From an uncultured Woeseiaceae bacterium (lineage in GTDB: Bacteria; Pseudomonadota; Gammaproteobacteria; Steroidobacterales; Woeseiaceae): a stretch of 55,905 nucleotides of DNA. The notes beneath the pieces were generated by a model. The model ran no database searches. It saw only the letters and a program-made list of their open reading frames with translations, and had not been told where the DNA came from. The position numbers and the translations under genes are program-made. The DNA lies in the NCBI GenBank assembly GCA_905480215.1, contig CAJQPL010000001.1:1-55905 (forward strand), read 5' to 3'. Positions 1 to 55,905 of the stretch are shown piece after piece. Position 1 is the first letter of the stretch, and every line of letters begins with the position of its first letter.

Positions 1-875
1 GCGATGTTGAATGACAGCTCATCGGCCAATTCAATCGCAATCTGCATACTGTCCGGCGAAATTTCGGAATCGTCGCCAAAGCAGATTGATTTCCGCGCAG
101 CGTCACGCACATCTTTCCAGCCTCGAAAAGCCGCGATGAGCTGGTTGAAGAATACGCGCCGGCCATCAACCAGCGTGCGTATAGCCGGCAAAACGGCGGT
201 GGTCGTTCGCAGCGCATCGTTCTCCAGCCATTCAAATCGATAGCCAAGATTCGCAAGCCTTTCTTCGGCTTGCACCTTGCGGTCGACTCCCAGCGTCGAG
301 CGCCAGCTGCGACCCTGACCGGACTCAGGATCGTCCTGCGCCGGCATCACATTCGAATAGCGTACTCCAAGGCGTGAGCAGGCCTCGACAAACTCCGGGT
401 CGCGTTCTGCCAGTCGCTCGAGCAGTACGTCGGACCGGCAGATCGGTGTTTGTCCATCGACACGCGGTGCTTTCTCGCAAAAGAAAAACAGCCGTGACGG
501 AAACAATGGCGTTTGCGCCATTTCATGATGGAGGTATATCGAGACGTCAGGGGGCTCCTCATTCGCCGTAAACACGAGTTCGGTGCAGTTGACGCGGACG
601 GCGTTCGACAACGATTCCTCGTAGGTGAAGCTGTCGAGGGCGAAAGCGCGAATAAAGGCATCAAACTCGTTTGCGTCGTGTACCGGGAACCCCCGGAACA
701 GGACGGCGCCGTGCAATGACAAGCTCTCGATCAGACGGTGACGTTCCGTAGCGATCCAGGTGACGACATCAGACATCGTCGCAGTGGCAGTGCGCAGTCC
801 AACAACGAGCGGAAAAGGGTCGGGATGGGCTTGCTGATCGTCAACGGTCAGCAGTGCGGTTTCGAGGTTAGTCAT
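1..875 (-). CDS. TauD/TfdA-family Fe(II)/2-oxoglutarate dioxygenase, partial (C-terminus off the left edge)
   Basis: This reading frame stays open from an ATG at 873-875 to the window edge, giving 291 codons. The N-terminal half has the family's LHGAVLFRGFPV-like block (about residues 54-65) and then an H-x-E metal-binding triplet (HHE, residues 116-118), followed by a conserved SRLFFFCEKAP and GGQTP-like stretch. The distal His and the 2-oxoglutarate-binding Arg would lie beyond the edge. It starts 6 bases after the stop of the aldo/keto reductase and ends the four-gene operon that begins with the symporter at 4812. The family hydroxylates small substrates such as taurine, carnitine precursors or amino-acid-like acids using O2; the substrate cannot be read from this fragment. 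Family assignment is firm; substrate unknown. Confidence 0.85.
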   Translation of the reverse strand, partial: MTNLETALLTVDDQQAHPDPFPLVVGLRTATATMSDVVTWIATERHRLIESLSLHGAVLFRGFPVHDANEFDAFIRAFALDSFTYEESLSNAVRVNCTELVFTANEEPPDVSIYLHHEMAQTPLFPSRLFFFCEKAPRVDGQTPICRSDVLLERLAERDPEFVEACSRLGVRYSNVMPAQDDPESGQGRSWRSTLGVDRKVQAEERLANLGYRFEWLENDALRTTTAVLPAIRTLVDGRRVFFNQLIAAFRGWKDVRDAARKSICFGDDSEISPDSMQIAIELADELSFNI

Positions 876-881
876 AGTCTC

Positions 882-1856
882 TCAATCGTAAATCGGGTAA
901 AACGTGCCGAACGCCTGTTCGCAAAAGACACCGGGATCATTGAATCGACGATCCTGGTTCAGGTTCGATATCGCCGCCATTTCTTCGTTGCTTAATTCGA
1001 AATCGAACAACGCCAGGTTTTCGCGCAGGCGTTCAGGGCGGGTGGTCTTCGGAATGATCGCCGTGCCGCGTTGCACGCCCCAGCGCAATACGACCTGTGC
1101 CGGCGTCCGTTGCACACGTTTGGCGGCGGCAACGACCGGCGCTGCGGTTAGCACCGTGTCGGCCTCTGTCGCCATGTCGAGCGATACGTATGACTGTGCG
1201 CCCAACGGTGAGAATGCGGTCACCGCCACGCCGAAATCGGCAGCAAGCCGCAGCAGCGGTTCCTGCGTCAGGAACGGATGCGACTCGATCTGCAGCATCG
1301 CCGGTTTGATGGTGGAATACGCCATCAAATCAATCAGCAATCCCGATGTGTAATTGCAGACTCCGATGTGCTTCACAAGTCCCGCTTCGACCAGCTCTTC
1401 CATCGCAGCCCATGTCTCATGCAGCGGGACGGCATCAACTTCCATCGCAGGCTTCGCGGCATTTGGGTCGTAAATCCACTCCGGCGGGTAGCGGTCCTCA
1501 AAATCCACGTAGCGAAGCGCGATGGGAAAGTGAATAAAATACAGATCAAGGTAATCGAGGCCCAGGTCCGACAGCGAACGTTCGCAAGCCGGGCGCACGT
1601 GTTCAGGGCGATGATAGGTATTCCACAGCTTGGACGTGACCCACAGGTCTTCGCGGCTGCAATGGCCAGCAGAGATCGCTGCCTTGATTCCTTCCCCGGC
1701 TTCCACCTCATTACCGTAGTCGCAGGCGCTGTCAATATTACGGTAGCCAATCGAAATAGCATCCTGCACGGCACGTGCCGTAGCCTCGCGCTCTATTTTC
1801 CAGGTGCCAAGGCCGACGGCAGGCATCGCTTCATTTCCGACGGAAATAGTGGTCAT
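882..1856 (-). CDS. Aldo/keto reductase, xylose-reductase-like (AKR2-type)
   Basis: A 324-residue (alpha/beta)8 NAD(P)H-dependent reductase, the usual AKR length. The catalytic tetrad is visible as Asp42 (NIDSA), Tyr47 (DYGNE), Lys76 (TSKLW) and His109 (FIHFP). The insert YVDFEDRYPPEW after the catalytic His and the C-terminal LNQDRRFNDPG are characteristic of the D-xylose/aldose reductase branch, and IPKTTRPERLREN is the adenosine-phosphate-binding loop. The ATG at 1856 lies 17 bases past the upstream oxidoreductase stop and is preceded by AAGGGAAAG. In this operon it probably reduces a sugar or sugar-derived carbonyl made by the Gfo/Idh/MocA enzyme or imported by the symporter. The actual substrate is inference. 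Confidence 0.88.
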   Translation of the reverse strand: MTTISVGNEAMPAVGLGTWKIEREATARAVQDAISIGYRNIDSACDYGNEVEAGEGIKAAISAGHCSREDLWVTSKLWNTYHRPEHVRPACERSLSDLGLDYLDLYFIHFPIALRYVDFEDRYPPEWIYDPNAAKPAMEVDAVPLHETWAAMEELVEAGLVKHIGVCNYTSGLLIDLMAYSTIKPAMLQIESHPFLTQEPLLRLAADFGVAVTAFSPLGAQSYVSLDMATEADTVLTAAPVVAAAKRVQRTPAQVVLRWGVQRGTAIIPKTTRPERLRENLALFDFELSNEEMAAISNLNQDRRFNDPGVFCEQAFGTFYPIYD

Positions 1857-1873
1857 CGAGCTTTCCCTTTTGC

Positions 1874-3097
1874 TTATGATTCAAGTGCGTGTAACAAGTC
1901 ATTTTGTTCGATAAATGTGTCTATAACGACCGGCTGTCCTGTAGTAACGGATTCCTGCGCTGCCGCCGCGACCACTATCGACCACAGTCCCTGTAACGGC
2001 GTTGCCGCGTCTGAGGTCTTGCCGTCCAGCTGGTCTATGAATGCCTTGTGCTCGAAAAACGTTGCGCCGTGATGGCCGCTTTGTTCGATTGTCCTCGCGT
2101 AACCGACGTCCATCATCCGTGAGTTACCTTCTTCTCCCCGTTCGATGGCCACCGAGGAGCGAGACGCGTCATCTTGCAGAAAGTCGAAGCGCTCGCTAGC
2201 GACGAGTCGGCCACGGTCGCCGCATATAACCAGCTCCTCGACGAAATGTGGGCTGAACATGTTGAGTGTAAAATTGGCGCGCACGCCATTTTCATAATCG
2301 ATGACAACAAACGCATGATCGGCGATATCGGATGCCTTGCCGTCGCGTTCAAAATCCACAAAGTTCACCGCCTGTCCTGCACTTGCAAAAACGCGCGCGG
2401 GTGTTGAATCAGCAAACAGGTTCATCAAGTCAAAATAATGGCAGCATTTTTCAACCAGCGTGCCACCGGTGAACTCGGCAAACTTGTTCCATTGTTCGAC
2501 TTTGTCAAGAAACGGTGGTCGGTACTCACTCATGCTGATGGTTTTGACGTCGCCAACTGAACGACGCTCCCGCACCTCGTGTTGCGCTTCAACGTACTGC
2601 GCTTTGTAGCGGTACTGCAGGCCAACCTGGACAAACGCCGGATAATCTCGAGCGAGCTCAACAATTCGGCCCGCATCGGCAACGGTCGTCGCCATCGGCT
2701 TTTCCAGGAATATCGGCTTCCCCGATTTGGCAGCCACATCGAATACCTGGATGTGCGTATGGTTCGGCGTACATATCATCAACGCGTCAACGTCCGCATC
2801 GTTACACGCTGCGGTCAAATCCTTGTAACGTACAGGCTCGTCACCGCCTTGCCTGACAAATTCTTCGATCGCTACTGTTGCGCTTCGATCATTCTGATCG
2901 TATACGCCGTGCACGGTGGCACAGCCAAGCAAACGGGCGACCCGCATGTGCTCCTGACCGATCGTGCCCGTGCCAATAATCGCCAGTCGATAGCGCGGTT
3001 CACATTGATCGTAAAGGTAACGATCCGCTGCGCCGATATGGCGCTGCCCGGGGGACTCTTCAAAAAAGCGCAGTCGTGGTTTCTCGTGGTTTGTCAT
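1874..3097 (-). CDS. Gfo/Idh/MocA-family oxidoreductase
   Basis: An NAD(P)-dependent sugar or cyclitol dehydrogenase of about 407 residues. The Rossmann glycine motif is IIGTGTIGQEH near the N-terminus, and the family signature FLEKPMA with the EKP catalytic lysine follows after CTPNHTHIQV. The frame is open to 3148, but the ATG at 3097 is preferred: it has an AAGGA site 5-9 bases upstream that overlaps the stop of the symporter gene, and the homologous region begins after it. About 40 extra residues precede the Rossmann fold, longer than in many relatives. Its place between a sodium symporter and an aldo/keto reductase suggests redox interconversion of an imported sugar or inositol. Confidence 0.87.
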   Translation of the reverse strand: MTNHEKPRLRFFEESPGQRHIGAADRYLYDQCEPRYRLAIIGTGTIGQEHMRVARLLGCATVHGVYDQNDRSATVAIEEFVRQGGDEPVRYKDLTAACNDADVDALMICTPNHTHIQVFDVAAKSGKPIFLEKPMATTVADAGRIVELARDYPAFVQVGLQYRYKAQYVEAQHEVRERRSVGDVKTISMSEYRPPFLDKVEQWNKFAEFTGGTLVEKCCHYFDLMNLFADSTPARVFASAGQAVNFVDFERDGKASDIADHAFVVIDYENGVRANFTLNMFSPHFVEELVICGDRGRLVASERFDFLQDDASRSSVAIERGEEGNSRMMDVGYARTIEQSGHHGATFFEHKAFIDQLDGKTSDAATPLQGLWSIVVAAAAQESVTTGQPVVIDTFIEQNDLLHALES

Positions 3098-3105
3098 TGT
3101 TGTCC

Positions 3106-4812
3106 TTACGAATATACGGTCGGCGGGCGACGGCGTGATAGCCACCATCCTGCGACATTAAGCCCCAGCAACCCAACGACAAGCAGCCAAAACAGGTTGG
3201 TTACGCCGCCGACCAGTCCGATCGGTGAGAACAGTAAATACAGGAAAATGACTGCCGACAACAAACTGAATGCGACCGGAAACGCAAACCGCCACGGTGT
3301 CAGATCGACCAGGTCGCGACGCACGTACTGCCAGGCTTCAGGCCGCGGCCGAATTGCGCCGATGGCCAGCATGATAGCAACTTCGATTACAAACAGGATC
3401 GCATACAGGTGCAGGAAGTGAATGGTAATGATGTCGTCAAAGACGAACTTCGCCAAACCGTAGGCGAGGACGTGAAATACAATGACTACTTTGGCGCCGA
3501 GTGCGGGAACGCGCTTCGTAAACAGGCCGACGATGACAATAACGACAACCGGGATATTGTAGAAGCCGGTAAAGATCCGAATGATCTGCCACAGGCCGTC
3601 CGGGGCATATTGCAACAGGGGCGCAACGACGAACGAGAATAAGGCAATAACGACACTTGCGATCTTCGCCACCTTGATCATTTGCCGATCATCAGGCGGC
3701 GTTTTCTTCATCGGGGCATAAATATCGAGACAGAACAGTGTCGCCGCGCTGTTCAAAAGGGAATTAAATGAACTGAACACGGCGCCGAGCAACACGGCAA
3801 GGAAGAATCCGCCGAGGTACGCCGGCAGTAAATCGCTGATCAGTTTCGGGTAGGCCTGGTCGATGGATGAAAGACCTTCACCGTACAGGTGAAATGCGAT
3901 GACGCCGGGGATCATCATCATGAACGGCACCATCACCTTGAAGAAACCCGAAAACAGGACGCCCTTCTGGCCTTCGGCAAGATTTTTCGCACCGAGCGTG
4001 CGCTGTATCACGTATTGATTCGTGCACCAGTAAAACAGGTTCGCGAACACCATGCCCGTAAAAATGGTCCCGAATGGTGTCGGATCTTCAGGCCCGCCGA
4101 TCGCATTGAGTTTGTGCGTATGGTCACTCGTGATAATCGACAGTCCCTGCGACACGCTGCCATCGCCAAGCGCGGCAAGCCCGATGACCGGGACAATTAC
4201 ACCAATGATTAGTAGTCCAACGCCGTTTAGCGTATCGGAAACGGCAACAGCCTTGAGGCCGCCAAATATGGCGTACATCGCCCCGATGCAGCCAATAGCG
4301 ACAATCGTGATCCACAGCCCCTCGCTGTAACTAACGTGCAGCAGGCTTGGCACATCAAATAACAGCAGCACGGCAATCGACCCCGAATACAGCACCGACG
4401 GAATGGTGACGAGCCCGTATCCAACCATGAACAGCAGTACCGACATTCGCCGTACGTCATCGTCGAATCGACTATTCAGGAACTCAGGCAGCGTGGTGAA
4501 CGCACCTGCCAGGTAGCGTGGCAGAAATATCAGCGCCATGCAGATCGTGGCAAAAGCGGCCGTGACCTCCCACGCCATACTGCTGAGATTAAAACCATAA
4601 GCCGAACCATTAAGGCCAATGAGTTGTTCCGCTGACAGATTCGTCAGCAGCATTGACCCGGCGATAAACACGCCGGTTAAACCTCGGCCCGCGAGGAAAT
4701 AGCCGTCGCGTGTATCGACTGCCCCTTTCGTCTTTTGATACGAGACCCACGCAACGATCGCCATGAAAAAGACACAGCTGGCAAGCGTGGTAAACAAGTT
4801 GTTCGCGACCAT
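3106..4812 (-). CDS. Sodium:solute symporter (SSS family, SglT-like)
   Basis: A 568-residue, strongly hydrophobic protein with roughly 14 predicted membrane segments in an SSS arrangement. It has an early unwound segment (GSMLLTNLSAEQLIGLNGSAYG) that resembles the substrate/Na+ site of sugar symporters such as vSGLT, then FWCTNQ-like YWCTNQYVIQR and a long C-terminal set of helices. It is the first gene of the minus-strand operon, followed after 8 bases by the Gfo/Idh/MocA dehydrogenase, and so is likely the uptake system for that pathway's substrate. A sugar or cyclitol is the most likely cargo from family and context. The start ATG at 4812 opens into a 269-base intergenic region shared with the divergent RCC1-repeat gene. 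Confidence 0.88.
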   Translation of the reverse strand: MVANNLFTTLASCVFFMAIVAWVSYQKTKGAVDTRDGYFLAGRGLTGVFIAGSMLLTNLSAEQLIGLNGSAYGFNLSSMAWEVTAAFATICMALIFLPRYLAGAFTTLPEFLNSRFDDDVRRMSVLLFMVGYGLVTIPSVLYSGSIAVLLLFDVPSLLHVSYSEGLWITIVAIGCIGAMYAIFGGLKAVAVSDTLNGVGLLIIGVIVPVIGLAALGDGSVSQGLSIITSDHTHKLNAIGGPEDPTPFGTIFTGMVFANLFYWCTNQYVIQRTLGAKNLAEGQKGVLFSGFFKVMVPFMMMIPGVIAFHLYGEGLSSIDQAYPKLISDLLPAYLGGFFLAVLLGAVFSSFNSLLNSAATLFCLDIYAPMKKTPPDDRQMIKVAKIASVVIALFSFVVAPLLQYAPDGLWQIIRIFTGFYNIPVVVIVIVGLFTKRVPALGAKVVIVFHVLAYGLAKFVFDDIITIHFLHLYAILFVIEVAIMLAIGAIRPRPEAWQYVRRDLVDLTPWRFAFPVAFSLLSAVIFLYLLFSPIGLVGGVTNLFWLLVVGLLGLNVAGWWLSRRRPPTVYS

Positions 4813-5002
4813 AGATTCTCTCGGCTATTCGACCGCAAACTACTAGATGGACAACCGCTAAGGCAAATCGCGAAATTTCATGCGAACGGCTTACCTGCAA
4901 AAAGATTCTTTGATTAGGAGACGATCATCGCGCCAATTGGGGTTTGAAGAACTTGGCAGCAAGCAGGGATTGACTCGACCACGTCATAAGTAGGTGGTAT
5001 AA

Positions 5003-5019
5003 CATCCATTAATTGGATG
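5003..5019. promoter_or_regulatory. Near-palindromic dyad upstream of the RCC1-repeat gene
   Basis: CATCCA-TTAAT-TGGATG, a 17-base imperfect palindrome (6-base arms) in the 269-base divergent region between the symporter gene and the RCC1-repeat gene. It sits 63-79 bases upstream of the RCC1 start, just where base composition turns AT-rich. It could be an operator for either direction; no cognate regulator is encoded nearby. No other feature could be identified between 4813 and 5081. Confidence 0.35.
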
Positions 5020-5081
5020 GATGAAAATCACATAAAGTTTCAGTCATCATCATTAAAATCAAAACACAGAAACCGACAATT

Positions 5082-6239
5082 ATGAACACTACACTTAGCA
5101 AAAGTTACTTATTCTTAGCCTTATCGTTAGTACTAGTCATTGCTTCTGTACCAGCTTATTCAGAAACTTTAGCCGCCGGTGAAGATCACACGTGCGTACT
5201 GAAATCAAATGGAGCGGCTTATTGTTGGGGAGACAATTCAGTCGGTCAGTTGGGAGACGGTTCTACTGAGTCCAGTATGACTCCCGTTGCCGTTTCTGGA
5301 GATCTTCGATTTAAGTCAATTAGTGTTGATTGGGATCATACCTGTGGTGTTACGGATGACAATGACGCTTATTGCTGGGGGCGAGGTCGATATGGAAGAC
5401 TCGGAAATGATTCTTCTGAAAACAGCATGATTCCAGTTGCTGTATCGGGTGGCTTGTCTTTTGAATCAGTCAATTCTGGCTTCGCTCATACGTGTGGAAT
5501 AACTACCGATGGAGACGCTTTCTGCTGGGGAAGAAACGAAGATGGAATTCTTGGAAATAATTCAATGCAGGGCTCACTGGTACCTGTTCCTGTTTCCGGC
5601 GGACTAAGCTTTGGCTCAATAAATGCCGGATCAGCAACAACATGTGGCATAACAAAAAGTGGCGATGCATATTGCTGGGGAGCAAGTGATTTTGGCAGTT
5701 TATTAGGACAGGGTAGCGATCTTGACGGAAAAATCGCTCCAGGGCTTGTGGCAGGTGAGCTTAGCTTTAAACCAAACTCGATAAGTGTTGGCCTTGATCA
5801 TGTTTGTGCAATAAGTACGGCCGATGAAGCTGTCTGTTGGGGACGCGGTAGATACGGCAAATTAGGTATTGGTTCTGCAGATGCTATAGGAGTTATTGAA
5901 AATTTGCGGATACCAAGAAAAGTAAAAGGGAATGTATCTTTTGCTTTGATTACTACCGGGATCTTTCAAACCTGTGCAATTGCAACTGATGGTAAGGCGT
6001 ATTGTTGGGGAAGAAATGCATCAGGGCAATTGGGCGATGATTCAACAACAATGCGAGTCGAACCCGTAGCTGTATCAGCTAATTTAGAATTTAGAGAACT
6101 ATCTATTGGCAAAGATCATACGTGTGGAATTTCTTCAGATGATGAAGTTTACTGTTGGGGGAATGGCAACGCAGGTAAACTTGGAACACGTTCATCTGAT
6201 AATCAACTGACTCCTACTAAAGCTAGATTTAAATTATGA
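5082..6239 (+). CDS. Secreted RCC1-repeat beta-propeller protein
   Basis: A 385-residue protein with a Sec signal peptide (hydrophobic segment about residues 8-25, likely cleavage after PAYS). Seven tandem repeats of about 50 residues follow, each of the form HTC-(10-11)-YCWG-N-x-GxLG, the RCC1/BNR-like seven-bladed propeller pattern. Every repeat carries a Cys near its start and another in the YCWG motif, so disulfides within blades are plausible for an exported protein. Bacterial RCC1 proteins have no single function; binding of protein or polysaccharide is the common guess. The gene is clearly richer in A+T than the neighbouring operons, has no Shine-Dalgarno site before its ATG, and its TGA overlaps the ATG of the next gene. 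Function unknown. Confidence 0.85.
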   Translation: MNTTLSKSYLFLALSLVLVIASVPAYSETLAAGEDHTCVLKSNGAAYCWGDNSVGQLGDGSTESSMTPVAVSGDLRFKSISVDWDHTCGVTDDNDAYCWGRGRYGRLGNDSSENSMIPVAVSGGLSFESVNSGFAHTCGITTDGDAFCWGRNEDGILGNNSMQGSLVPVPVSGGLSFGSINAGSATTCGITKSGDAYCWGASDFGSLLGQGSDLDGKIAPGLVAGELSFKPNSISVGLDHVCAISTADEAVCWGRGRYGKLGIGSADAIGVIENLRIPRKVKGNVSFALITTGIFQTCAIATDGKAYCWGRNASGQLGDDSTTMRVEPVAVSANLEFRELSIGKDHTCGISSDDEVYCWGNGNAGKLGTRSSDNQLTPTKARFKL

Positions 6240-7009
6240 TGATTCAAAAACAATTAATGGTTATTCTGGCTGGACTATTTCTAATAGTTAGTGCCAATTC
6301 ACATGCACAACGCTTGCAGCAGAATCAGGAACAGTTCCAGGTTCTTTTGTTTACGAAATCTCTGGACTATCAGCACCTTTCAGTTCCGAGTGGCGTGCAG
6401 ATGTTCAAAGAGTTAAGCCAGGATAATCACTTTGGCCTCACCTGGACTGAACAATCTGACTTCTTTGACAATCAAGAACAACTGAATAGTATGCATGTAA
6501 TCGTATTTATGAATACATCCGGAAATATTCTAAATGATAATCAAAGAAAGGCGCTTCAAGAATACATACATCAAGGTGGAAACTTTGTAGCGATACACTC
6601 AGCTTCTTTCACAATGATGGAGTGGCCATGGTATGTAAAACTAGTTGGTGGTGTGTGGAACCGTCATCCAAATCCAGGCATTTCGACGGCATTTGTTAAT
6701 AATGAAAAACCGGATCATCCAGCAACCGCCCATATACCGAAGAAATGGTTAGTTACTGAAGAGTGGTACAACTACTTAGAGCTGTCAGATAATATTGAAG
6801 TTGCTTTGACTATTGATGAAACCACTTATATCGGTGGGAAAATGCCGGACTACCATCCAATAGCTTGGTATCAGGAAGATTTTGAAGGTGGAAGATCCTT
6901 TCATACAGGCTTGGGACATCCGGAAGGAATTTATGATAACCCTTGGTATAGACAACATATTTTGGGTGCGGTGTGGTGGGCTGCAACTGGCGGCAAAGCT
7001 TTCGAATAG
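6236..7009 (+). CDS. Exported ThuA-domain protein (trehalose-utilization-like)
   Basis: A 257-residue protein with a Sec signal peptide ending near NSHAQ (about residue 24), then a ThuA domain. Family landmarks are VLLFTKSLDYQHLSVPSG, the mid-domain YIHQGGNFVAIHSAS, WNRHP, and the C-terminal RSFHTGLGHPEGIYD followed by HILGAVWWAATGG. ThuA proteins have a flavodoxin/class-I glutamine-amidotransferase-like fold and recur in sugar-utilization clusters; their chemistry is not settled. It is translationally coupled to the RCC1 gene (ATGA overlap) and shares its AT-rich codon use, so the two probably travelled together. Known ThuA homologues are either cytoplasmic or, as here, exported. Confidence 0.85.
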   Translation: MMIQKQLMVILAGLFLIVSANSHAQRLQQNQEQFQVLLFTKSLDYQHLSVPSGVQMFKELSQDNHFGLTWTEQSDFFDNQEQLNSMHVIVFMNTSGNILNDNQRKALQEYIHQGGNFVAIHSASFTMMEWPWYVKLVGGVWNRHPNPGISTAFVNNEKPDHPATAHIPKKWLVTEEWYNYLELSDNIEVALTIDETTYIGGKMPDYHPIAWYQEDFEGGRSFHTGLGHPEGIYDNPWYRQHILGAVWWAATGGKAFE

Positions 7010-7042
7010 TTAAAGCAGTATCTACTCAATCAGCCAAAATAT

Positions 7043-7062
7043 GACCGTCGGGCGCGACGGTC
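7043..7062. terminator. Hairpin between convergent ThuA and amidase genes
   Basis: Perfect 8-bp stem (GACCGTCG / CGACGGTC) with a GGCG loop, lying between the ends of the two convergent genes. Read on the minus strand it is followed by ATATTTT, so it best fits a terminator for the amidase transcript, and it may act in both directions. Confidence 0.55.
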
Positions 7063-7068
7063 GGCTGC

Positions 7069-8493
7069 CTAAACAGGCGGCGGGATAAACGGCTCCGACC
7101 AGGTTTTTTCCATAGCCGCTGCGATCCGAAATACAGCGATATCGTCAAATGCTTTGGAAATGATGTGCAAGCCTGTTGGTACGCCGTTATCGCCAATACC
7201 CGAGGGTACCGATATCGACGGGCAGCGTCCCATCATGTTGAAGATGTGGCAGGTCGACATTCTCAGGTCAAACTCCTGAACCTTGCCGTTAACGACGTGG
7301 TCCTCGAGCGCCGGGTTGAATCCGGCAGTCAGCTTGTTGGTCATCACTGTCGGGCAAACAAGAGCGTCGAACTCGGTCATTAGTCTGCCGAATTTGGCAT
7401 ACATCTTTGACTCGACGATCGCACCTTCGTAGAAAGCGTTCTTGTTGTTGAGGCGTGCCATAGCGTCTTTCATCAATTTCACATTGTAGTCACACATCTG
7501 GTCGCCATGTTCCTCGAGCTTGCCAGCTATGGATGCGCAAAAGAACGGGTCCATGTGAGCGTTGTAGGCTTGTTCAATACCGTCGGGGAAATTCAAATTT
7601 ACTTCGACAACTTCGGCACCCAGACTCCGCAAACGTTCCACAGCATCTTGCGTATTGCGGACAATGTCATCGTCGATATCGAGGTAGTCAAAATCCATTG
7701 TGAACGCGATGCGCTTACCCTTCAGATCCCCCTCAAAGCTCAGTGGGATTTCGATCTTCGGCAAGGTCGACGCAGCGTCTTCAGGGTGCGAACCACTCAT
7801 CACGTTTTGCATCAACGCCGTATCCGCAACTGTTCGCGCCATTGGCCCATTAGCGCAATACGATTCGAGGTTAAACGGTTCCAGAGTTTCGGGTACGCGT
7901 CCATAGGGTGGCTTGAAGCCCACGAGTCCGCATTGCGATGCAGGAAACCGAATTGAACCGCCAATATCCGAACCGGTCGCCAGCGTTGCGGTGCCAGCCG
8001 CCAATGCTGCGGCCGATCCACCCGAAGACCCGCCGGGCGTAACGTCCGTATTCCAGGGGTTGCGTGTAACGCCGAACAGGCGAGACTGAGTATTGAACAA
8101 CGTGCAAAACTCCGGGCAGGTCGTGCGGGCGTGAAAAATCGCCCCGGCCTCGCGCAAGCGCGCGACCAACACGGCATCTTTCTCGCCCATGCGGTGCTCA
8201 TACAGCAACGACCCTTCGGTGACTGGCTGCCCTTTCACTTCGACTTCATCTTTCATGCCCAGAGGCAGGCCATCAAGTACGCCCATTGGCTCGCCCTTGG
8301 CATACCGCGCTTCTGCCGCTCTGGCCTCGTCCATGGCCTGTTCAAAAAAAGTGTGGCTGAACGCATTGATGTGCGGTTCCCAGATTTCACTTTGTTCGAT
8401 TACGGCTTGCATTAAATCGACCGGTGATAACTCACGGCTATGAAATTTCTGCAGTGCATCGGTGGCGGATATGTAATGAAGTGCGTCGCTCAT
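7069..8493 (-). CDS. Amidase-signature family amidase
   Basis: A 474-residue hydrolase of normal family length. The amidase-signature triad is visible: Lys81 (GLPLGMKDE), the cis-Ser in the GGSSGGS loop (about 154-160) and the nucleophile Ser180 in GSDIGGSIRFPA. These enzymes hydrolyse linear amide bonds (aliphatic or aryl amides, Glu-tRNA amide, amino-acid amides). There is no GatB/GatC partner, so a tRNA role is unlikely. It diverges from a peptide-type ABC transporter only 55 bases away, so the transporter could supply an amide or amidated peptide for it. No signal peptide, hence cytoplasmic. Substrate unknown. Confidence 0.9.
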   Translation of the reverse strand: MSDALHYISATDALQKFHSRELSPVDLMQAVIEQSEIWEPHINAFSHTFFEQAMDEARAAEARYAKGEPMGVLDGLPLGMKDEVEVKGQPVTEGSLLYEHRMGEKDAVLVARLREAGAIFHARTTCPEFCTLFNTQSRLFGVTRNPWNTDVTPGGSSGGSAAALAAGTATLATGSDIGGSIRFPASQCGLVGFKPPYGRVPETLEPFNLESYCANGPMARTVADTALMQNVMSGSHPEDAASTLPKIEIPLSFEGDLKGKRIAFTMDFDYLDIDDDIVRNTQDAVERLRSLGAEVVEVNLNFPDGIEQAYNAHMDPFFCASIAGKLEEHGDQMCDYNVKLMKDAMARLNNKNAFYEGAIVESKMYAKFGRLMTEFDALVCPTVMTNKLTAGFNPALEDHVVNGKVQEFDLRMSTCHIFNMMGRCPSISVPSGIGDNGVPTGLHIISKAFDDIAVFRIAAAMEKTWSEPFIPPPV

Positions 8494-8548
8494 ATTATGC
8501 TTCTCAGGTGTCTCTGTACGGGGGCCGTCAGGCCGTTATACTCAGGCG

Positions 8549-10078
8549 GTGATTTTTACCCGCCTCCTAATCTGTTGCTTGCTTATCTTCCTGACGACCG
8601 TAATTCCCAAATCTGTTGCAGGCGAGGAAGACGAAGCGGATATTATCCGTATTGTCTCCTTATATCGAACTCAAACGCTGGATCCAATTAAGTCCGTATT
8701 CACCGGCAGTATTGAGGCTTTCGGTCAACTCTATACTCGCTTGTTACGTCTCGATGAAAACGACGAGCTCATTCCGGGGCTTGCTCTGCGCTGGGAAATC
8801 TCTGCGGATGCCACGGATTATACGTTTTTCCTTCGTAAGGCGAAATTTTCCGATGGCAGTCCGATTACGGCAGATGACGTCGCCTTTACGTTGCTCCGCA
8901 TGCGCGACGATCCAGAGGCTGCGTACTCGGAGACCGTTGAGGATATGCAGAATGCATGGGCTATAGACGATCACACCTTGAGAGTTCGATTCAACTCAGC
9001 GAATATCCCTTTTCTGCAAGGGGTCGAAACGGCTTTTCTCGGCATCGTGTCGCGTGCCGACGTTGAACGCCGCGGCTCGGTGGATGCGTTTAGCGATATC
9101 CCGGTTTCGTCAGGGCCGTATCAGGTCGTCGAGTGGCGTCGTAACGACCGACTCATTCTTGAGCCTAACCCGCACTATTGGCGCGCCGGTTACCCGCTGA
9201 ATGACGGCGCTGAGCTGATTGAAGTTGTGGACGTAAATACTCGCATCGCCATGTTGCAGGCGGGCGAAGTTGACGCAGTACGATACATTCAGAACTCCCA
9301 TTTTGCGGAGCTGAGCGAAGATCCCGACGTTGTACTGCCGGTCGAACCTGCCATGCGAGTCAGCGTCTTGCTGTTGAATCATGACAGGCCACCGTTCAGT
9401 GACAAACGTGTTCGTGAGGCCGCTGCTCTGGCGCTGGACATGGACCGCATAACAAAAGCGATGTTGCGTGGTAGAGGAAGAACAGCCAATACCTTGTTGC
9501 CCGAGCAACTTGAGTTCTACGACCCGGATTTTCCGGGCTGGGAATATAATCCGGATCGTGCACGGCAACTGATTGAGGAGGCGGGCGCTACTGGTGCCGA
9601 CGTCACCATCAATATCACCGCTCCGGACTCAGATTGGGAAATGGCGGCGCTTATCGTGCAGTCGTACTGGGGCGCGATCGGGCTGAACGTCATTATTCAG
9701 AAGATGGATCAGGCTCTGTACGAGCAACGCCTGGAAGATGGCGACTACGACTCGTCAATAGAGTGGTGGTACAACGATAGCAAGGAACCGGATCTGGCGG
9801 TGCGCTGGGCACTGTGCGGGAGTTGCGGCAATCGCGCTTACTACACTAACTATCAAAACGATCGTGTTGACGAGCTTGTCGAGATGGGCACGGCTGAAAT
9901 GGACCCTGACAGACGTCGCGAGATATACCGCGAAATTCAGGCGTTAGCATTTCGCGATGTGGCGCAGATTCCGCTTTACTATTTTCCCTGGCCCAACGCC
10001 TACAGTACCGGCATAGAGGGATTGCGATTGCGACCGTCTACACAATGGACATTGGAAGAGGCGCGCCGTGTTCCTTAA
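8549..10078 (+). CDS. Peptide/nickel/opine-type ABC transporter substrate-binding protein (SBP family 5)
   Basis: A 509-residue exported solute-binding protein. GTG start, signal peptide of about 25 residues (LLICCLLIFLTTV, cleavage near SVAG), then the family-5 landmarks: LYTRLLRLDENDELIPGLALRWEIS, the SDGSPITADDVAFT block and the PVSSGPYQVVEW region. It begins the four-gene transporter operon and overlaps the next gene by 11 bases. Family 5 proteins bind di/oligopeptides, opines, nickel, glutathione or oligosaccharides. With an amidase divergent from it, an amide or peptide ligand is the best guess. Confidence 0.9.
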   Translation: MIFTRLLICCLLIFLTTVIPKSVAGEEDEADIIRIVSLYRTQTLDPIKSVFTGSIEAFGQLYTRLLRLDENDELIPGLALRWEISADATDYTFFLRKAKFSDGSPITADDVAFTLLRMRDDPEAAYSETVEDMQNAWAIDDHTLRVRFNSANIPFLQGVETAFLGIVSRADVERRGSVDAFSDIPVSSGPYQVVEWRRNDRLILEPNPHYWRAGYPLNDGAELIEVVDVNTRIAMLQAGEVDAVRYIQNSHFAELSEDPDVVLPVEPAMRVSVLLLNHDRPPFSDKRVREAAALALDMDRITKAMLRGRGRTANTLLPEQLEFYDPDFPGWEYNPDRARQLIEEAGATGADVTINITAPDSDWEMAALIVQSYWGAIGLNVIIQKMDQALYEQRLEDGDYDSSIEWWYNDSKEPDLAVRWALCGSCGNRAYYTNYQNDRVDELVEMGTAEMDPDRRREIYREIQALAFRDVAQIPLYYFPWPNAYSTGIEGLRLRPSTQWTLEEARRVP

Positions 10079-11000
10079 GGTTGGCAAGCGGCTTGGTCAC
10101 ATATTGCCCGTATTGCTCGGCATCAGCATCGTCAGTTTCGGTCTGATTCAACTGACCCCCGGCGACCCTGCCCGAATGATTCTCGGCAACAAAGCCAGTG
10201 TGGAAGCCGTGGAAGCGGTTCGCGAGCGAATGGGACTGAACGAGCCGGTGCTGCAGCAATACGGTAACTACATGCTCAACCTGGTGCAGGGCGACCTCGG
10301 CGAATCTCTTCGTTATCAGCAACCGGTCAGCGAACTGATCATGCAATTCCTGCCAGTAACCGGTTTTCTCGCACTGTACGTCATCGTTCTAACCGTTCCC
10401 TTGACGATATTGCTTGGCATTCTTGCGGCACGAAATCGTGGGCGCTGGATCGATCAGCTTATTCGCATGACCTCGGTACTTGGCATGACCATGCCCGTGT
10501 TCTGGTTGGCGATGTTGATGTTACGAATCTTTAGCGTTGAGTTGGGTTGGTTTCCGGTTAGTGGCTTTGGCACGGGTTTTGTCGGGCATTTGCATCATTT
10601 GTTTCTTCCTGCTGTCAGCGTGTCAATTTATCTCATACCGGTTTTGGTACGCAATCTGCGCGCGGCGCTGCTCGAGGAGATGAATGCGGACTACGTTGTA
10701 GCAAGTCGCTCCAAGGGGCTGCCAGAGGGGTACATATTTCGGCGTCACATCCTCAAAAACGCGTCGCTACCGACGCTCAATCTGTTTGGAGTTCTAATTA
10801 CCTGGTTGATTGGCGGCACTGTCATCGTTGAGCTGGTCTACGCGATTCCCGGCCTTGGCACATTGATGTTCAACGCGATTCTTGGCCGCGATTATTCAGT
10901 CATCCAGGGGCTGACTCTGTTCTATGCGTTTTCCACGGTCATCATTACGCTCGTGACTGACATGCTGTCCGCCCTGATCGATCCAAGGATCGAACTGTGA
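10068..11000 (+). CDS. ABC transporter permease, DppB-like
   Basis: A 310-residue inner-membrane permease. The N-terminus has the DppB/OppB pattern (one helix, then LTPGDPARMILG and a RMGL block), followed by five more hydrophobic segments. The EAA coupling motif is at about 200-225 (ADYVVASRSKGLPEG followed by HILKNASLPTL). The GTG start lies within the end of the binding-protein gene, and its TGA overlaps the next start. It forms the membrane channel with the DppC-like partner. Confidence 0.9.
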   Translation: MFLKVGKRLGHILPVLLGISIVSFGLIQLTPGDPARMILGNKASVEAVEAVRERMGLNEPVLQQYGNYMLNLVQGDLGESLRYQQPVSELIMQFLPVTGFLALYVIVLTVPLTILLGILAARNRGRWIDQLIRMTSVLGMTMPVFWLAMLMLRIFSVELGWFPVSGFGTGFVGHLHHLFLPAVSVSIYLIPVLVRNLRAALLEEMNADYVVASRSKGLPEGYIFRRHILKNASLPTLNLFGVLITWLIGGTVIVELVYAIPGLGTLMFNAILGRDYSVIQGLTLFYAFSTVIITLVTDMLSALIDPRIEL

Positions 11001-11809
11001 TCGCTCGTTGGCCAAAGAGTTTGCGATTCGGTGCCGGTATTGTTCTTCTGTGGCTGATTGCCGCTGTTCTGGCACCTTGGCTGACACCGGCAGATCCTTA
11101 CGCTATTGACCTGGACAATACTCTGCGCCCGCCGGGCGGTGATTGGCTGATGGGCACAGATCACGTTGGCCGAGATGTTTTTACACGCGTAGTTTTCGCG
11201 GCGCGCATCGACATCTGGATGGGCGTCATGGGCGTGCTGGCACCGCTATTGATTGGGGTAACGATCGGTTTGTTCGCCGGCTACTTTGGCGGCCTGTTCG
11301 ATTCGGTGATGATGCGTATTGTAGATATCACTTTGGCGTTCCCGTTCTTGATTCTGGTGCTGGCAATTGTGGCGATGCTCGGCCCGGGGATTACAAATTT
11401 CATTATCGCGCTGGCACTCGTCGCCTGGGTTTCCTATGCACGCCTGATTCGCGCTGATGTCATGGTCGTGAAAAACGCCGAGTATGTGCAAGCGGCACGT
11501 ACCCTGGGATTTAGTTCGCCGCTGATCATATTCAAGCACGTGCTGCCGAACACCATCTCACCGATAATCGTTTATGCCATGACGGACATGGTTCTGGTTG
11601 TGCTGGCCGGTGCGAGCCTTGGCTTTATTGGCCTTGGCGTGCAGCCACCGACGGCCGAGTGGGGCGCCATGATTGCTGATGGCCAGGCATACATAACGGA
11701 AGCGTGGTGGGTCTCCTTTTTCCCGGGACTTGCAGCGGTCAGCTTCGGTATTGGACTTTCGCTGATCGGCGACGGGCTGGCACGCATGCTGCGAATCGGT
11801 GATACATGA
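10997..11809 (+). CDS. ABC transporter permease, DppC-like
   Basis: A 270-residue permease with the DppC/OppC hallmarks: an N-terminal helix, the periplasmic segment LRPPGGDWLMGTDHVGRDVFTRV, and the EAA motif in EYVQAARTLGFSSPLIIFKHVLPNTISP. GTG start, 4-base overlap with the gene before and 4-base overlap with the ATPase after, consistent with a single translationally coupled operon. Confidence 0.9.
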   Translation: MIARWPKSLRFGAGIVLLWLIAAVLAPWLTPADPYAIDLDNTLRPPGGDWLMGTDHVGRDVFTRVVFAARIDIWMGVMGVLAPLLIGVTIGLFAGYFGGLFDSVMMRIVDITLAFPFLILVLAIVAMLGPGITNFIIALALVAWVSYARLIRADVMVVKNAEYVQAARTLGFSSPLIIFKHVLPNTISPIIVYAMTDMVLVVLAGASLGFIGLGVQPPTAEWGAMIADGQAYITEAWWVSFFPGLAAVSFGIGLSLIGDGLARMLRIGDT

Positions 11810-13386
11810 GTGAGCCGCTTCTGAAAGTCTGCAACCTTGACGTCAGCTTCCGCTCTCGGGGCGGCGAAACACACGCGGTCAGAAATGTTTCGTTTGATGT
11901 GGGCGTTGGAGAGATCATCGGCATCGTTGGCGAAAGCGGTTCCGGCAAGTCCGTCAGTTGTCGTGCCATATTGGGCTTGCTGCCTGAGTCGGCTTCGGTC
12001 TCCGGTCGGATCGAGTACAGCGATCAGAATCTGCTTGGCCTGGACACGGAAGGGCTACGGCGTATTCGCGGTCGCGATGTGTCGATGGTATTTCAAAACC
12101 CGGCATCACATCTGGACCCCCTTATGGCGATCGGCGCACAGGTTAGTGAGCCACTGATTCATCATCAGGATGCGTCACCCACGCAGGCACTCGATGCCGC
12201 AATTGAACGACTACGTGAAGTTCAGCTCGAGCATCCCGAACAACGCGTCAACAGCTATCCGCACGAGTTAAGCGGTGGCATGAAACAACGCGTGATGATC
12301 GCTGCTGCAATTGCTTGCGGGCCCGGCCTGCTGCTTGCTGATGAACCAACGACTGCTTTAGACGTAACCGTGCAGGCACGTATTCTCGAATTGTTGAAGT
12401 CGCTTAACGAGCAGCATTATTTGTCGGTCGTGTTGGTGTCGCATGACTTGGCTGTGGTCGCGCAGGTTTGCGATCGTGTGCTGGTAATGCGGCACGGCGA
12501 GATCGTTGAATCCGGCGACACCAAACAGGTTATCTACTCTCCACAGCATCCGTACACGCAACAACTTATCGAGTCTCAACCGAGTCGCATGACCATACGG
12601 CCGCCCGTTGCCACCGATACAGATACGCTTCTGGACGTCAGTAATATTGATGTTGAGTTTGCGTCGCCAGGAGGCGGAACGATGCGAGCGCTGAATGATG
12701 TCTCGCTCATCTTGCGACAAGGCGAGTCTCTTGGAGTTGTCGGTGAGAGCGGCTCGGGAAAAAGCACGCTTGCACGAGTAGTCATGGGTCTGGTCAAGCC
12801 GAAAAGTGGCGATGTAAAACTACGCGGCCAATCGATTCTGCAAAAGCGTAATCGACTCGATTTATCTGTTTGCCGCAAAGTCCAAATGGTATTCCAGAAT
12901 CCTTACGACTCGCTAAACCCACGATATAGCGTATACGAGACCATCGCCGAACCGCTAGAACGCCATAAACTAGTGCCGGCAACGAAGCTCGACGAGCGCG
13001 TCGCCGAGCTAATGGGCTTGGTCGAGCTTGATTCTTCCCTCGCAAGTCGCAAACCTGCGCAGCTCTCGGGGGGACAGTGTCAGAGAGTTGGTATCGCTCG
13101 TGCGCTCGCCATGGATCCCGAATTGCTCATTGCAGATGAAATCACGTCAGCATTGGATGTAACCATTCAGGCACAAATTATTGCGTTGCTTAATCGCTTG
13201 CGTGAGGAGCGCGGGTTGTCGGTGATCTTCATTTCGCACGACCTGACATTGGTACGTAGCTTTTGCGATCAGGTTGTCGTGTTTCAATCCGGCCGCATTG
13301 TCGAGAGTGGCGCGGTCAGCGGTGTTTTGGAACAGCCACAGAAGTCGTACACCCAAGAACTCTTGCTGTCCGTGCCGACGTTGTAG
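11806..13386 (+). CDS. Fused double ABC ATPase (DppD-DppF type)
   Basis: A 526-residue protein with two complete nucleotide-binding domains, like YejF or GsiA. The first has Walker A GESGSGKS (about residues 45-52), signature LSGGMKQRV and Walker [13 protein letters not shown]. The second has [18 protein letters not shown] and Walker [13 protein letters not shown], where the usual Pro after the catalytic Glu is Ile. A peptide-transporter C-terminal segment ([14 protein letters not shown]) follows the first domain, and a similar one (QKSYTQELL) ends the second. It energises the upstream permease pair and closes the operon. Confidence 0.92.
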
Positions 13387-13485
13387 TTACCACAAAAAGA
13401 GAAATGAGCATTTGTTGAATAGCCATAAACACTACACAAATATTGCTATATTAGAACTGTCATTCACTCATTTTGTAGAACTACC

Positions 13486-15621
13486 ATGAATTACCCATCC
13501 AGCAACCATAGCTTTCAATTTTTAAAGCTAAAACTTCTTATCATTTGTCTCCTTGGTTTATCGCTTTTCGGTTGCGAAAAAACACAACCGCATGAAGCTG
13601 CTGGGGCTGATTGGGCTCATTATTTGGGAGGGCCTGCTAGCAATCAGTATTCAAGTCTTGATCAAATCAACAAGGAAAACGTCAAGAAGCTGAAAGTTGC
13701 CTGGACGTTTGATACTGAAGAAAGCGCAAATTATCAGGTCAATAATCTCATAGTTGATGGGAAATTATTTACTGCTTCTCCCCGAAGTAGGGTCATTGCC
13801 CTGGATGCAGCTACAGGAGAGCACATTTGGACATTTGATCCATCCACTGTTCATGATTCGTCAGCCGATTCAGATCAGCGTGGAGTGATGTATTGGAAGG
13901 ATGGAGATCATGGACGCATCCTCACCATGAAAGGAAACTACTTATACACATTGGATGCTGCTACTGGTCAATTGGTGACGTCGTTTGGAAAGCAAGGCTG
14001 GATACATTTAGGCGAAGGAATGGATGTCGAAGGTATTCCTAATGTCCATCTCAATACGCCGGGACATATTTATAAGGATATGTTCATCATTGGAATAATT
14101 GTCAGTGAAAATGTACCCGGTGCAGTAAGGGCATTTGATTTGAGAACAGGAAAACGTAAATGGATTTTTCATTCTCTGCCACGACCCGGTGAACCAGGCT
14201 CAGAGACTTGGCCGGAAAACTATTTGGAGAAAACGGGTGGAGCTTCCGATTGGTCAGGCTTGGCGATAGATATACCACGAGGGATTGTTTATATATCGAC
14301 GGAAACCGCAGGCCCGGATTTTTATGGAGCTGATCGTTATGGAGAAAATTTATTTGCGAATTCTGTCGTCGCTCTGGATGCCAATACAGGCGAACGACTC
14401 TGGCATCAACAGTTAGTACATCACGATTTGTGGGATTTGGATAATCCTGCTCCTCCTACTTTGTTGACCGTTCAGCACGAAGGAAAAAAGATTGATGTCG
14501 TAGCTCAAGGTACAAAAATGGGATTGTTATTTGTATTTGACCGGGTTACAGGAGAGCCTCTCTGGCCGATAGAGGAACGGCCAGTCCCAGCATCCAAAAT
14601 CGATGGAATTGAGACTTGGCCAACTCAACCTTTCCCAACTAAACCACCAGCTTTGATGCGCCAGAAATACACAGAAAATGATTACTCCAATATATCTCCC
14701 AAAGCAGAATTAGTATCCAAGGATGTATTTAGTCAATCAGGGAACTATGGTGGCTATCCGCCCCCAAGTCTTGAGCAAACCATTATGTTTCCCGGTTACG
14801 ATGGAGGAATGGAGTGGGGAGGTTCTGCTGCCGACCCTAATGGAATTCTATATGTAAATGTGAACGAAATTCCGTGGTTCTATCAACTTGTTCCCACCAA
14901 AAAATCAGATGGCAGTCCATTATCCTATGGAGAGAGTGCTTATCGAATCAGTTGTGCTGCTTGTCATGGAATTGACCGCAAAGGAAGTCCATCAGGTGAC
15001 TTTCCTGACCTGACCGATGTTTCCCAACGCTTGAACGAAGATTTTGTAAGACAGTTCATTACGCATGGAGGGGGACGTATGCCAGCGTTTGATTATTTAG
15101 CGGAAGGCCGACAGGAAGCAATTATCGATTTTCTGTTTGCTAGGGAAACGCCAGTGTCCAAAGAGAAAGAGGGAGAAATTGGCGAAGACCTTCAGCCCTA
15201 TGTATTTCGTGGATTCCAACGCTTCAATGACGATGAAGGCTATCCCGCAATCAAACCACCTTGGGGTACGCTCAATGCCGTAGATCTCAATACAGGTACT
15301 ATCAAATGGAAAGTGCCTCTCGGAGAATATGAGGAATTGACAGAACGCGGTATACCTATCACAGGAACGGAAAACTACGGCGGTCCAGTCGTAACAGCTG
15401 GAGGACTCATATTCATAGCAGCCTCTTCAGATGAAAAATTCAGAGTTTTCGATAAAGAAACTGGTGAAATACTCTGGGAGCATGATTTACCTTTTGATGG
15501 TCATTCTACGCCAAGTACATACGCGGTAAATGGCAAGCAATATGTGGTGATTTCTGCTGGAGGGTCAAAAATGAAACCTGATCAAGGAGGAATGTTGGTA
15601 GCGTTTAGTTTGGAAGAGTAA
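13486..15621 (+). CDS. Lipoprotein PQQ-type quinoprotein dehydrogenase with an embedded cytochrome c domain
   Basis: A 711-residue protein with a lipoprotein signal (LSLFGC, lipidated Cys30) and an eight-bladed PQQ propeller of the membrane glucose-dehydrogenase type. It opens with DWAHYLGGPASNQYSSLDQIN and has repeated LDAxTGExxW blade motifs. A class-I cytochrome c segment lies inside the propeller: CAACH at residues 490-494 and a candidate axial Met532 (GGRMPAF). The last blades follow it. This arrangement would pass electrons from a sugar or alcohol to heme and then to the respiratory chain. The gene is visibly AT-richer than its neighbours and has no Shine-Dalgarno site, like the RCC1/ThuA pair. 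PQQ biosynthesis genes are not in the window. Substrate unknown. Confidence 0.88.
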   Translation: MNYPSSNHSFQFLKLKLLIICLLGLSLFGCEKTQPHEAAGADWAHYLGGPASNQYSSLDQINKENVKKLKVAWTFDTEESANYQVNNLIVDGKLFTASPRSRVIALDAATGEHIWTFDPSTVHDSSADSDQRGVMYWKDGDHGRILTMKGNYLYTLDAATGQLVTSFGKQGWIHLGEGMDVEGIPNVHLNTPGHIYKDMFIIGIIVSENVPGAVRAFDLRTGKRKWIFHSLPRPGEPGSETWPENYLEKTGGASDWSGLAIDIPRGIVYISTETAGPDFYGADRYGENLFANSVVALDANTGERLWHQQLVHHDLWDLDNPAPPTLLTVQHEGKKIDVVAQGTKMGLLFVFDRVTGEPLWPIEERPVPASKIDGIETWPTQPFPTKPPALMRQKYTENDYSNISPKAELVSKDVFSQSGNYGGYPPPSLEQTIMFPGYDGGMEWGGSAADPNGILYVNVNEIPWFYQLVPTKKSDGSPLSYGESAYRISCAACHGIDRKGSPSGDFPDLTDVSQRLNEDFVRQFITHGGGRMPAFDYLAEGRQEAIIDFLFARETPVSKEKEGEIGEDLQPYVFRGFQRFNDDEGYPAIKPPWGTLNAVDLNTGTIKWKVPLGEYEELTERGIPITGTENYGGPVVTAGGLIFIAASSDEKFRVFDKETGEILWEHDLPFDGHSTPSTYAVNGKQYVVISAGGSKMKPDQGGMLVAFSLEE

Positions 15622-15632
15622 GTAGAATAAGC

Positions 15633-15649
15633 CGCCTGCGCCGCAGGCG
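15633..15649. terminator. GC-rich hairpin after the quinoprotein gene
   Basis: A 7-bp stem (CGCCTGC / GCAGGCG) with a GCC loop, 12 bases after the stop codon, at the boundary where base composition returns to GC-rich. A short CTTTT follows four bases later. It is a weak intrinsic terminator or a junction scar. Confidence 0.4.
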
Positions 15650-15681
15650 TGCACTTTTGAGTCAAAAATTAAGGAGTCACC

Positions 15682-16125
15682 ATGTTCAAGCGCAATCGAT
15701 CGCTGATTACTTTTAGTCTGGTTATTTTCGGCTTCGGCCTGGTCGCGGGGAGCGCCATTCAGTTTGCCGGCGTCGCGGAGGCCCAGACATCCAATCGAGT
15801 GTTTGAGCTACGAACCTACACGACGCATCCTGACCGCCTCGAAGAGCTGCAGGCGCGTTTCCGAGATCATACGGTTCAGCTTTTCGAACGTCACGGTATG
15901 ACCAACATCGGTTACTTCACGCCGCAGGAATCACCACTCGCTGACAACACGCTTATTTATCTTCTTGCACACGACAGTCGCGAGGCGGCCGAGGCCAGCT
16001 GGGCTGGTTTCGCGGGCGACCCGGATTGGTTGAAAGCGGCGGAAGAGTCACGGCGCAACGGCCGTCTACTTGAGAGCGTGGTGAGCGTATTCCTGGATCC
16101 GACGGACTACTCGCGCATGCAGTAG
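15682..16125 (+). CDS. Exported NIPSNAP-family protein
   Basis: A 147-residue protein with a strong Shine-Dalgarno site (AAGGAG) and a signal peptide whose hydrophobic core is ITFSLVIFGFGLVAGSAI, with cleavage near AEAQ. The mature part is one NIPSNAP ferredoxin-like domain: it starts with VFELRTYTTHPDRLEELQARF, then HGMTNIGYF, and ends with LESVVSVFLDPTDYS. NIPSNAP proteins resemble dimeric alpha/beta-barrel (EthD/ABM-like) proteins; their biochemical role is unclear and varies with context. It lies 43 bases upstream of the sugar-binding protein gene and has the GC-richer composition of the main region. Confidence 0.85.
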   Translation: MFKRNRSLITFSLVIFGFGLVAGSAIQFAGVAEAQTSNRVFELRTYTTHPDRLEELQARFRDHTVQLFERHGMTNIGYFTPQESPLADNTLIYLLAHDSREAAEASWAGFAGDPDWLKAAEESRRNGRLLESVVSVFLDPTDYSRMQ

Positions 16126-16168
16126 ATCGTGGCGTAAGCATCCGATTATTTTTGGAGAGACTACAAGA

Positions 16169-17161
16169 ATGAATTTTCGCAAATTAACAATAGCCTTGGC
16201 GGGTCTTGCCGTTGCATCAGTCAGCGCTGCTGGCGCTATGGCTGCAGACACTAAGCTTGGTGTTGTTGTCAAAATCGGTGGTATTCCATGGTTCAATGCT
16301 ATGGAAGCGGGTATTGACGAACGGGCTAAGGAATTAGGCGTCGAAGCCTTTATGATCGGCCCTACCAGTGCTGATCCTGCCTTACAGGTTCGTGCGATTG
16401 AAGATTTGATTGCACGTGGCGTGACGGCTATCGGCGTTGTGCCAAACGATTCTGAAGCCTTGGAACCCGTGTTGGCCAAAGCGCGCAGCAAGGGCATCAA
16501 GGTTATTACCCACGAGAGTCCTGAGCAGAAGAATATCGACTGGAACTTTGAATTGACTTCAGCTAAAGAGTTTGGCGAAGCACATGCCGAACTCCTTGCG
16601 AAGAAGTCTGGCGGCACGGGTGAATATGCTGTTTTTGTTGGGTCGCTGACCGTTCCATTGCACAATGCATGGGCCGATGCCGCGATTGCCTATTTGAAGA
16701 AAAATTACCCGGGTATGAATCTCGTCGCCGAACGTTATGGTGTCGCCGAAAGTGTTGATGACAGTCGCAAGACGGCTCTCGATCTTATGTCTGCACATCC
16801 AAATTTGAGCGGGTTCCTGGCTTTTGGTAGCCAGGGTCCAATCGGTGCAGGACGCGCAATTCAAGAACGCCGCAAGGCTGGCAAAATTCATGTTCTTGGC
16901 CCATTATCACCAGGACAGGGCATGAAGCTTGTTAAGGCTGGCGTTATTTCCGGTGGATTCATGTGGAATCCAAAAGAAGCAGGTAAGATTTTTGTGACCC
17001 TTGCCGATATGCTTGTTCAAGGCAAAGAGGTGACTGCGGGCATGGATATTCCAGGTCTGGGCACCGTCAATCCTGACTTCAAGACACGCAACATCGCTGT
17101 CAATCAACTGATTACAATCAACAAAGATACCGTTGATAAACTAGCGGCAATGGGTCTCTAA
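16169..17161 (+). CDS. Sugar ABC transporter substrate-binding protein (periplasmic-binding family 4, RbsB/LsrB/FrcB-like)
   Basis: A 330-residue exported binding protein: signal peptide of about 25 residues (cleavage near AMAAD), then KLGVVVKIGGIPWFNAMEAGIDERAKELG, the standard start of the RbsB/LsrB fold, and EDLIARGVTAIGVVPNDSEAL. Ligands of this family are pentoses, hexoses, autoinducer-2 or rhamnose. It starts the ABC sugar operon. A terminator-like hairpin separates it from the ATPase gene, which is the usual way to make more binding protein than membrane components. Confidence 0.9.
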   Translation: MNFRKLTIALAGLAVASVSAAGAMAADTKLGVVVKIGGIPWFNAMEAGIDERAKELGVEAFMIGPTSADPALQVRAIEDLIARGVTAIGVVPNDSEALEPVLAKARSKGIKVITHESPEQKNIDWNFELTSAKEFGEAHAELLAKKSGGTGEYAVFVGSLTVPLHNAWADAAIAYLKKNYPGMNLVAERYGVAESVDDSRKTALDLMSAHPNLSGFLAFGSQGPIGAGRAIQERRKAGKIHVLGPLSPGQGMKLVKAGVISGGFMWNPKEAGKIFVTLADMLVQGKEVTAGMDIPGLGTVNPDFKTRNIAVNQLITINKDTVDKLAAMGL

Positions 17162-17178
17162 ATTATCACTTACGGTTG

Positions 17179-17214
17179 TTCCGGGATGAGTGCCCCCTCC
17201 CGGAATGTTTTTTT
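17179..17214 (+). terminator. Rho-independent terminator/attenuator after the sugar-binding-protein gene
   Basis: Perfect 8-bp stem TTCCGGGA / TCCCGGAA, 11-base loop, then TG followed by seven T. It lies 17 bases after the stop codon of the binding-protein gene and before the ATPase gene. Partial read-through would set a high binding-protein to transporter ratio. Confidence 0.85.
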
Positions 17215-17291
17215 AAACAAAACCTTGGCATTGCGAGATGGAATCCTAATGCTTGATAAGTACGCTCTCTGCTAAATCGAGAGGTGACTAT

Positions 17292-18788
17292 ATGATTCCT
17301 GTGATTCAATTTAGCAATGTTTCAAAAACATTTGGCGGGGTACGCGCCCTTATTAATATAGATTTCGAGGTAATGCCCGGTGAGGTGCATTGTCTGGCCG
17401 GTGAAAATGGCTGCGGAAAAAGTACCTTAATCAAGATCATCTCTGGGGTGTACGACCCCGACCCAGGCGCAACTCTTACCTTAATGGGGCAAGAGTACGA
17501 AACCCTGAGTCCCGCTCAGGCACGCCGTGTTGGCGTTGGCGTAATCTGGCAAGATCATGCACTGTTTCCTGAAATGAGCGTCGCTGAAAACATTGCAATT
17601 GAGGGATTCGTTAGCTCGAAATCCAAGCTTGTGCGACACAAAAAAATCAAGGACGTTGCACAAAAGGTCTGCGAACGCCTTGGCGTTAGTTTTGAACTGG
17701 ATGCACTAGTCAAAACCCTGCCGATTGCCCAAAGACAGCTCATAGCTATTTGCAGAGCCCTCGTCAGCGACGTCCGGATTGTTTTCATGGACGAGCCTAC
17801 GGCATCACTCACTCAATCAGAAACAAAACATCTTTTAGATGTCGTGCGTACTTTGACAGCCGAAAATGTTGCCGTTGTTTTTGTCAGTCACCGTCTCACA
17901 GAAGTGTTGGAAATTGCCAACAGGGTAACCGTTTTACGTGATGGTCAAAAAGTCGGTGTCTATGATGCGAGCGAGATGACCTTGGCAAAATTGACCGAAA
18001 AAATGACTGGATTGACCATCAATCCGGCTGTCGTTGATCAAGACCTGAGCAAAAACGAAACCGTTCTTGAGGTGAAGCAGATTTCCCGAGCCGGCGAGTA
18101 TGAAGATATTTCCTTTTCAATCGCCCAGGGGGAAGTGGTCGGAATCACGGGTCTGCTGGGCGCCGGGAGAACCGAACTCGCCTTGAGTTTGTTCGGCATG
18201 ACACGACCAGAACAGGGTCAAATTTACTTGCACGGTAAAGAAGTGGAGTTCAAGTCCAACCTGGACGCCATATCGTCTGGGGTTGCCTATGTTTCAGAAG
18301 ACCGCTTGTCATTGGGACTTATTCAGGACCAATCAATAGAGAATAACCTGGCGTTGACCGTGCTAGACAAAGCTCTTGCGTTCGGCAGCTTGTTATCTTT
18401 CAAGAAGAAAAGAACAATCGTTGACCATTGGATAGAAGAATTGGGCGTTAAATCAGGCAATACGAGTGATGCGATTTCGACCTTGTCTGGGGGGAACCAA
18501 CAGAAAGTTGCCATTGCAAAGTGGTTGGCTACAAACCCAAAACTCCTGATACTCGACGCTCCCACGGTGGGTGTCGATGTTGGCGCGCGTGAGGGGATTT
18601 TTGAAATTGTGCGAGACCTTGCCGGCAAAGGGCTCTCGATTCTGCTTATTTCTGACGAGGTGTCAGAGGTCTACTTCAATTCCAACAGAGTTTTGCATAT
18701 GTCTAGTGGGTGCATACAAAAAGAGTATGTCCCAGCTCGGTGTGATATTTCAGAATTGGAGGATGCCATTTATGGAAAAGCTATTTAA
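17292..18788 (+). CDS. Sugar ABC transporter ATPase, RbsA/FrcA-type (double domain)
   Basis: About 498 residues with two nucleotide-binding domains typical of carbohydrate CUT2 transporters. The first has Walker A GENGCGKST and Walker B IVFMDEPTASL. The second has the degenerate Walker A GLLGAGRTE, the signature LSGGNQQKVAIAKW and LLILDAPTVGVDVG. The frame is open from 17253, but the ATG at 17292 has GAGAGGTGA just upstream, so it is the preferred start. The gene ends 17 bases inside the next one. It powers uptake of the sugar captured by the preceding binding protein. Confidence 0.92.
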   Translation: MIPVIQFSNVSKTFGGVRALINIDFEVMPGEVHCLAGENGCGKSTLIKIISGVYDPDPGATLTLMGQEYETLSPAQARRVGVGVIWQDHALFPEMSVAENIAIEGFVSSKSKLVRHKKIKDVAQKVCERLGVSFELDALVKTLPIAQRQLIAICRALVSDVRIVFMDEPTASLTQSETKHLLDVVRTLTAENVAVVFVSHRLTEVLEIANRVTVLRDGQKVGVYDASEMTLAKLTEKMTGLTINPAVVDQDLSKNETVLEVKQISRAGEYEDISFSIAQGEVVGITGLLGAGRTELALSLFGMTRPEQGQIYLHGKEVEFKSNLDAISSGVAYVSEDRLSLGLIQDQSIENNLALTVLDKALAFGSLLSFKKKRTIVDHWIEELGVKSGNTSDAISTLSGGNQQKVAIAKWLATNPKLLILDAPTVGVDVGAREGIFEIVRDLAGKGLSILLISDEVSEVYFNSNRVLHMSSGCIQKEYVPARCDISELEDAIYGKAI

Positions 18789-19770
18789 AACGCATCCGAT
18801 TGAAGCCTGGCTTCTCATTATTATTGTTGCGACTTCCGCAGTACTGTCCGTGGCGTCTACGCAATATTTGACACTCGTGAATGCCTTTGATCTGCTCAAT
18901 TCGATATCCATCAACGTCATTTTTGCGGTCGGGCTTCTTGTAGTCCTAATTTCGGGCGGAATTGATATCTCTTTCGCCGTCGCCGCGTCGGTCGTTCAGT
19001 ATGTCGCTTTTTACGTTCTAAGCTACCTCGGCGGTGGCAATTGGTTCATTGGATTTATTGTCGCGGGTGGATTGGGCATCGTACTTGGCGCTATTAATGC
19101 GGGGTTGATCCATTATTTCCGGATTATTTCGATTGTCGTGACTATTGCAACCTTCAATATATTTTTTGGATTGCTGATGTTCCTCACCAGGGGCGTATAT
19201 TTATATGACCTTCCCGACTGGTGGACTAACCGGATAATTGTTTTTGAACACGAGATGGCAAATGGCACCTGGGCGGAATTGACCCTGCCAGCAGTTGTCA
19301 TGTTTGGCGCGATTTTAGCAACATGGCTCCTAATCACGTACTCATCAATCGGGCGCCAAATATACGCGTTTGGTGACAACCCCGAAGGTGCGCGCCGAAT
19401 CGGCATTAATATTGTTGCGGTTCAGTTTATCGCCTATGGCTGGATGGGCATGATGGCCGGGATTGCTGGCTTAATGCAGGCGCACTTTGTGCAAGAGATT
19501 GTACCTAATGCTTTGATTGGCCGGGAATTGGACGTTCTGGCGGCTGTGGTGCTCGGAGGGGCGACCCTTGGTGGTGGACGAGGCACCGTCCTGGGTTGTG
19601 TGCTGGGCGTCTTGTTGATGGCGATCATTCAAAACGGTTTAAATCTACTTGGGGTCACCCCTTTCGCTTTTAAGGCAATCGTTGGGGTAATCATTTTGCT
19701 GGCAATCACCTTATCGAACGTTTCGTTTGTTGAACTTCGGGCGCACCTGCGCATGCAGAAAGGCCAGTGA
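18772..19770 (+). CDS. Sugar ABC transporter permease 1 (RbsC/FrcC-type)
   Basis: About 332 residues, 8-10 hydrophobic segments, with the CUT2 permease landmarks GLLVVLISGGIDIS and RRIGINIVAVQFIAYGWMGMMAGIAGLM near the C-terminal half. The frame is open from 18571, but the ATG at 18772 has GGAGG nine bases upstream and matches the start of the homologous region. It lies next to a second permease, so the channel is probably a heterodimer rather than the homodimer of the ribose system. Confidence 0.9.
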   Translation: MEKLFKTHPIEAWLLIIIVATSAVLSVASTQYLTLVNAFDLLNSISINVIFAVGLLVVLISGGIDISFAVAASVVQYVAFYVLSYLGGGNWFIGFIVAGGLGIVLGAINAGLIHYFRIISIVVTIATFNIFFGLLMFLTRGVYLYDLPDWWTNRIIVFEHEMANGTWAELTLPAVVMFGAILATWLLITYSSIGRQIYAFGDNPEGARRIGINIVAVQFIAYGWMGMMAGIAGLMQAHFVQEIVPNALIGRELDVLAAVVLGGATLGGGRGTVLGCVLGVLLMAIIQNGLNLLGVTPFAFKAIVGVIILLAITLSNVSFVELRAHLRMQKGQ

Positions 19771-19771
19771 C

Positions 19772-20761
19772 ATGACAACAACGAACCGAAACAAAATCAA
19801 ACGCTATATGGAAAGCGAGGTCGCCGGTTTATCGATATTTCTTATTGCCGTTGTTATCGCGTTTAGCCTGGCCTCCCCTAACTTTTTGACAGCAACAAAC
19901 CTGTCATCAATGGCTATCCAGCTTCCTGAATTGGGCTTGCTGACCTTGGCAATGTTGATTCCGATCCTGTCGGGGGGGCTGAATTTATCGATTACCTATA
20001 CTGCGAACATGTCGGGATTGGCCCTGGCGTGGACGCTGCAAGCGTTCGGCGGACCCGAAGCCGGCGTAGAAGCCTTTATATTAGGCTGTGCCTTAGCTTT
20101 GTCCGTCGGTGCTTTGAGCGGCTTTGTGATCGGGGTTGTCGTTGCCTATTCTAAAGCCCACCCTATTTTAGTTTCCTTAGCGATGATGATCTTTATGCGT
20201 GGCATTGGCGAATTTTTGAGCCGTGGAAAAGACATTACCGGGTTCCCCCAATTTGTACAAAACATTGGCCAAGGAGATATTTGGGGAGTTCCAATACCGT
20301 TGTTGGTGTTTATAGCGTGCGCGGTTGTCTGGCATATTATCTTGTCTCGAACCCGTCAGGGTTTCGGCACCTACATGCTGGGATCTAATATCATGGCAAC
20401 GGCATATTCTGGTATTTCCACCAAACGGAATCTGATCGTTCTCTACACCCTTTCGGGCCTTATGTGTGCCGTCGCGGGCATCATTATGCTTTCACGATTT
20501 AATTCGGTTCGTGTCGGGCATGGCGAGTCATTTCTATTGATAACAGTGCTTGCCTGTTTCCTTGGGGCCGTAAATCCCTTTGGCGGGTTTGGTCGTGTTG
20601 TGCCGGTCGTTCTGGCTTTGATGATTCTTCAGGTTCTGACATCAGGCTTGAATATTCTTGGTGCAAACCAACACCTGTCGACGGCGTTATGGGGCTTTTT
20701 TCTGATCGCCGTAATGGTTCTGCGATGGGCTTGGTGGCAGTATTCAATAAAAAGAAAATAA
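19772..20761 (+). CDS. Sugar ABC transporter permease 2 (RbsC/FrcC-type)
   Basis: About 329 residues with the same family pattern as the gene before it (LAMLIPILSGGLNLSITY, YSGISTKRNLIVLYTLSGLMCAVAGI). The ATG at 19772 follows the previous TGA by one base; the frame is open from 19727 but that start would overlap. Paralogous tandem permeases of this kind are typical of LsrC-LsrD and related hexose importers. Confidence 0.9.
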   Translation: MTTTNRNKIKRYMESEVAGLSIFLIAVVIAFSLASPNFLTATNLSSMAIQLPELGLLTLAMLIPILSGGLNLSITYTANMSGLALAWTLQAFGGPEAGVEAFILGCALALSVGALSGFVIGVVVAYSKAHPILVSLAMMIFMRGIGEFLSRGKDITGFPQFVQNIGQGDIWGVPIPLLVFIACAVVWHIILSRTRQGFGTYMLGSNIMATAYSGISTKRNLIVLYTLSGLMCAVAGIIMLSRFNSVRVGHGESFLLITVLACFLGAVNPFGGFGRVVPVVLALMILQVLTSGLNILGANQHLSTALWGFFLIAVMVLRWAWWQYSIKRK

Positions 20762-20838
20762 AAAATACGGGGCGCAAATAATAAACGATGCGCCACCATG
20801 GAGCCGAAAGTTTTTGTATAAATTAAGGGAATCGCAAA

Positions 20839-21726
20839 ATGAATAAGTTGGGTGTACATGCACTTGTATGGGTTGGCGGTTGGAGCCACAAAGAGTGCGA
20901 GACTGCAGTTTCAAAATCGGCTGAACTGGGTTTTGACTATATCGAAATACCAGCCCTTGACCCCTCATCGGTCGACACAAAACATACGCTTAAACAGCTG
21001 GAAAAATACGAAATCGGTGCAACGGTTTCATTAGGGTTGCCCTTAGATTGTGATATATCGAGCGAAGATCCAGAGGTCGTTGCCCGGGGTGAGGCCATGC
21101 TCAATGATGCGCTCCGACTGACCGGTGAAATTGGTGCGACGCATATGTGCGGTATTTTGTATTCTGGATTTGCCAAGTACATGCAACCCAAAACGGAACG
21201 TGGCGTGCAAAATTCGGCTGAGGTCCTGTTTCGCATTGCCGAGAAGGCAAAGCTGGAGAACATCGCCATAGGACTTGAGGTCGTCAATCGCTATGAAACG
21301 AACCTGCTCAATACCGGTGCAGAAGGGGTTGAGATGGTGAAACGGGTCGGATCTGACAATGTGTATGTCCATCTGGATTCGTACCACATGCATATCGAAG
21401 AAAGCGGCCTTGGAAATGCAATTCGGGGGTGCGCAGATCATCTTGGATATTTTCACATTGGCGAATCCCACCGTGGCTATCTAGGAAGTGGCAATATTGA
21501 TTTCCAAGACATATTTAGTGCATTAGCTGAAATTGCTTATTCAGGGCCAATTACTTTTGAATCGTTTTCTTCGGCGGTTGTGGCCCCCCAACTTTCAAAC
21601 ATCTTGGGTATCTGGCGCAACCTTTGGGAAGACAGCGAAGACCTTGCCCGGCATGCCAAGACATATATGGAAGAGCAGATTAAAGCCGGAATTGAAACAC
21701 ACCGAGACAACAGATTTAGAGCATAA
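20839..21726 (+). CDS. Sugar phosphate isomerase/epimerase, D-tagatose/D-psicose 3-epimerase-like
   Basis: A 295-residue TIM-barrel protein of the xylose-isomerase-like/AP-endonuclease-2 family. The metal ligands of D-tagatose 3-epimerase line up as Glu147 (GLEVVN), Asp180 (VHLDSYHM), His206 (FHIGESHRG) and Glu241 (TFESFSS). The family epimerises free ketohexoses at C3, for example D-psicose to D-fructose. The upstream ABC importer and the downstream fructokinase and kinase fit import of a rare ketohexose and its conversion to fructose. A 6-bp hairpin (GGCGCA/TGCGCC, 20771-20794) lies in the 77-base gap before it. Family is firm, exact sugar is inference. Confidence 0.85.
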   Translation: MNKLGVHALVWVGGWSHKECETAVSKSAELGFDYIEIPALDPSSVDTKHTLKQLEKYEIGATVSLGLPLDCDISSEDPEVVARGEAMLNDALRLTGEIGATHMCGILYSGFAKYMQPKTERGVQNSAEVLFRIAEKAKLENIAIGLEVVNRYETNLLNTGAEGVEMVKRVGSDNVYVHLDSYHMHIEESGLGNAIRGCADHLGYFHIGESHRGYLGSGNIDFQDIFSALAEIAYSGPITFESFSSAVVAPQLSNILGIWRNLWEDSEDLARHAKTYMEEQIKAGIETHRDNRFRA

Positions 21727-21738
21727 GGCAAATATAAA

Positions 21739-22293
21739 GTGACAAATTTATACAAAGGCGCATTACGAGAATTAGGCGGTGTCTTTGACGCGCTGAATGA
21801 TAGTGACGTTGATAAAGCATTGCAGATGGTGGCAGATGCCAACAAAATTGTTGTTTTTGGCGGCGGTCGTGAACGGCTTCAAATCATGGGATTTGCGATG
21901 CGCCTGTACCATATGGGTCTTGATGTTGCGGTCGAAGGCGACATGACGACGCCTCCTGTCGGCGACGGGGATTTGTTTATCGTTACAGTTGGCCCCGGCG
22001 AAATATCGACGGCATGCGCCTTGCTCGGTGTTGCCAGGGCTGCGGGGGCAAAGATCTTGGTATTAACAGCCCAACCAAAGGGAAAGGCCGCTACATACGC
22101 TGATTTTGTCCTGCATCTGCCCGCACAAACAATGGCCGATGACCAAGGCGACAGCGTTACATCTGTATTGCCGATGGGATCCTTGTACGAAGGGGCTTTG
22201 TTTGTGCTCTTTGAAATCATGGTTTTGAAATTGAAAGACAAGTTAAATATTAGCGCAGAGGCGATGCGCGCCAATCATACAAATATGGAATAA
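21739..22293 (+). CDS. SIS-domain protein, 6-phospho-3-hexuloisomerase-like
   Basis: A 184-residue single SIS domain with GTG start, the size of HxlB-type 6-phospho-3-hexuloisomerase. Features are the phosphosugar-binding loop around VVFGGGRERLQIMGFAMRL, the central VTVGPGEIST and the C-terminal FEIMVLKL and MRANHTNME, the last matching the RHANLE-like tail of hexuloisomerases. It would interconvert fructose-6-phosphate and a 3-keto-hexulose-6-phosphate. No hexulose-phosphate synthase partner is present, so a role in rare hexulose phosphate metabolism rather than formaldehyde fixation is more likely. Confidence 0.8.
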   Translation: MTNLYKGALRELGGVFDALNDSDVDKALQMVADANKIVVFGGGRERLQIMGFAMRLYHMGLDVAVEGDMTTPPVGDGDLFIVTVGPGEISTACALLGVARAAGAKILVLTAQPKGKAATYADFVLHLPAQTMADDQGDSVTSVLPMGSLYEGALFVLFEIMVLKLKDKLNISAEAMRANHTNME

Positions 22294-22345
22294 TTTTAGT
22301 TGGCGTGGATATACGGTCCGCCTCATTTTCAATGTTGAAAAATAA

Positions 22346-22987
22346 ATGTCGCCTAATATATTGACACTCGCCCAACAAATCCTTGATGCGGCATCAGCTC
22401 ACCAGGGAGATCGGTTCATTGTCGGCATCGCGGGTGCGCCCGGAGCTGGGAAGTCGACCGTTTCAGAATTGCTTTTGCAGGCCTTGCAAGATGGCATCTC
22501 TGATGGGGATGCGGTGCTCGTGCCGATGGATGGCTTTCACCTTGATAATGTAATTCTCGACGCGCGTGACCTGCGATCAAAAAAAGGGGCGCCAGAAACC
22601 TTTGACTGTGTCGGTTATATGAAAGTTCTCGAACGCATTCGCGCGAATGTGGGCGAGACCTTTTCACCATCGTTTGACAGAGCACTGGATTTAGCGCGAG
22701 CTGGCGCGATTTGTGTTGGCGCCCAACATAAAATCATTTTGACTGAGGGTAATTATCTGCTTTTGGATGAAACACCTTGGCGTGATGTGCAGCGTTATTT
22801 TGATTTAACAATTTGTATTGAAGCCGATATGCCGACACTGGAACGGCGGTTGATGAAACGTTGGTTGGATCACGGGTTGTCGGATACAGAGGCTCGCCAA
22901 CGCGCAGAATTAAATGACCTGCCGAATGCACGTTATGTTGTCGACCATTCCATGAGCGCGGATATCCTTTTCTTGAATGCTGATTGA
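22346..22987 (+). CDS. P-loop sugar/nucleoside kinase-like protein (FrcK/YggC family)
   Basis: A 213-residue P-loop kinase with Walker A GAPGAGKST (about residues 30-38), the phosphate-acceptor region VPMDGFHLDN, and LTEGNYLLLDE with a lid containing RLMKRWLDHGLSD. This is the family annotated as uridine kinase-like or, in rhizobial fructose operons, FrcK. Its presence at the end of an ABC sugar operon with FrcB/A/C-like genes supports a role as sugar kinase. It ends convergently with the PfkB kinase. Confidence 0.82.
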   Translation: MSPNILTLAQQILDAASAHQGDRFIVGIAGAPGAGKSTVSELLLQALQDGISDGDAVLVPMDGFHLDNVILDARDLRSKKGAPETFDCVGYMKVLERIRANVGETFSPSFDRALDLARAGAICVGAQHKIILTEGNYLLLDETPWRDVQRYFDLTICIEADMPTLERRLMKRWLDHGLSDTEARQRAELNDLPNARYVVDHSMSADILFLNAD

Positions 22988-23092
22988 TAGGGGCCGCGTC
23001 GTCATTAAAAGATTAGATAAACTCTCGCAAGGCGGCGGGGGAGTTGAAATGTACCGTGATCAAGTCGCTTATGATGAGATGCTGCGCGCAGG
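22988..23092 (+). other. Gap with a possible protein C-terminus remnant
   Basis: In the 105-base gap between convergent genes, one plus frame reads through to a TAA at 23094-23096 as a plausible protein tail (MYRDQVAYDEMLRAG), with no start or homologous upstream part. It may be the leftover end of a deleted dehydrogenase- or kinase-type gene. Support is weak, as the family is not recognised. Confidence 0.2.
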
Positions 23093-24022
23093 TTAATCTT
23101 GAGGCATCTCATGCTGCCAAGGCGGATTAGCCCCTTGGCGTGAAACGTTTATGGCAGCCGCCGTTGATGCCAAATTCAAGGCTTCTTTAATATCATCAAC
23201 GTCGATGTGGCTGATTTGAGCGCGCGACAGTTTGTTTTTACTAGCCAGCGAATGCAACAAGCCCGCCATGAAGGTGTCGCCCGCGCCAATGGTATCGGCA
23301 ACCTTGACGTTCTTTGCAGGTACATCTATTTGCCCGTGAGCGCTAAACGCGCTGGCCCCGTGTTGGCCTCTTGTGACAACAACAAGCTGCACATCACGCT
23401 CAAGCCAAGACATTGCCAAGACTTCGGGTGACCGCTTCGGTGCCATCCAGTCTAAATCTTCAATGCTGACTTTTATGATATCGGCATAATCAATCATCCG
23501 TTCAAGGCGTTCAAGATGAAGCGTTGCATCGGTGATTTGGCTGGGACGAATATTTGGGTCTAGTGAAATAATTCTGTGTGGAGTTTCTTGTTTGGCAAGA
23601 TTTTCGTATGTTGATGCGGCGGGTTCATGGATCAGCGAAATTGAACCGAAGTGCAAAGCGCTAACGTCATCTTGCAATTCAGGAAGGTTGTTGTTTTGGA
23701 TCATCCTGCCTGCAGAGTTTTCATCTAGGAAAATGTATTCTGGATCTGGCCCATCAAGTTTGACAAACGCAACCGTAGAAGGCCTATCTGAAAAGATAGA
23801 ATAGCGGCTGTCTACGGAACATTCTTGAAGTTCTTTTTGAATGGATTGGCCAAAAAAATCGGTCGAAATGCCCCCCAGAAAACCAACGCTGTCCCCTAAC
23901 CGTGCTAAGGCTATGCACGTGTTGTAAATGGACCCTCCGTTACAGGGCAAGTACGTAGTTTGCCCATTCGAATTATCTAAGGGCAACAGGTCGATCAAGG
24001 TTTCACCACAACAAAGAATCAT
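23093..24022 (-). CDS. PfkB-family fructokinase
   Basis: A 309-residue ribokinase-fold kinase. It starts CCGETLIDLLP, the usual fructokinase N-terminus, then NGGSIYNTCIALARLG with the substrate loop, and carries the second PfkB signature DTIGAGDTFMAGLL with the catalytic Asp. It faces the ABC sugar operon, so it plausibly phosphorylates the fructose made by the 3-epimerase. Cytoplasmic. Family is certain; fructose specificity is from resemblance and context. Confidence 0.88.
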   Translation of the reverse strand: MILCCGETLIDLLPLDNSNGQTTYLPCNGGSIYNTCIALARLGDSVGFLGGISTDFFGQSIQKELQECSVDSRYSIFSDRPSTVAFVKLDGPDPEYIFLDENSAGRMIQNNNLPELQDDVSALHFGSISLIHEPAASTYENLAKQETPHRIISLDPNIRPSQITDATLHLERLERMIDYADIIKVSIEDLDWMAPKRSPEVLAMSWLERDVQLVVVTRGQHGASAFSAHGQIDVPAKNVKVADTIGAGDTFMAGLLHSLASKNKLSRAQISHIDVDDIKEALNLASTAAAINVSRQGANPPWQHEMPQD

Positions 24023-24221
24023 TAAAATCGTTCCAAATACAGATCACGGGAAAACTATACAATACTCGACCAAACAGGAGATGAAATGCTCACGGGCGAC
24101 AATTCTTAACGGACCACGCCGTCGCAAAGTTCCCTTTTTGCGTTCAGCTTTTTGTGGAGCTGAGCGAAACTCACAGTCTTCCTTTAGTGAAAATATTCGG
24201 CGGTTTCGGCCAAGAACTCCA
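24023..24221. other. Intergenic stretch with two tiny minus-strand frames
   Basis: No gene is supported here. On the minus strand an ATG overlaps the stop of the YegV-like gene (TAATG) and reads 12 codons (MEFLAETAEYFH) to a TAA. Further on, a GTG with AAGGAAG upstream reads about 22 codons (it ends RELCDGVVR). They could be the cut-down start of a lost fourth operon gene, but neither is recognisable. Confidence 0.2.
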
Positions 24222-25184
24222 TTATCTCAGCGCCAGATGCTGTGACAGTTCTGATAAATCTGGTGCGCAATCACCACCTGTCCGTTCAACAACATACGAC
24301 GCTACGGCATTTCCGAGCCGAATCGAGTCCACCAAACTCCAGTTCGACGACAACCCTGCTAACAGACCGGCTGCGTGCGAGTCGCCGGCACCTATGGTAT
24401 CGATGACATTGGCGGCATAGGGTTCGACCCATCCTGCATCAATATTCGACCGATAATAATAGGCTCCTTCCTTATCGCGGCGAACGATCAACGTACAATC
24501 GTGCCGTTCGCTCCAGGTGGCTGTCGATTTCTCCAGTGGGTCATCAATGCCAATGATTTGTGCTTCATCACGATTAAGAGTCACAATTGAATTCAAAGCC
24601 AGCAATCGATCTACGATTTTTGCCGGGAGTTGTCCAATCCGCGGCCCAAAATCAATGACAATTTCGACATTCTGATGAAGCGATTCCAGCCAGGACACGA
24701 TGGCCTCGTCAGCTGACGGCACTAGCTGATAGCCCGACAAGTAGATCAGGCTATCAGCCTGAATATCAATTTGACGCAGGATCTCCGGCGTCCAGTTATT
24801 CTCAACGCCGGTTGCCGTCACAAAACTGCGTTCACCATCGGGTTCTACCAGAGCCAGGCACCAACCATTGTCTCCGTCTATTTGTGGCAGGTGCGATTCA
24901 ATCCCTCGTGTGTGCAGATATCTGCATATTTGATTAGTGCCCATTCCGTTGCCGATCAAGAAAGCGTTCGTGGAATAGAATCCCAGCCGATGTAACGCAG
25001 AGGTGATATTCAATCCACAGCCGCCGATCATCGTCAGAAGACTGCTGGCTTCTATGTCAGAACCTCGGACCGGAAGCGTTGGAACGGTCATGATCTGGTC
25101 TATAACAGCGGCACCAAGTACACAGATATGGCGCTTGGGCACCAGCGTTGGGAGTTTGTCGAGCAATGACCTGGCAGCCGTCAA
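24222..25184 (-). CDS. PfkB-family sugar/nucleoside kinase (YegV-like)
   Basis: A 320-residue ribokinase-fold kinase, the length of E. coli YegV. It has the N-terminal CVLGAAVIDQIM and TMIGGCGLNITSALHRLG (glycine-pair motif) and the C-terminal PfkB signature DTIGAGDSHAAGLL with the catalytic Asp. It is the last gene of a transporter, ADP-ribosylglycohydrolase and kinase operon in the same order as yegT-yegU-yegV, and overlaps the preceding gene by 4 bases. Likely phosphorylates the sugar or nucleoside released by its partners. Confidence 0.85.
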   Translation of the reverse strand: MTAARSLLDKLPTLVPKRHICVLGAAVIDQIMTVPTLPVRGSDIEASSLLTMIGGCGLNITSALHRLGFYSTNAFLIGNGMGTNQICRYLHTRGIESHLPQIDGDNGWCLALVEPDGERSFVTATGVENNWTPEILRQIDIQADSLIYLSGYQLVPSADEAIVSWLESLHQNVEIVIDFGPRIGQLPAKIVDRLLALNSIVTLNRDEAQIIGIDDPLEKSTATWSERHDCTLIVRRDKEGAYYYRSNIDAGWVEPYAANVIDTIGAGDSHAAGLLAGLSSNWSLVDSIRLGNAVASYVVERTGGDCAPDLSELSQHLALR

Positions 25185-26194
25185 CGCACTTGTCGCGCGG
25201 AGCGATAGGCCAAAAAATTCTTTGCATAGGTCTCAAAATCGAAATCGTTAGCCGTTTTCAATCGCTGCAGAGTTGTCGCATCAAACCTGCCAATGCCGGA
25301 AATCGCGCCACAGATAGCGGTTGCCATCGCGCCAATGGTATCGGTATCACCGCCAAGATTGGCGCACAACTCCGCACATCGACCAGGATCAGGTTGCGCA
25401 AGATCGACCATTGCAATGGCAGCCGGTACCGATTCAATTGCGCTGGTACCCGTACCAATCAAATCATAGATCTTTGCTGATGTTGCGACATCATCGGATT
25501 TCTTGTCGGTAACGGATAAGGCTAGTTCGATACGAGCAGCAAGACTGGGACTAAACGTATTGACATTTTTTTGTTGCGCTCTGAGTGCGATTTCGGGAAG
25601 TACGCTTTTCGTTTTCGACCAAGGATGCCCGTCGATTGACATCGAAATTGCCCATGCAATTACCATCGCTCCGGCAACGGATACGTCGGATTTGTGCGTC
25701 GGTGCAGAGGCAGCGGCGACCTCGCCATAGAAGTCGTCGAAACATTCTGTTGGCAATAAGCAGCCCAGCGGCATCACACGCATTGCGGCGCCGTTTGTCA
25801 CGCCCAGATTCGGAATGTCAGATATGGATTGACCGGATTTGATCGCGGTGAGCGCGACCTTTGAGGTTGGTCCGAGTATGTTTTTGGAAAAGGCATCGAA
25901 GGACTCGGCCCAGTCGAGAATGCGGCCGCCGATCACCTCGGTATCGACTCGACCGTCGCATTCGGTTATCGAGTCCGCCAATGCGAGTGCCATTGAAGTG
26001 TCGTCGGTTATCTGTGCGGCTTTGAAGTACTTCGCCGCAGCGTTTTCCTGTGGGCCATCGAGAAATTCGTCTATCCAGTCAAAATGTTCTTTGACGCGAC
26101 ACCGTGGCCATAATTCTGAAGGCATGCCGAAAGCATCGCCCAAAGCCTGGCCGTAGAATGCCCCCAAAATGTGTTCTTCGATTTTTTGTGACAT
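25181..26194 (-). CDS. ADP-ribosylglycohydrolase-family protein (YegU-like)
   Basis: A 337-residue all-alpha DraG/ARH-fold hydrolase. The metal-binding motifs are in place: GQALGDAFGMPSE at the N-terminus, TDDTSMALALADSI (about residues 62-76) and GGDTDTIGAMATAI near the C-terminus. The family cleaves N- or O-glycosidic bonds of ADP-ribosyl groups with Mg2+. Beside a nucleoside importer and a sugar kinase, a catabolic nucleoside or N-riboside hydrolase role is more likely than protein de-ADP-ribosylation; that is inference. Starts 13 bases after the transporter gene. Confidence 0.88.
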   Translation of the reverse strand: MSQKIEEHILGAFYGQALGDAFGMPSELWPRCRVKEHFDWIDEFLDGPQENAAAKYFKAAQITDDTSMALALADSITECDGRVDTEVIGGRILDWAESFDAFSKNILGPTSKVALTAIKSGQSISDIPNLGVTNGAAMRVMPLGCLLPTECFDDFYGEVAAASAPTHKSDVSVAGAMVIAWAISMSIDGHPWSKTKSVLPEIALRAQQKNVNTFSPSLAARIELALSVTDKKSDDVATSAKIYDLIGTGTSAIESVPAAIAMVDLAQPDPGRCAELCANLGGDTDTIGAMATAICGAISGIGRFDATTLQRLKTANDFDFETYAKNFLAYRSARQVR

Positions 26195-26207
26195 TGCAAG
26201 AGTTTAC

Positions 26208-27449
26208 TCAGGCTTCGGTCTTGTGAGACATCGCCGACGATTCACGGAACGTCGAGATAAACAGCAATGCTATAACTATGATAATTGCCGACCCCACGCC
26301 CCAAACAGCAAACCAGTCGTATGTCGCGGCATCGCTTGGCTCCAACAATGCGTAGTGTTCAAGAACCTGACCACCAACCAGGTTACCGACGAGAGCTCCC
26401 AGCCCCATGCAGATCAGCGTCAGCAAACCCTGTGCTGCAGTACGCATATGTGCGGGCGCTTTTCGGTCAGTATAAATGTACGCCGTAATGAAATAGAAGT
26501 CGTAGCTCACCCCATGCAACAAAATCCCGCCAAATAGCAGGGCATACATCAGCAGGTTCTCCGTTCCGCCGTACATAAAAAATCCGTAGCGGATGGCAGC
26601 GGTTACAAAGCCTAGTATTAAGACCCTCTTGATTCCATAACGTTTTAGGAAGAAAGGTAAGGAGATCATGAAGATAATTTCGGAGAATTGTCCCAGTGTC
26701 ATCCAACCGGTTGCGTTCTTGAGACCAACCTGCGTCAAGAAACCGTTCGCAAATTGATAGTAGAATGCAAGCGGAATGCTGAACAAGAAGGAACAGAGTG
26801 CGAATACGGCAAATGCCCGATCTTTTAGCAAGCCAAGTGCGTTCAGTCCAAGTAGTTCCTTCAGGTCAATTTTACTGTTGCCGGTTTGCGGTGGCGTATC
26901 AGGAAGAAAAAGCGCATAAATTGCGAGAAAAACTGATGCCGCGGCCGTTACTATAAAAGGGATGCTCGTCGTCGATATGTCGTTGAATCCCAGCATCGTC
27001 GGAACAAATCCAACAGTGAGGCCCGAAAAAATCCAGCCAATGGTGCCGAGTACTCGTACGCGAGGGAAGTCACCCTCGGTATCCTCCAGGTTCTTAAATG
27101 CAATGCTGTTGGTAATTGCAAGGGTCGGCATGTAGGTCAGCGCATAGAGCAGCAGCATCGGCATGAAGGATCGGAAATCCGTCTGTTGTGTAATAACGAG
27201 GAGCAGCACGGCACCGGCTATATGCAGAAAGGCAAGCACCTTCTGTGCCGAAAAGTATCGATCCGCGATGACTCCGACAAGGACTGGTGAGATTATGGCG
27301 GCAATGGATGTGCAGCTATACGACCACGCTATTTGAGTCGCACTAAAGCCGAGTTTGTCCAGGTATTGCCACAGCGGAACGAACCAAGCGCCCCATATGA
27401 ACCACTCCACAAACATCATTGTGGACAATTTGCGTTTTATTGAGACCAT
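26208..27449 (-). CDS. Nucleoside:H+ symporter-like MFS transporter (NHS family, YegT-like)
   Basis: A 413-residue MFS protein with 12 predicted helices. The start MMFVEWFIWGAWFVPLWQYL with early WGAW, the GVIADRYFSAQK loop and the FPRVRVLGTIGWIFSG block are NHS-family (NupG/XapB/YegT) features. It is the first gene of the operon and probably imports a nucleoside or nucleoside-like compound for the glycohydrolase and kinase that follow. Predicted inner-membrane protein. Confidence 0.87.
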   Translation of the reverse strand: MVSIKRKLSTMMFVEWFIWGAWFVPLWQYLDKLGFSATQIAWSYSCTSIAAIISPVLVGVIADRYFSAQKVLAFLHIAGAVLLLVITQQTDFRSFMPMLLLYALTYMPTLAITNSIAFKNLEDTEGDFPRVRVLGTIGWIFSGLTVGFVPTMLGFNDISTTSIPFIVTAAASVFLAIYALFLPDTPPQTGNSKIDLKELLGLNALGLLKDRAFAVFALCSFLFSIPLAFYYQFANGFLTQVGLKNATGWMTLGQFSEIIFMISLPFFLKRYGIKRVLILGFVTAAIRYGFFMYGGTENLLMYALLFGGILLHGVSYDFYFITAYIYTDRKAPAHMRTAAQGLLTLICMGLGALVGNLVGGQVLEHYALLEPSDAATYDWFAVWGVGSAIIIVIALLFISTFRESSAMSHKTEA

Positions 27450-27457
27450 TGGTATCA

Positions 27458-27463
27458 GTATAC
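27458..27463. promoter_or_regulatory. GTATAC palindrome in front of the YegT-like gene
   Basis: GTATAC (in AGTATACGTACG) 9 bases upstream of the transporter start. The same palindromic core recurs upstream of fdxA (27571-27576) and upstream of the hydroxynicotinate reductase gene (30489-30494). It may be part of a shared operator; see the larger motifs. Confidence 0.25.
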
Positions 27464-27567
27464 GTACGATAATCGCGTATCTAAAGGAACTAATGGCAGC
27501 AACGTTCAGGTTGAGCGCGGCTTTACTGGTGCTCCACAGGCGACTGTTGCATCAGATCATTTATTCG

Positions 27568-27585
27568 TATGTATACCTATGATAT
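27568..27585. promoter_or_regulatory. ATGTATAC-type motif upstream of fdxA
   Basis: TATGTATACCTATGATAT, about 75-90 bases upstream of the fdxA start. It shares 11 of 12 consecutive positions (ATGTATAC-N-TAT) with a site directly upstream of the hydroxynicotinate reductase gene at 30487-30498. It could be a regulator site or an AT-rich promoter -10 region. Confidence 0.35.
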
Positions 27586-27658
27586 TCTCGCTCCGATAGT
27601 TTTCGCTTTCGTTCTGGTGATTTTGCGAAATATCTGAGATTGTTTTGAGGAGATTGGC

Positions 27659-28000
27659 GTGACTTTTATCGTTACCGATGCATGTGTGAAGTGCAAGTTA
27701 ATGGATTGTGTGGAGATATGTCCGGTTGATTGCTTCTATGAGGGTGAGAATTTTTTGGTTATTGACCCCGAAGAGTGTATCGACTGCGGGGTCTGCGAGC
27801 CCGAGTGTCCACTCGAGGCGATCAAACCCGAAGATGAGGATACGCCAGATCAATTCTGGTTGGGCGTAAATACGAAGTACTCTGAAATCTGGCCAAACAT
27901 CACACGAAAAGGAATATCACCAGCCGATGCCGACGAGTATCGAGATGAAAAAGACAAGTTTGATCGCTACTTTAGTGAAAAACCTGGTGATACAGACTAG
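27659..28000 (+). CDS. fdxA: 7Fe ferredoxin FdxA
   Basis: A 113-residue ferredoxin of the [3Fe-4S][4Fe-4S] type. GTG start with GAGGAG nearby. Cluster ligands: Cys9, Cys17 and the later Cys of EPECP for the [3Fe-4S] centre, and Cys21 with the CIDCGVC triplet for the [4Fe-4S] centre. The C-terminal extension of about 55 residues is typical of proteobacterial FdxA. It transfers electrons in the cytoplasm; partner enzymes are not defined. It lies between the nucleoside operon and the marR gene and may supply low-potential electrons to the nearby ring reductase, which is inference. Confidence 0.92.
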
Positions 28001-28033
28001 CTTAGTCTCTCGGAAATGACTTGCACACTGCGT

Positions 28034-28061
28034 TCGTGCTCGACCACTCGTGCTCGACCAC
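28034..28061. repeat. 14-bp tandem repeat
   Basis: Two adjacent exact copies of TCGTGCTCGACCAC in the fdxA-marR gap. A 6-bp hairpin TTGCCC-GAATA-GGGCAA follows at 28064-28080, without a T-run, and may be a weak end of the fdxA transcript. Confidence 0.6.
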
Positions 28062-28168
28062 TCTTGCCCGAATAGGGCAACATTACTTCAATAGCCAATC
28101 GCCCTATAACAGAAGCAGGTATGCTGGACCTATGATAAGAGAGGCACCTATCTGAATGGCGCAAGAAA

Positions 28169-28654
28169 ATGACTAAATCTGCGGCAAGTAGAAAAGAAGA
28201 CGGCGGCGAGGAATCATCGCTATCTGTGACGGCAGATGATCAGTTGTACGCGCTCGAACAGCAAGCCGGGTTTCTTCTGCGGCGCGCCCACCAACGATCA
28301 GGTGGCATTTTTCAAGCTCTTTTTGCGGATAGCGGACTGACGCCAATGCAATTTACGTCGTTGGTGAAAATTCGTGATGAAGGTCGTGTATCGCAAAATC
28401 TACTTGGCCGGCTCACGCATACGGACCCTGCGACAATCATGGGTATTGTGAATCGCCTGGTGCAGCGCCAATTGATTCGAAAAACGATGGATCCGGCCGA
28501 TAAACGAAAATCCGTACTGATATTGACTGCCAAAGGACTCAAGCTAATCGAGTCCTTGGATACTGCGGCTCGCCAGGTATCCAGCGAAACGCTTGCGCCG
28601 TTGTCCGTGGATGAGCAAGAGATTTTTCTAGGTTTGCTGTCGCGATTGACCTAG
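28169..28654 (+). CDS. MarR-family transcriptional regulator
   Basis: A 161-residue winged-helix protein, the only transcription factor recognisable in the window. The DNA-binding part is GLTPMQFTSLVKIRDEGRVSQNLLGRLTHTDPATIMGIVNRL, and the wing is DPADKRKSVLILTAKG. MarR proteins usually repress an adjacent gene and release DNA on binding an aromatic or phenolic ligand. It ends convergently with, and overlaps by 27 bases, the SSS transporter gene that diverges from the hydroxynicotinate operon, so a heteroaromatic carboxylate effector is a reasonable guess. Start ATG at 28169; the Shine-Dalgarno is weak. Confidence 0.88.
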   Translation: MTKSAASRKEDGGEESSLSVTADDQLYALEQQAGFLLRRAHQRSGGIFQALFADSGLTPMQFTSLVKIRDEGRVSQNLLGRLTHTDPATIMGIVNRLVQRQLIRKTMDPADKRKSVLILTAKGLKLIESLDTAARQVSSETLAPLSVDEQEIFLGLLSRLT

Positions 28655-30061
28655 ACGTTCTCGGCCAGGTAGCGATCGGCTGAACATGAGGATTATTGCG
28701 GTACCAAACGCAACCGCAATGAGCGTCAAGAGGTCCATGCGCAGTCCCCAAACAGTATCGCCCGTCAAGCCAAAAATGGATGCGAGGAATACGATCAAAC
28801 CCAGACCGGTCAGCAGCGGAATAAGGCGATGCAGCTGCTTCGGAAAAAACACAGCCGACAGTATCATGGGTGCTAGCAATGCCGATCCGGCAAAACTGGT
28901 TCGTGCTAATAGAACGATATGTGTATTACTCACTAGTGACACTGCCAGCGCCGACAGGGCGAAGACGAAGATTGCGCTGCGCACCAACGCCATTGATCGA
29001 TATTGTGGCTTGGATATACCTGAACGCAGCTCGCTACCCAGCGCGAACAGTTGCGAGTCTGCTGTTGAGATTGCGGCTGCGATTAGTCCAACTACAACCA
29101 CCGCAGCGACAATCGGTGATTGATCGTATACCAGGACCTGCGCTATGAAGTCAGCGGTCGAACTCGTGGAATAGAGTGCGGCGCCGTAAAGGCCAATAGG
29201 TAGTGTTGCGAGTATGAGAACGAAAGAAAATACAGCGAGCAGCAGCGCCATTCGAGCGAGCGACGAACTGTCACGCATAATAATCAAACGGGTACCCATT
29301 TGTGGCTGTGTTACCGGGATCATTACGATGGCCAGAAATGACGCTATGAGAAATTGGTAGGTGAACAATCCGGACGGCCCGGGAGTTGACAAGAGTGCCG
29401 GCGATGTCGATTCGATCGAATCGAACATGGCGCCAATGCCGCCGAAATAAGACACGCAACTTGTTGCAATAATAATAGTGGCACCAAACAACACCAGGCC
29501 TTGAATCGAGTCTGCGAAAATTATGGCTCTGAGCCCACCCAGTTCACTGTAGGCGATGATCACGCCGACTATCGCGACCGACCACGCCCAGCTTGGCATA
29601 ACACCCGGAATTATCGAATTCAAGAACAGTGAAACGCCTTTTATCTGAATCGCGACATAGGGGATTAGGAAGACAAAGATGCCAAACAAGTAGACGTACG
29701 TCGCATGGCGACTACGGTATGTTTGCCCGAGCCAGCCGGAAAATCCATTAAAGTCATCTGCCGAAATTCGGCGGCGGATATTAATACCGAACCACAAAGC
29801 AACAAATGCTAACGCGCAGTCAGAAATCCCGAGAAAGAACCAGGCACCAATGCCGTGACTGCGAAACAGGTCCGGCATACCCATCAAAGTAAAGGTGCTA
29901 AATAGAGTAGCGGCGACCGTTAAACAGCCGACAAGCGCTCCGAGACTCGATCCTGCCAGGAGAAAATCGTTGTCTGAATGGTTCGATTTGCGAGCGCGCA
30001 AGGCGGCAGCAATCAACGCGCAGAGATATACCGTGCCAATCCCCAGTATCCATCCATTCAC
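28628..30061 (-). CDS. Sodium:solute symporter (SSS family), candidate heterocyclic acid importer
   Basis: About 477 residues, 12-13 hydrophobic segments, with an SSS core: SSLGALVGCLTVAATLFSTFTLMGMPD near the N-terminus and an AYSELGGLRAIIFADSIQGLVLF block in mid-protein. The frame extends upstream to 30259, but the GTG at 30059-30061 overlapping the stop of the small membrane protein (TAGTG) is the likely start. It pairs with that small protein and is divergent from the hydroxynicotinate reductase operon. It may import nicotinate or a related acid; this rests on position only. Confidence 0.85.
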   Translation of the reverse strand: MNGWILGIGTVYLCALIAAALRARKSNHSDNDFLLAGSSLGALVGCLTVAATLFSTFTLMGMPDLFRSHGIGAWFFLGISDCALAFVALWFGINIRRRISADDFNGFSGWLGQTYRSRHATYVYLFGIFVFLIPYVAIQIKGVSLFLNSIIPGVMPSWAWSVAIVGVIIAYSELGGLRAIIFADSIQGLVLFGATIIIATSCVSYFGGIGAMFDSIESTSPALLSTPGPSGLFTYQFLIASFLAIVMIPVTQPQMGTRLIIMRDSSSLARMALLLAVFSFVLILATLPIGLYGAALYSTSSTADFIAQVLVYDQSPIVAAVVVVGLIAAAISTADSQLFALGSELRSGISKPQYRSMALVRSAIFVFALSALAVSLVSNTHIVLLARTSFAGSALLAPMILSAVFFPKQLHRLIPLLTGLGLIVFLASIFGLTGDTVWGLRMDLLTLIAVAFGTAIILMFSRSLPGRERLGQSRQQT

Positions 30062-30300
30062 TAGTTGTCGCCACGACCAAGAGGTTTTGGATACAAGAAG
30101 CAACCGGCAATTGTTAACGCGATGAACGCGAGTGCAATGATGATACCGACCGCTAATGAGTACGGAAGGTAAAAAATACGAGATGTATGGTCGCCAATAA
30201 CAAGTGGCGTAAAAGTTACGACAGAAAGTGCTATCGCGGTAGCGCAGCAAACACGCCACCAGAATGATCGATGATGGTGTGTGTTAGGTTTGGAATTCAT
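30061..30300 (-). CDS. Small membrane protein associated with an SSS transporter (DUF3311/YhdT-like)
   Basis: A 79-residue protein with two hydrophobic helices (about 16-34 and 46-68) and the TFTPLVIG and FYLPYSLAVG motifs of the small subunit encoded next to many SSS transporters. Its stop overlaps the start of the SSS gene by one base, so the two are translationally coupled. Likely a stabilising or accessory subunit in the inner membrane. Confidence 0.75.
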   Translation of the reverse strand: MNSKPNTHHHRSFWWRVCCATAIALSVVTFTPLVIGDHTSRIFYLPYSLAVGIIIALAFIALTIAGCFLYPKPLGRGDN

Positions 30301-30483
30301 GCGCGTTAATGTCCCGATTCTGACTTCGTCTTGCGCCCGTCCGTAACTGATGTTCGGAGGTATTGCTATTTGTATATCTACACTATGTCAATTAAACAGT
30401 AGTTTCCAGAGTATCTGTGGATATGGCTGATACAAGCCTTCGCCGCTTGCTGAACCGTCATGTACTGGCATGTTTGTTTTTTC

Positions 30484-30505
30484 TATATGTATACTTATAA
30501 ATATG
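30484..30505. promoter_or_regulatory. ATGTATAC motif upstream of the hydroxynicotinate reductase gene
   Basis: AT-rich sequence TATATGTATACTTATA followed by AATATG, 19-40 bases upstream of the reductase start in the 223-base divergent region. It contains the GTATAC palindrome and matches the fdxA upstream motif. TATAAAT within it may also serve as the operon's -10 box. No clear Shine-Dalgarno precedes the ATG at 30524. Confidence 0.35.
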
Positions 30506-30523
30506 TGAGCCTGTGAGTCCGTA

Positions 30524-32071
30524 ATGGCGGCTGAAACGAATAAACCTAGCCCCGACAAACCTAGCACCGACAAGAAGTCGAGCAAATCAACTGGTGTCTC
30601 CGGAATGACCGAACGCTTTGGCGCTCGCGAAAAGGACGGCGTAGTACGTTGTGATGCTTGCCCGGTGCTTTGCCGGATCAGACCGGAACGGTCCGGCGCT
30701 TGCGGGCGTTATGCGAACGTCGAAGGCGAACTCGTGCGTGTTGACCCACTGGTGCTTCTCGAAAACTCGCGCGATCCCGGCGTCGGGGTGGTCCCGTTTG
30801 AAGGCGCTGCGGCCGAATGGGGTGGCAACCTGGTTCAACAAGAGACGTTCGTTACCGCTATCGGCGCAGGTACAACTTATCCCGATTACAAGCCGGCGCC
30901 CTTTATTGTAGCTACACAATACGACGGCGTTGAAACTGTCACAGTGGTCAGTGAGGGTATCTTTTCGTATTGCGGTGTGAAGATCAAACTGGATACGGAT
31001 AAGTATCTCGGCGCTGAACAAGCCGATATCCTTTGCGATGGGCAACGTATTGGACACGTGACGACCGGTGAGTACGGGTCGCAGATGTTGTCCGTTGGAG
31101 GGGTCAATCACCTCACGGGCGGCAGCAAACGAGAGGGCAAGGTTACCTGCAATGCCATTATGGCGTTGTGTAACCGTCAGCCAGTCGAGCTTGTCGTTGC
31201 CGGAGGCAGTTCCGTGCGGGTGCAGGCAGGACATGCGCCCGTCATCGATGGCGTTACCGAGCAGCATATGCGTGTTGGTTGTGGCTCGGCAACAATTGGC
31301 ATCTTCGCGGAGCAGTGGCATGGCCATGTCGACGAAGTCATTGTCGTTGACGAACATATTACCGGGGTTCTGTCAGAGCATCAGGCCGGACGTTGTCTTG
31401 GCATGGAGCCCTCCGGGATTCGCGTATGCGGACGGCGCTCAACGCCCGGCCGATACTTCAACGTTGCCAATCCCGGGCAGGGCTGGGGTGGCACAGACAT
31501 TAGCGACCCGTTTTCTATAATTGAGTCAATCGATGATGCTGTTGCACGTCCAGGAAATCGGCTGTTGATGACCACTACAACGGGTGATGAAAGCATCTAT
31601 TGCGTCCTCGATGACAACTTGCGGCCAGTGGAGGCAGCGATGCCGGATGCGGTGCAAATTGTCGTGGACCGTATTCGGGAAAACTGCGAGCCCTCACTAT
31701 GCTCAGTGTTATTTGTTGCTGGTGCGGGCGGATCGTTGCGGGCCGGCGTCACCGATAATCCGGTGAGCCTGACCCGATCTGTCAAAGAGACGTTAACGCG
31801 GGTGACGATGGGCGGTGCGCCGGTCTATGTGTGGCCTGGTGGTGGTATCACGGTCATGGTCGATGTCACGCGTATGCCAGAAAGCTCTTTCGGTTATGTG
31901 CCGACACCAGCAATAGTAGCGCCAATAGAATTTACGTTACCGAGAGACCGATACGCTGCAATGGGCGGTCACGTTGACTATATTCAGTCACTGGAGGAAA
32001 TTCGCGATCACTACGGCGACAGTGCGCAGAGCAGTAGCTGGGACCCCAAGAACCCGTGGCCGCTGCAGTGA
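30524..32071 (+). CDS. hnr: 6-hydroxynicotinate reductase-like iron-sulfur flavoprotein
   Basis: A 515-residue protein of the family named for Eubacterium barkeri Hnr, which reduces 6-hydroxynicotinate to 1,4,5,6-tetrahydro-6-oxonicotinate. The N-terminus, after a low-complexity Lys/Pro/Ser stretch of about 27 residues, has a Cys cluster C43-x2-C46-x3-C50-x9-C60 (DACPVLC and SGACGRY), suited to one Fe-S centre. The E. barkeri enzyme has one 2Fe-2S and two 4Fe-4S clusters and covalent flavin. Other cysteines here are scattered, and a GCGSAT stretch (residues 252-257) faintly resembles the ApbE flavinylation motif. The ATG at 30524 lacks a good Shine-Dalgarno; an internal ATG at 30605 would remove the low-complexity part. 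The downstream enamidase strongly supports the function. Confidence 0.8.
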   Translation: MAAETNKPSPDKPSTDKKSSKSTGVSGMTERFGAREKDGVVRCDACPVLCRIRPERSGACGRYANVEGELVRVDPLVLLENSRDPGVGVVPFEGAAAEWGGNLVQQETFVTAIGAGTTYPDYKPAPFIVATQYDGVETVTVVSEGIFSYCGVKIKLDTDKYLGAEQADILCDGQRIGHVTTGEYGSQMLSVGGVNHLTGGSKREGKVTCNAIMALCNRQPVELVVAGGSSVRVQAGHAPVIDGVTEQHMRVGCGSATIGIFAEQWHGHVDEVIVVDEHITGVLSEHQAGRCLGMEPSGIRVCGRRSTPGRYFNVANPGQGWGGTDISDPFSIIESIDDAVARPGNRLLMTTTTGDESIYCVLDDNLRPVEAAMPDAVQIVVDRIRENCEPSLCSVLFVAGAGGSLRAGVTDNPVSLTRSVKETLTRVTMGGAPVYVWPGGGITVMVDVTRMPESSFGYVPTPAIVAPIEFTLPRDRYAAMGGHVDYIQSLEEIRDHYGDSAQSSSWDPKNPWPLQ

Positions 32072-32078
32072 TTTGCTC

Positions 32079-32993
32079 ATGAATTCGAGTGCACTTTGCG
32101 GTCTACCCGATGCTGCGGTTCAATCACGGTCGCCTGCACAGGTGCAACAGGTAATGCTATCCGGCAATCGTTTGCATTTGCAACACGGGCCAATCAACCT
32201 CGTTATCAAAGCGGTTGGCAGCACTGCGGGTGTGCAACGGGCGTATGCGCTTGCGACACAACGCATGGAAGGAATGCTGCAGGGACTGGTGGACAACCTC
32301 TCGTTGCTGCGATCGCCGCTGTGCATTGCAGACAATGCAAAGATAAACGACGCTACGTCGCGACGCATGATTTCAACCGTCAGGCAATTCAGAGACTGTT
32401 TTGTCACACCCATGGCGGCGGTCGCCGGCGCGGTCGCGGATGAGGTTCTGGCTGCGATGAAAAATGCCGACGGCCTGGATAGCGTTTTTGTTAACAACGG
32501 CGGCGATATCGCTCTGCACCTCGAGCCCGGCCAGAAAATGCGTGTTGGTATTGTACCTTGCCTCTCGACGGCGACAGCGGATGCATCAGTGGATATCAGC
32601 GCTGAGGATGGTGTTTGTGGGATCGCGACCAGCGGCTGGGACGGCCATTCAATGTCGCTGGGTATTGCCGATGCCGTGACTGTTCTCGCAAAAAATGCGG
32701 CGATTGCCGATGTGGCAGCGACGCTAATCGCGAATGAAGTCGATTGTGATGCTGAATGCATTGATCGGCGTCGGGCGCTGGACATTGATCCCGACAGTGA
32801 TCTCGGAGAAAGACTGGTCACCGTGGGTGTAGGGGCGTTGCACAAACAAGCAATTGATGGCGCTCTTGATCGCGGCGTGGGATTCGCCCGAAGCTTGATA
32901 GAGGAGTGCGAGCTTTACGGTGTCTTCATTTCTCTGCAAGGACGTAGTCGTTCGCTGGGTTGGTCATATGGAAATAAAGGAGTAGATTCGTAA
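32079..32993 (+). CDS. UPF0280 family protein (ApbE-like fold)
   Basis: About 304 residues. The frame opens at 31974, but the ATG at 32079, 8 bases after the reductase stop, is preferred. It contains SVFVNNGGDIALHL, GIATSGWDGHSMSLGIADAVTVLA and a DVAATL segment, which are features of UPF0280 and of the ApbE FMN-transferase superfamily (ApbE has a similar GGDxxxxG and GIATSG pair with a metal-binding Asp/Thr). Known ApbE proteins attach FMN to Ser/Thr of target proteins. The immediately upstream reductase belongs to a family with covalent flavin, so this could be its flavinyl transferase. No signal peptide, so cytoplasmic. Function is inference. Confidence 0.8.
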   Translation: MNSSALCGLPDAAVQSRSPAQVQQVMLSGNRLHLQHGPINLVIKAVGSTAGVQRAYALATQRMEGMLQGLVDNLSLLRSPLCIADNAKINDATSRRMISTVRQFRDCFVTPMAAVAGAVADEVLAAMKNADGLDSVFVNNGGDIALHLEPGQKMRVGIVPCLSTATADASVDISAEDGVCGIATSGWDGHSMSLGIADAVTVLAKNAAIADVAATLIANEVDCDAECIDRRRALDIDPDSDLGERLVTVGVGALHKQAIDGALDRGVGFARSLIEECELYGVFISLQGRSRSLGWSYGNKGVDS

Positions 32994-33574
32994 TGAGTTT
33001 TACTGTGCGGAAAATCGTTATTACACTGGATCGTTCAAGTCACGATTTTGGGCCACCCAAAGATGTGTCGTTACTGCTAGGTGGCATCTGTGGCGTGGTG
33101 AGTAACCCGTTCGCAGGCCGCCATGTCGAAATCCTGGAGCCTGCTATGAAAGATCTGGAGCCGCTCGGTCTGCAACTTGCCGGCGAATTATTGACAGCGA
33201 TGGACTGTGGGCCTGGTGACATCGAGGCGTATGGCAAAGGCAGCATTGTTGGCGCCAACGGCGAACTCGAGCATGGCGCGCTCTGGCATGCGCCGGGTGG
33301 TTACGGTATGCGTCAGGTGCTTGGCGATACACGGGCTATTGTTCCGTCCACAAAGAAGGTTGGGCCGGTCGGCGCCACAATCGACATTCCGCTGGCGCAT
33401 ACTAACGCCGCGTATGTGCGAAGTCATTTTCATACGTTAACGCTGCAAGTACCCGATGCGCCCAGACCGGACGAACTGGTATTTTGTTTGGCTATGGCGA
33501 CCGGTCCCCGCATCCACGCACGGATGGGTGGTTTGCAGGCAAACGATATTCTCGGCGAGGACGGTTTGCGATGA
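32993..33574 (+). CDS. AA_synth family protein, copy 1
   Basis: A 193-residue protein of Pfam AA_synth (DUF1185), starting one base inside the UPF0280 stop (TAATG). The family blocks are GGICGVVSNPFAGRHVE, YGKGSIVGANGELEHGAL, IVPSTKKVG and the C-terminal IDIPLAHTNAAYVRSH. About 45 percent of positions appear shared by eye with the next gene. The name reflects an old guess; the enzymatic role is not established. Position inside a reductive heterocycle operon points to a catabolic or maturation role. Confidence 0.85.
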   Translation: MSFTVRKIVITLDRSSHDFGPPKDVSLLLGGICGVVSNPFAGRHVEILEPAMKDLEPLGLQLAGELLTAMDCGPGDIEAYGKGSIVGANGELEHGALWHAPGGYGMRQVLGDTRAIVPSTKKVGPVGATIDIPLAHTNAAYVRSHFHTLTLQVPDAPRPDELVFCLAMATGPRIHARMGGLQANDILGEDGLR

Positions 33575-34155
33575 AGGCGAATATCCGAAAGATTCTGGTT
33601 GTTGTTGAGGACACCTGCCGCGAGATGGATCGTGTGGTCAATCCGGTGACGCGAAAAGCGGCGGCGTTCGCGGTGGTCGAGAATCCCTGTGCGGGGAAAT
33701 ATGTCGAAGACCTCGAGGATTTGATGCTAATTGGTGCAGAATTGGGTGATCTCCTCGGTCGTCGAGCCGTTGCTGCATTGGGAGTATCGCCGTCGGAAAT
33801 TGAGAGCTTTGGCAAGGCCGCTATCGTTGGTGCCGGCGGCGAGTTGGAGCACGCTGCGGCAATCCTGCATCCGCGTCTTGGCGCGCCACTGCGTTCGGCC
33901 GTGCAGCAAGGCGCTGCGCTGGTTCCGTCGTCAAAAAAAATGGGGGCCGCCGGCACATCGATTGATGTTCCACTCGGGCACAAGGATGCTGCTTATGTTC
34001 GCAGCCACTTTGATGCGATGGAGGTACGTCTGCACGATGGTCCCAGGGCTAATGAAATTTTGGTCGCGGTTGCCGTGACGGACAGCGGTCGACCGCTTCC
34101 TCGCGTTGGCGGACTAACACACGCGGATGCGGTCGGAAAAGATGGGCTTCGCTAG
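33571..34155 (+). CDS. AA_synth family protein, copy 2
   Basis: A 194-residue paralogue of the preceding gene, starting at the ATG that overlaps its stop by 4 bases (the frame is also open from 33484, but the homologous part begins with MKANIRKILVVVEDT). Shared blocks: VENPCAGKYVEDLEDL, FGKAAIVGAGGELEHAA, LVPSSKKMGAAGTSIDVPLGHKDAAYVRSH. The two copies differ most in their first 20 residues and just after the GELEH block, as expected for subunits of a hetero-oligomer. Function unknown. Confidence 0.85.
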   Translation: MKANIRKILVVVEDTCREMDRVVNPVTRKAAAFAVVENPCAGKYVEDLEDLMLIGAELGDLLGRRAVAALGVSPSEIESFGKAAIVGAGGELEHAAAILHPRLGAPLRSAVQQGAALVPSSKKMGAAGTSIDVPLGHKDAAYVRSHFDAMEVRLHDGPRANEILVAVAVTDSGRPLPRVGGLTHADAVGKDGLR

Positions 34156-34183
34156 GAACGCTCAAACGGGAGGGTAGGAAAGC

Positions 34184-35377
34184 GTGGACTCGTGGCAAGG
34201 ACAAGCAAATTCGCAAGGTAAACTTGTAATCCGGGGTATTGGATTATTACTGTCGGGTGATTTGGCGCAGCCAATTTTGGATGCGGATACGATTATCGCC
34301 GTTGATGGTGTAATCACCGATATTGGTCGCTACTCAGAGCTCAATGTTGAGGACGCTGACAGAGTGGTCAACGCAAACGGAACCTGCGTTGCACCGGGAC
34401 TGATTGATAGTCACGTGCATCCTGTAGTCGGCGACTGGACGCCGCGGCAAAACCAGATCGGCTGGATTGACAGCTTTCTCAATGGCGGGGTTACGACAAT
34501 GATTTCAGCCGGTGAAGTGCATTTGCCCGGCCGACCCAAAGATATTGTCGGCCTGAAAGCGCTGGCCATTACCGCACAACGCTCTTTTTCGTTACACCGA
34601 CCGGGCGGTGTCAAAGTGCATGCTGGCGCGCCGATCATCGAACAAGGCATGGAGGAACATGACTTCAAAGAACTGGCGGACGCCGGCGTAACGTTGCTCG
34701 GCGAAGTGGGACTGGGCGGCGTCAAGAGTGGTGAAGACGCTAAACAAATGGTTGCCTGGGCGCGAAAATACGGTATTCAAAGTACCATTCACACTGGCGG
34801 CCCTTCGATTCCGGGCTCCAGTCTTATCGACGCCGACGTTGTTCTTGAAGCCGATGCCGATGTCATCGGACACATCAATGGCGGGCCTACGGCGCTACCG
34901 ATTGAGCAGATTCGATGTCTTTGTGAGTCCTGTTCGCGAGCCGTCGAGATTGTGCACAACGGTAACGAAATTGCCGGGCTGTATGCGATGCGCACGACGA
35001 TAGAGCTCGATCAGGCTGAACGTATCAGTCTGGGAACGGACTCGCCGGCTGGTTCCGGAGTTCAACCACTCGGAATCCTGCGACTAGTCGCGATGCTTAG
35101 CTCGATGGGCAACGTAGCACCGGAGACTGTGTTCTGTTTTGCGACAGGCAACACCGCCCGGATTAGGGAGCTCAATTGCGGCTTGATCGAAATCGGTCGT
35201 GCGGCCGATTTTGTCATCATGGACCGTGCTCAACATTCTGCCGGTGACACGCTTCTCGATAGTGTGGCGTTAGGCGATCTGCCCGGTATCAGTATGGTCA
35301 TCATTGATGGTGTCGTTCGTTGCCAACGCTCGCGAAACACGCCACCCGCTGAAACGCTGGCGAGTCTAGAGGTATAA
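34184..35377 (+). CDS. ena: Enamidase (amidohydrolase family)
   Basis: A 397-residue amidohydrolase that strongly resembles E. barkeri enamidase, which opens 1,4,5,6-tetrahydro-6-oxonicotinate to 2-formylglutarate and ammonia. Landmarks: PGLIDSHVHPVVGDWTPRQ with the metal pair His77/His79, LNGGVTTMISAG, HLPGRPKD, GEVGLGG with Glu174, IHTGG (His203), IGHINGGPTA (His230), and GTDSPAG (Asp286). GTG start with a GGGAGGG-like purine run 14-20 bases upstream and AGGAAA closer in. Located after the two AA_synth genes and before the molybdenum hydroxylase genes. This is the most diagnostic gene of the pathway. Confidence 0.9.
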   Translation: MDSWQGQANSQGKLVIRGIGLLLSGDLAQPILDADTIIAVDGVITDIGRYSELNVEDADRVVNANGTCVAPGLIDSHVHPVVGDWTPRQNQIGWIDSFLNGGVTTMISAGEVHLPGRPKDIVGLKALAITAQRSFSLHRPGGVKVHAGAPIIEQGMEEHDFKELADAGVTLLGEVGLGGVKSGEDAKQMVAWARKYGIQSTIHTGGPSIPGSSLIDADVVLEADADVIGHINGGPTALPIEQIRCLCESCSRAVEIVHNGNEIAGLYAMRTTIELDQAERISLGTDSPAGSGVQPLGILRLVAMLSSMGNVAPETVFCFATGNTARIRELNCGLIEIGRAADFVIMDRAQHSAGDTLLDSVALGDLPGISMVIIDGVVRCQRSRNTPPAETLASLEV

Positions 35378-35387
35378 AGGGCGAGTC

Positions 35388-36236
35388 GTGCAGCAAAGTT
35401 ACGAACGTCCCGATAACCTCGATGAGGCACTAGCGCTCCTAGAGCAGAGTCCTCGGCAAGTACTTGCCGGTGGCACCGATGTCTACGCAGCTTTGGGCGA
35501 TCACAATAGCTTGACCCAGGTTCTCGACGTAACGGCAATTCCGGACTTGGCTGGTATTGAAGATGCAGGAGATCACTGGCGAATCGGGGCGTCCTCGACA
35601 TGGTCTGATGTGCTGGCTGCAAATTTACCCAAATCGTTTGATTGCCTGAAATTGGCGGCCCGCGAAGTGGGAGGAGTCCAAATTCAGAACGCCGGCACAA
35701 TTGCCGGTAATTTATGCAATGCATCGCCCGCGGCAGATGGTGTGCCGCCCTTAATGGCATTGAATGCCAGCGTGGAGCTGTCGTCGGCTAACGGTCGGCG
35801 GGTCGTGACTTTGCGGGACTTTATTACCGGACCGCGGCAGACCTTACTGGCTGGGACGGAATTGATGTCTGCAGTGCTGGTGCCTAAGTCCGGCGAGCGT
35901 AGCGTCAGTTCATTCCTGAAACTCGGATCGCGAAAATATCTGGTTATCTCGATTGCCATGGTTGCCGTGGTGCTTGAGCCGGGCAGCGACGATTCGATTG
36001 AGAACATCAGCATAAGCGTGGGATCGTGTTCGGCGGTCGCGTGTCGCTTACGTGACCTGGAAGCCGAGCTACAGGGATGCCGGTTGCGACAAATGAGTCG
36101 CTTGCCGCACGCGTCAAAATTCTTTGCGCCGCTATCGCCAATCGACGATATTCGGTCCAGTGGTCAGTATCGATTGGAGGCCACGGCGGAATTGGTGCGA
36201 CGAGCGATTCTTTTGTGCGTAGATGCACTGAAGTGA
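35388..36236 (+). CDS. Molybdenum hydroxylase FAD-binding subunit (CoxM-like)
   Basis: A 282-residue member of the xanthine-dehydrogenase FAD-subunit family. FAD-binding motifs are AGGTDVYAAL near residue 25-35 and NAGTIAGNLCNASPAADG (about 105-122). GTG start; its TGA overlaps the GTG of the next gene. It passes electrons from the molybdenum/Fe-S subunit to an acceptor. In this operon the enzyme probably hydroxylates nicotinate to 6-hydroxynicotinate, the first step before Hnr and enamidase. Confidence 0.88.
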   Translation: MQQSYERPDNLDEALALLEQSPRQVLAGGTDVYAALGDHNSLTQVLDVTAIPDLAGIEDAGDHWRIGASSTWSDVLAANLPKSFDCLKLAAREVGGVQIQNAGTIAGNLCNASPAADGVPPLMALNASVELSSANGRRVVTLRDFITGPRQTLLAGTELMSAVLVPKSGERSVSSFLKLGSRKYLVISIAMVAVVLEPGSDDSIENISISVGSCSAVACRLRDLEAELQGCRLRQMSRLPHASKFFAPLSPIDDIRSSGQYRLEATAELVRRAILLCVDALK

Positions 36237-38983
36237 GCACCTCAAGGATCAATTTTGAACTCAACGGCGAACCGGTCAGCGTTGGCGCAGTCGCAGGCAA
36301 GCGATTTTCGCAGGTGTTACGAGAAGAGCTTGGACTCACCGGTACCAAAGTTGGTTGCAATGCGGGTGACTGTGGCGCCTGCACAATTCTGCTCAACAAT
36401 AAGCCCGTTTGCGCCTGCATGATGGCTGCGCAACAGGCTGACGGTTGCAATATTGAAACCGTCGAAGGCCTGGAAAGTGGCCGCAGCGTTTTAAAAGGGA
36501 GACTTCAACAATCTTTCTTGCGACACGGTGCTGCTCAATGTGGGATATGCACGCCCGGCATGGTAGTTGCAGCCGAGGCGTTACTACGACTTACACCGCA
36601 TCCGAGTGAGCAGCAAGCGGAAAATGCTATTGGCGGAGTGTTGTGTCGCTGCACCGGGTATCGAAATATTATTCGCGCCATCGTCAACGCGAACGAGCAG
36701 GAAGAAACGTCAGCGCCGCATCCTGGTCCGAAAACCAGCTCGGTTGGTGCGCCGATCATCCGTTTGGATGGAGCACCGAAAGTCGCTGGTTCGGACCTGT
36801 TTGCAGCCGACGACTGGCCGGACGATGCCTTGCTTGCAAGAGCGATTCGCAGTCCTTATCCGCACGCCGCCTTTTCGTTTGGAGATCTCGACGAGTACGT
36901 AAACAACACGGATGAGGTGCTCGCCGTGTTTACAGCCAAGGACGTTCCGGGACGGAATTGCTTCGGCGTCATTCCGGAATTTGTCGACCAGCCGGTCTTC
37001 GCCGAATCCGAAACACGGTTTGAGGGTGAAGCCGTAGCACTTGTTGTCGGTACTGCTGACGCCATCGTTGCTCTGGATATCTCGAAGCTGCCGATAACGT
37101 GGCAAAAGCTGACAGACGTCACGACCGTGACTGAGGCTGCCGATGAACGTGCGCCGCAGCTACATACCGGGCGTGCGAATAATCGTTTGACCGGTGGATA
37201 TGTGGAAAGCGGCGACGTTGAATCCGGTTTCGAGGCTGCCGACGTCGTGGTGGAAGGCGCTTTCACAACCGGGTTTATCGAGCACGCCTACATCGAACCC
37301 GAAGCGGGTTTCGCACGACGCGTCGGCGATCGAATTGAAGTATGGGCCTGCACACAGGCGCCGTATATGGATAGGGACAGCCTGGCCGAGATTATGGGCA
37401 TCGCGAAAAACCAGGTCCGAATTATTCCGTCATCAGTAGGTGGGGGCTTCGGCTCCAAATTGGATCTGTCGTTGCAACCGTTTGTGGCGATCGCCGCGTG
37501 GCATTTGAAACGACCGGTAAAGATGGTGTATTCACGCACCGAATCGATGTTGTCGACGACGAAGCGCCATCCATCCAGTATTCAGTCCAGGATCGGCGCC
37601 AGCAAAGACGGCAAGATTACAGCGATGACGTTCGTCGGTGTGTTCAATACCGGCGCCTATGCGTCCTGGGGGCCAACCGTTGCCACCCGTGTGCCGATTC
37701 ATGCGTGCGGGCCATATCGTATTGAAAACTACCGCGCCGAATCTGCTGCAATACATACACATTGCCCTCCGTCGGGTGCCTTTCGAGGATTCGGCGTACC
37801 GCAATCTGCTGTTGCACAGGAAACACTGTTTGACCTTCTCGCTGAGCAATTGGCGATTGATCCGCTTGAATTTCGGATTCGCAATGCGCTTGCGAACGGA
37901 TTGCCAACGGTAACGGGACAAAGCTTTGATAGCGGCGTCGGCATTGTCGCGTGCTTTGAAGCTTTGCGGCCACACTGGCAGCAGGCCATTCGTAACGCTG
38001 CAATGCGTAACGAATCAGCGCACGGCACTGCGATGCGTTTCGGTGTTGGCATTGCGGGCTTGTGGTACGGATGTGGCAATACATCATTGCCCAATCCGTC
38101 GACTATACGGGTGGGATTGCGAGACGACGGGCGTATCGTTTTGTTTCAGGGGGCGGTCGATATCGGCCAGGGATCAAACACGGTTATTAGCCAGATTTGC
38201 GCGGATGCCATAGGAATTTCGATTGATTGTATTGATCTGGTTCATGGCGATACTGACCTAACAGCGGATGCCGGAAAAACGTCGGCATCAAGGCAAACGT
38301 TTATTTCCGGCAAGGCAGCATTTCTGGCTGGGAGCGTGTTGCGAAATAAGTTGCTCACAATATGCGATGCGCCACTATCGGCGCGTATACAACTGAACGG
38401 AAATACACTGCTTGCCTGTGAGGAAAATAGTACGTGGACGGTACAGCTTGATCGATTGCCGACTGATCAAGACGGCTTCGTTGCGACGGCTGAAGAGACA
38501 TACGATCCGCCGACACAGCCGCTCGACAAGGATGGTCAGGGAGAACCTTATGCTTCATTTGGTTACGGCGCACAGATAGTTGAATTGTCCGTAGATACTG
38601 CCCTCGGAATAACCAAGCTCACTAAAGTCACCGCCGCCCACGATGCTGGAAAAGTCATAAATCCTGTACTTGCAGAAGGTCAGGTTCACGGTGGTGTTGC
38701 GCAGGGGATCGGGATGGCATTAATGGAAGAATTTGTACCTGGAAAGACCAACAATCTCCACGATTACCTGATTCCGACCGCCGGTGATGTGCCGGAGATC
38801 GAAACGCTGTTTATCGAAGATGCGGACCCACATGGTCCTTACGGTGCTAAAGGTTTGGGTGAGCACGTGCTTGTCGGAACAGCGCCGGCGATTCTGAACG
38901 CCATCCGGCATGCAACCGGCGCGGTGATCCGTGATCTGCCAGCGAGCCCGGAGCGAGTATTGGCTGCCATAAGATTCGACTGA
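36233..38983 (+). CDS. Fused [2Fe-2S]-molybdopterin hydroxylase subunit (CoxS-CoxL fusion)
   Basis: About 916 residues from the GTG at 36233, whose GTGA overlaps the FAD-subunit stop (the longer open frame from 36077 is not needed). The first 160 residues hold the two [2Fe-2S] clusters: CNAGDCGAC with a later Cys, then CGICTPG and CRCTGYRN. A short linker leads to the xanthine-dehydrogenase molybdopterin domains: SVGGGFGSKLD, SGAFRGFGVPQ, AVDIGQGSNT, and the catalytic Glu877 in GAKGLGE. In E. barkeri nicotinate dehydrogenase these functions sit on separate chains, so the fusion is notable. It is the last gene of the heterocycle operon. Confidence 0.9.
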   Translation: MSTSRINFELNGEPVSVGAVAGKRFSQVLREELGLTGTKVGCNAGDCGACTILLNNKPVCACMMAAQQADGCNIETVEGLESGRSVLKGRLQQSFLRHGAAQCGICTPGMVVAAEALLRLTPHPSEQQAENAIGGVLCRCTGYRNIIRAIVNANEQEETSAPHPGPKTSSVGAPIIRLDGAPKVAGSDLFAADDWPDDALLARAIRSPYPHAAFSFGDLDEYVNNTDEVLAVFTAKDVPGRNCFGVIPEFVDQPVFAESETRFEGEAVALVVGTADAIVALDISKLPITWQKLTDVTTVTEAADERAPQLHTGRANNRLTGGYVESGDVESGFEAADVVVEGAFTTGFIEHAYIEPEAGFARRVGDRIEVWACTQAPYMDRDSLAEIMGIAKNQVRIIPSSVGGGFGSKLDLSLQPFVAIAAWHLKRPVKMVYSRTESMLSTTKRHPSSIQSRIGASKDGKITAMTFVGVFNTGAYASWGPTVATRVPIHACGPYRIENYRAESAAIHTHCPPSGAFRGFGVPQSAVAQETLFDLLAEQLAIDPLEFRIRNALANGLPTVTGQSFDSGVGIVACFEALRPHWQQAIRNAAMRNESAHGTAMRFGVGIAGLWYGCGNTSLPNPSTIRVGLRDDGRIVLFQGAVDIGQGSNTVISQICADAIGISIDCIDLVHGDTDLTADAGKTSASRQTFISGKAAFLAGSVLRNKLLTICDAPLSARIQLNGNTLLACEENSTWTVQLDRLPTDQDGFVATAEETYDPPTQPLDKDGQGEPYASFGYGAQIVELSVDTALGITKLTKVTAAHDAGKVINPVLAEGQVHGGVAQGIGMALMEEFVPGKTNNLHDYLIPTAGDVPEIETLFIEDADPHGPYGAKGLGEHVLVGTAPAILNAIRHATGAVIRDLPASPERVLAAIRFD

Positions 38984-39075
38984 AATTAGCAGGACAGGAA
39001 CATGAAGATGAGACATAGTTGATGCGCTGACGCGCCTCGCAAACCCAGACACATAGAAAACGGAGATTACCAACC

Positions 39076-39831
39076 ATGGCAAAGCAACCCCGCGTCCTGA
39101 TCGCAGGCGAATCCTGGACCGTTCATTCAATCCACCAAAAAGGCTTCGATAGCTTCACTACCACGGAATACGCTGAGGGAGTGAAATGGCTGCGCGAGGC
39201 CCTTGAGGCAGGGGGGTGGGAAGTTACCTATCAGCCCGCCCATGTCGCCGCCCGCGACTTTCCGTTCGAGACGACAGATCTGGCCGAATATGACTGCGTG
39301 ATCCTGAGCGATGTCGGTGCCAATACGCTGCTCTTGCACCCCGATACATTTGGGCGCTCCAAAGCTTTGCCAAACCGGCTGGAAACGATCCGTCAGTATG
39401 TCGAAAACGGCGGCGGTTTAATCATGATCGGCGGCTATATGACATTCCAGGGGATCGACGCCAAGGCACAGTATCGCGGCACGGCGGTCGAGACGGCTTT
39501 GCCGGTCACCCTCGAATTAGGTGATGACCGTGTGGAATGTCCCCAGGGCGTTACGCCGCAAGTGAGCGACGCCAATCATCCCCTCGTTGCCGGAATCGAA
39601 GCTGTCTGGCCGGACCTGCTCGGATACAATCGACTGACAGCAAAGGCAGACGGCGAGGTTGTCGTGAGCGTAGGGGACGATCCGCTGATCGTGATCGGCA
39701 CTCATGGCAAGGGGCGCAGCGTTGCATTTGCGTCCGACTGCGGCCCGCACTGGGCACCACCCTCGTTCGTGGATTGGAAAGATTACGCCACAATCTGGCA
39801 GCGCATGACTGCATGGGCCGCGGGGCAATAA
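39076..39831 (+). CDS. Class-I glutamine-amidotransferase-like protein (DUF1355/STM3548-like)
   Basis: A 251-residue cytoplasmic flavodoxin-like protein. Features: VLIAGESWTVHSIHQKGFD at the N-terminus, CVILSDVGANTLLLHP, GGGLIMIGGYMTFQG and GKGRSVAFASDCGPHW near the end. Where a true class-I amidotransferase has its nucleophile Cys, this protein reads IGGYM, so it is unlikely to be an active glutaminase. Similar proteins occur in sugar and polyol catabolic operons. The start has a GGAGAT site. It is followed directly by a decayed acetamidase fragment. Confidence 0.82.
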   Translation: MAKQPRVLIAGESWTVHSIHQKGFDSFTTTEYAEGVKWLREALEAGGWEVTYQPAHVAARDFPFETTDLAEYDCVILSDVGANTLLLHPDTFGRSKALPNRLETIRQYVENGGGLIMIGGYMTFQGIDAKAQYRGTAVETALPVTLELGDDRVECPQGVTPQVSDANHPLVAGIEAVWPDLLGYNRLTAKADGEVVVSVGDDPLIVIGTHGKGRSVAFASDCGPHWAPPSFVDWKDYATIWQRMTAWAAGQ

Positions 39832-39832
39832 C

Positions 39833-40024
39833 AGAGTCGCGCTGAACGTCACGCGCTGGGGCAATCTCGACATGCCCGAACTTTGCCCTGGGACGACGCT
39901 TTATCTAGGCGCAAATGTGGATGGCGCTCATCTGTATTTGGGCGACGGACACTACGCTCAAGGTGACGGCACACAGGCAGGGGGTTGGTCCTGCCACCTT
40001 AAACGCTCGCACGATCTAACCTGA
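39833..40024 (+). pseudogene. Acetamidase/formamidase remnant
   Basis: Right after the GATase stop, another frame reads about 62 codons without a start, ending at a TGA (40022-40024). It contains WGNLDMPELCPGTTLYLGA and GAHLYLGDGHYAQGDG, which match the acetamidase/formamidase core (GGNxD, PGTTLYLPV, GDGHAAQGDGE). The flanking N- and C-terminal parts of the roughly 300-residue enzyme are missing. Best read as an internal slice left by deletion. Confidence 0.7.
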
Positions 40025-40048
40025 TTACTTATCGCCGTTCAGTGCCAC

Positions 40049-41533
40049 TCAGTTCTGCGCCGGGCAATACTGTTTGATAAAGTCATTGTGATCAGGCAGC
40101 TTGGCAAGATTCTGATTGACAGAAGTACTCAGCTTTTTAAGTTCTTGCTCTAATGCCACCGGTGGCAATATACGACCTGCACCGTGACGATGTTCCGGGA
40201 ACAAACCCTGCCCAAGCATCACCTGAACCCAGGAGTGCGCGCGAAACAAATTCACATCATCCTGCCACACATAGCCGTTTTCCTTAAAGATCTCCATGCG
40301 GTGAGCGAGGCTGTCCGGGATATCCATGGTGCGATAATAATTCCAGAATTCACTGTCATCCCGTTGTGTCTGCTTGTAGTGCAGGATGATAAAATCGCGC
40401 ACCGCCTCCCATTCAAGCTGGGTGTCACGATTAAAGCTCTCGGCCAGCGGCACCATTGAGCCTGAAAACGGGAACAGCTTCATCAGGCGTACCAGCGCAG
40501 TTGTAATCAAATGTATGCTGGTCGATTCCAGTGGCTCGAGAAAGCCGCTCGATAAACCTATCGCAACACAGTTTTTGTGCCACGCATTTATTCGGCGACC
40601 GGTTTTAAATCTCAGCGGGCGGGGCTCAGTGATGGTATCTCCAGTGATATTGCCGAGCAAAGTCTCACGGGCATCGTCATCGGAACAAAACTGGCTGCTG
40701 TAAACAATGCCATTGCCGGTACGGGTTTGCAGGGGGACACGCCACTGCCACCCGGAGGAATGTGCAATGGCGCGTGTGTAGGGGGCAGGTGGCTCGGTAC
40801 TTGTCGTCTGTACTGCAAAAGCGCGGTCGGCGGCCAGCCAATGGCTCCAGTCCTCGTATTCAACACCCAATGCATCGCCGAGCAGCAGGCCTCTGAAGCC
40901 GGTGCAATCAATAAAGAAATCACCGGCGACCTGTCTGTCTTGCTCTAACTGCAGCGATTGGATATCACCCGTCACCGGATCAACGCTAACTTCGCTAATC
41001 TTGCCTTCGACTCGCCGGACGCCGAGTGATTCGCTTTTTTTCCGCAGAAATCCGGCGTAGGCCGTTGCGTCCAGGTGAAAGGCGTACGCCAGTGGCGTCT
41101 CACCTACTTTTACCGCGAATTTGCCGGCCTTGGCCGCCTTCAATTCGAGGCAATAGTCCTCCAGGCTACCGCCGAAGCCATTGGCATGCGCTTCCAGCCA
41201 GTACTGGTGGAATTCCACCATCCAGTTACTTTGCCCGACATCACCGAACGAGTGAATGTAGCTTTCGCCCGGCGCGCCCCAGTTGTCAAAGACAATGCCG
41301 AGCTTAAAGGTTGCCTGGGTTGCGCGCATAAACTCACGCTCGTCGACTCCGAAAAACTGGTGAAATCTGCGCATGGTGGGAATGGTCGCCTCGCCCACAC
41401 CCACGGTTCCGATCTGGTCGGATTCGATCAGGGTGATTTCGAGCAGGTTACCCAGCCGCTTGACCAGACTGTAAGCTGTCAACCAACCAGCCGTTCCGCC
41501 ACCGGCGACGACTACGCGAATTTTCTCACCCAT
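40049..41533 (-). CDS. Flavin-dependent tryptophan-halogenase-family protein
   Basis: A 494-residue protein with the halogenase FAD motif VVVAGGGTAGWLTAYSL (GxGxxG), the catalytic Lys77 (TFKLGI) and Glu336-Ser337 (PLESTSIHL), and the WxWxIP motif as WQWRVP (residues 262-267, Val for Ile). The conserved residues suggest a working flavin-dependent halogenase rather than a plain monooxygenase. It lies alone on the minus strand, divergent from the next operon. No reductase or biosynthetic partner is close by. Members of this family are frequent beside TonB-dependent receptors in marine bacteria, with unknown substrates. Confidence 0.88.
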   Translation of the reverse strand: MGEKIRVVVAGGGTAGWLTAYSLVKRLGNLLEITLIESDQIGTVGVGEATIPTMRRFHQFFGVDEREFMRATQATFKLGIVFDNWGAPGESYIHSFGDVGQSNWMVEFHQYWLEAHANGFGGSLEDYCLELKAAKAGKFAVKVGETPLAYAFHLDATAYAGFLRKKSESLGVRRVEGKISEVSVDPVTGDIQSLQLEQDRQVAGDFFIDCTGFRGLLLGDALGVEYEDWSHWLAADRAFAVQTTSTEPPAPYTRAIAHSSGWQWRVPLQTRTGNGIVYSSQFCSDDDARETLLGNITGDTITEPRPLRFKTGRRINAWHKNCVAIGLSSGFLEPLESTSIHLITTALVRLMKLFPFSGSMVPLAESFNRDTQLEWEAVRDFIILHYKQTQRDDSEFWNYYRTMDIPDSLAHRMEIFKENGYVWQDDVNLFRAHSWVQVMLGQGLFPEHRHGAGRILPPVALEQELKKLSTSVNQNLAKLPDHNDFIKQYCPAQN

Positions 41534-41696
41534 GAATGCTTCCCCGGTATTGTAATGTTATCTAAGAGACAGTATTTTACTGCGACATATCCAAGCTGGT
41601 TTCTGGCCTTCTTCAGCTTTCCGTCGCTCGAAAAAACTACGAGTATGTCAAATTCGATACTGGCGAATTCCCTGATCCGATCCAATTCATTTTCAA

Positions 41697-42932
41697 ATGC
41701 GTAGCAAGAAGGAACGAGTGCTCGCATCCAAAGGAATGATCTTACTTGTCGCTACCCTCGATTCCAAGGGAGATGAGGTAGCATTTCTCAAGCAACAGCT
41801 TGCTGCGCGTGGCCGTTCAGTTTGTGTCATGGATGTTGGGACGGCCGGTTCCCCAAAGTTTCCCGGGGATGTAACACGCGAATCCGTCGCAAGCAGGACT
41901 AAAATTCCCGTCGATGTAGATGGACCAGCAGAAGCACTCAACGCGATGGCATCGGGTGCAACTGCCATTGTTAAAGACTTGTTCAATGCAGGAGAAATCT
42001 CTGCGATCGCCGGGGTTGGTGGTGGTAAGGGCGCTGGTGTCTTTCATCAAATCACATGCGACTTGCCCTATGGATTCCCAAAGGTGCTTGTTACGAGCGC
42101 TCGGCCAGCGCTGCTGGCGGAGATCGCCACCACGTCTGACACCATACTGCTGCCAACAATTGTGGACCTAATGGGGATAAACAGGTTCACACGCGCCGTG
42201 TTGATCAATGCAGCAAACATGCTATACGGATTGGAATGGGCAGGGCCAGAGGAGGTAAGTCGACCCGGAAAAACGGTTGCTGTCACGGCCTTTGGTGTCA
42301 CCACACCAGCAGTTCAATCAGTCATGTCTCGTCTCGAAGCTTCCGATGTGACTGTCGTCGTCTTTCCGGCGAACGGTGCAGGTGGGCGCAGCATGGAATC
42401 TCTTATAGCCAAGGGCGAGTTTGACGGCGTGATCGACCTGACAACAACAGAAATGGCCGACCTGCTTTTGGATGGAACAGCCAGCGCAGGGGAGGATCGC
42501 TTGACGGCAGCAGGTGCTGTTGGCATTCCCCAGGCCATAGCACCGGGAGCAGTTGATATGGTTAATTTTGGTCCGCCGGAATCGATACCAAAGCATCTTT
42601 CGGACCGCACCACATACCGACACACCCCGATGACAACGCTCGTGCGTACCAACCCCGACGAAACCGCAAAGATTGCGCAGCAAACGGCGGCCAGGCTAAA
42701 CCGATCTATGGGGCCGGTAGCAATATTCTGGCCAGCGCGGGGCGTTTCGGATTACGATCGCCCAGGCAAATCCTTCCACGACCCGGTGGCCAACGTGTCG
42801 TGGCGCGATGCAATGAAGCAGACGCTCAGGGCAGATATCCCTGTCTTAGAGACCGATTTCCATATCAATGATCCCGACTTCGGAGCGCTCTGCGCCGACT
42901 GGATGATTGCAAAACTAAATGAGCCTATATGA
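41697..42932 (+). CDS. Tm-1-like ATP-binding protein (UPF0261)
   Basis: A 411-residue two-domain protein of the UPF0261/Tm-1 family. Features: ILLVATLDSKGDEVAFLKQQL, GVGGGKGAGVFHQI, PKVLVTSARPA, and LDGTASAGEDRLTAAGAVGIPQAIAPGAVDMVNFGPPESIP. The plant homologue Tm-1 binds a viral helicase; the bacterial role is unknown. Start is uncertain: ATG 41697, or ATG 41736 where the homology begins. It overlaps the next gene by 4 bases (ATGA), and the same pair recurs in many genomes. Leads the operon up to the ABC transporter genes. Confidence 0.85.
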   Translation: MRSKKERVLASKGMILLVATLDSKGDEVAFLKQQLAARGRSVCVMDVGTAGSPKFPGDVTRESVASRTKIPVDVDGPAEALNAMASGATAIVKDLFNAGEISAIAGVGGGKGAGVFHQITCDLPYGFPKVLVTSARPALLAEIATTSDTILLPTIVDLMGINRFTRAVLINAANMLYGLEWAGPEEVSRPGKTVAVTAFGVTTPAVQSVMSRLEASDVTVVVFPANGAGGRSMESLIAKGEFDGVIDLTTTEMADLLLDGTASAGEDRLTAAGAVGIPQAIAPGAVDMVNFGPPESIPKHLSDRTTYRHTPMTTLVRTNPDETAKIAQQTAARLNRSMGPVAIFWPARGVSDYDRPGKSFHDPVANVSWRDAMKQTLRADIPVLETDFHINDPDFGALCADWMIAKLNEPI

Positions 42933-43765
42933 AGAATTTTTCCCGACAGAATATATTGAATCACCTGGCGGCAGAAACCGAAGCTGGTCGTCCTATTCTC
43001 GGGGCGGGCACCAGCTGTGGTTTGGTTGCGAAATGTGCGGCACTCGGCGGCGCAGATCTGCTGATTGTATACAGCACCGGCCGGTCACGGTTGATGGGGC
43101 TGCCGACGAGTCGTATCGGAGATTCCAACGCCAGCACGATCGACATGGCGGCCGAGATTCGGAATGTGGTGTCCGACACACCGCTGGTCGGTGGTATCGA
43201 AGCCTGGGATCCGACACGCATGGATCTGGATCAGCTGCTGGATGATTTTCAGGCGGCCGGATTTTCGGGGATCATCAATTATCCTACTATTTCGACTATG
43301 GGTGAGGTCTGGCGCAATCGCAGGGACAGGGTGGGTCTTGGCTGGAGCCGTGAAGTTGAGCTGATCGAACGGGCCGCCGCACGTGACATTTTTTCGATGG
43401 CGTATGTGGCAACAGTTCAGGACGCAATTGATGTGGCAGAAAAAGGTGTTGATTGTTTGGTGCCTCATGTCGGTGCCACGAGCGGCGGGCTTGTAGGACA
43501 CGAGACCGAGACTAAAGTCGACGAGGAAATACGCAAGATTTCTGCAATGACAGACGCCGTTACGGCAGCCGGTCATGCACCGATCTTCCTCTGTCATGGT
43601 GGCAAGATAGCGTCGCCAGAGGACACGCGCCGAGTTTATGAGGACACCCAATGCGTGGGTTTCGTCGGCGCATCGTCCATCGAGCGCATTCCGATAGAGC
43701 GCGCCGTGAAGACCATAGCCGAAAACTTCAAATCTGTTCCGTTCTCGAATAGGCAAACCCGGTGA
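42929..43765 (+). CDS. Phosphoenolpyruvate hydrolase-like TIM-barrel protein
   Basis: A 278-residue TIM-barrel of the PEP-hydrolase-like family (Pfam PF09370), the usual partner of UPF0261. Landmarks: PILGAGTSCGLVAKCAALGGADLLIVYSTGR, DTPLVGGIEAWDP, GFSGIINYPTI, and ATSGGLVGHETE. Together with the UPF0261 protein it probably forms a two-component enzyme acting on a phosphorylated or acyl intermediate; the reaction is not known. ATGA coupling upstream and GTGA coupling downstream. Confidence 0.82.
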   Translation: MKNFSRQNILNHLAAETEAGRPILGAGTSCGLVAKCAALGGADLLIVYSTGRSRLMGLPTSRIGDSNASTIDMAAEIRNVVSDTPLVGGIEAWDPTRMDLDQLLDDFQAAGFSGIINYPTISTMGEVWRNRRDRVGLGWSREVELIERAAARDIFSMAYVATVQDAIDVAEKGVDCLVPHVGATSGGLVGHETETKVDEEIRKISAMTDAVTAAGHAPIFLCHGGKIASPEDTRRVYEDTQCVGFVGASSIERIPIERAVKTIAENFKSVPFSNRQTR

Positions 43766-45465
43766 GCAATGAAAAAACTACGGATTTTCTGATCATCGGT
43801 AGCGGCGCCGCTGGTGTCTCTGCAGCACTCTATGCGGCGTCAGCTGGACATTCGGTGATGCTGTGCGAAAGCGCTTCCAAGATAGGTGGCACGACTGCAC
43901 TATCGAATGCAATGATTTGGGTGCCGTGCTCTGATCATGCCATTGCGGCCGGAATTGATGATTCGCTCGATCAGGCGCGGACGTATTTGCGTGGCGAATT
44001 AGGGAATTATTATGATGAGAAAAAAATCGATGCTTACCTCGAACATGGCCCACAAGCCGTGCAGGAGATCGAGAAGCGTTCGAAGGTAAAGTTCGTGTTG
44101 GCCGGCGCTCCCGACTATCATTCAAATCGTGCTGGCGGTGTTGATAAAGGGCGGGCATTGAGCCCAGTACCGTTCGATGGGCGTCGCTTAGGGATGGACT
44201 TTGATCTTATTGGAGACCCGATCCGTGTGGTGCTGGGTGGCATGATGATCACATCAAGTGAGATCAAGCATTTCCTGAATCCGCTAAAATCTGCCACAGC
44301 CCTGTTGCATGTGCTGCGCCGCGTCAGCCGCTATTCGATGGATCGTTTGAGGTTCTCGCGAGGCACTGAATTGAGCGGCGGAAATGCGTTTCTGGCCGCA
44401 GCCTTGACGAGTTTGCGCGAGTTGAATGTAGAGCTGGCGACCGATTGCCCGATGAAAGAGCTGATCGTTGAGAATGATCGAGCAAGCGGTGCCGTCATCT
44501 CCTATAAAGGCTCCGACATTCGCGTCCAAGCCCGATGTGGCGTGATCCTGGCCACCGGAGGATTCGCCGCCAATCCCGAATTGCGGGCCGAGATGGGAGC
44601 CAAACACCAGCATGATGTCACATTGTGTGCAGCCGAAAACCAAGGTGACGGCATCAAAGCTGCGCGCAAGGCCGGCGGGATGCTTGATCAAAAAGTGGCC
44701 AGCCCCGGTTTCTGGACGCCGGTGTCGCGCTTAAAAAACAAGGATGGATCGACCGCCATCGTACCCTATGGATGGCTTGACCGAGGTCGTCCGGGCGTCA
44801 TCGCAGTAGACCCGCAAGGCAAAAGGTTTGTGAACGAGTCAAATTCGTATCATGACGTTTGCATCGGCCTTTTTGACAATGGTTATCCCGATGATGAGCG
44901 TTTCTTCTTTATTTGCGAAGAAGCTTTCGTGAAGAAGCGCGGCATGGGAGATATTCTACCTTGGCCATGGACTCCCAGCCTCGGCAGTTACATCCGACGT
45001 GGCTATATCCAACGCGGTGAGACCCTTGCAGCGCTGGCAAAGGAAATCGACATTAATCCAGAAGCTCTTATGGCCACGGTGAGCCAACACAATCAAAATG
45101 TTCATTCGGGGCAGGACCCGGACTTTAGTCGCGGGGAGTCCGCCTTCAACCGAGCGTTAGGGGATACAAGCCTGGGTCTGAAGAATCCTAATCTGGGCGA
45201 GATTAAGAATGGTCCCTTTATCGCACTGCGAATCGTCCCAGGGACTTTGGGTACGGCGGCGGGACTGAAGACGGACGAAAGAGCGCGTGTGTTGAAAGAA
45301 GACGATAGTGCGATCCCAGGTCTTTATGCGTGCGGAAACGACGCAACCTCGATAATGGCAGGTATTTATCCCGGCGCTGGAATCACCATCGGGCCCGCAA
45401 TCGTTTCCGCCTATTTGGCCGTCGAGGATGCCAAAGAACTGAACTTAGCAAGGAGAAAACCATGA
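43762..45465 (+). CDS. FAD-dependent oxidoreductase (fumarate-reductase/3-ketosteroid-dehydrogenase-like)
   Basis: A 567-residue flavoprotein. FAD dinucleotide-binding motif GSGAAGVSAALYAASAGHSV at the N-terminus with the GGTTALSNAMIWVP block that marks KstD/fumarate-reductase relatives, and the C-terminal flavin motif LYACGNDATSIMAGIYPGAGITIGP. It has no transmembrane anchor or Fe-S partner, so it is soluble and catalyses dehydrogenation or reduction of a C-C or C-O bond. GTG start, overlap with the gene before. Its substrate is presumably the sugar-derived compound of the operon. Confidence 0.85.
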   Translation: MSNEKTTDFLIIGSGAAGVSAALYAASAGHSVMLCESASKIGGTTALSNAMIWVPCSDHAIAAGIDDSLDQARTYLRGELGNYYDEKKIDAYLEHGPQAVQEIEKRSKVKFVLAGAPDYHSNRAGGVDKGRALSPVPFDGRRLGMDFDLIGDPIRVVLGGMMITSSEIKHFLNPLKSATALLHVLRRVSRYSMDRLRFSRGTELSGGNAFLAAALTSLRELNVELATDCPMKELIVENDRASGAVISYKGSDIRVQARCGVILATGGFAANPELRAEMGAKHQHDVTLCAAENQGDGIKAARKAGGMLDQKVASPGFWTPVSRLKNKDGSTAIVPYGWLDRGRPGVIAVDPQGKRFVNESNSYHDVCIGLFDNGYPDDERFFFICEEAFVKKRGMGDILPWPWTPSLGSYIRRGYIQRGETLAALAKEIDINPEALMATVSQHNQNVHSGQDPDFSRGESAFNRALGDTSLGLKNPNLGEIKNGPFIALRIVPGTLGTAAGLKTDERARVLKEDDSAIPGLYACGNDATSIMAGIYPGAGITIGPAIVSAYLAVEDAKELNLARRKP

Positions 45466-46808
45466 AACGGCATACCGTTGCCTTAGCTTTAGCCGCTGGT
45501 GTACTTGCAACAACCAATGTGCTCGCGGAAGATTTCGACTGGCGCAAATACGAAGGCACTGAAATTACCTGGGCCTATGACATTCACCCCTATGCAGATG
45601 CCGTCGTCGCGTATATGGATGAATTCGAAGAGCTGACTGGCATTAAGGTCAAACCCGAGCTTTATCCCGACGACACTTATTGGGGGAAGCTAAATATTCA
45701 ATTGAGCTCTGGCTCACCGGATTGGGATGTCGTCGGCATCGGTGTTCAACCAGCGTGGGACGTGACCCCCGCCGGACAATTAACACCACTGAAAGCCTTT
45801 ATCGAAGACCCGTCGATGACCAACCCCGAATACGATTATGAAGATTTCTTCCCAGCACTGCGGCGGGCATGGACCTGGAATGTTGAAGAGGAAAAAATTA
45901 TCGATACACCGGACGGCGAGATTTGGGCCATTCCACACGCCTTCGAAAACGTGCAGCTGATGTATCGGACCGATATTCTGCACCGTCTGGGTGTTGAACC
46001 GCCCGGCACGCTTCCTGAATTGACCGCCGCCTGTATGCAGATCACTAAGGCTGATCCCAGCATCACGCCAATGGCAGTGCGGGGTGTTCGATTCTGGTCA
46101 TCGATCCACACAGCACCAATTTCAATCGCTCGTTCTTATGGCGTCAGCGACTTTGTCGGCTCCGGTGAAGATTTCGATACGGGGTTGGACAGCGCAGACT
46201 CGATCCGCTTCCACAAAGACTATGTCGAAATGATTCAAGCCTGTGCGCCTGATAGCTGGGCAAACGACAACTGGTATCAGGTGGTTGATGGCCTTTCTTC
46301 TGGTAAAACTGCAATGGCGATGGACGCCAACATGTTCGGATTTTGGAACAATATCAAAGGCGCGTCAGAGGCATCCGGTAAGATTGCTTTCGCGCCACCG
46401 GTGACTGCCCCGGACAGCGCCGAGTTCGCTTCTAATATCTTTATCTGGTCGCTGGCGATTAATAGTGCATCAGAGAAAAAAGGCGCAGCCTGGTATTTCA
46501 TGCAGTGGGCCACATCCAAAGAGATGAATGTGCGCGGTGCGACCGATGGAAAACTGGTGAACCCGCCGCGGGCTTCCACTTGGGAAGATCAGGCGTGGGT
46601 CGACTATGCGAAACAGCCTGAATTCAACAACTTCTACGATACCTTCAACACAGTTCAACCCAAGATCGCTCTTTTATTCACACCGCGCTACGGTTTTGGC
46701 ATCGCGATGAATGCCTGGGCCGTGGCTATGCAGGACATGGTGGGGGGTGCAGACGTGCAAGAGCGGCTGTCTGAATTGGCTGACGATATCCGGGAAGAGT
46801 TGGAATAA
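45462..46808 (+). CDS. Carbohydrate ABC transporter substrate-binding protein (SBP family 1)
   Basis: About 448 residues from the ATG at 45462, which has AGGAG upstream and overlaps the previous stop by 4 bases (the open frame starts earlier, at 45330). Signal peptide MKRHTVALALAAGVLATTNVLAE, then the family-1 MalE-like fold: ITWAYDIHPYADAVVAYMDEFEELTGIKVK and the later WYFMQWATS and DKLVNPPR-like regions. It captures the sugar or polyol for the permeases that follow. Confidence 0.9.
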   Translation: MKRHTVALALAAGVLATTNVLAEDFDWRKYEGTEITWAYDIHPYADAVVAYMDEFEELTGIKVKPELYPDDTYWGKLNIQLSSGSPDWDVVGIGVQPAWDVTPAGQLTPLKAFIEDPSMTNPEYDYEDFFPALRRAWTWNVEEEKIIDTPDGEIWAIPHAFENVQLMYRTDILHRLGVEPPGTLPELTAACMQITKADPSITPMAVRGVRFWSSIHTAPISIARSYGVSDFVGSGEDFDTGLDSADSIRFHKDYVEMIQACAPDSWANDNWYQVVDGLSSGKTAMAMDANMFGFWNNIKGASEASGKIAFAPPVTAPDSAEFASNIFIWSLAINSASEKKGAAWYFMQWATSKEMNVRGATDGKLVNPPRASTWEDQAWVDYAKQPEFNNFYDTFNTVQPKIALLFTPRYGFGIAMNAWAVAMQDMVGGADVQERLSELADDIREELE

Positions 46809-46834
46809 ACTCCCCGACTGGACGTATTCAAACT

Positions 46835-46862
46835 TACCGGTGGCATTCAGCTGCCGGTATTT
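46835..46862 (+). terminator. Attenuator hairpin between binding-protein and permease genes
   Basis: A 10-bp stem with two G-T wobbles (TACCGGTGGC / GCTGCCGGTA), 5-base loop ATTCA, then TTT. It lies 26 bases after the SBP stop. Together with the hairpin at 17179 this gives two independent ABC operons in the window with the same layout: SBP, hairpin, then membrane components. Confidence 0.6.
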
Positions 46863-46887
46863 CTGATCGCGGTATAGAGCCATCGAT

Positions 46888-47781
46888 ATGATGAGAGAAG
46901 GAGTCAATAGGGGTAGATCAGGCCGCACTTTTCTGCTCATTTCCCTGTTGCCGGCCATTCTTATCCTCGGCGGCTTCATCCTGCTGTTCTTCTGGGGCTT
47001 CTATCAATCGCTGACAGATATGAGGTTTGGTCGGGCACGCGTGGATTTCGAGGGTCTCGGCAACTATGCACGTCTGTTTGACCGTGGGCGTTTTTGGGAC
47101 TCGATTTCAACGACAACAATTTATGCCTTCACGGCGGTTGCATGCGAAGCCGTTCTCGGTCTCGCCATTGCAAAACTCTTCAACACAAGAACACTGCTTG
47201 CAAAATGGTGTCGCCCCGTCATTTTGCTTCCTTTGGTTCTACCACCGCTTTCGGTGGCGTTGATGTGGACCACCATGATGAATCCCGAAACCGGCGTTCT
47301 GAATTATTTTCTAAGCTTCATCGGCATCAACAACTTTGGCTGGATCTCCAAGGCAGATACAGCAATGTTTGCAGTCGTCTTTATTGATGTGTGGACATTC
47401 ACACCATTCTTTGCGCTCATCATATTTGCTGGACTGCGAGGGATATCGCCCGAGATTATAGAGGCGGGACGAATGAACGGAGCCAAGGCGTGGGGCTTGT
47501 TCTTTAGGATCGAACTGCCAATGGTGCTGCCTTACATTATTCTGGCAGCGCTTTTCAGGTTGATCGACTCGCTCAACCAGTTCGACATCATTTTCGGAAC
47601 CACACAAGGTGGTCCTGGCAATGCAACGAATGTGCTTTCGATTTCAGCGTATTTCACGGCTTTTCAGAACCTTCAATTCGGGCGTGGAGCGGCTATCATG
47701 ATCGTGAATTGGTTTGTTGTATTAGTCAGTGCCTTGGTAATGGTTAAGCTTTGGCGGTACACGCGTAAAAGGGTGAGTTGA
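46888..47781 (+). CDS. Carbohydrate ABC transporter permease, MalF/UgpA-type
   Basis: A 297-residue permease with six predicted helices and the EAA motif EAGRMNGAKAWGLFFRIELPMVLP near residue 190-215. Start ATG at 46888. It overlaps the next gene by one base. Confidence 0.88.
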   Translation: MMREGVNRGRSGRTFLLISLLPAILILGGFILLFFWGFYQSLTDMRFGRARVDFEGLGNYARLFDRGRFWDSISTTTIYAFTAVACEAVLGLAIAKLFNTRTLLAKWCRPVILLPLVLPPLSVALMWTTMMNPETGVLNYFLSFIGINNFGWISKADTAMFAVVFIDVWTFTPFFALIIFAGLRGISPEIIEAGRMNGAKAWGLFFRIELPMVLPYIILAALFRLIDSLNQFDIIFGTTQGGPGNATNVLSISAYFTAFQNLQFGRGAAIMIVNWFVVLVSALVMVKLWRYTRKRVS

Positions 47782-48635
47782 TGTTGAAAGGCAAGCTGAC
47801 ATCCCTCGTCCTGAATTTTCTGATCCTCGCGGTTGTTTTCGTGATGGCATTTCCGATTGTCTGGATCGTTATGAATTCTTTTAAGGAAGCGGCCGACATT
47901 AATGCCTACCCTCCGGTTTTCCGATTCGATCCCACGCTTGAGAACTACAAGGTACTTTTTGATATCGCGGATGCTGAAGCCAGCAGCTATGGAACATTAA
48001 AAGTCGAGTTTTTCAAACCGGTTATCAACAGCGTGATCATTTCGGCTGGCGCAGTTCTGTTGTCCTTGATCGCAGGTGTCCCGGCAGGATATGCACTGGC
48101 CAGATACAACTTTCGGGCTAAGGAAGACCTGGCGTTTTTTATCCTCGGCTTTCGCTTTGCGCCTGTGCTTCTGGTAATCATCCCGATGTTCCAATTCTTC
48201 CAGGCCATTGGTTTGTACGACAGTTATTTCGGAATGATCTGGGTTTATCAACTTATAACCCTACCGATGATTATCTGGCTCTGCCGCTCTTATGTGGAAG
48301 ACATACCTGTTGAGATTGAGGAAGCTGCGGCTATCTGCGGCGCGAAACGTCCGCAGATAATGTTGCAGGTTGTATTGCCGCTGCTAAGACCCGGTCTCGT
48401 TGGTGCCGCGCTTCTGGTGTTTCTACTGGCGTGGCATAACTTTGCACTCGGTTTGATCTTGACGGCCGAAAAAACACCCGTCACCGTCGCTCTTCTCAAG
48501 CTTCTGAATCCGGGTATCAGTTTCTATCCTGTCGTATCTGCCGGTTTAGTGGTTTCGATGATCGTACCCATCGCGTTAATAATACTCGGGCAGCGTCATC
48601 TTGAGCGCGGACTTACCTTTGGAGCCCTGAAATGA
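47781..48635 (+). CDS. Carbohydrate ABC transporter permease, MalG/UgpE-type
   Basis: About 284 residues, six predicted helices, with the EAA motif EEAAAICGAKRPQIMLQVVLPLLRP. Of two candidate starts, the ATG at 47781 (overlapping the TGA of the previous gene) is preferred over the TTG three bases earlier. ATGA coupling with the ribokinase-like gene. Confidence 0.88.
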   Translation: MLKGKLTSLVLNFLILAVVFVMAFPIVWIVMNSFKEAADINAYPPVFRFDPTLENYKVLFDIADAEASSYGTLKVEFFKPVINSVIISAGAVLLSLIAGVPAGYALARYNFRAKEDLAFFILGFRFAPVLLVIIPMFQFFQAIGLYDSYFGMIWVYQLITLPMIIWLCRSYVEDIPVEIEEAAAICGAKRPQIMLQVVLPLLRPGLVGAALLVFLLAWHNFALGLILTAEKTPVTVALLKLLNPGISFYPVVSAGLVVSMIVPIALIILGQRHLERGLTFGALK

Positions 48636-49570
48636 TGCGACCATTGATTTTCATTGGCACCACGAATCTTGATATTAATTTTTATTCCGCGAGCCTTCCG
48701 ACCGTTGGCCAAAGTTTAATTGGCACCACCGAGGAATTTGCCGGCGGGAAGGGTGCCAACCAGGCGGTGGCTGCTGCACGTCTTGGAGGCGCACCGTATT
48801 TTGCAACGATGTTGGGAGATGATGACGCGGCAGATAGCCTGATGCGTGACCTGGCAGGATTTGGCGTACAAACCAGTAAGATCTGTCGAAAGCCGGGAAC
48901 GGCGACAGGCAAGGCGCTGATTTTTATCGCTCCCGACGGCACAAACATGATGGGCATAGATGTGGGCGCGAACGAGGATTTTAATCCAGATGATGTGCTT
49001 GCGGCGCTGGAAGACGTGCCAGAAGATGCCGTTATGGTAGTCGAAATGGGACTGCCCGTCGCCACCTGCCGGGCCGCTTTCGAGAACAAGAGAGACCGTT
49101 TCCTGATTTTCAACCCTGCGCCGGTGCGCGCTCAACTAACTGCGGCAGACTGCAAGAATATCGACATCATTACTCCCAATGAAACCGAAGCCGAAGAGCT
49201 GACCGGGCTCCCCGTCTCATCGGTCGATCAGGCTTTCGATGCTGCCAGGCACCTGCATGATAGCGGCATAGCCGCTGTCGCCATCACACTCGGAGCAAAT
49301 GGTGTTGTTTATGTAGATGCCACGCGCCGCGTACACCAGAAGGCGTTTGCGGTAGACGCTGTAGACACAACCGCGGCCGGTGATGCTTTTAACGGCGCGC
49401 TTGCAGTATCGGTTGCACGCGGAATGGAGATAGAGGATTCGCTATGCTTCGCAGTTGCCACCGCAGGTCTTTGCGTGACGCGCAAAGGCGCGCAGACATC
49501 CATGCCCACTGAACAAGAGGTCATGCATTTTCTGGCCGAAAAAGGAGCTCTGAAAAATGCATATTTTTGA
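48632..49570 (+). CDS. Ribokinase-like PfkB sugar kinase
   Basis: A 312-residue ribokinase-fold kinase. Substrate-site motif EFAGGKGANQAVAAARLGG and the PfkB signature DTTAAGDAFNGALAVSVARG with catalytic Asp. Overlaps the permease gene by 4 bases and the SDR gene by 14. It likely phosphorylates the imported sugar or its oxidation product. Confidence 0.9.
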   Translation: MMRPLIFIGTTNLDINFYSASLPTVGQSLIGTTEEFAGGKGANQAVAAARLGGAPYFATMLGDDDAADSLMRDLAGFGVQTSKICRKPGTATGKALIFIAPDGTNMMGIDVGANEDFNPDDVLAALEDVPEDAVMVVEMGLPVATCRAAFENKRDRFLIFNPAPVRAQLTAADCKNIDIITPNETEAEELTGLPVSSVDQAFDAARHLHDSGIAAVAITLGANGVVYVDATRRVHQKAFAVDAVDTTAAGDAFNGALAVSVARGMEIEDSLCFAVATAGLCVTRKGAQTSMPTEQEVMHFLAEKGALKNAYF

Positions 49571-50315
49571 TCTGACTGGAAAGACGGTATTTATCACTGG
49601 TGCGTCTGGAGGTATCGGATTGGCTCTCGTCAAGGGCTTCGTGGAGGCATCTGCGAACGTCGTTGCGGCAGACTTGAATCCGGAACCCGTTGCAGCGGCT
49701 ATGGCTGGCAATGACCGTGTTTTGCCGATCGCTTTGGACGTGTCCGATGGCAGCGGGATAGGCGCGGCGCTAGCTCAAACTCGCGCTCACTTTGGCCCGG
49801 TAGACATTCTGCTCAACAACGCCGGGGTAAAATCGGGCGAGCGATTGATTGACGGTGATCGCAAAAAGATTCAACACACGCTTTCAGTAAACGCCGAAGC
49901 CCTGTTGAATCTAACCCGCCTTGTCTATGAGGATTCATTGAAAAACAGTGGCGGGCGCATCATCAATATCGGTTCGTCGATTTCATCGCGCGGAGCCATT
50001 CTAAACTATCAGGCTGGCGGCGCGGATTATTGCTACTCAAAGGCAATCGTGCATGATCTGACGCAACTCCTTGCTTATGAGACGGCGCCGCAGGGCATCA
50101 CCGTTAACGCGATTGCGCCGGGCATCATTCACACACCTATGCATGGTCGGCCTGCTGAAGAAACCGAGGCTCGTCATGGGGGGCGTATTCCGCTCGGACG
50201 TATCGGCCAGCCGCAGGACATTGTCGGTGCTGCGGTGTTTTTAGCATCAGAGGCTGCTGCGTATATCACTGGCCAGGTCCTGCATGTGAATGGTGGCATG
50301 GTGATGAGCGATTGA
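49557..50315 (+). CDS. Short-chain dehydrogenase/reductase (SDR)
   Basis: A 252-residue classical SDR. Cofactor motif TGASGGIG, NNAG, the catalytic Ser in IGSSISSRG, and Tyr/Lys in the YCYSK segment; ends with VFLASEAAAYITGQVLHVNGGMVMSD. It oxidises or reduces a sugar, polyol or ketone intermediate of the same operon. Start ATG inside the kinase gene, with AAAGGAG upstream. Confidence 0.9.
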   Translation: MHIFDLTGKTVFITGASGGIGLALVKGFVEASANVVAADLNPEPVAAAMAGNDRVLPIALDVSDGSGIGAALAQTRAHFGPVDILLNNAGVKSGERLIDGDRKKIQHTLSVNAEALLNLTRLVYEDSLKNSGGRIINIGSSISSRGAILNYQAGGADYCYSKAIVHDLTQLLAYETAPQGITVNAIAPGIIHTPMHGRPAEETEARHGGRIPLGRIGQPQDIVGAAVFLASEAAAYITGQVLHVNGGMVMSD

Positions 50316-50319
50316 GTGA

Positions 50320-51117
50320 ATGCTGACACACTGGCCTAAAATATCCGGCATTATCAGCGACCTTGATGGTGTCACCTATCGCGGCGATGAGCCGATCGAA
50401 TCCGCCGTTGGAGTGTTTCAACGCTGGAATGATATCGGACTCCCGTACGCATTTGTCACGAACAATTCGACGAAATCGGCGGAAGAATTCAGCGTTAAGC
50501 TGAACGCGATGGGTATACCTGCCGACCCTGCGCGTATCGTCACTACCAGCGCAGTCGCCGCTGCCCGGCTTAGTGATTTGCTTGAGCCCGGATCCCGCGT
50601 CATGGTCATTGGTGCGCAAGCACTGGTGCGCGCGGTAGCGGACCGCGATTTCGAGATCGCTGATGAAGATGTTGATGCGGTTATAGCAGGCCTGGACCGC
50701 GGCTTTACGTACGAAAAATTGGTGAGAGCCCAAACAGCTCTGCTGGGGGGCGCGCATTTCATCGGCACCAATCCGGACACTATGCTGCCCACGGGCGGCG
50801 GCTTCGAGCCAGGTGCCGGCGCAATCCTGAAGGCCATTGAAGCAGCTTCCGGCGTCACGCCCACCATCATCGGCAAGCCTCAACCTGATCTTGTCACTAT
50901 GGCATTATCAATTCTTGGGACAGACCGACAATCAACGTTCATGCTCGGGGATCAGATCATGACTGACATCGCGGCTGGTCATGCAGCTGGACTTCCAACC
51001 ATATGGGTTCGCACGGGTGTTATTGAAAATGATCCGCTCTCAATCTCACCGGATTTTGATATTGAAAGCCTTGAATGTATTCCTGCTGATGCCTTCAGCA
51101 CGGCGAAGGAGCTCTAA
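50320..51117 (+). CDS. HAD-superfamily IIA phosphatase (NagD-like)
   Basis: A 265-residue HAD-IIA hydrolase. Motif I is ISDLDGVTYRGDEP (catalytic Asp pair), with VTNNSTKSAEEF (motif II region) and MLGDQIMTDIAAGHAAGLPTIWV (motifs III and IV). It dephosphorylates a small sugar phosphate or nucleotide. Lying between the SDR and the ABC ATPase, it may counteract or complete the kinase step. Confidence 0.87.
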   Translation: MLTHWPKISGIISDLDGVTYRGDEPIESAVGVFQRWNDIGLPYAFVTNNSTKSAEEFSVKLNAMGIPADPARIVTTSAVAAARLSDLLEPGSRVMVIGAQALVRAVADRDFEIADEDVDAVIAGLDRGFTYEKLVRAQTALLGGAHFIGTNPDTMLPTGGGFEPGAGAILKAIEAASGVTPTIIGKPQPDLVTMALSILGTDRQSTFMLGDQIMTDIAAGHAAGLPTIWVRTGVIENDPLSISPDFDIESLECIPADAFSTAKEL

Positions 51118-52245
51118 TTGGCAACGGTGACTGTCGCCCAGGTGACTAAAAACTATGGTGCCTTCACGGCACTACATAGTATTGATTTGGACATAGATGA
51201 TGGCGAGTTCGTGGTATTTGTCGGTCCTTCAGGGTCGGGAAAATCAACCCTGCTTCGATGCATAGCGGGCTTAGAACAGATCGCCAGCGGTATGGTTCGA
51301 ATTGCAGGGCAAGATGTAACCACGGTGGATCCAGCCGACCGTGGTCTGTCGATGGTATTTCAGAACTACGCCTTGTTTCCACACATGTCCTGTCGTGCAA
51401 ATCTTGCTTTTCCGCTGAAGACTGAAGGCGTCGAGAAATCAGAAGTTTCCCGCAGGGTCGAAGAGGCTGGACGGTTGCTGAGCATTGAGTCAATGCTCGA
51501 CCGTAAGCCCGCGGAATTATCGGGTGGTCAACGCCAACGCGTAGCGATAGGGCGTGCCATAGTCAAGGAGCCAAAGGTTTTTCTCTTCGATGAGCCTTTG
51601 TCGAACCTGGACGCCGCATTACGCATCAAGATGCGCGTAGAAATCACCAAACTGCACCGGCAACTACAAAATACAATTATCTATGTCACGCACGATCAAG
51701 TCGAGGCCATGACAATGGCTGACCGCATTGTGGTGTTGCGCGATGGCCAGATAGAGCAGGTGGGAACCCCCCATGAATTGTATTTTCATCCTGCAAACCT
51801 ATTTGTTGCAACTTTCATCGGAGCACCGCAAATGAATTTGCTGCCTTGTCAGTCGGTTGCGAGTGAGGTCGGAAAAACGACATCTATACGTGTCGGCCAG
51901 GACACGATGGCCACGTTACCGATCCCAAATGTTGAGCTTACGGACGGGGCTCTTACACTTGGGTTCCGGCCGGAACATGTTGAGTTCGAGAAACCGCTAG
52001 GTGATTCTGTGAAGCTTAAGCTTAAAACGGATGTGATTGAAAATCTCGGTGCCGTGACAAACGTCCACGGTCAAGTCCTTATTACAGCTACAGACGAAGT
52101 AGACGTTACGGTATCCAGCCACTCGCAAGCCGTGTTTGAGGTAGATAAGTCTATTCCAGTGTGGATTGCGGTCGAGAATTGTCATCTGTTTACAGCTGAT
52201 GGAACCGCCTTGCCTCGCGACGTTGAGCCCCCGACTTGGAAATAA
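51118..52245 (+). CDS. Carbohydrate ABC transporter ATPase, MsmK/UgpC-type
   Basis: A 375-residue ABC ATPase with a TOBE-like C-terminal domain. Walker [24 protein letters not shown], Walker B FLFDEPLSNLD, switch His in YVTHDQ. TTG start directly after the previous TAA; AAGGAG lies 5-10 bases upstream of the TTG, which supports it. It is the energiser of the MalE/MalF/MalG-like system 3.6 kb upstream and closes the operon. Confidence 0.9.
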   Translation: MATVTVAQVTKNYGAFTALHSIDLDIDDGEFVVFVGPSGSGKSTLLRCIAGLEQIASGMVRIAGQDVTTVDPADRGLSMVFQNYALFPHMSCRANLAFPLKTEGVEKSEVSRRVEEAGRLLSIESMLDRKPAELSGGQRQRVAIGRAIVKEPKVFLFDEPLSNLDAALRIKMRVEITKLHRQLQNTIIYVTHDQVEAMTMADRIVVLRDGQIEQVGTPHELYFHPANLFVATFIGAPQMNLLPCQSVASEVGKTTSIRVGQDTMATLPIPNVELTDGALTLGFRPEHVEFEKPLGDSVKLKLKTDVIENLGAVTNVHGQVLITATDEVDVTVSSHSQAVFEVDKSIPVWIAVENCHLFTADGTALPRDVEPPTWK

Positions 52246-52677
52246 CTCGAGATTCCTCTTTACGGCGTTGATCCGATGGGCATGCATCGCCGCCGAAGCT
52301 CGTCACTCTGGGTGCCGGAAAAAAGCGCCGGGAAAAGTTGAGTGCTTGGTCAGGATTAGCAAGGGGTGCTCACGCCAGTCGAACATAATTCATCGAACAT
52401 AACCCAAAGGATCTTTGCGCGTTTTTCGAGCCGATTATTCTCATGGGAAGGTCACAATGCTACAAAGTATTAAAAATAGAGATCGGGCGATAAAAGGGGT
52501 GGTGTTTTTCGGCCAATAGTGATAAAAAGCTTGAAAACAACAGTTTCAAACAGCGACCGGGGGATAGCTGAAGAGCACGTATTCCCTAGTCTTGATAACA
52601 GAAAGTGAGGCTGTCACAGCCTCACTTGATTAAACCAAGGCGTAAAGCCGAGATGATCGAGATCAAGGGGAATGAAG
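52246..52677. promoter_or_regulatory. 432-base intergenic region before the TonB-dependent receptor
   Basis: No gene is supported here. It holds a direct repeat, two exact copies of TCGAACATAA at 52379-52388 and 52393-52402 (period 14), and an 11-bp perfect hairpin near the gene (annotated separately). AT-rich runs around 52455-52475 may be part of a promoter, but no convincing -35/-10 pair is claimed. No terminator for the upstream operon was seen. Confidence 0.5.
52603..52627 (+). promoter_or_regulatory. Perfect 11-bp hairpin in the receptor leader
   Basis: AAGTGAGGCTG-TCA-CAGCCTCACTT, an exact inverted repeat 51 bases before the receptor start. It is followed by GATTAAACC rather than a T-run, so it is more likely an mRNA stability or attenuation element, or a protein-binding dyad, than a plain terminator. 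Confidence 0.55.
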
Positions 52678-55600
52678 ATGGGTGACAAAAATACAACAAT
52701 GCGAAAAACCAAATTGGCTACTGCCGTATCGGCAGTTATGTGCATGGCGGCCGGTCCGGCGAGTGCGCAGTCGGCCAGTGACGATCTAGAAGAGGTTGTG
52801 GTCGTAGGTATTCGCGGCAGTATGATGCAAGCCCTAGATGTCAAGCGTAATTCTTCAGGCGTGATGGACGCCATTTCCGCGGAAGACATCGGTAAGTTCC
52901 CCGATACCAACCTGGCGGAATCGTTGCAGCGCATTACCGGCGTTTCCGTGAACCGCGTCGAAGGCGAGGGTTCCGAGGTCACAATTCGCGGCTTCAGTGG
53001 CCAGTTTAACCTGGTGACCCTGAATGGCCGCCAGATGCCTGCGGCCGATAACAATATCGGTTTCTTTGGCATCAACGCCAACGGCGGTGGCGGTAATTCG
53101 CGCTCTTTCGACTTTTCGAACATTGCGTCTGAGGGCGTATCGGCCCTGCAGGTTTACAAATCCGGCAGGGCTTCAGCCCCGTCCGGCGGTATTGGTGGCA
53201 CGATCAATGTTCAAACACTCCGACCTCTTGATGTCGGTACTCAGTTCTCTATCGGCGCCAAAGGCGTCGACGACAACGGCGGCGACAGCATTACGCCGGA
53301 GCTTAGCGGTCTGGGCAGCTGGACGAATGATTCAGGTACCTTGGGCATTAGCGCCTTCGCTTCCTACCAGGAGCGCGATTACACGAATCGCACAGCGCTT
53401 GGCGGTGGCTTTTTCGTTTGGCAGACGCCATTTGATGCGACTATCCCGGCCTTCGCGAACGCCACTATCGTCAATGCACCGGGCCCCGATACCCTGGCCG
53501 GTTTTATACCAAATGCTTCTATGACGTACACCGAGGGTAACCGAGAACGCTCGAACGCTGCGATAACCGTGCAGTTCGCACCCAGTGACCGCAGCACTTT
53601 TACCGTGGATGCGTTGTGGGCGATGAATGATCAGTCCCAAAAGAGTGTGGGTGATTTACCTTTCTATGTTCGCCAATTCGATTTCGCCGCTTTCGATAAC
53701 AACCCTGTTTTCAGTGTTCCTGTCCTGCTGGGCGAACCGCTCGTGTCCGGTGCTGGCAGCGACTTCACCCAGGCGGGCAAGGAGCTCCCATTCCGGAATT
53801 CGCGCTTCGAACTTCGAGACGAGTTGACTACGTTCGGCGCCAATTGGGATTTTCAGATCAGTGAATCGTGGTCGATTAACGTCGACGCGTATACCGCCGA
53901 AGCGACAGCCGGCGGCAACTTCCCTGATGGCTCTATGTCTAATGCCATCTCCATTGGCGGTCAGGCTGTTGCTATGCAATGGATGGACTTCCGAACCGAC
54001 ATCACGCAGTCCGTCCAGGCCATCGCCGACGGCTCCGGCCCGACCAGCAATCTGGTCGGCGGTGTGGTGACTAACTACGCCGGCGGCAACGCGAACGGTG
54101 TTTTCGAAAAATCGGATCTTGGTTCCCAGTGGATCCTTCAAGATTTCAGAGACCAGGAAAGCACCATGGACCAGCTCCAATTGAAGGCTGGTTGGGACAA
54201 CGGTAGTGGGCTGCGCGCTAATTTCGGCGTGGGCTATTACGACAATGAGATTGTGCAGAATAATCTCTCTACCCGGGAAGAACTCGGCGGCTGGAACACG
54301 GGTTTCATCGGCGATATCGTAACGCTGATGGGCGAAGATGCTATCGAAGAGGTCTGCATCTCCTGCCAGTTTAACGACAATGACAACCTCATCCTGTCGG
54401 AGGCGGAACTGATCGCGGATTACACCGCTGCCGGCGGAATCCTGGCCGACGGCGCTCAATATCGAGTCGTGGGAGAGAACGCGTTCTTTGTCGACCCGAT
54501 AGCGTTCGCCCAGGCCTTTGACGGCTTCACCAGCGGCGGCGGGGCAGTGTACGACGTCAACAACCGGAAGGTGAATAGCACAAACGACCGTACCATTAGC
54601 GAATCGGCCCTGTCGGCTTACGGCGAGATTATCATTGACGGCGAAGTCGGCGACCTGCCGATGCAGGTCGTGGTCGGGATGCGCTACGAGGAGACGGACG
54701 TCGAATCCTCATCGATTCAGTCGATACCGCTGTCCAAAGACTGGGCATCGGACAACGACTTCAACACGATATTCGGCTCGATTCCACAGGCGGTGACGCA
54801 GAAACACAAATATGACAACTTTCTGCCGAACGTCGACATCTCGGTTGATGTCACAGAGAACATGAAAGTGCGCGCGTCGATGAGCAAAACCATCGCGCGT
54901 CCGGAGCTAGGCGCTATGTTCGTCGATACCAATGCCGGTAATCCGGGCACGGCGACGGCACTGGGTGGTCAGTGGACTGGTAGCAGGGGTAACGCGCAAC
55001 TCGATCCGCTGGAGTCCAGTAACCTCGACCTGTCGTTCGAGTTTTACTACGGTGAAGGCAGCGCCTTTACGGTCGCCTACTTTGACAAGTCGATAACGAA
55101 CTTTATCGGCAACGAGCAGGTAACGACCAACCTGTTCGGTCTGACCGATGTCGCCAGTGGGCAACCGGGTACGCTCTCAGGCCAGGCCCTCGCAGAATTG
55201 GAGGCGAGGGGCTCTGTCGCGACCGAGACGAACCTTTTCACCATGACGGCTATCCTCGCTAATCCGGCCGATTTCCCAGGTGGTGCCAATGAGTTCATCG
55301 ACCCCAGTGAGCCGGGCGGTGCCGCGCAGTCATCAGACATAGCCACCGCGTACGACATAGGTCCTCAGCCAGGCGATCCATTGGCCAGCTACATCGTGCA
55401 ACAACCCACGAACGCGAGCAATGCCAATATCGATGGTTGGGAGATTGCCCTGGTGCACTTCTTTACAGGTCCCCTCGAAGGCTTCGGCATTAATACCAAC
55501 GCGACCTTTGTCAACGGTGACGTCGCATACGACGTTTCCCTTCCTGAGGCTGAGGATCAGTTTGCTTTGACGGGCTTGTCGGACTCGTACAATCTCATCG

Positions 55601-55887
55601 TCTTCTACGAGAACGAAAGGTTTAGCGCACGTGTTCTCTTCAACCACCGTGATGAGTTTTTGTCTAACACCAACTGGAACAACCGCATACCGCGGTATGT
55701 TGAAGAGTACGAACAGCTTGACTTTAATCTCGGCTGGCGTGCCACTGATAAGCTGACGTTTTCCCTTGAAGGCATCAACATGCTGGAAGAGCCGATCGTC
55801 TTTCGTGGCCGCACAGAACAACAAGTACAGGCCTATATTGAAGGCGATATGCGTTTAATGCTGGGTGCACGGTACACATTCTTCTAG
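52678..55887 (+). CDS. TonB-dependent outer-membrane receptor
   Basis: About 1069 residues, a large 22-strand receptor. The ATG at 52678 is chosen because AAGGGG ends 8 bases upstream; the ATG at 52672 is too close to it. Signal peptide with TAVSAVMCMAAGPASAQ, then the plug: EEVVVVGIRGSMMQAL, IGKFPDTNLAESLQRITGVSV, VTIRGFSGQFNLVTLNGRQMP and GTINVQTLRPLD. The barrel ends in ARYTFF with the C-terminal Phe required for assembly. This sequence type (with the IGKFPDTNLAE block) is common in marine gammaproteobacterial receptors for carbohydrates and other nutrients. It may feed the ABC operon upstream, but it has its own leader. Confidence 0.92.
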   Translation: MGDKNTTMRKTKLATAVSAVMCMAAGPASAQSASDDLEEVVVVGIRGSMMQALDVKRNSSGVMDAISAEDIGKFPDTNLAESLQRITGVSVNRVEGEGSEVTIRGFSGQFNLVTLNGRQMPAADNNIGFFGINANGGGGNSRSFDFSNIASEGVSALQVYKSGRASAPSGGIGGTINVQTLRPLDVGTQFSIGAKGVDDNGGDSITPELSGLGSWTNDSGTLGISAFASYQERDYTNRTALGGGFFVWQTPFDATIPAFANATIVNAPGPDTLAGFIPNASMTYTEGNRERSNAAITVQFAPSDRSTFTVDALWAMNDQSQKSVGDLPFYVRQFDFAAFDNNPVFSVPVLLGEPLVSGAGSDFTQAGKELPFRNSRFELRDELTTFGANWDFQISESWSINVDAYTAEATAGGNFPDGSMSNAISIGGQAVAMQWMDFRTDITQSVQAIADGSGPTSNLVGGVVTNYAGGNANGVFEKSDLGSQWILQDFRDQESTMDQLQLKAGWDNGSGLRANFGVGYYDNEIVQNNLSTREELGGWNTGFIGDIVTLMGEDAIEEVCISCQFNDNDNLILSEAELIADYTAAGGILADGAQYRVVGENAFFVDPIAFAQAFDGFTSGGGAVYDVNNRKVNSTNDRTISESALSAYGEIIIDGEVGDLPMQVVVGMRYEETDVESSSIQSIPLSKDWASDNDFNTIFGSIPQAVTQKHKYDNFLPNVDISVDVTENMKVRASMSKTIARPELGAMFVDTNAGNPGTATALGGQWTGSRGNAQLDPLESSNLDLSFEFYYGEGSAFTVAYFDKSITNFIGNEQVTTNLFGLTDVASGQPGTLSGQALAELEARGSVATETNLFTMTAILANPADFPGGANEFIDPSEPGGAAQSSDIATAYDIGPQPGDPLASYIVQQPTNASNANIDGWEIALVHFFTGPLEGFGINTNATFVNGDVAYDVSLPEAEDQFALTGLSDSYNLIVFYENERFSARVLFNHRDEFLSNTNWNNRIPRYVEEYEQLDFNLGWRATDKLTFSLEGINMLEEPIVFRGRTEQQVQAYIEGDMRLMLGARYTFF

Positions 55888-55905
55888 AGGTAGAAGTCGG
55901 CAAGA

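Follow-up and report, generated by a model that had tools for sequence, protein, structure and literature searches.

The window, a stretch of 55,905 nucleotides from an uncultured Woeseiaceae bacterium, carries a gene for a 6-hydroxynicotinate reductase-like protein (hnr) and, directly downstream, a gene of the UPF0280 family (COG2122). The initial annotation placed the second gene within 8 bases of the first; the spacing is indeed 7 nt, with the UPF0280 ATG at 32079 and the end of its stop codon at 32993. The genes and motifs of the region are the following:

30524..32071, + strand: hnr, an open reading frame encoding a 6-hydroxynicotinate reductase-like protein of 515 aa, 41% identical to Hnr of Eubacterium barkeri
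30650..30703, + strand: motif C43-x2-C46-x3-C50-x9-C60 of Hnr, with the four cysteines invariant in 25/25 aligned Hnr
31277..31294, + strand: GCGSAT, Hnr residues 252-257, at the start of the predicted helix 254-265; GCGSA is invariant, T257 is not
32079..32993, + strand: UPF0280/COG2122 protein of 304 aa, ApbE superfamily by predicted fold and profile, Hnr-linked subfamily NF003322 (PRK04334.1-2; 323 bits, cut-off 290)
32493..32516, + strand: NNGGDIAL, UPF0280 residues 139-146, an ApbE-type GG motif with GGD in 30/30 rows
32619..32648, + strand: GIATSGWDGH, UPF0280 residues 181-190, in which S185-G186 align with the ApbE TSG serine
32709..32723, + strand: D211-x3-T215 of UPF0280, which aligns with the Asp of ApbE and the Thr close by, in 30/30 rows
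32993..33574, + strand: first PF06684 (AA_synth) protein, assigned by Pfam, a usual next neighbour of UPF0280
33571..34155, + strand: second PF06684 (AA_synth) protein, assigned by Pfam and neighbourhood comparison
34184..35377, + strand: enamidase orthologue (amidohydrolase), 3.5e-111 against the E. barkeri enamidase, PDB 2VUN
35388..36236, + strand: FAD subunit of a molybdenum hydroxylase (PF00941, PF03450)
36077..38983, + strand: fused [2Fe-2S] and molybdopterin subunit of the molybdenum hydroxylase (PF01799, PF02738, PF20256)

The reductase was classified by its homology to E. barkeri Hnr together with the enamidase and dehydrogenase genes alongside it. Since its Hnr shares 41% identity with that of E. 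barkeri, the locus can be assigned to the reductive type of nicotinate cluster, and the molybdenum hydroxylase is probably a nicotinate dehydrogenase, a substrate suggested by the surrounding cluster. Proteobacterial nicotinate clusters have been described for Azorhizobium and Bradyrhizobiaceae SG-6C, and no link to flavin is drawn in the sections of that account considered here (PMC3511419). The window shares with the E. barkeri cluster (hnr, ena, ndhFSLM) the hnr-UPF0280 pair, the enamidase, the dehydrogenase and a PF06684 gene, whereas the gene order differs, and in the window the Mo/Fe-S subunit is fused and PF06684 is represented by two genes. The UPF0280 proteins of the two clusters also differ in their scores with NF003322, that of E. 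barkeri reaching 179.8 bits, below the cut-off of 290, and that of the window lying above it.

E. barkeri Hnr, reportedly characterised by Alhapel et al. in 2006, is said to contain covalent flavin, one [2Fe-2S] cluster and two [4Fe-4S] clusters. It has an N-terminal ferredoxin (Fer4) domain, which the window protein lacks; no Pfam family was found above cut-off in the latter. At 30/30 Pseudomonadota loci tested, the window Hnr (L002) included, no Fer4 cysteine motif occurs anywhere in the open frame; the motif is present in Hnr of E. barkeri, of the other Bacillota and of locus L049. The four-Cys motif listed above is probably an Fe-S site. The AlphaFold model of Hnr is of fair quality (pLDDT 84.1), and a comparison with the PDB gave no match at E 0.001, the best value being 0.048; weak hints of a GcvT C-terminal barrel were seen. 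DSSP analysis of this model places GCGSAT at the beginning of the helix spanning residues 254 to 265, a position that would also suit phosphate binding.

The UPF0280 protein was identified by its NF003322 score, and its best match in the PDB is 2O34. Its AlphaFold model is good (pLDDT 89.3, pTM 0.89). A Foldseek search with this model returned the two 2O34 chains first, and ranks 3-35 were all ApbE, FmnB or Ftp structures, with probabilities of 0.75-1.00 and E values of 7.1e-5 to 3.5e-2 at whole-chain TM scores of just 0.30-0.47. Profile comparison by hhalign against 13 ApbE rows gave a probability of 97 and an E value of 9.8e-11 over 96 columns, which cover the catalytic half alone. With the Pfam ApbE model (PF02424, cut-off 25.6) the window protein scores 20 bits, below the cut-off, and the E. 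barkeri protein 29.3 bits, above it. Membership of the ApbE superfamily is supported by the predicted fold and by the profile comparison, and the two ApbE signatures that the initial annotation had pointed out, NNGGDIAL (residues 139-146) and GIATSG (residues 181-186), are borne out.

The residue-level comparison used a UPF0280 alignment (A2, n=30) of 27 Hnr-linked and 3 COG1900-linked rows, the latter being a thin basis for statements on their type. The ApbE rows derive from 25 loci, 17 of which yielded frames; 13 were aligned after removal of three wrong frames and one near copy. In the portions of an ApbE review drawn on here (PMC12052999), Ser241, His257 and Asp285 are given as conserved, the target motif as D-x-x-[ST]-G-A-[ST], and the characterised enzymes as mostly secreted, with cytosolic ones existing. 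UPF0280 has in common with ApbE/FmnB/Ftp (PF02424) the fold, the GG motif, the TSG serine and D-x3-T: S185, D211 and T215, which correspond to the catalytic Ser and Asp and the nearby Thr, are kept in 30/30 rows. By contrast, the ApbE His motif H-x-[IL]-[DN]-P-x-x-G is found in 0/30 UPF0280 rows versus 13/13 ApbE rows. Residue 190 is mostly Arg (26/27 Hnr-linked rows); the window protein is the exception, and hhalign does not align its H190 onto the ApbE His. The Lys present in 13/13 ApbE rows is lost, an invariant Ala taking its place once one further residue is added to the alignment. UPF0280 is also shorter and, by profile, without the flavin-binding half, the motifs of which, G-x-[FI]-D and [AG]-K-G-[YFW], each occur in 1/30 UPF0280 rows versus 13/13 ApbE rows. 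A strongly hydrophobic N-terminus is rare (2/30 UPF0280 rows versus 9/13 ApbE rows), and the partner protein is without the ApbE target motif. UPF0280 is a member of the superfamily, yet by these tests on aligned residues it lies outside the canonical transferases.

The distribution of the two genes was analyzed in 398 Pseudomonadota genomes. Hnr was matched at E 0.001 in 35 genomes, 32 of them strongly (one as a protein split in two pieces), and three weak matches (19-22 bits) were set aside; NF003322 was matched in 34, of which 32 exceed the cut-off, and two weak matches (20-22 bits) were set aside. The 32 genomes with Hnr are identical to the 32 with UPF0280 over cut-off, and none of the remaining 366 carries NF003322 over cut-off. 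In 32/32 the two genes lie on one contig and one strand within about 500 bases. Outside the Pseudomonadota, the E. barkeri enamidase was used as the query against named genomes, with no selection for UPF0280, and returned 11 loci: nine from Bacillota, one from a Deltaproteobacterium and one distant amidohydrolase (L050). UPF0280 adjoins hnr in 9/9 of these Bacillota, including E. barkeri, where hnr is followed by UPF0280, and in the Deltaproteobacterium. Across 99 genomes from the phylum of this Deltaproteobacterium, Hnr occurs in 16 and the Hnr-type UPF0280 in the same 16, and no genome has one alone. The UPF0280 types in this sample were separated by how far the match reaches along the model (up to position 272-280 in the Hnr-type, up to position 238 at most in the other), since their bit scores nearly touch (206.7 for the weakest Hnr-type protein, 203.3 for the best of the other type); three weak UPF0280 matches of about 20 bits, and Hnr matches of at most 25 bits that cover the Cys region only, were set aside. 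The co-occurrence of the two genes is exact in both surveys (32/398 and 16/99 genomes).

Gene order points in the same direction. The genes hnr and UPF0280 are adjacent, in this order, in 27/29 gene neighbourhoods, in which the enamidase and dehydrogenase genes shift place and strand and hgd shifts place. One of the two exceptions (L044) is a contig that ends within hnr, the remainder of which is found with UPF0280 on a second contig (L053). The other (L124) is a second hnr copy in genome G431 without an adjoining UPF0280, the UPF0280 gene lying elsewhere in that genome, which has two hnr copies and a single Hnr-type UPF0280. In 14/40 rows the reading frames of hnr and UPF0280 share 4 bases or 1 base, with starts chosen by script. 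Because the genomes are related, Fisher values overstate their independence, and the argument for a link rests on the exact match of the gene sets in separate groups and on the gene order. These observations support a dedicated partnership between Hnr and this UPF0280 subfamily, within a shared operon. No tie of UPF0280 or COG2122 to Hnr was found in the portions of the literature covered by our search.

An ordinary ApbE (PF02424), which could act on Hnr in place of UPF0280, was found in 35 of the 57 genomes with the hnr-UPF0280 pair, E. barkeri and the window's own genome among them, and was not found in the other 22. UPF0280 genes that match the ApbE model were set aside from this count; 18 of the 22 genomes have no PF02424 match and four match through UPF0280 itself alone. 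The ApbE-less genomes comprise 12/32 Pseudomonadota (all listed as 100% complete), 1/9 Bacillota and 9/16 of the third group (completeness not given), and a PF02424 search could miss a divergent copy. As to the acceptor, the motif D-x-x-[ST]-G-A-[ST] occurs in 0/25 aligned Hnr (alignment A1, n=25, with 17 of the 32 Pseudomonadota Hnr and 8 others). The initial annotation had likened GCGSAT to this motif. The stretch does lie at Hnr residues 252-257, but the likeness does not hold, since V-G-C-G-S-A-T agrees with the motif at just two of its five fixed positions, the A and the T, and the latter, residue 257, is variable (Thr in 23 of the 25 Hnr, Ser in L049, Ala in L027). S255 of GCGSA is one candidate acceptor of flavin among about a dozen invariant Ser and Thr residues.

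UPF0280 is not confined to Hnr. A second subfamily, which is shorter and scores best with NF003323, adjoins COG1900/PF01837 and NIL-ferredoxin genes (L062-L064), contrary to the expectation that UPF0280 would be lacking away from Hnr, and an exclusive association with Hnr is thereby ruled out. Nor is the family without an established function, as had been supposed: in the portions of the literature consulted, COG2122 has a genetic role in homocysteine synthesis (Price et al.) and the gene is required for this synthesis in Desulfovibrio; Price et al. refer to Rauch and colleagues regarding a persulfide role, and no flavin is mentioned in the parts of this account seen here. From partial views of two further papers, MA1715 was termed a sulfur trafficking protein in 2025 (PMC12068725), and proteomics of Methanococcus voltae recorded a Cys cluster near the C terminus of its COG2122 protein (PMC9431491). 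The homocysteine-linked type (COG2122/MA1715/DvMF_0044/DVU1097, PDB 2O34) shares family and fold with the Hnr-linked type, and the partner of each is a reductive Fe-S system. The two are separate subfamilies, the three COG1900-linked rows scoring best with NF003323 and the Hnr-linked rows with NF003322. A233 and D241, which lie in an uncertainly aligned region, are found in 27/27 Hnr-linked and 0/3 COG1900-linked rows. Unlike its Hnr-linked relative, the homocysteine-linked protein does not always adjoin its partner.

The second subfamily largely follows PF01837. Among the 11 genomes of the enamidase-found set, a second UPF0280 copy is present in exactly the three with PF01837 (G400, G401 and G407), and the two controls, Methanocaldococcus jannaschii and Methanosarcina acetivorans, give matches to the UPF0280 model as well as to the PF01837 model. 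In the 99-genome sample, PF01837 occurs in 66 genomes and the second UPF0280 type in 66, with both in 62 and four exceptions on either side. When either partner is counted, three of the 99 genomes have UPF0280 with neither partner (L120-L122; completeness not given), and three have PF01837 with just a 20-bit UPF0280 match. Synechococcus elongatus has PF01837 and no UPF0280 match. Look-alike stretches had suggested homology between Hnr and COG1900; profile comparison was negative with 3 and with 15 COG1900 rows, and thus detected no relation between the two systems. The word [IV]-G-x-G-[ST], common to Hnr and 15/15 COG1900 rows, is merely a curiosity. A common chemistry of the two systems is a proposal only.

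The homocysteine work leads to an alternative in which UPF0280 would be a sulfur or Fe-S factor that helps to equip Fe-S reductases, Hnr as well as COG1900/NIL-ferredoxin, with clusters or sulfur, as proposed for MA1715. The published genetics and proposals for the sister subfamily, in the parts available, agree with this, as do the position of the sister gene next to NIL/ferredoxin and COG1900 genes (L062-L064), the Cys cluster reported for M. voltae, and the fact that both partners are Fe-S systems, with a four-Cys motif invariant in Hnr. However, no Cys is conserved in the 30 UPF0280 rows (at most 9/30 in any column), and the modelled fold is that of flavin transferases. To our knowledge, moreover, Hnr is not known for sulfur chemistry, and we consider such a role unlikely.

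A subunit of the active reductase, carrying non-covalent flavin or passing electrons rather than modifying the enzyme, would likewise co-occur one-to-one with Hnr. The 4- or 1-base overlaps in 14/40 rows and the loss of ApbE catalytic residues are consistent with such a subunit, and the Pseudomonadota Hnr, devoid of the ferredoxin domain at 30/30 loci, would be missing an electron donor. Nevertheless, E. barkeri Hnr retains that domain and still has UPF0280, two hnr copies are served by one Hnr-type UPF0280 in one genome, and the catalytic-type Ser, Asp and Thr are kept, so that this role ranks next and appears improbable. That Hnr binds its flavin unaided and UPF0280 takes part in another step of nicotinate breakdown or in flavin recycling is very unlikely: ring-linked covalent flavins do arise without a transferase, according to the portions of the review used here (PMC12052999), and Hnr has no ApbE target motif, but the service of another UPF0280 subfamily in a non-nicotinate pathway makes a nicotinate-specific substrate unlikely, and hnr alone, among the cluster genes that were compared, keeps its place beside UPF0280.

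In the best explanation, to which we assign a probability of about 0.5, UPF0280 acts as a maturation partner dedicated to Hnr, most likely as the transferase for its flavin. The exact co-occurrence and the adjacency in three groups favor it, together with the predicted ApbE fold, the retained Ser, Asp and Thr, the rarity of a strongly hydrophobic N-terminus and the covalent flavin reported for E. barkeri Hnr. The Hnr-linked UPF0280 would work in the cytosol in the maturation of 6-hydroxynicotinate reductase; it may split FAD, or use FMN, and attach the flavin to an invariant Hnr residue, for which S255 is one candidate. UPF0280 has neither the usual His base nor the invariant Lys nor the flavin-binding half, so Hnr itself probably completes its active site, and a site completed in this way would account for the fidelity of each UPF0280 subfamily to one partner. 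The missing residues, the lack of the ApbE target motif in Hnr, the ordinary ApbE in 35/57 genomes, the homocysteine link and the unaccompanied hnr copy at L124 speak against flavin transfer. The idea of a dedicated flavinyl transferase put forward in the initial annotation thus retains the partnership, the superfamily assignment and the 22/57 genomes without ordinary ApbE in its favor, and loses the arguments drawn from GCGSAT and from the supposed lack of a function. As a hypothesis it stands up well, with more in its support than the sequence by itself could show.

In a broader and rather doubtful extension of the flavin-transferase reading, UPF0280 proteins would be cytosolic, partner-specific flavin transferases for two Fe-S reductase systems, the COG1900/NIL-ferredoxin homocysteine synthase as well as Hnr; the absent base and a portion of the flavin pocket would come from the partner, and MA1715, published as a sulfide-assimilation protein, would install a flavin that has gone unnoticed. 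The link between UPF0280 and Hnr points to a probable maker for the covalent flavin of an Fe-S reductase that shows no obvious export signal, and places the COG2122 gene of homocysteine synthesis in Desulfovibrio in a possible new light. For a family of uncertain chemistry, it provides a flavin-transferase hypothesis that is directly testable.

A comparison of the window 6-hydroxynicotinate reductase (Hnr; 30524-32071) with that of Eubacterium barkeri (L040:1830-3329) reveals that the window protein lacks the ferredoxin domain. This domain is absent from the Hnr of Pseudomonadota, the window included, at all 30 loci tested, and the electron donor must, therefore, differ from that of the E. barkeri enzyme. 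The molybdenum hydroxylases of the two clusters also differ, as E. barkeri has a separate small subunit and two Mo subunits, whereas the window encodes one fusion, assigned from its Pfam domains:
36077-38983, + strand, hydroxylase gene with fused Fe-S and Mo domains.

In G431, a second hnr (L124, contig C240) is accompanied by the enamidase and has no adjoining UPF0280; the one Hnr-type UPF0280 of this genome is situated elsewhere. In G016 (contig C1, 2969751-2971258), the hnr match consists of two adjacent pieces, representing either a frameshift or a split gene.

The alignment of UPF0280 shows an arginine in 26 of the 27 Hnr-linked rows at the position where the window protein, the sole exception, has a histidine (codon 32646-32648). 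The COG1900 proteins of loci L064-L078 share the word [IV]-G-x-G-[ST] (15/15), which resembles the GCGSA region of Hnr; no profile support for this likeness was found between COG1900 and Hnr. The control genome of Synechococcus elongatus contains PF01837 and has no UPF0280 match, implying that UPF0280 may be dispensable for cyanobacterial COG1900.

In nicotinate clusters, the gene neighbourhood comparison identified a PF06684 gene as a usual next neighbour of UPF0280. The window contains a pair, recognized by family match:
32993-34155, + strand, two PF06684 'amino acid synthesis' proteins in tandem.
These proteins perhaps perform a missing step.
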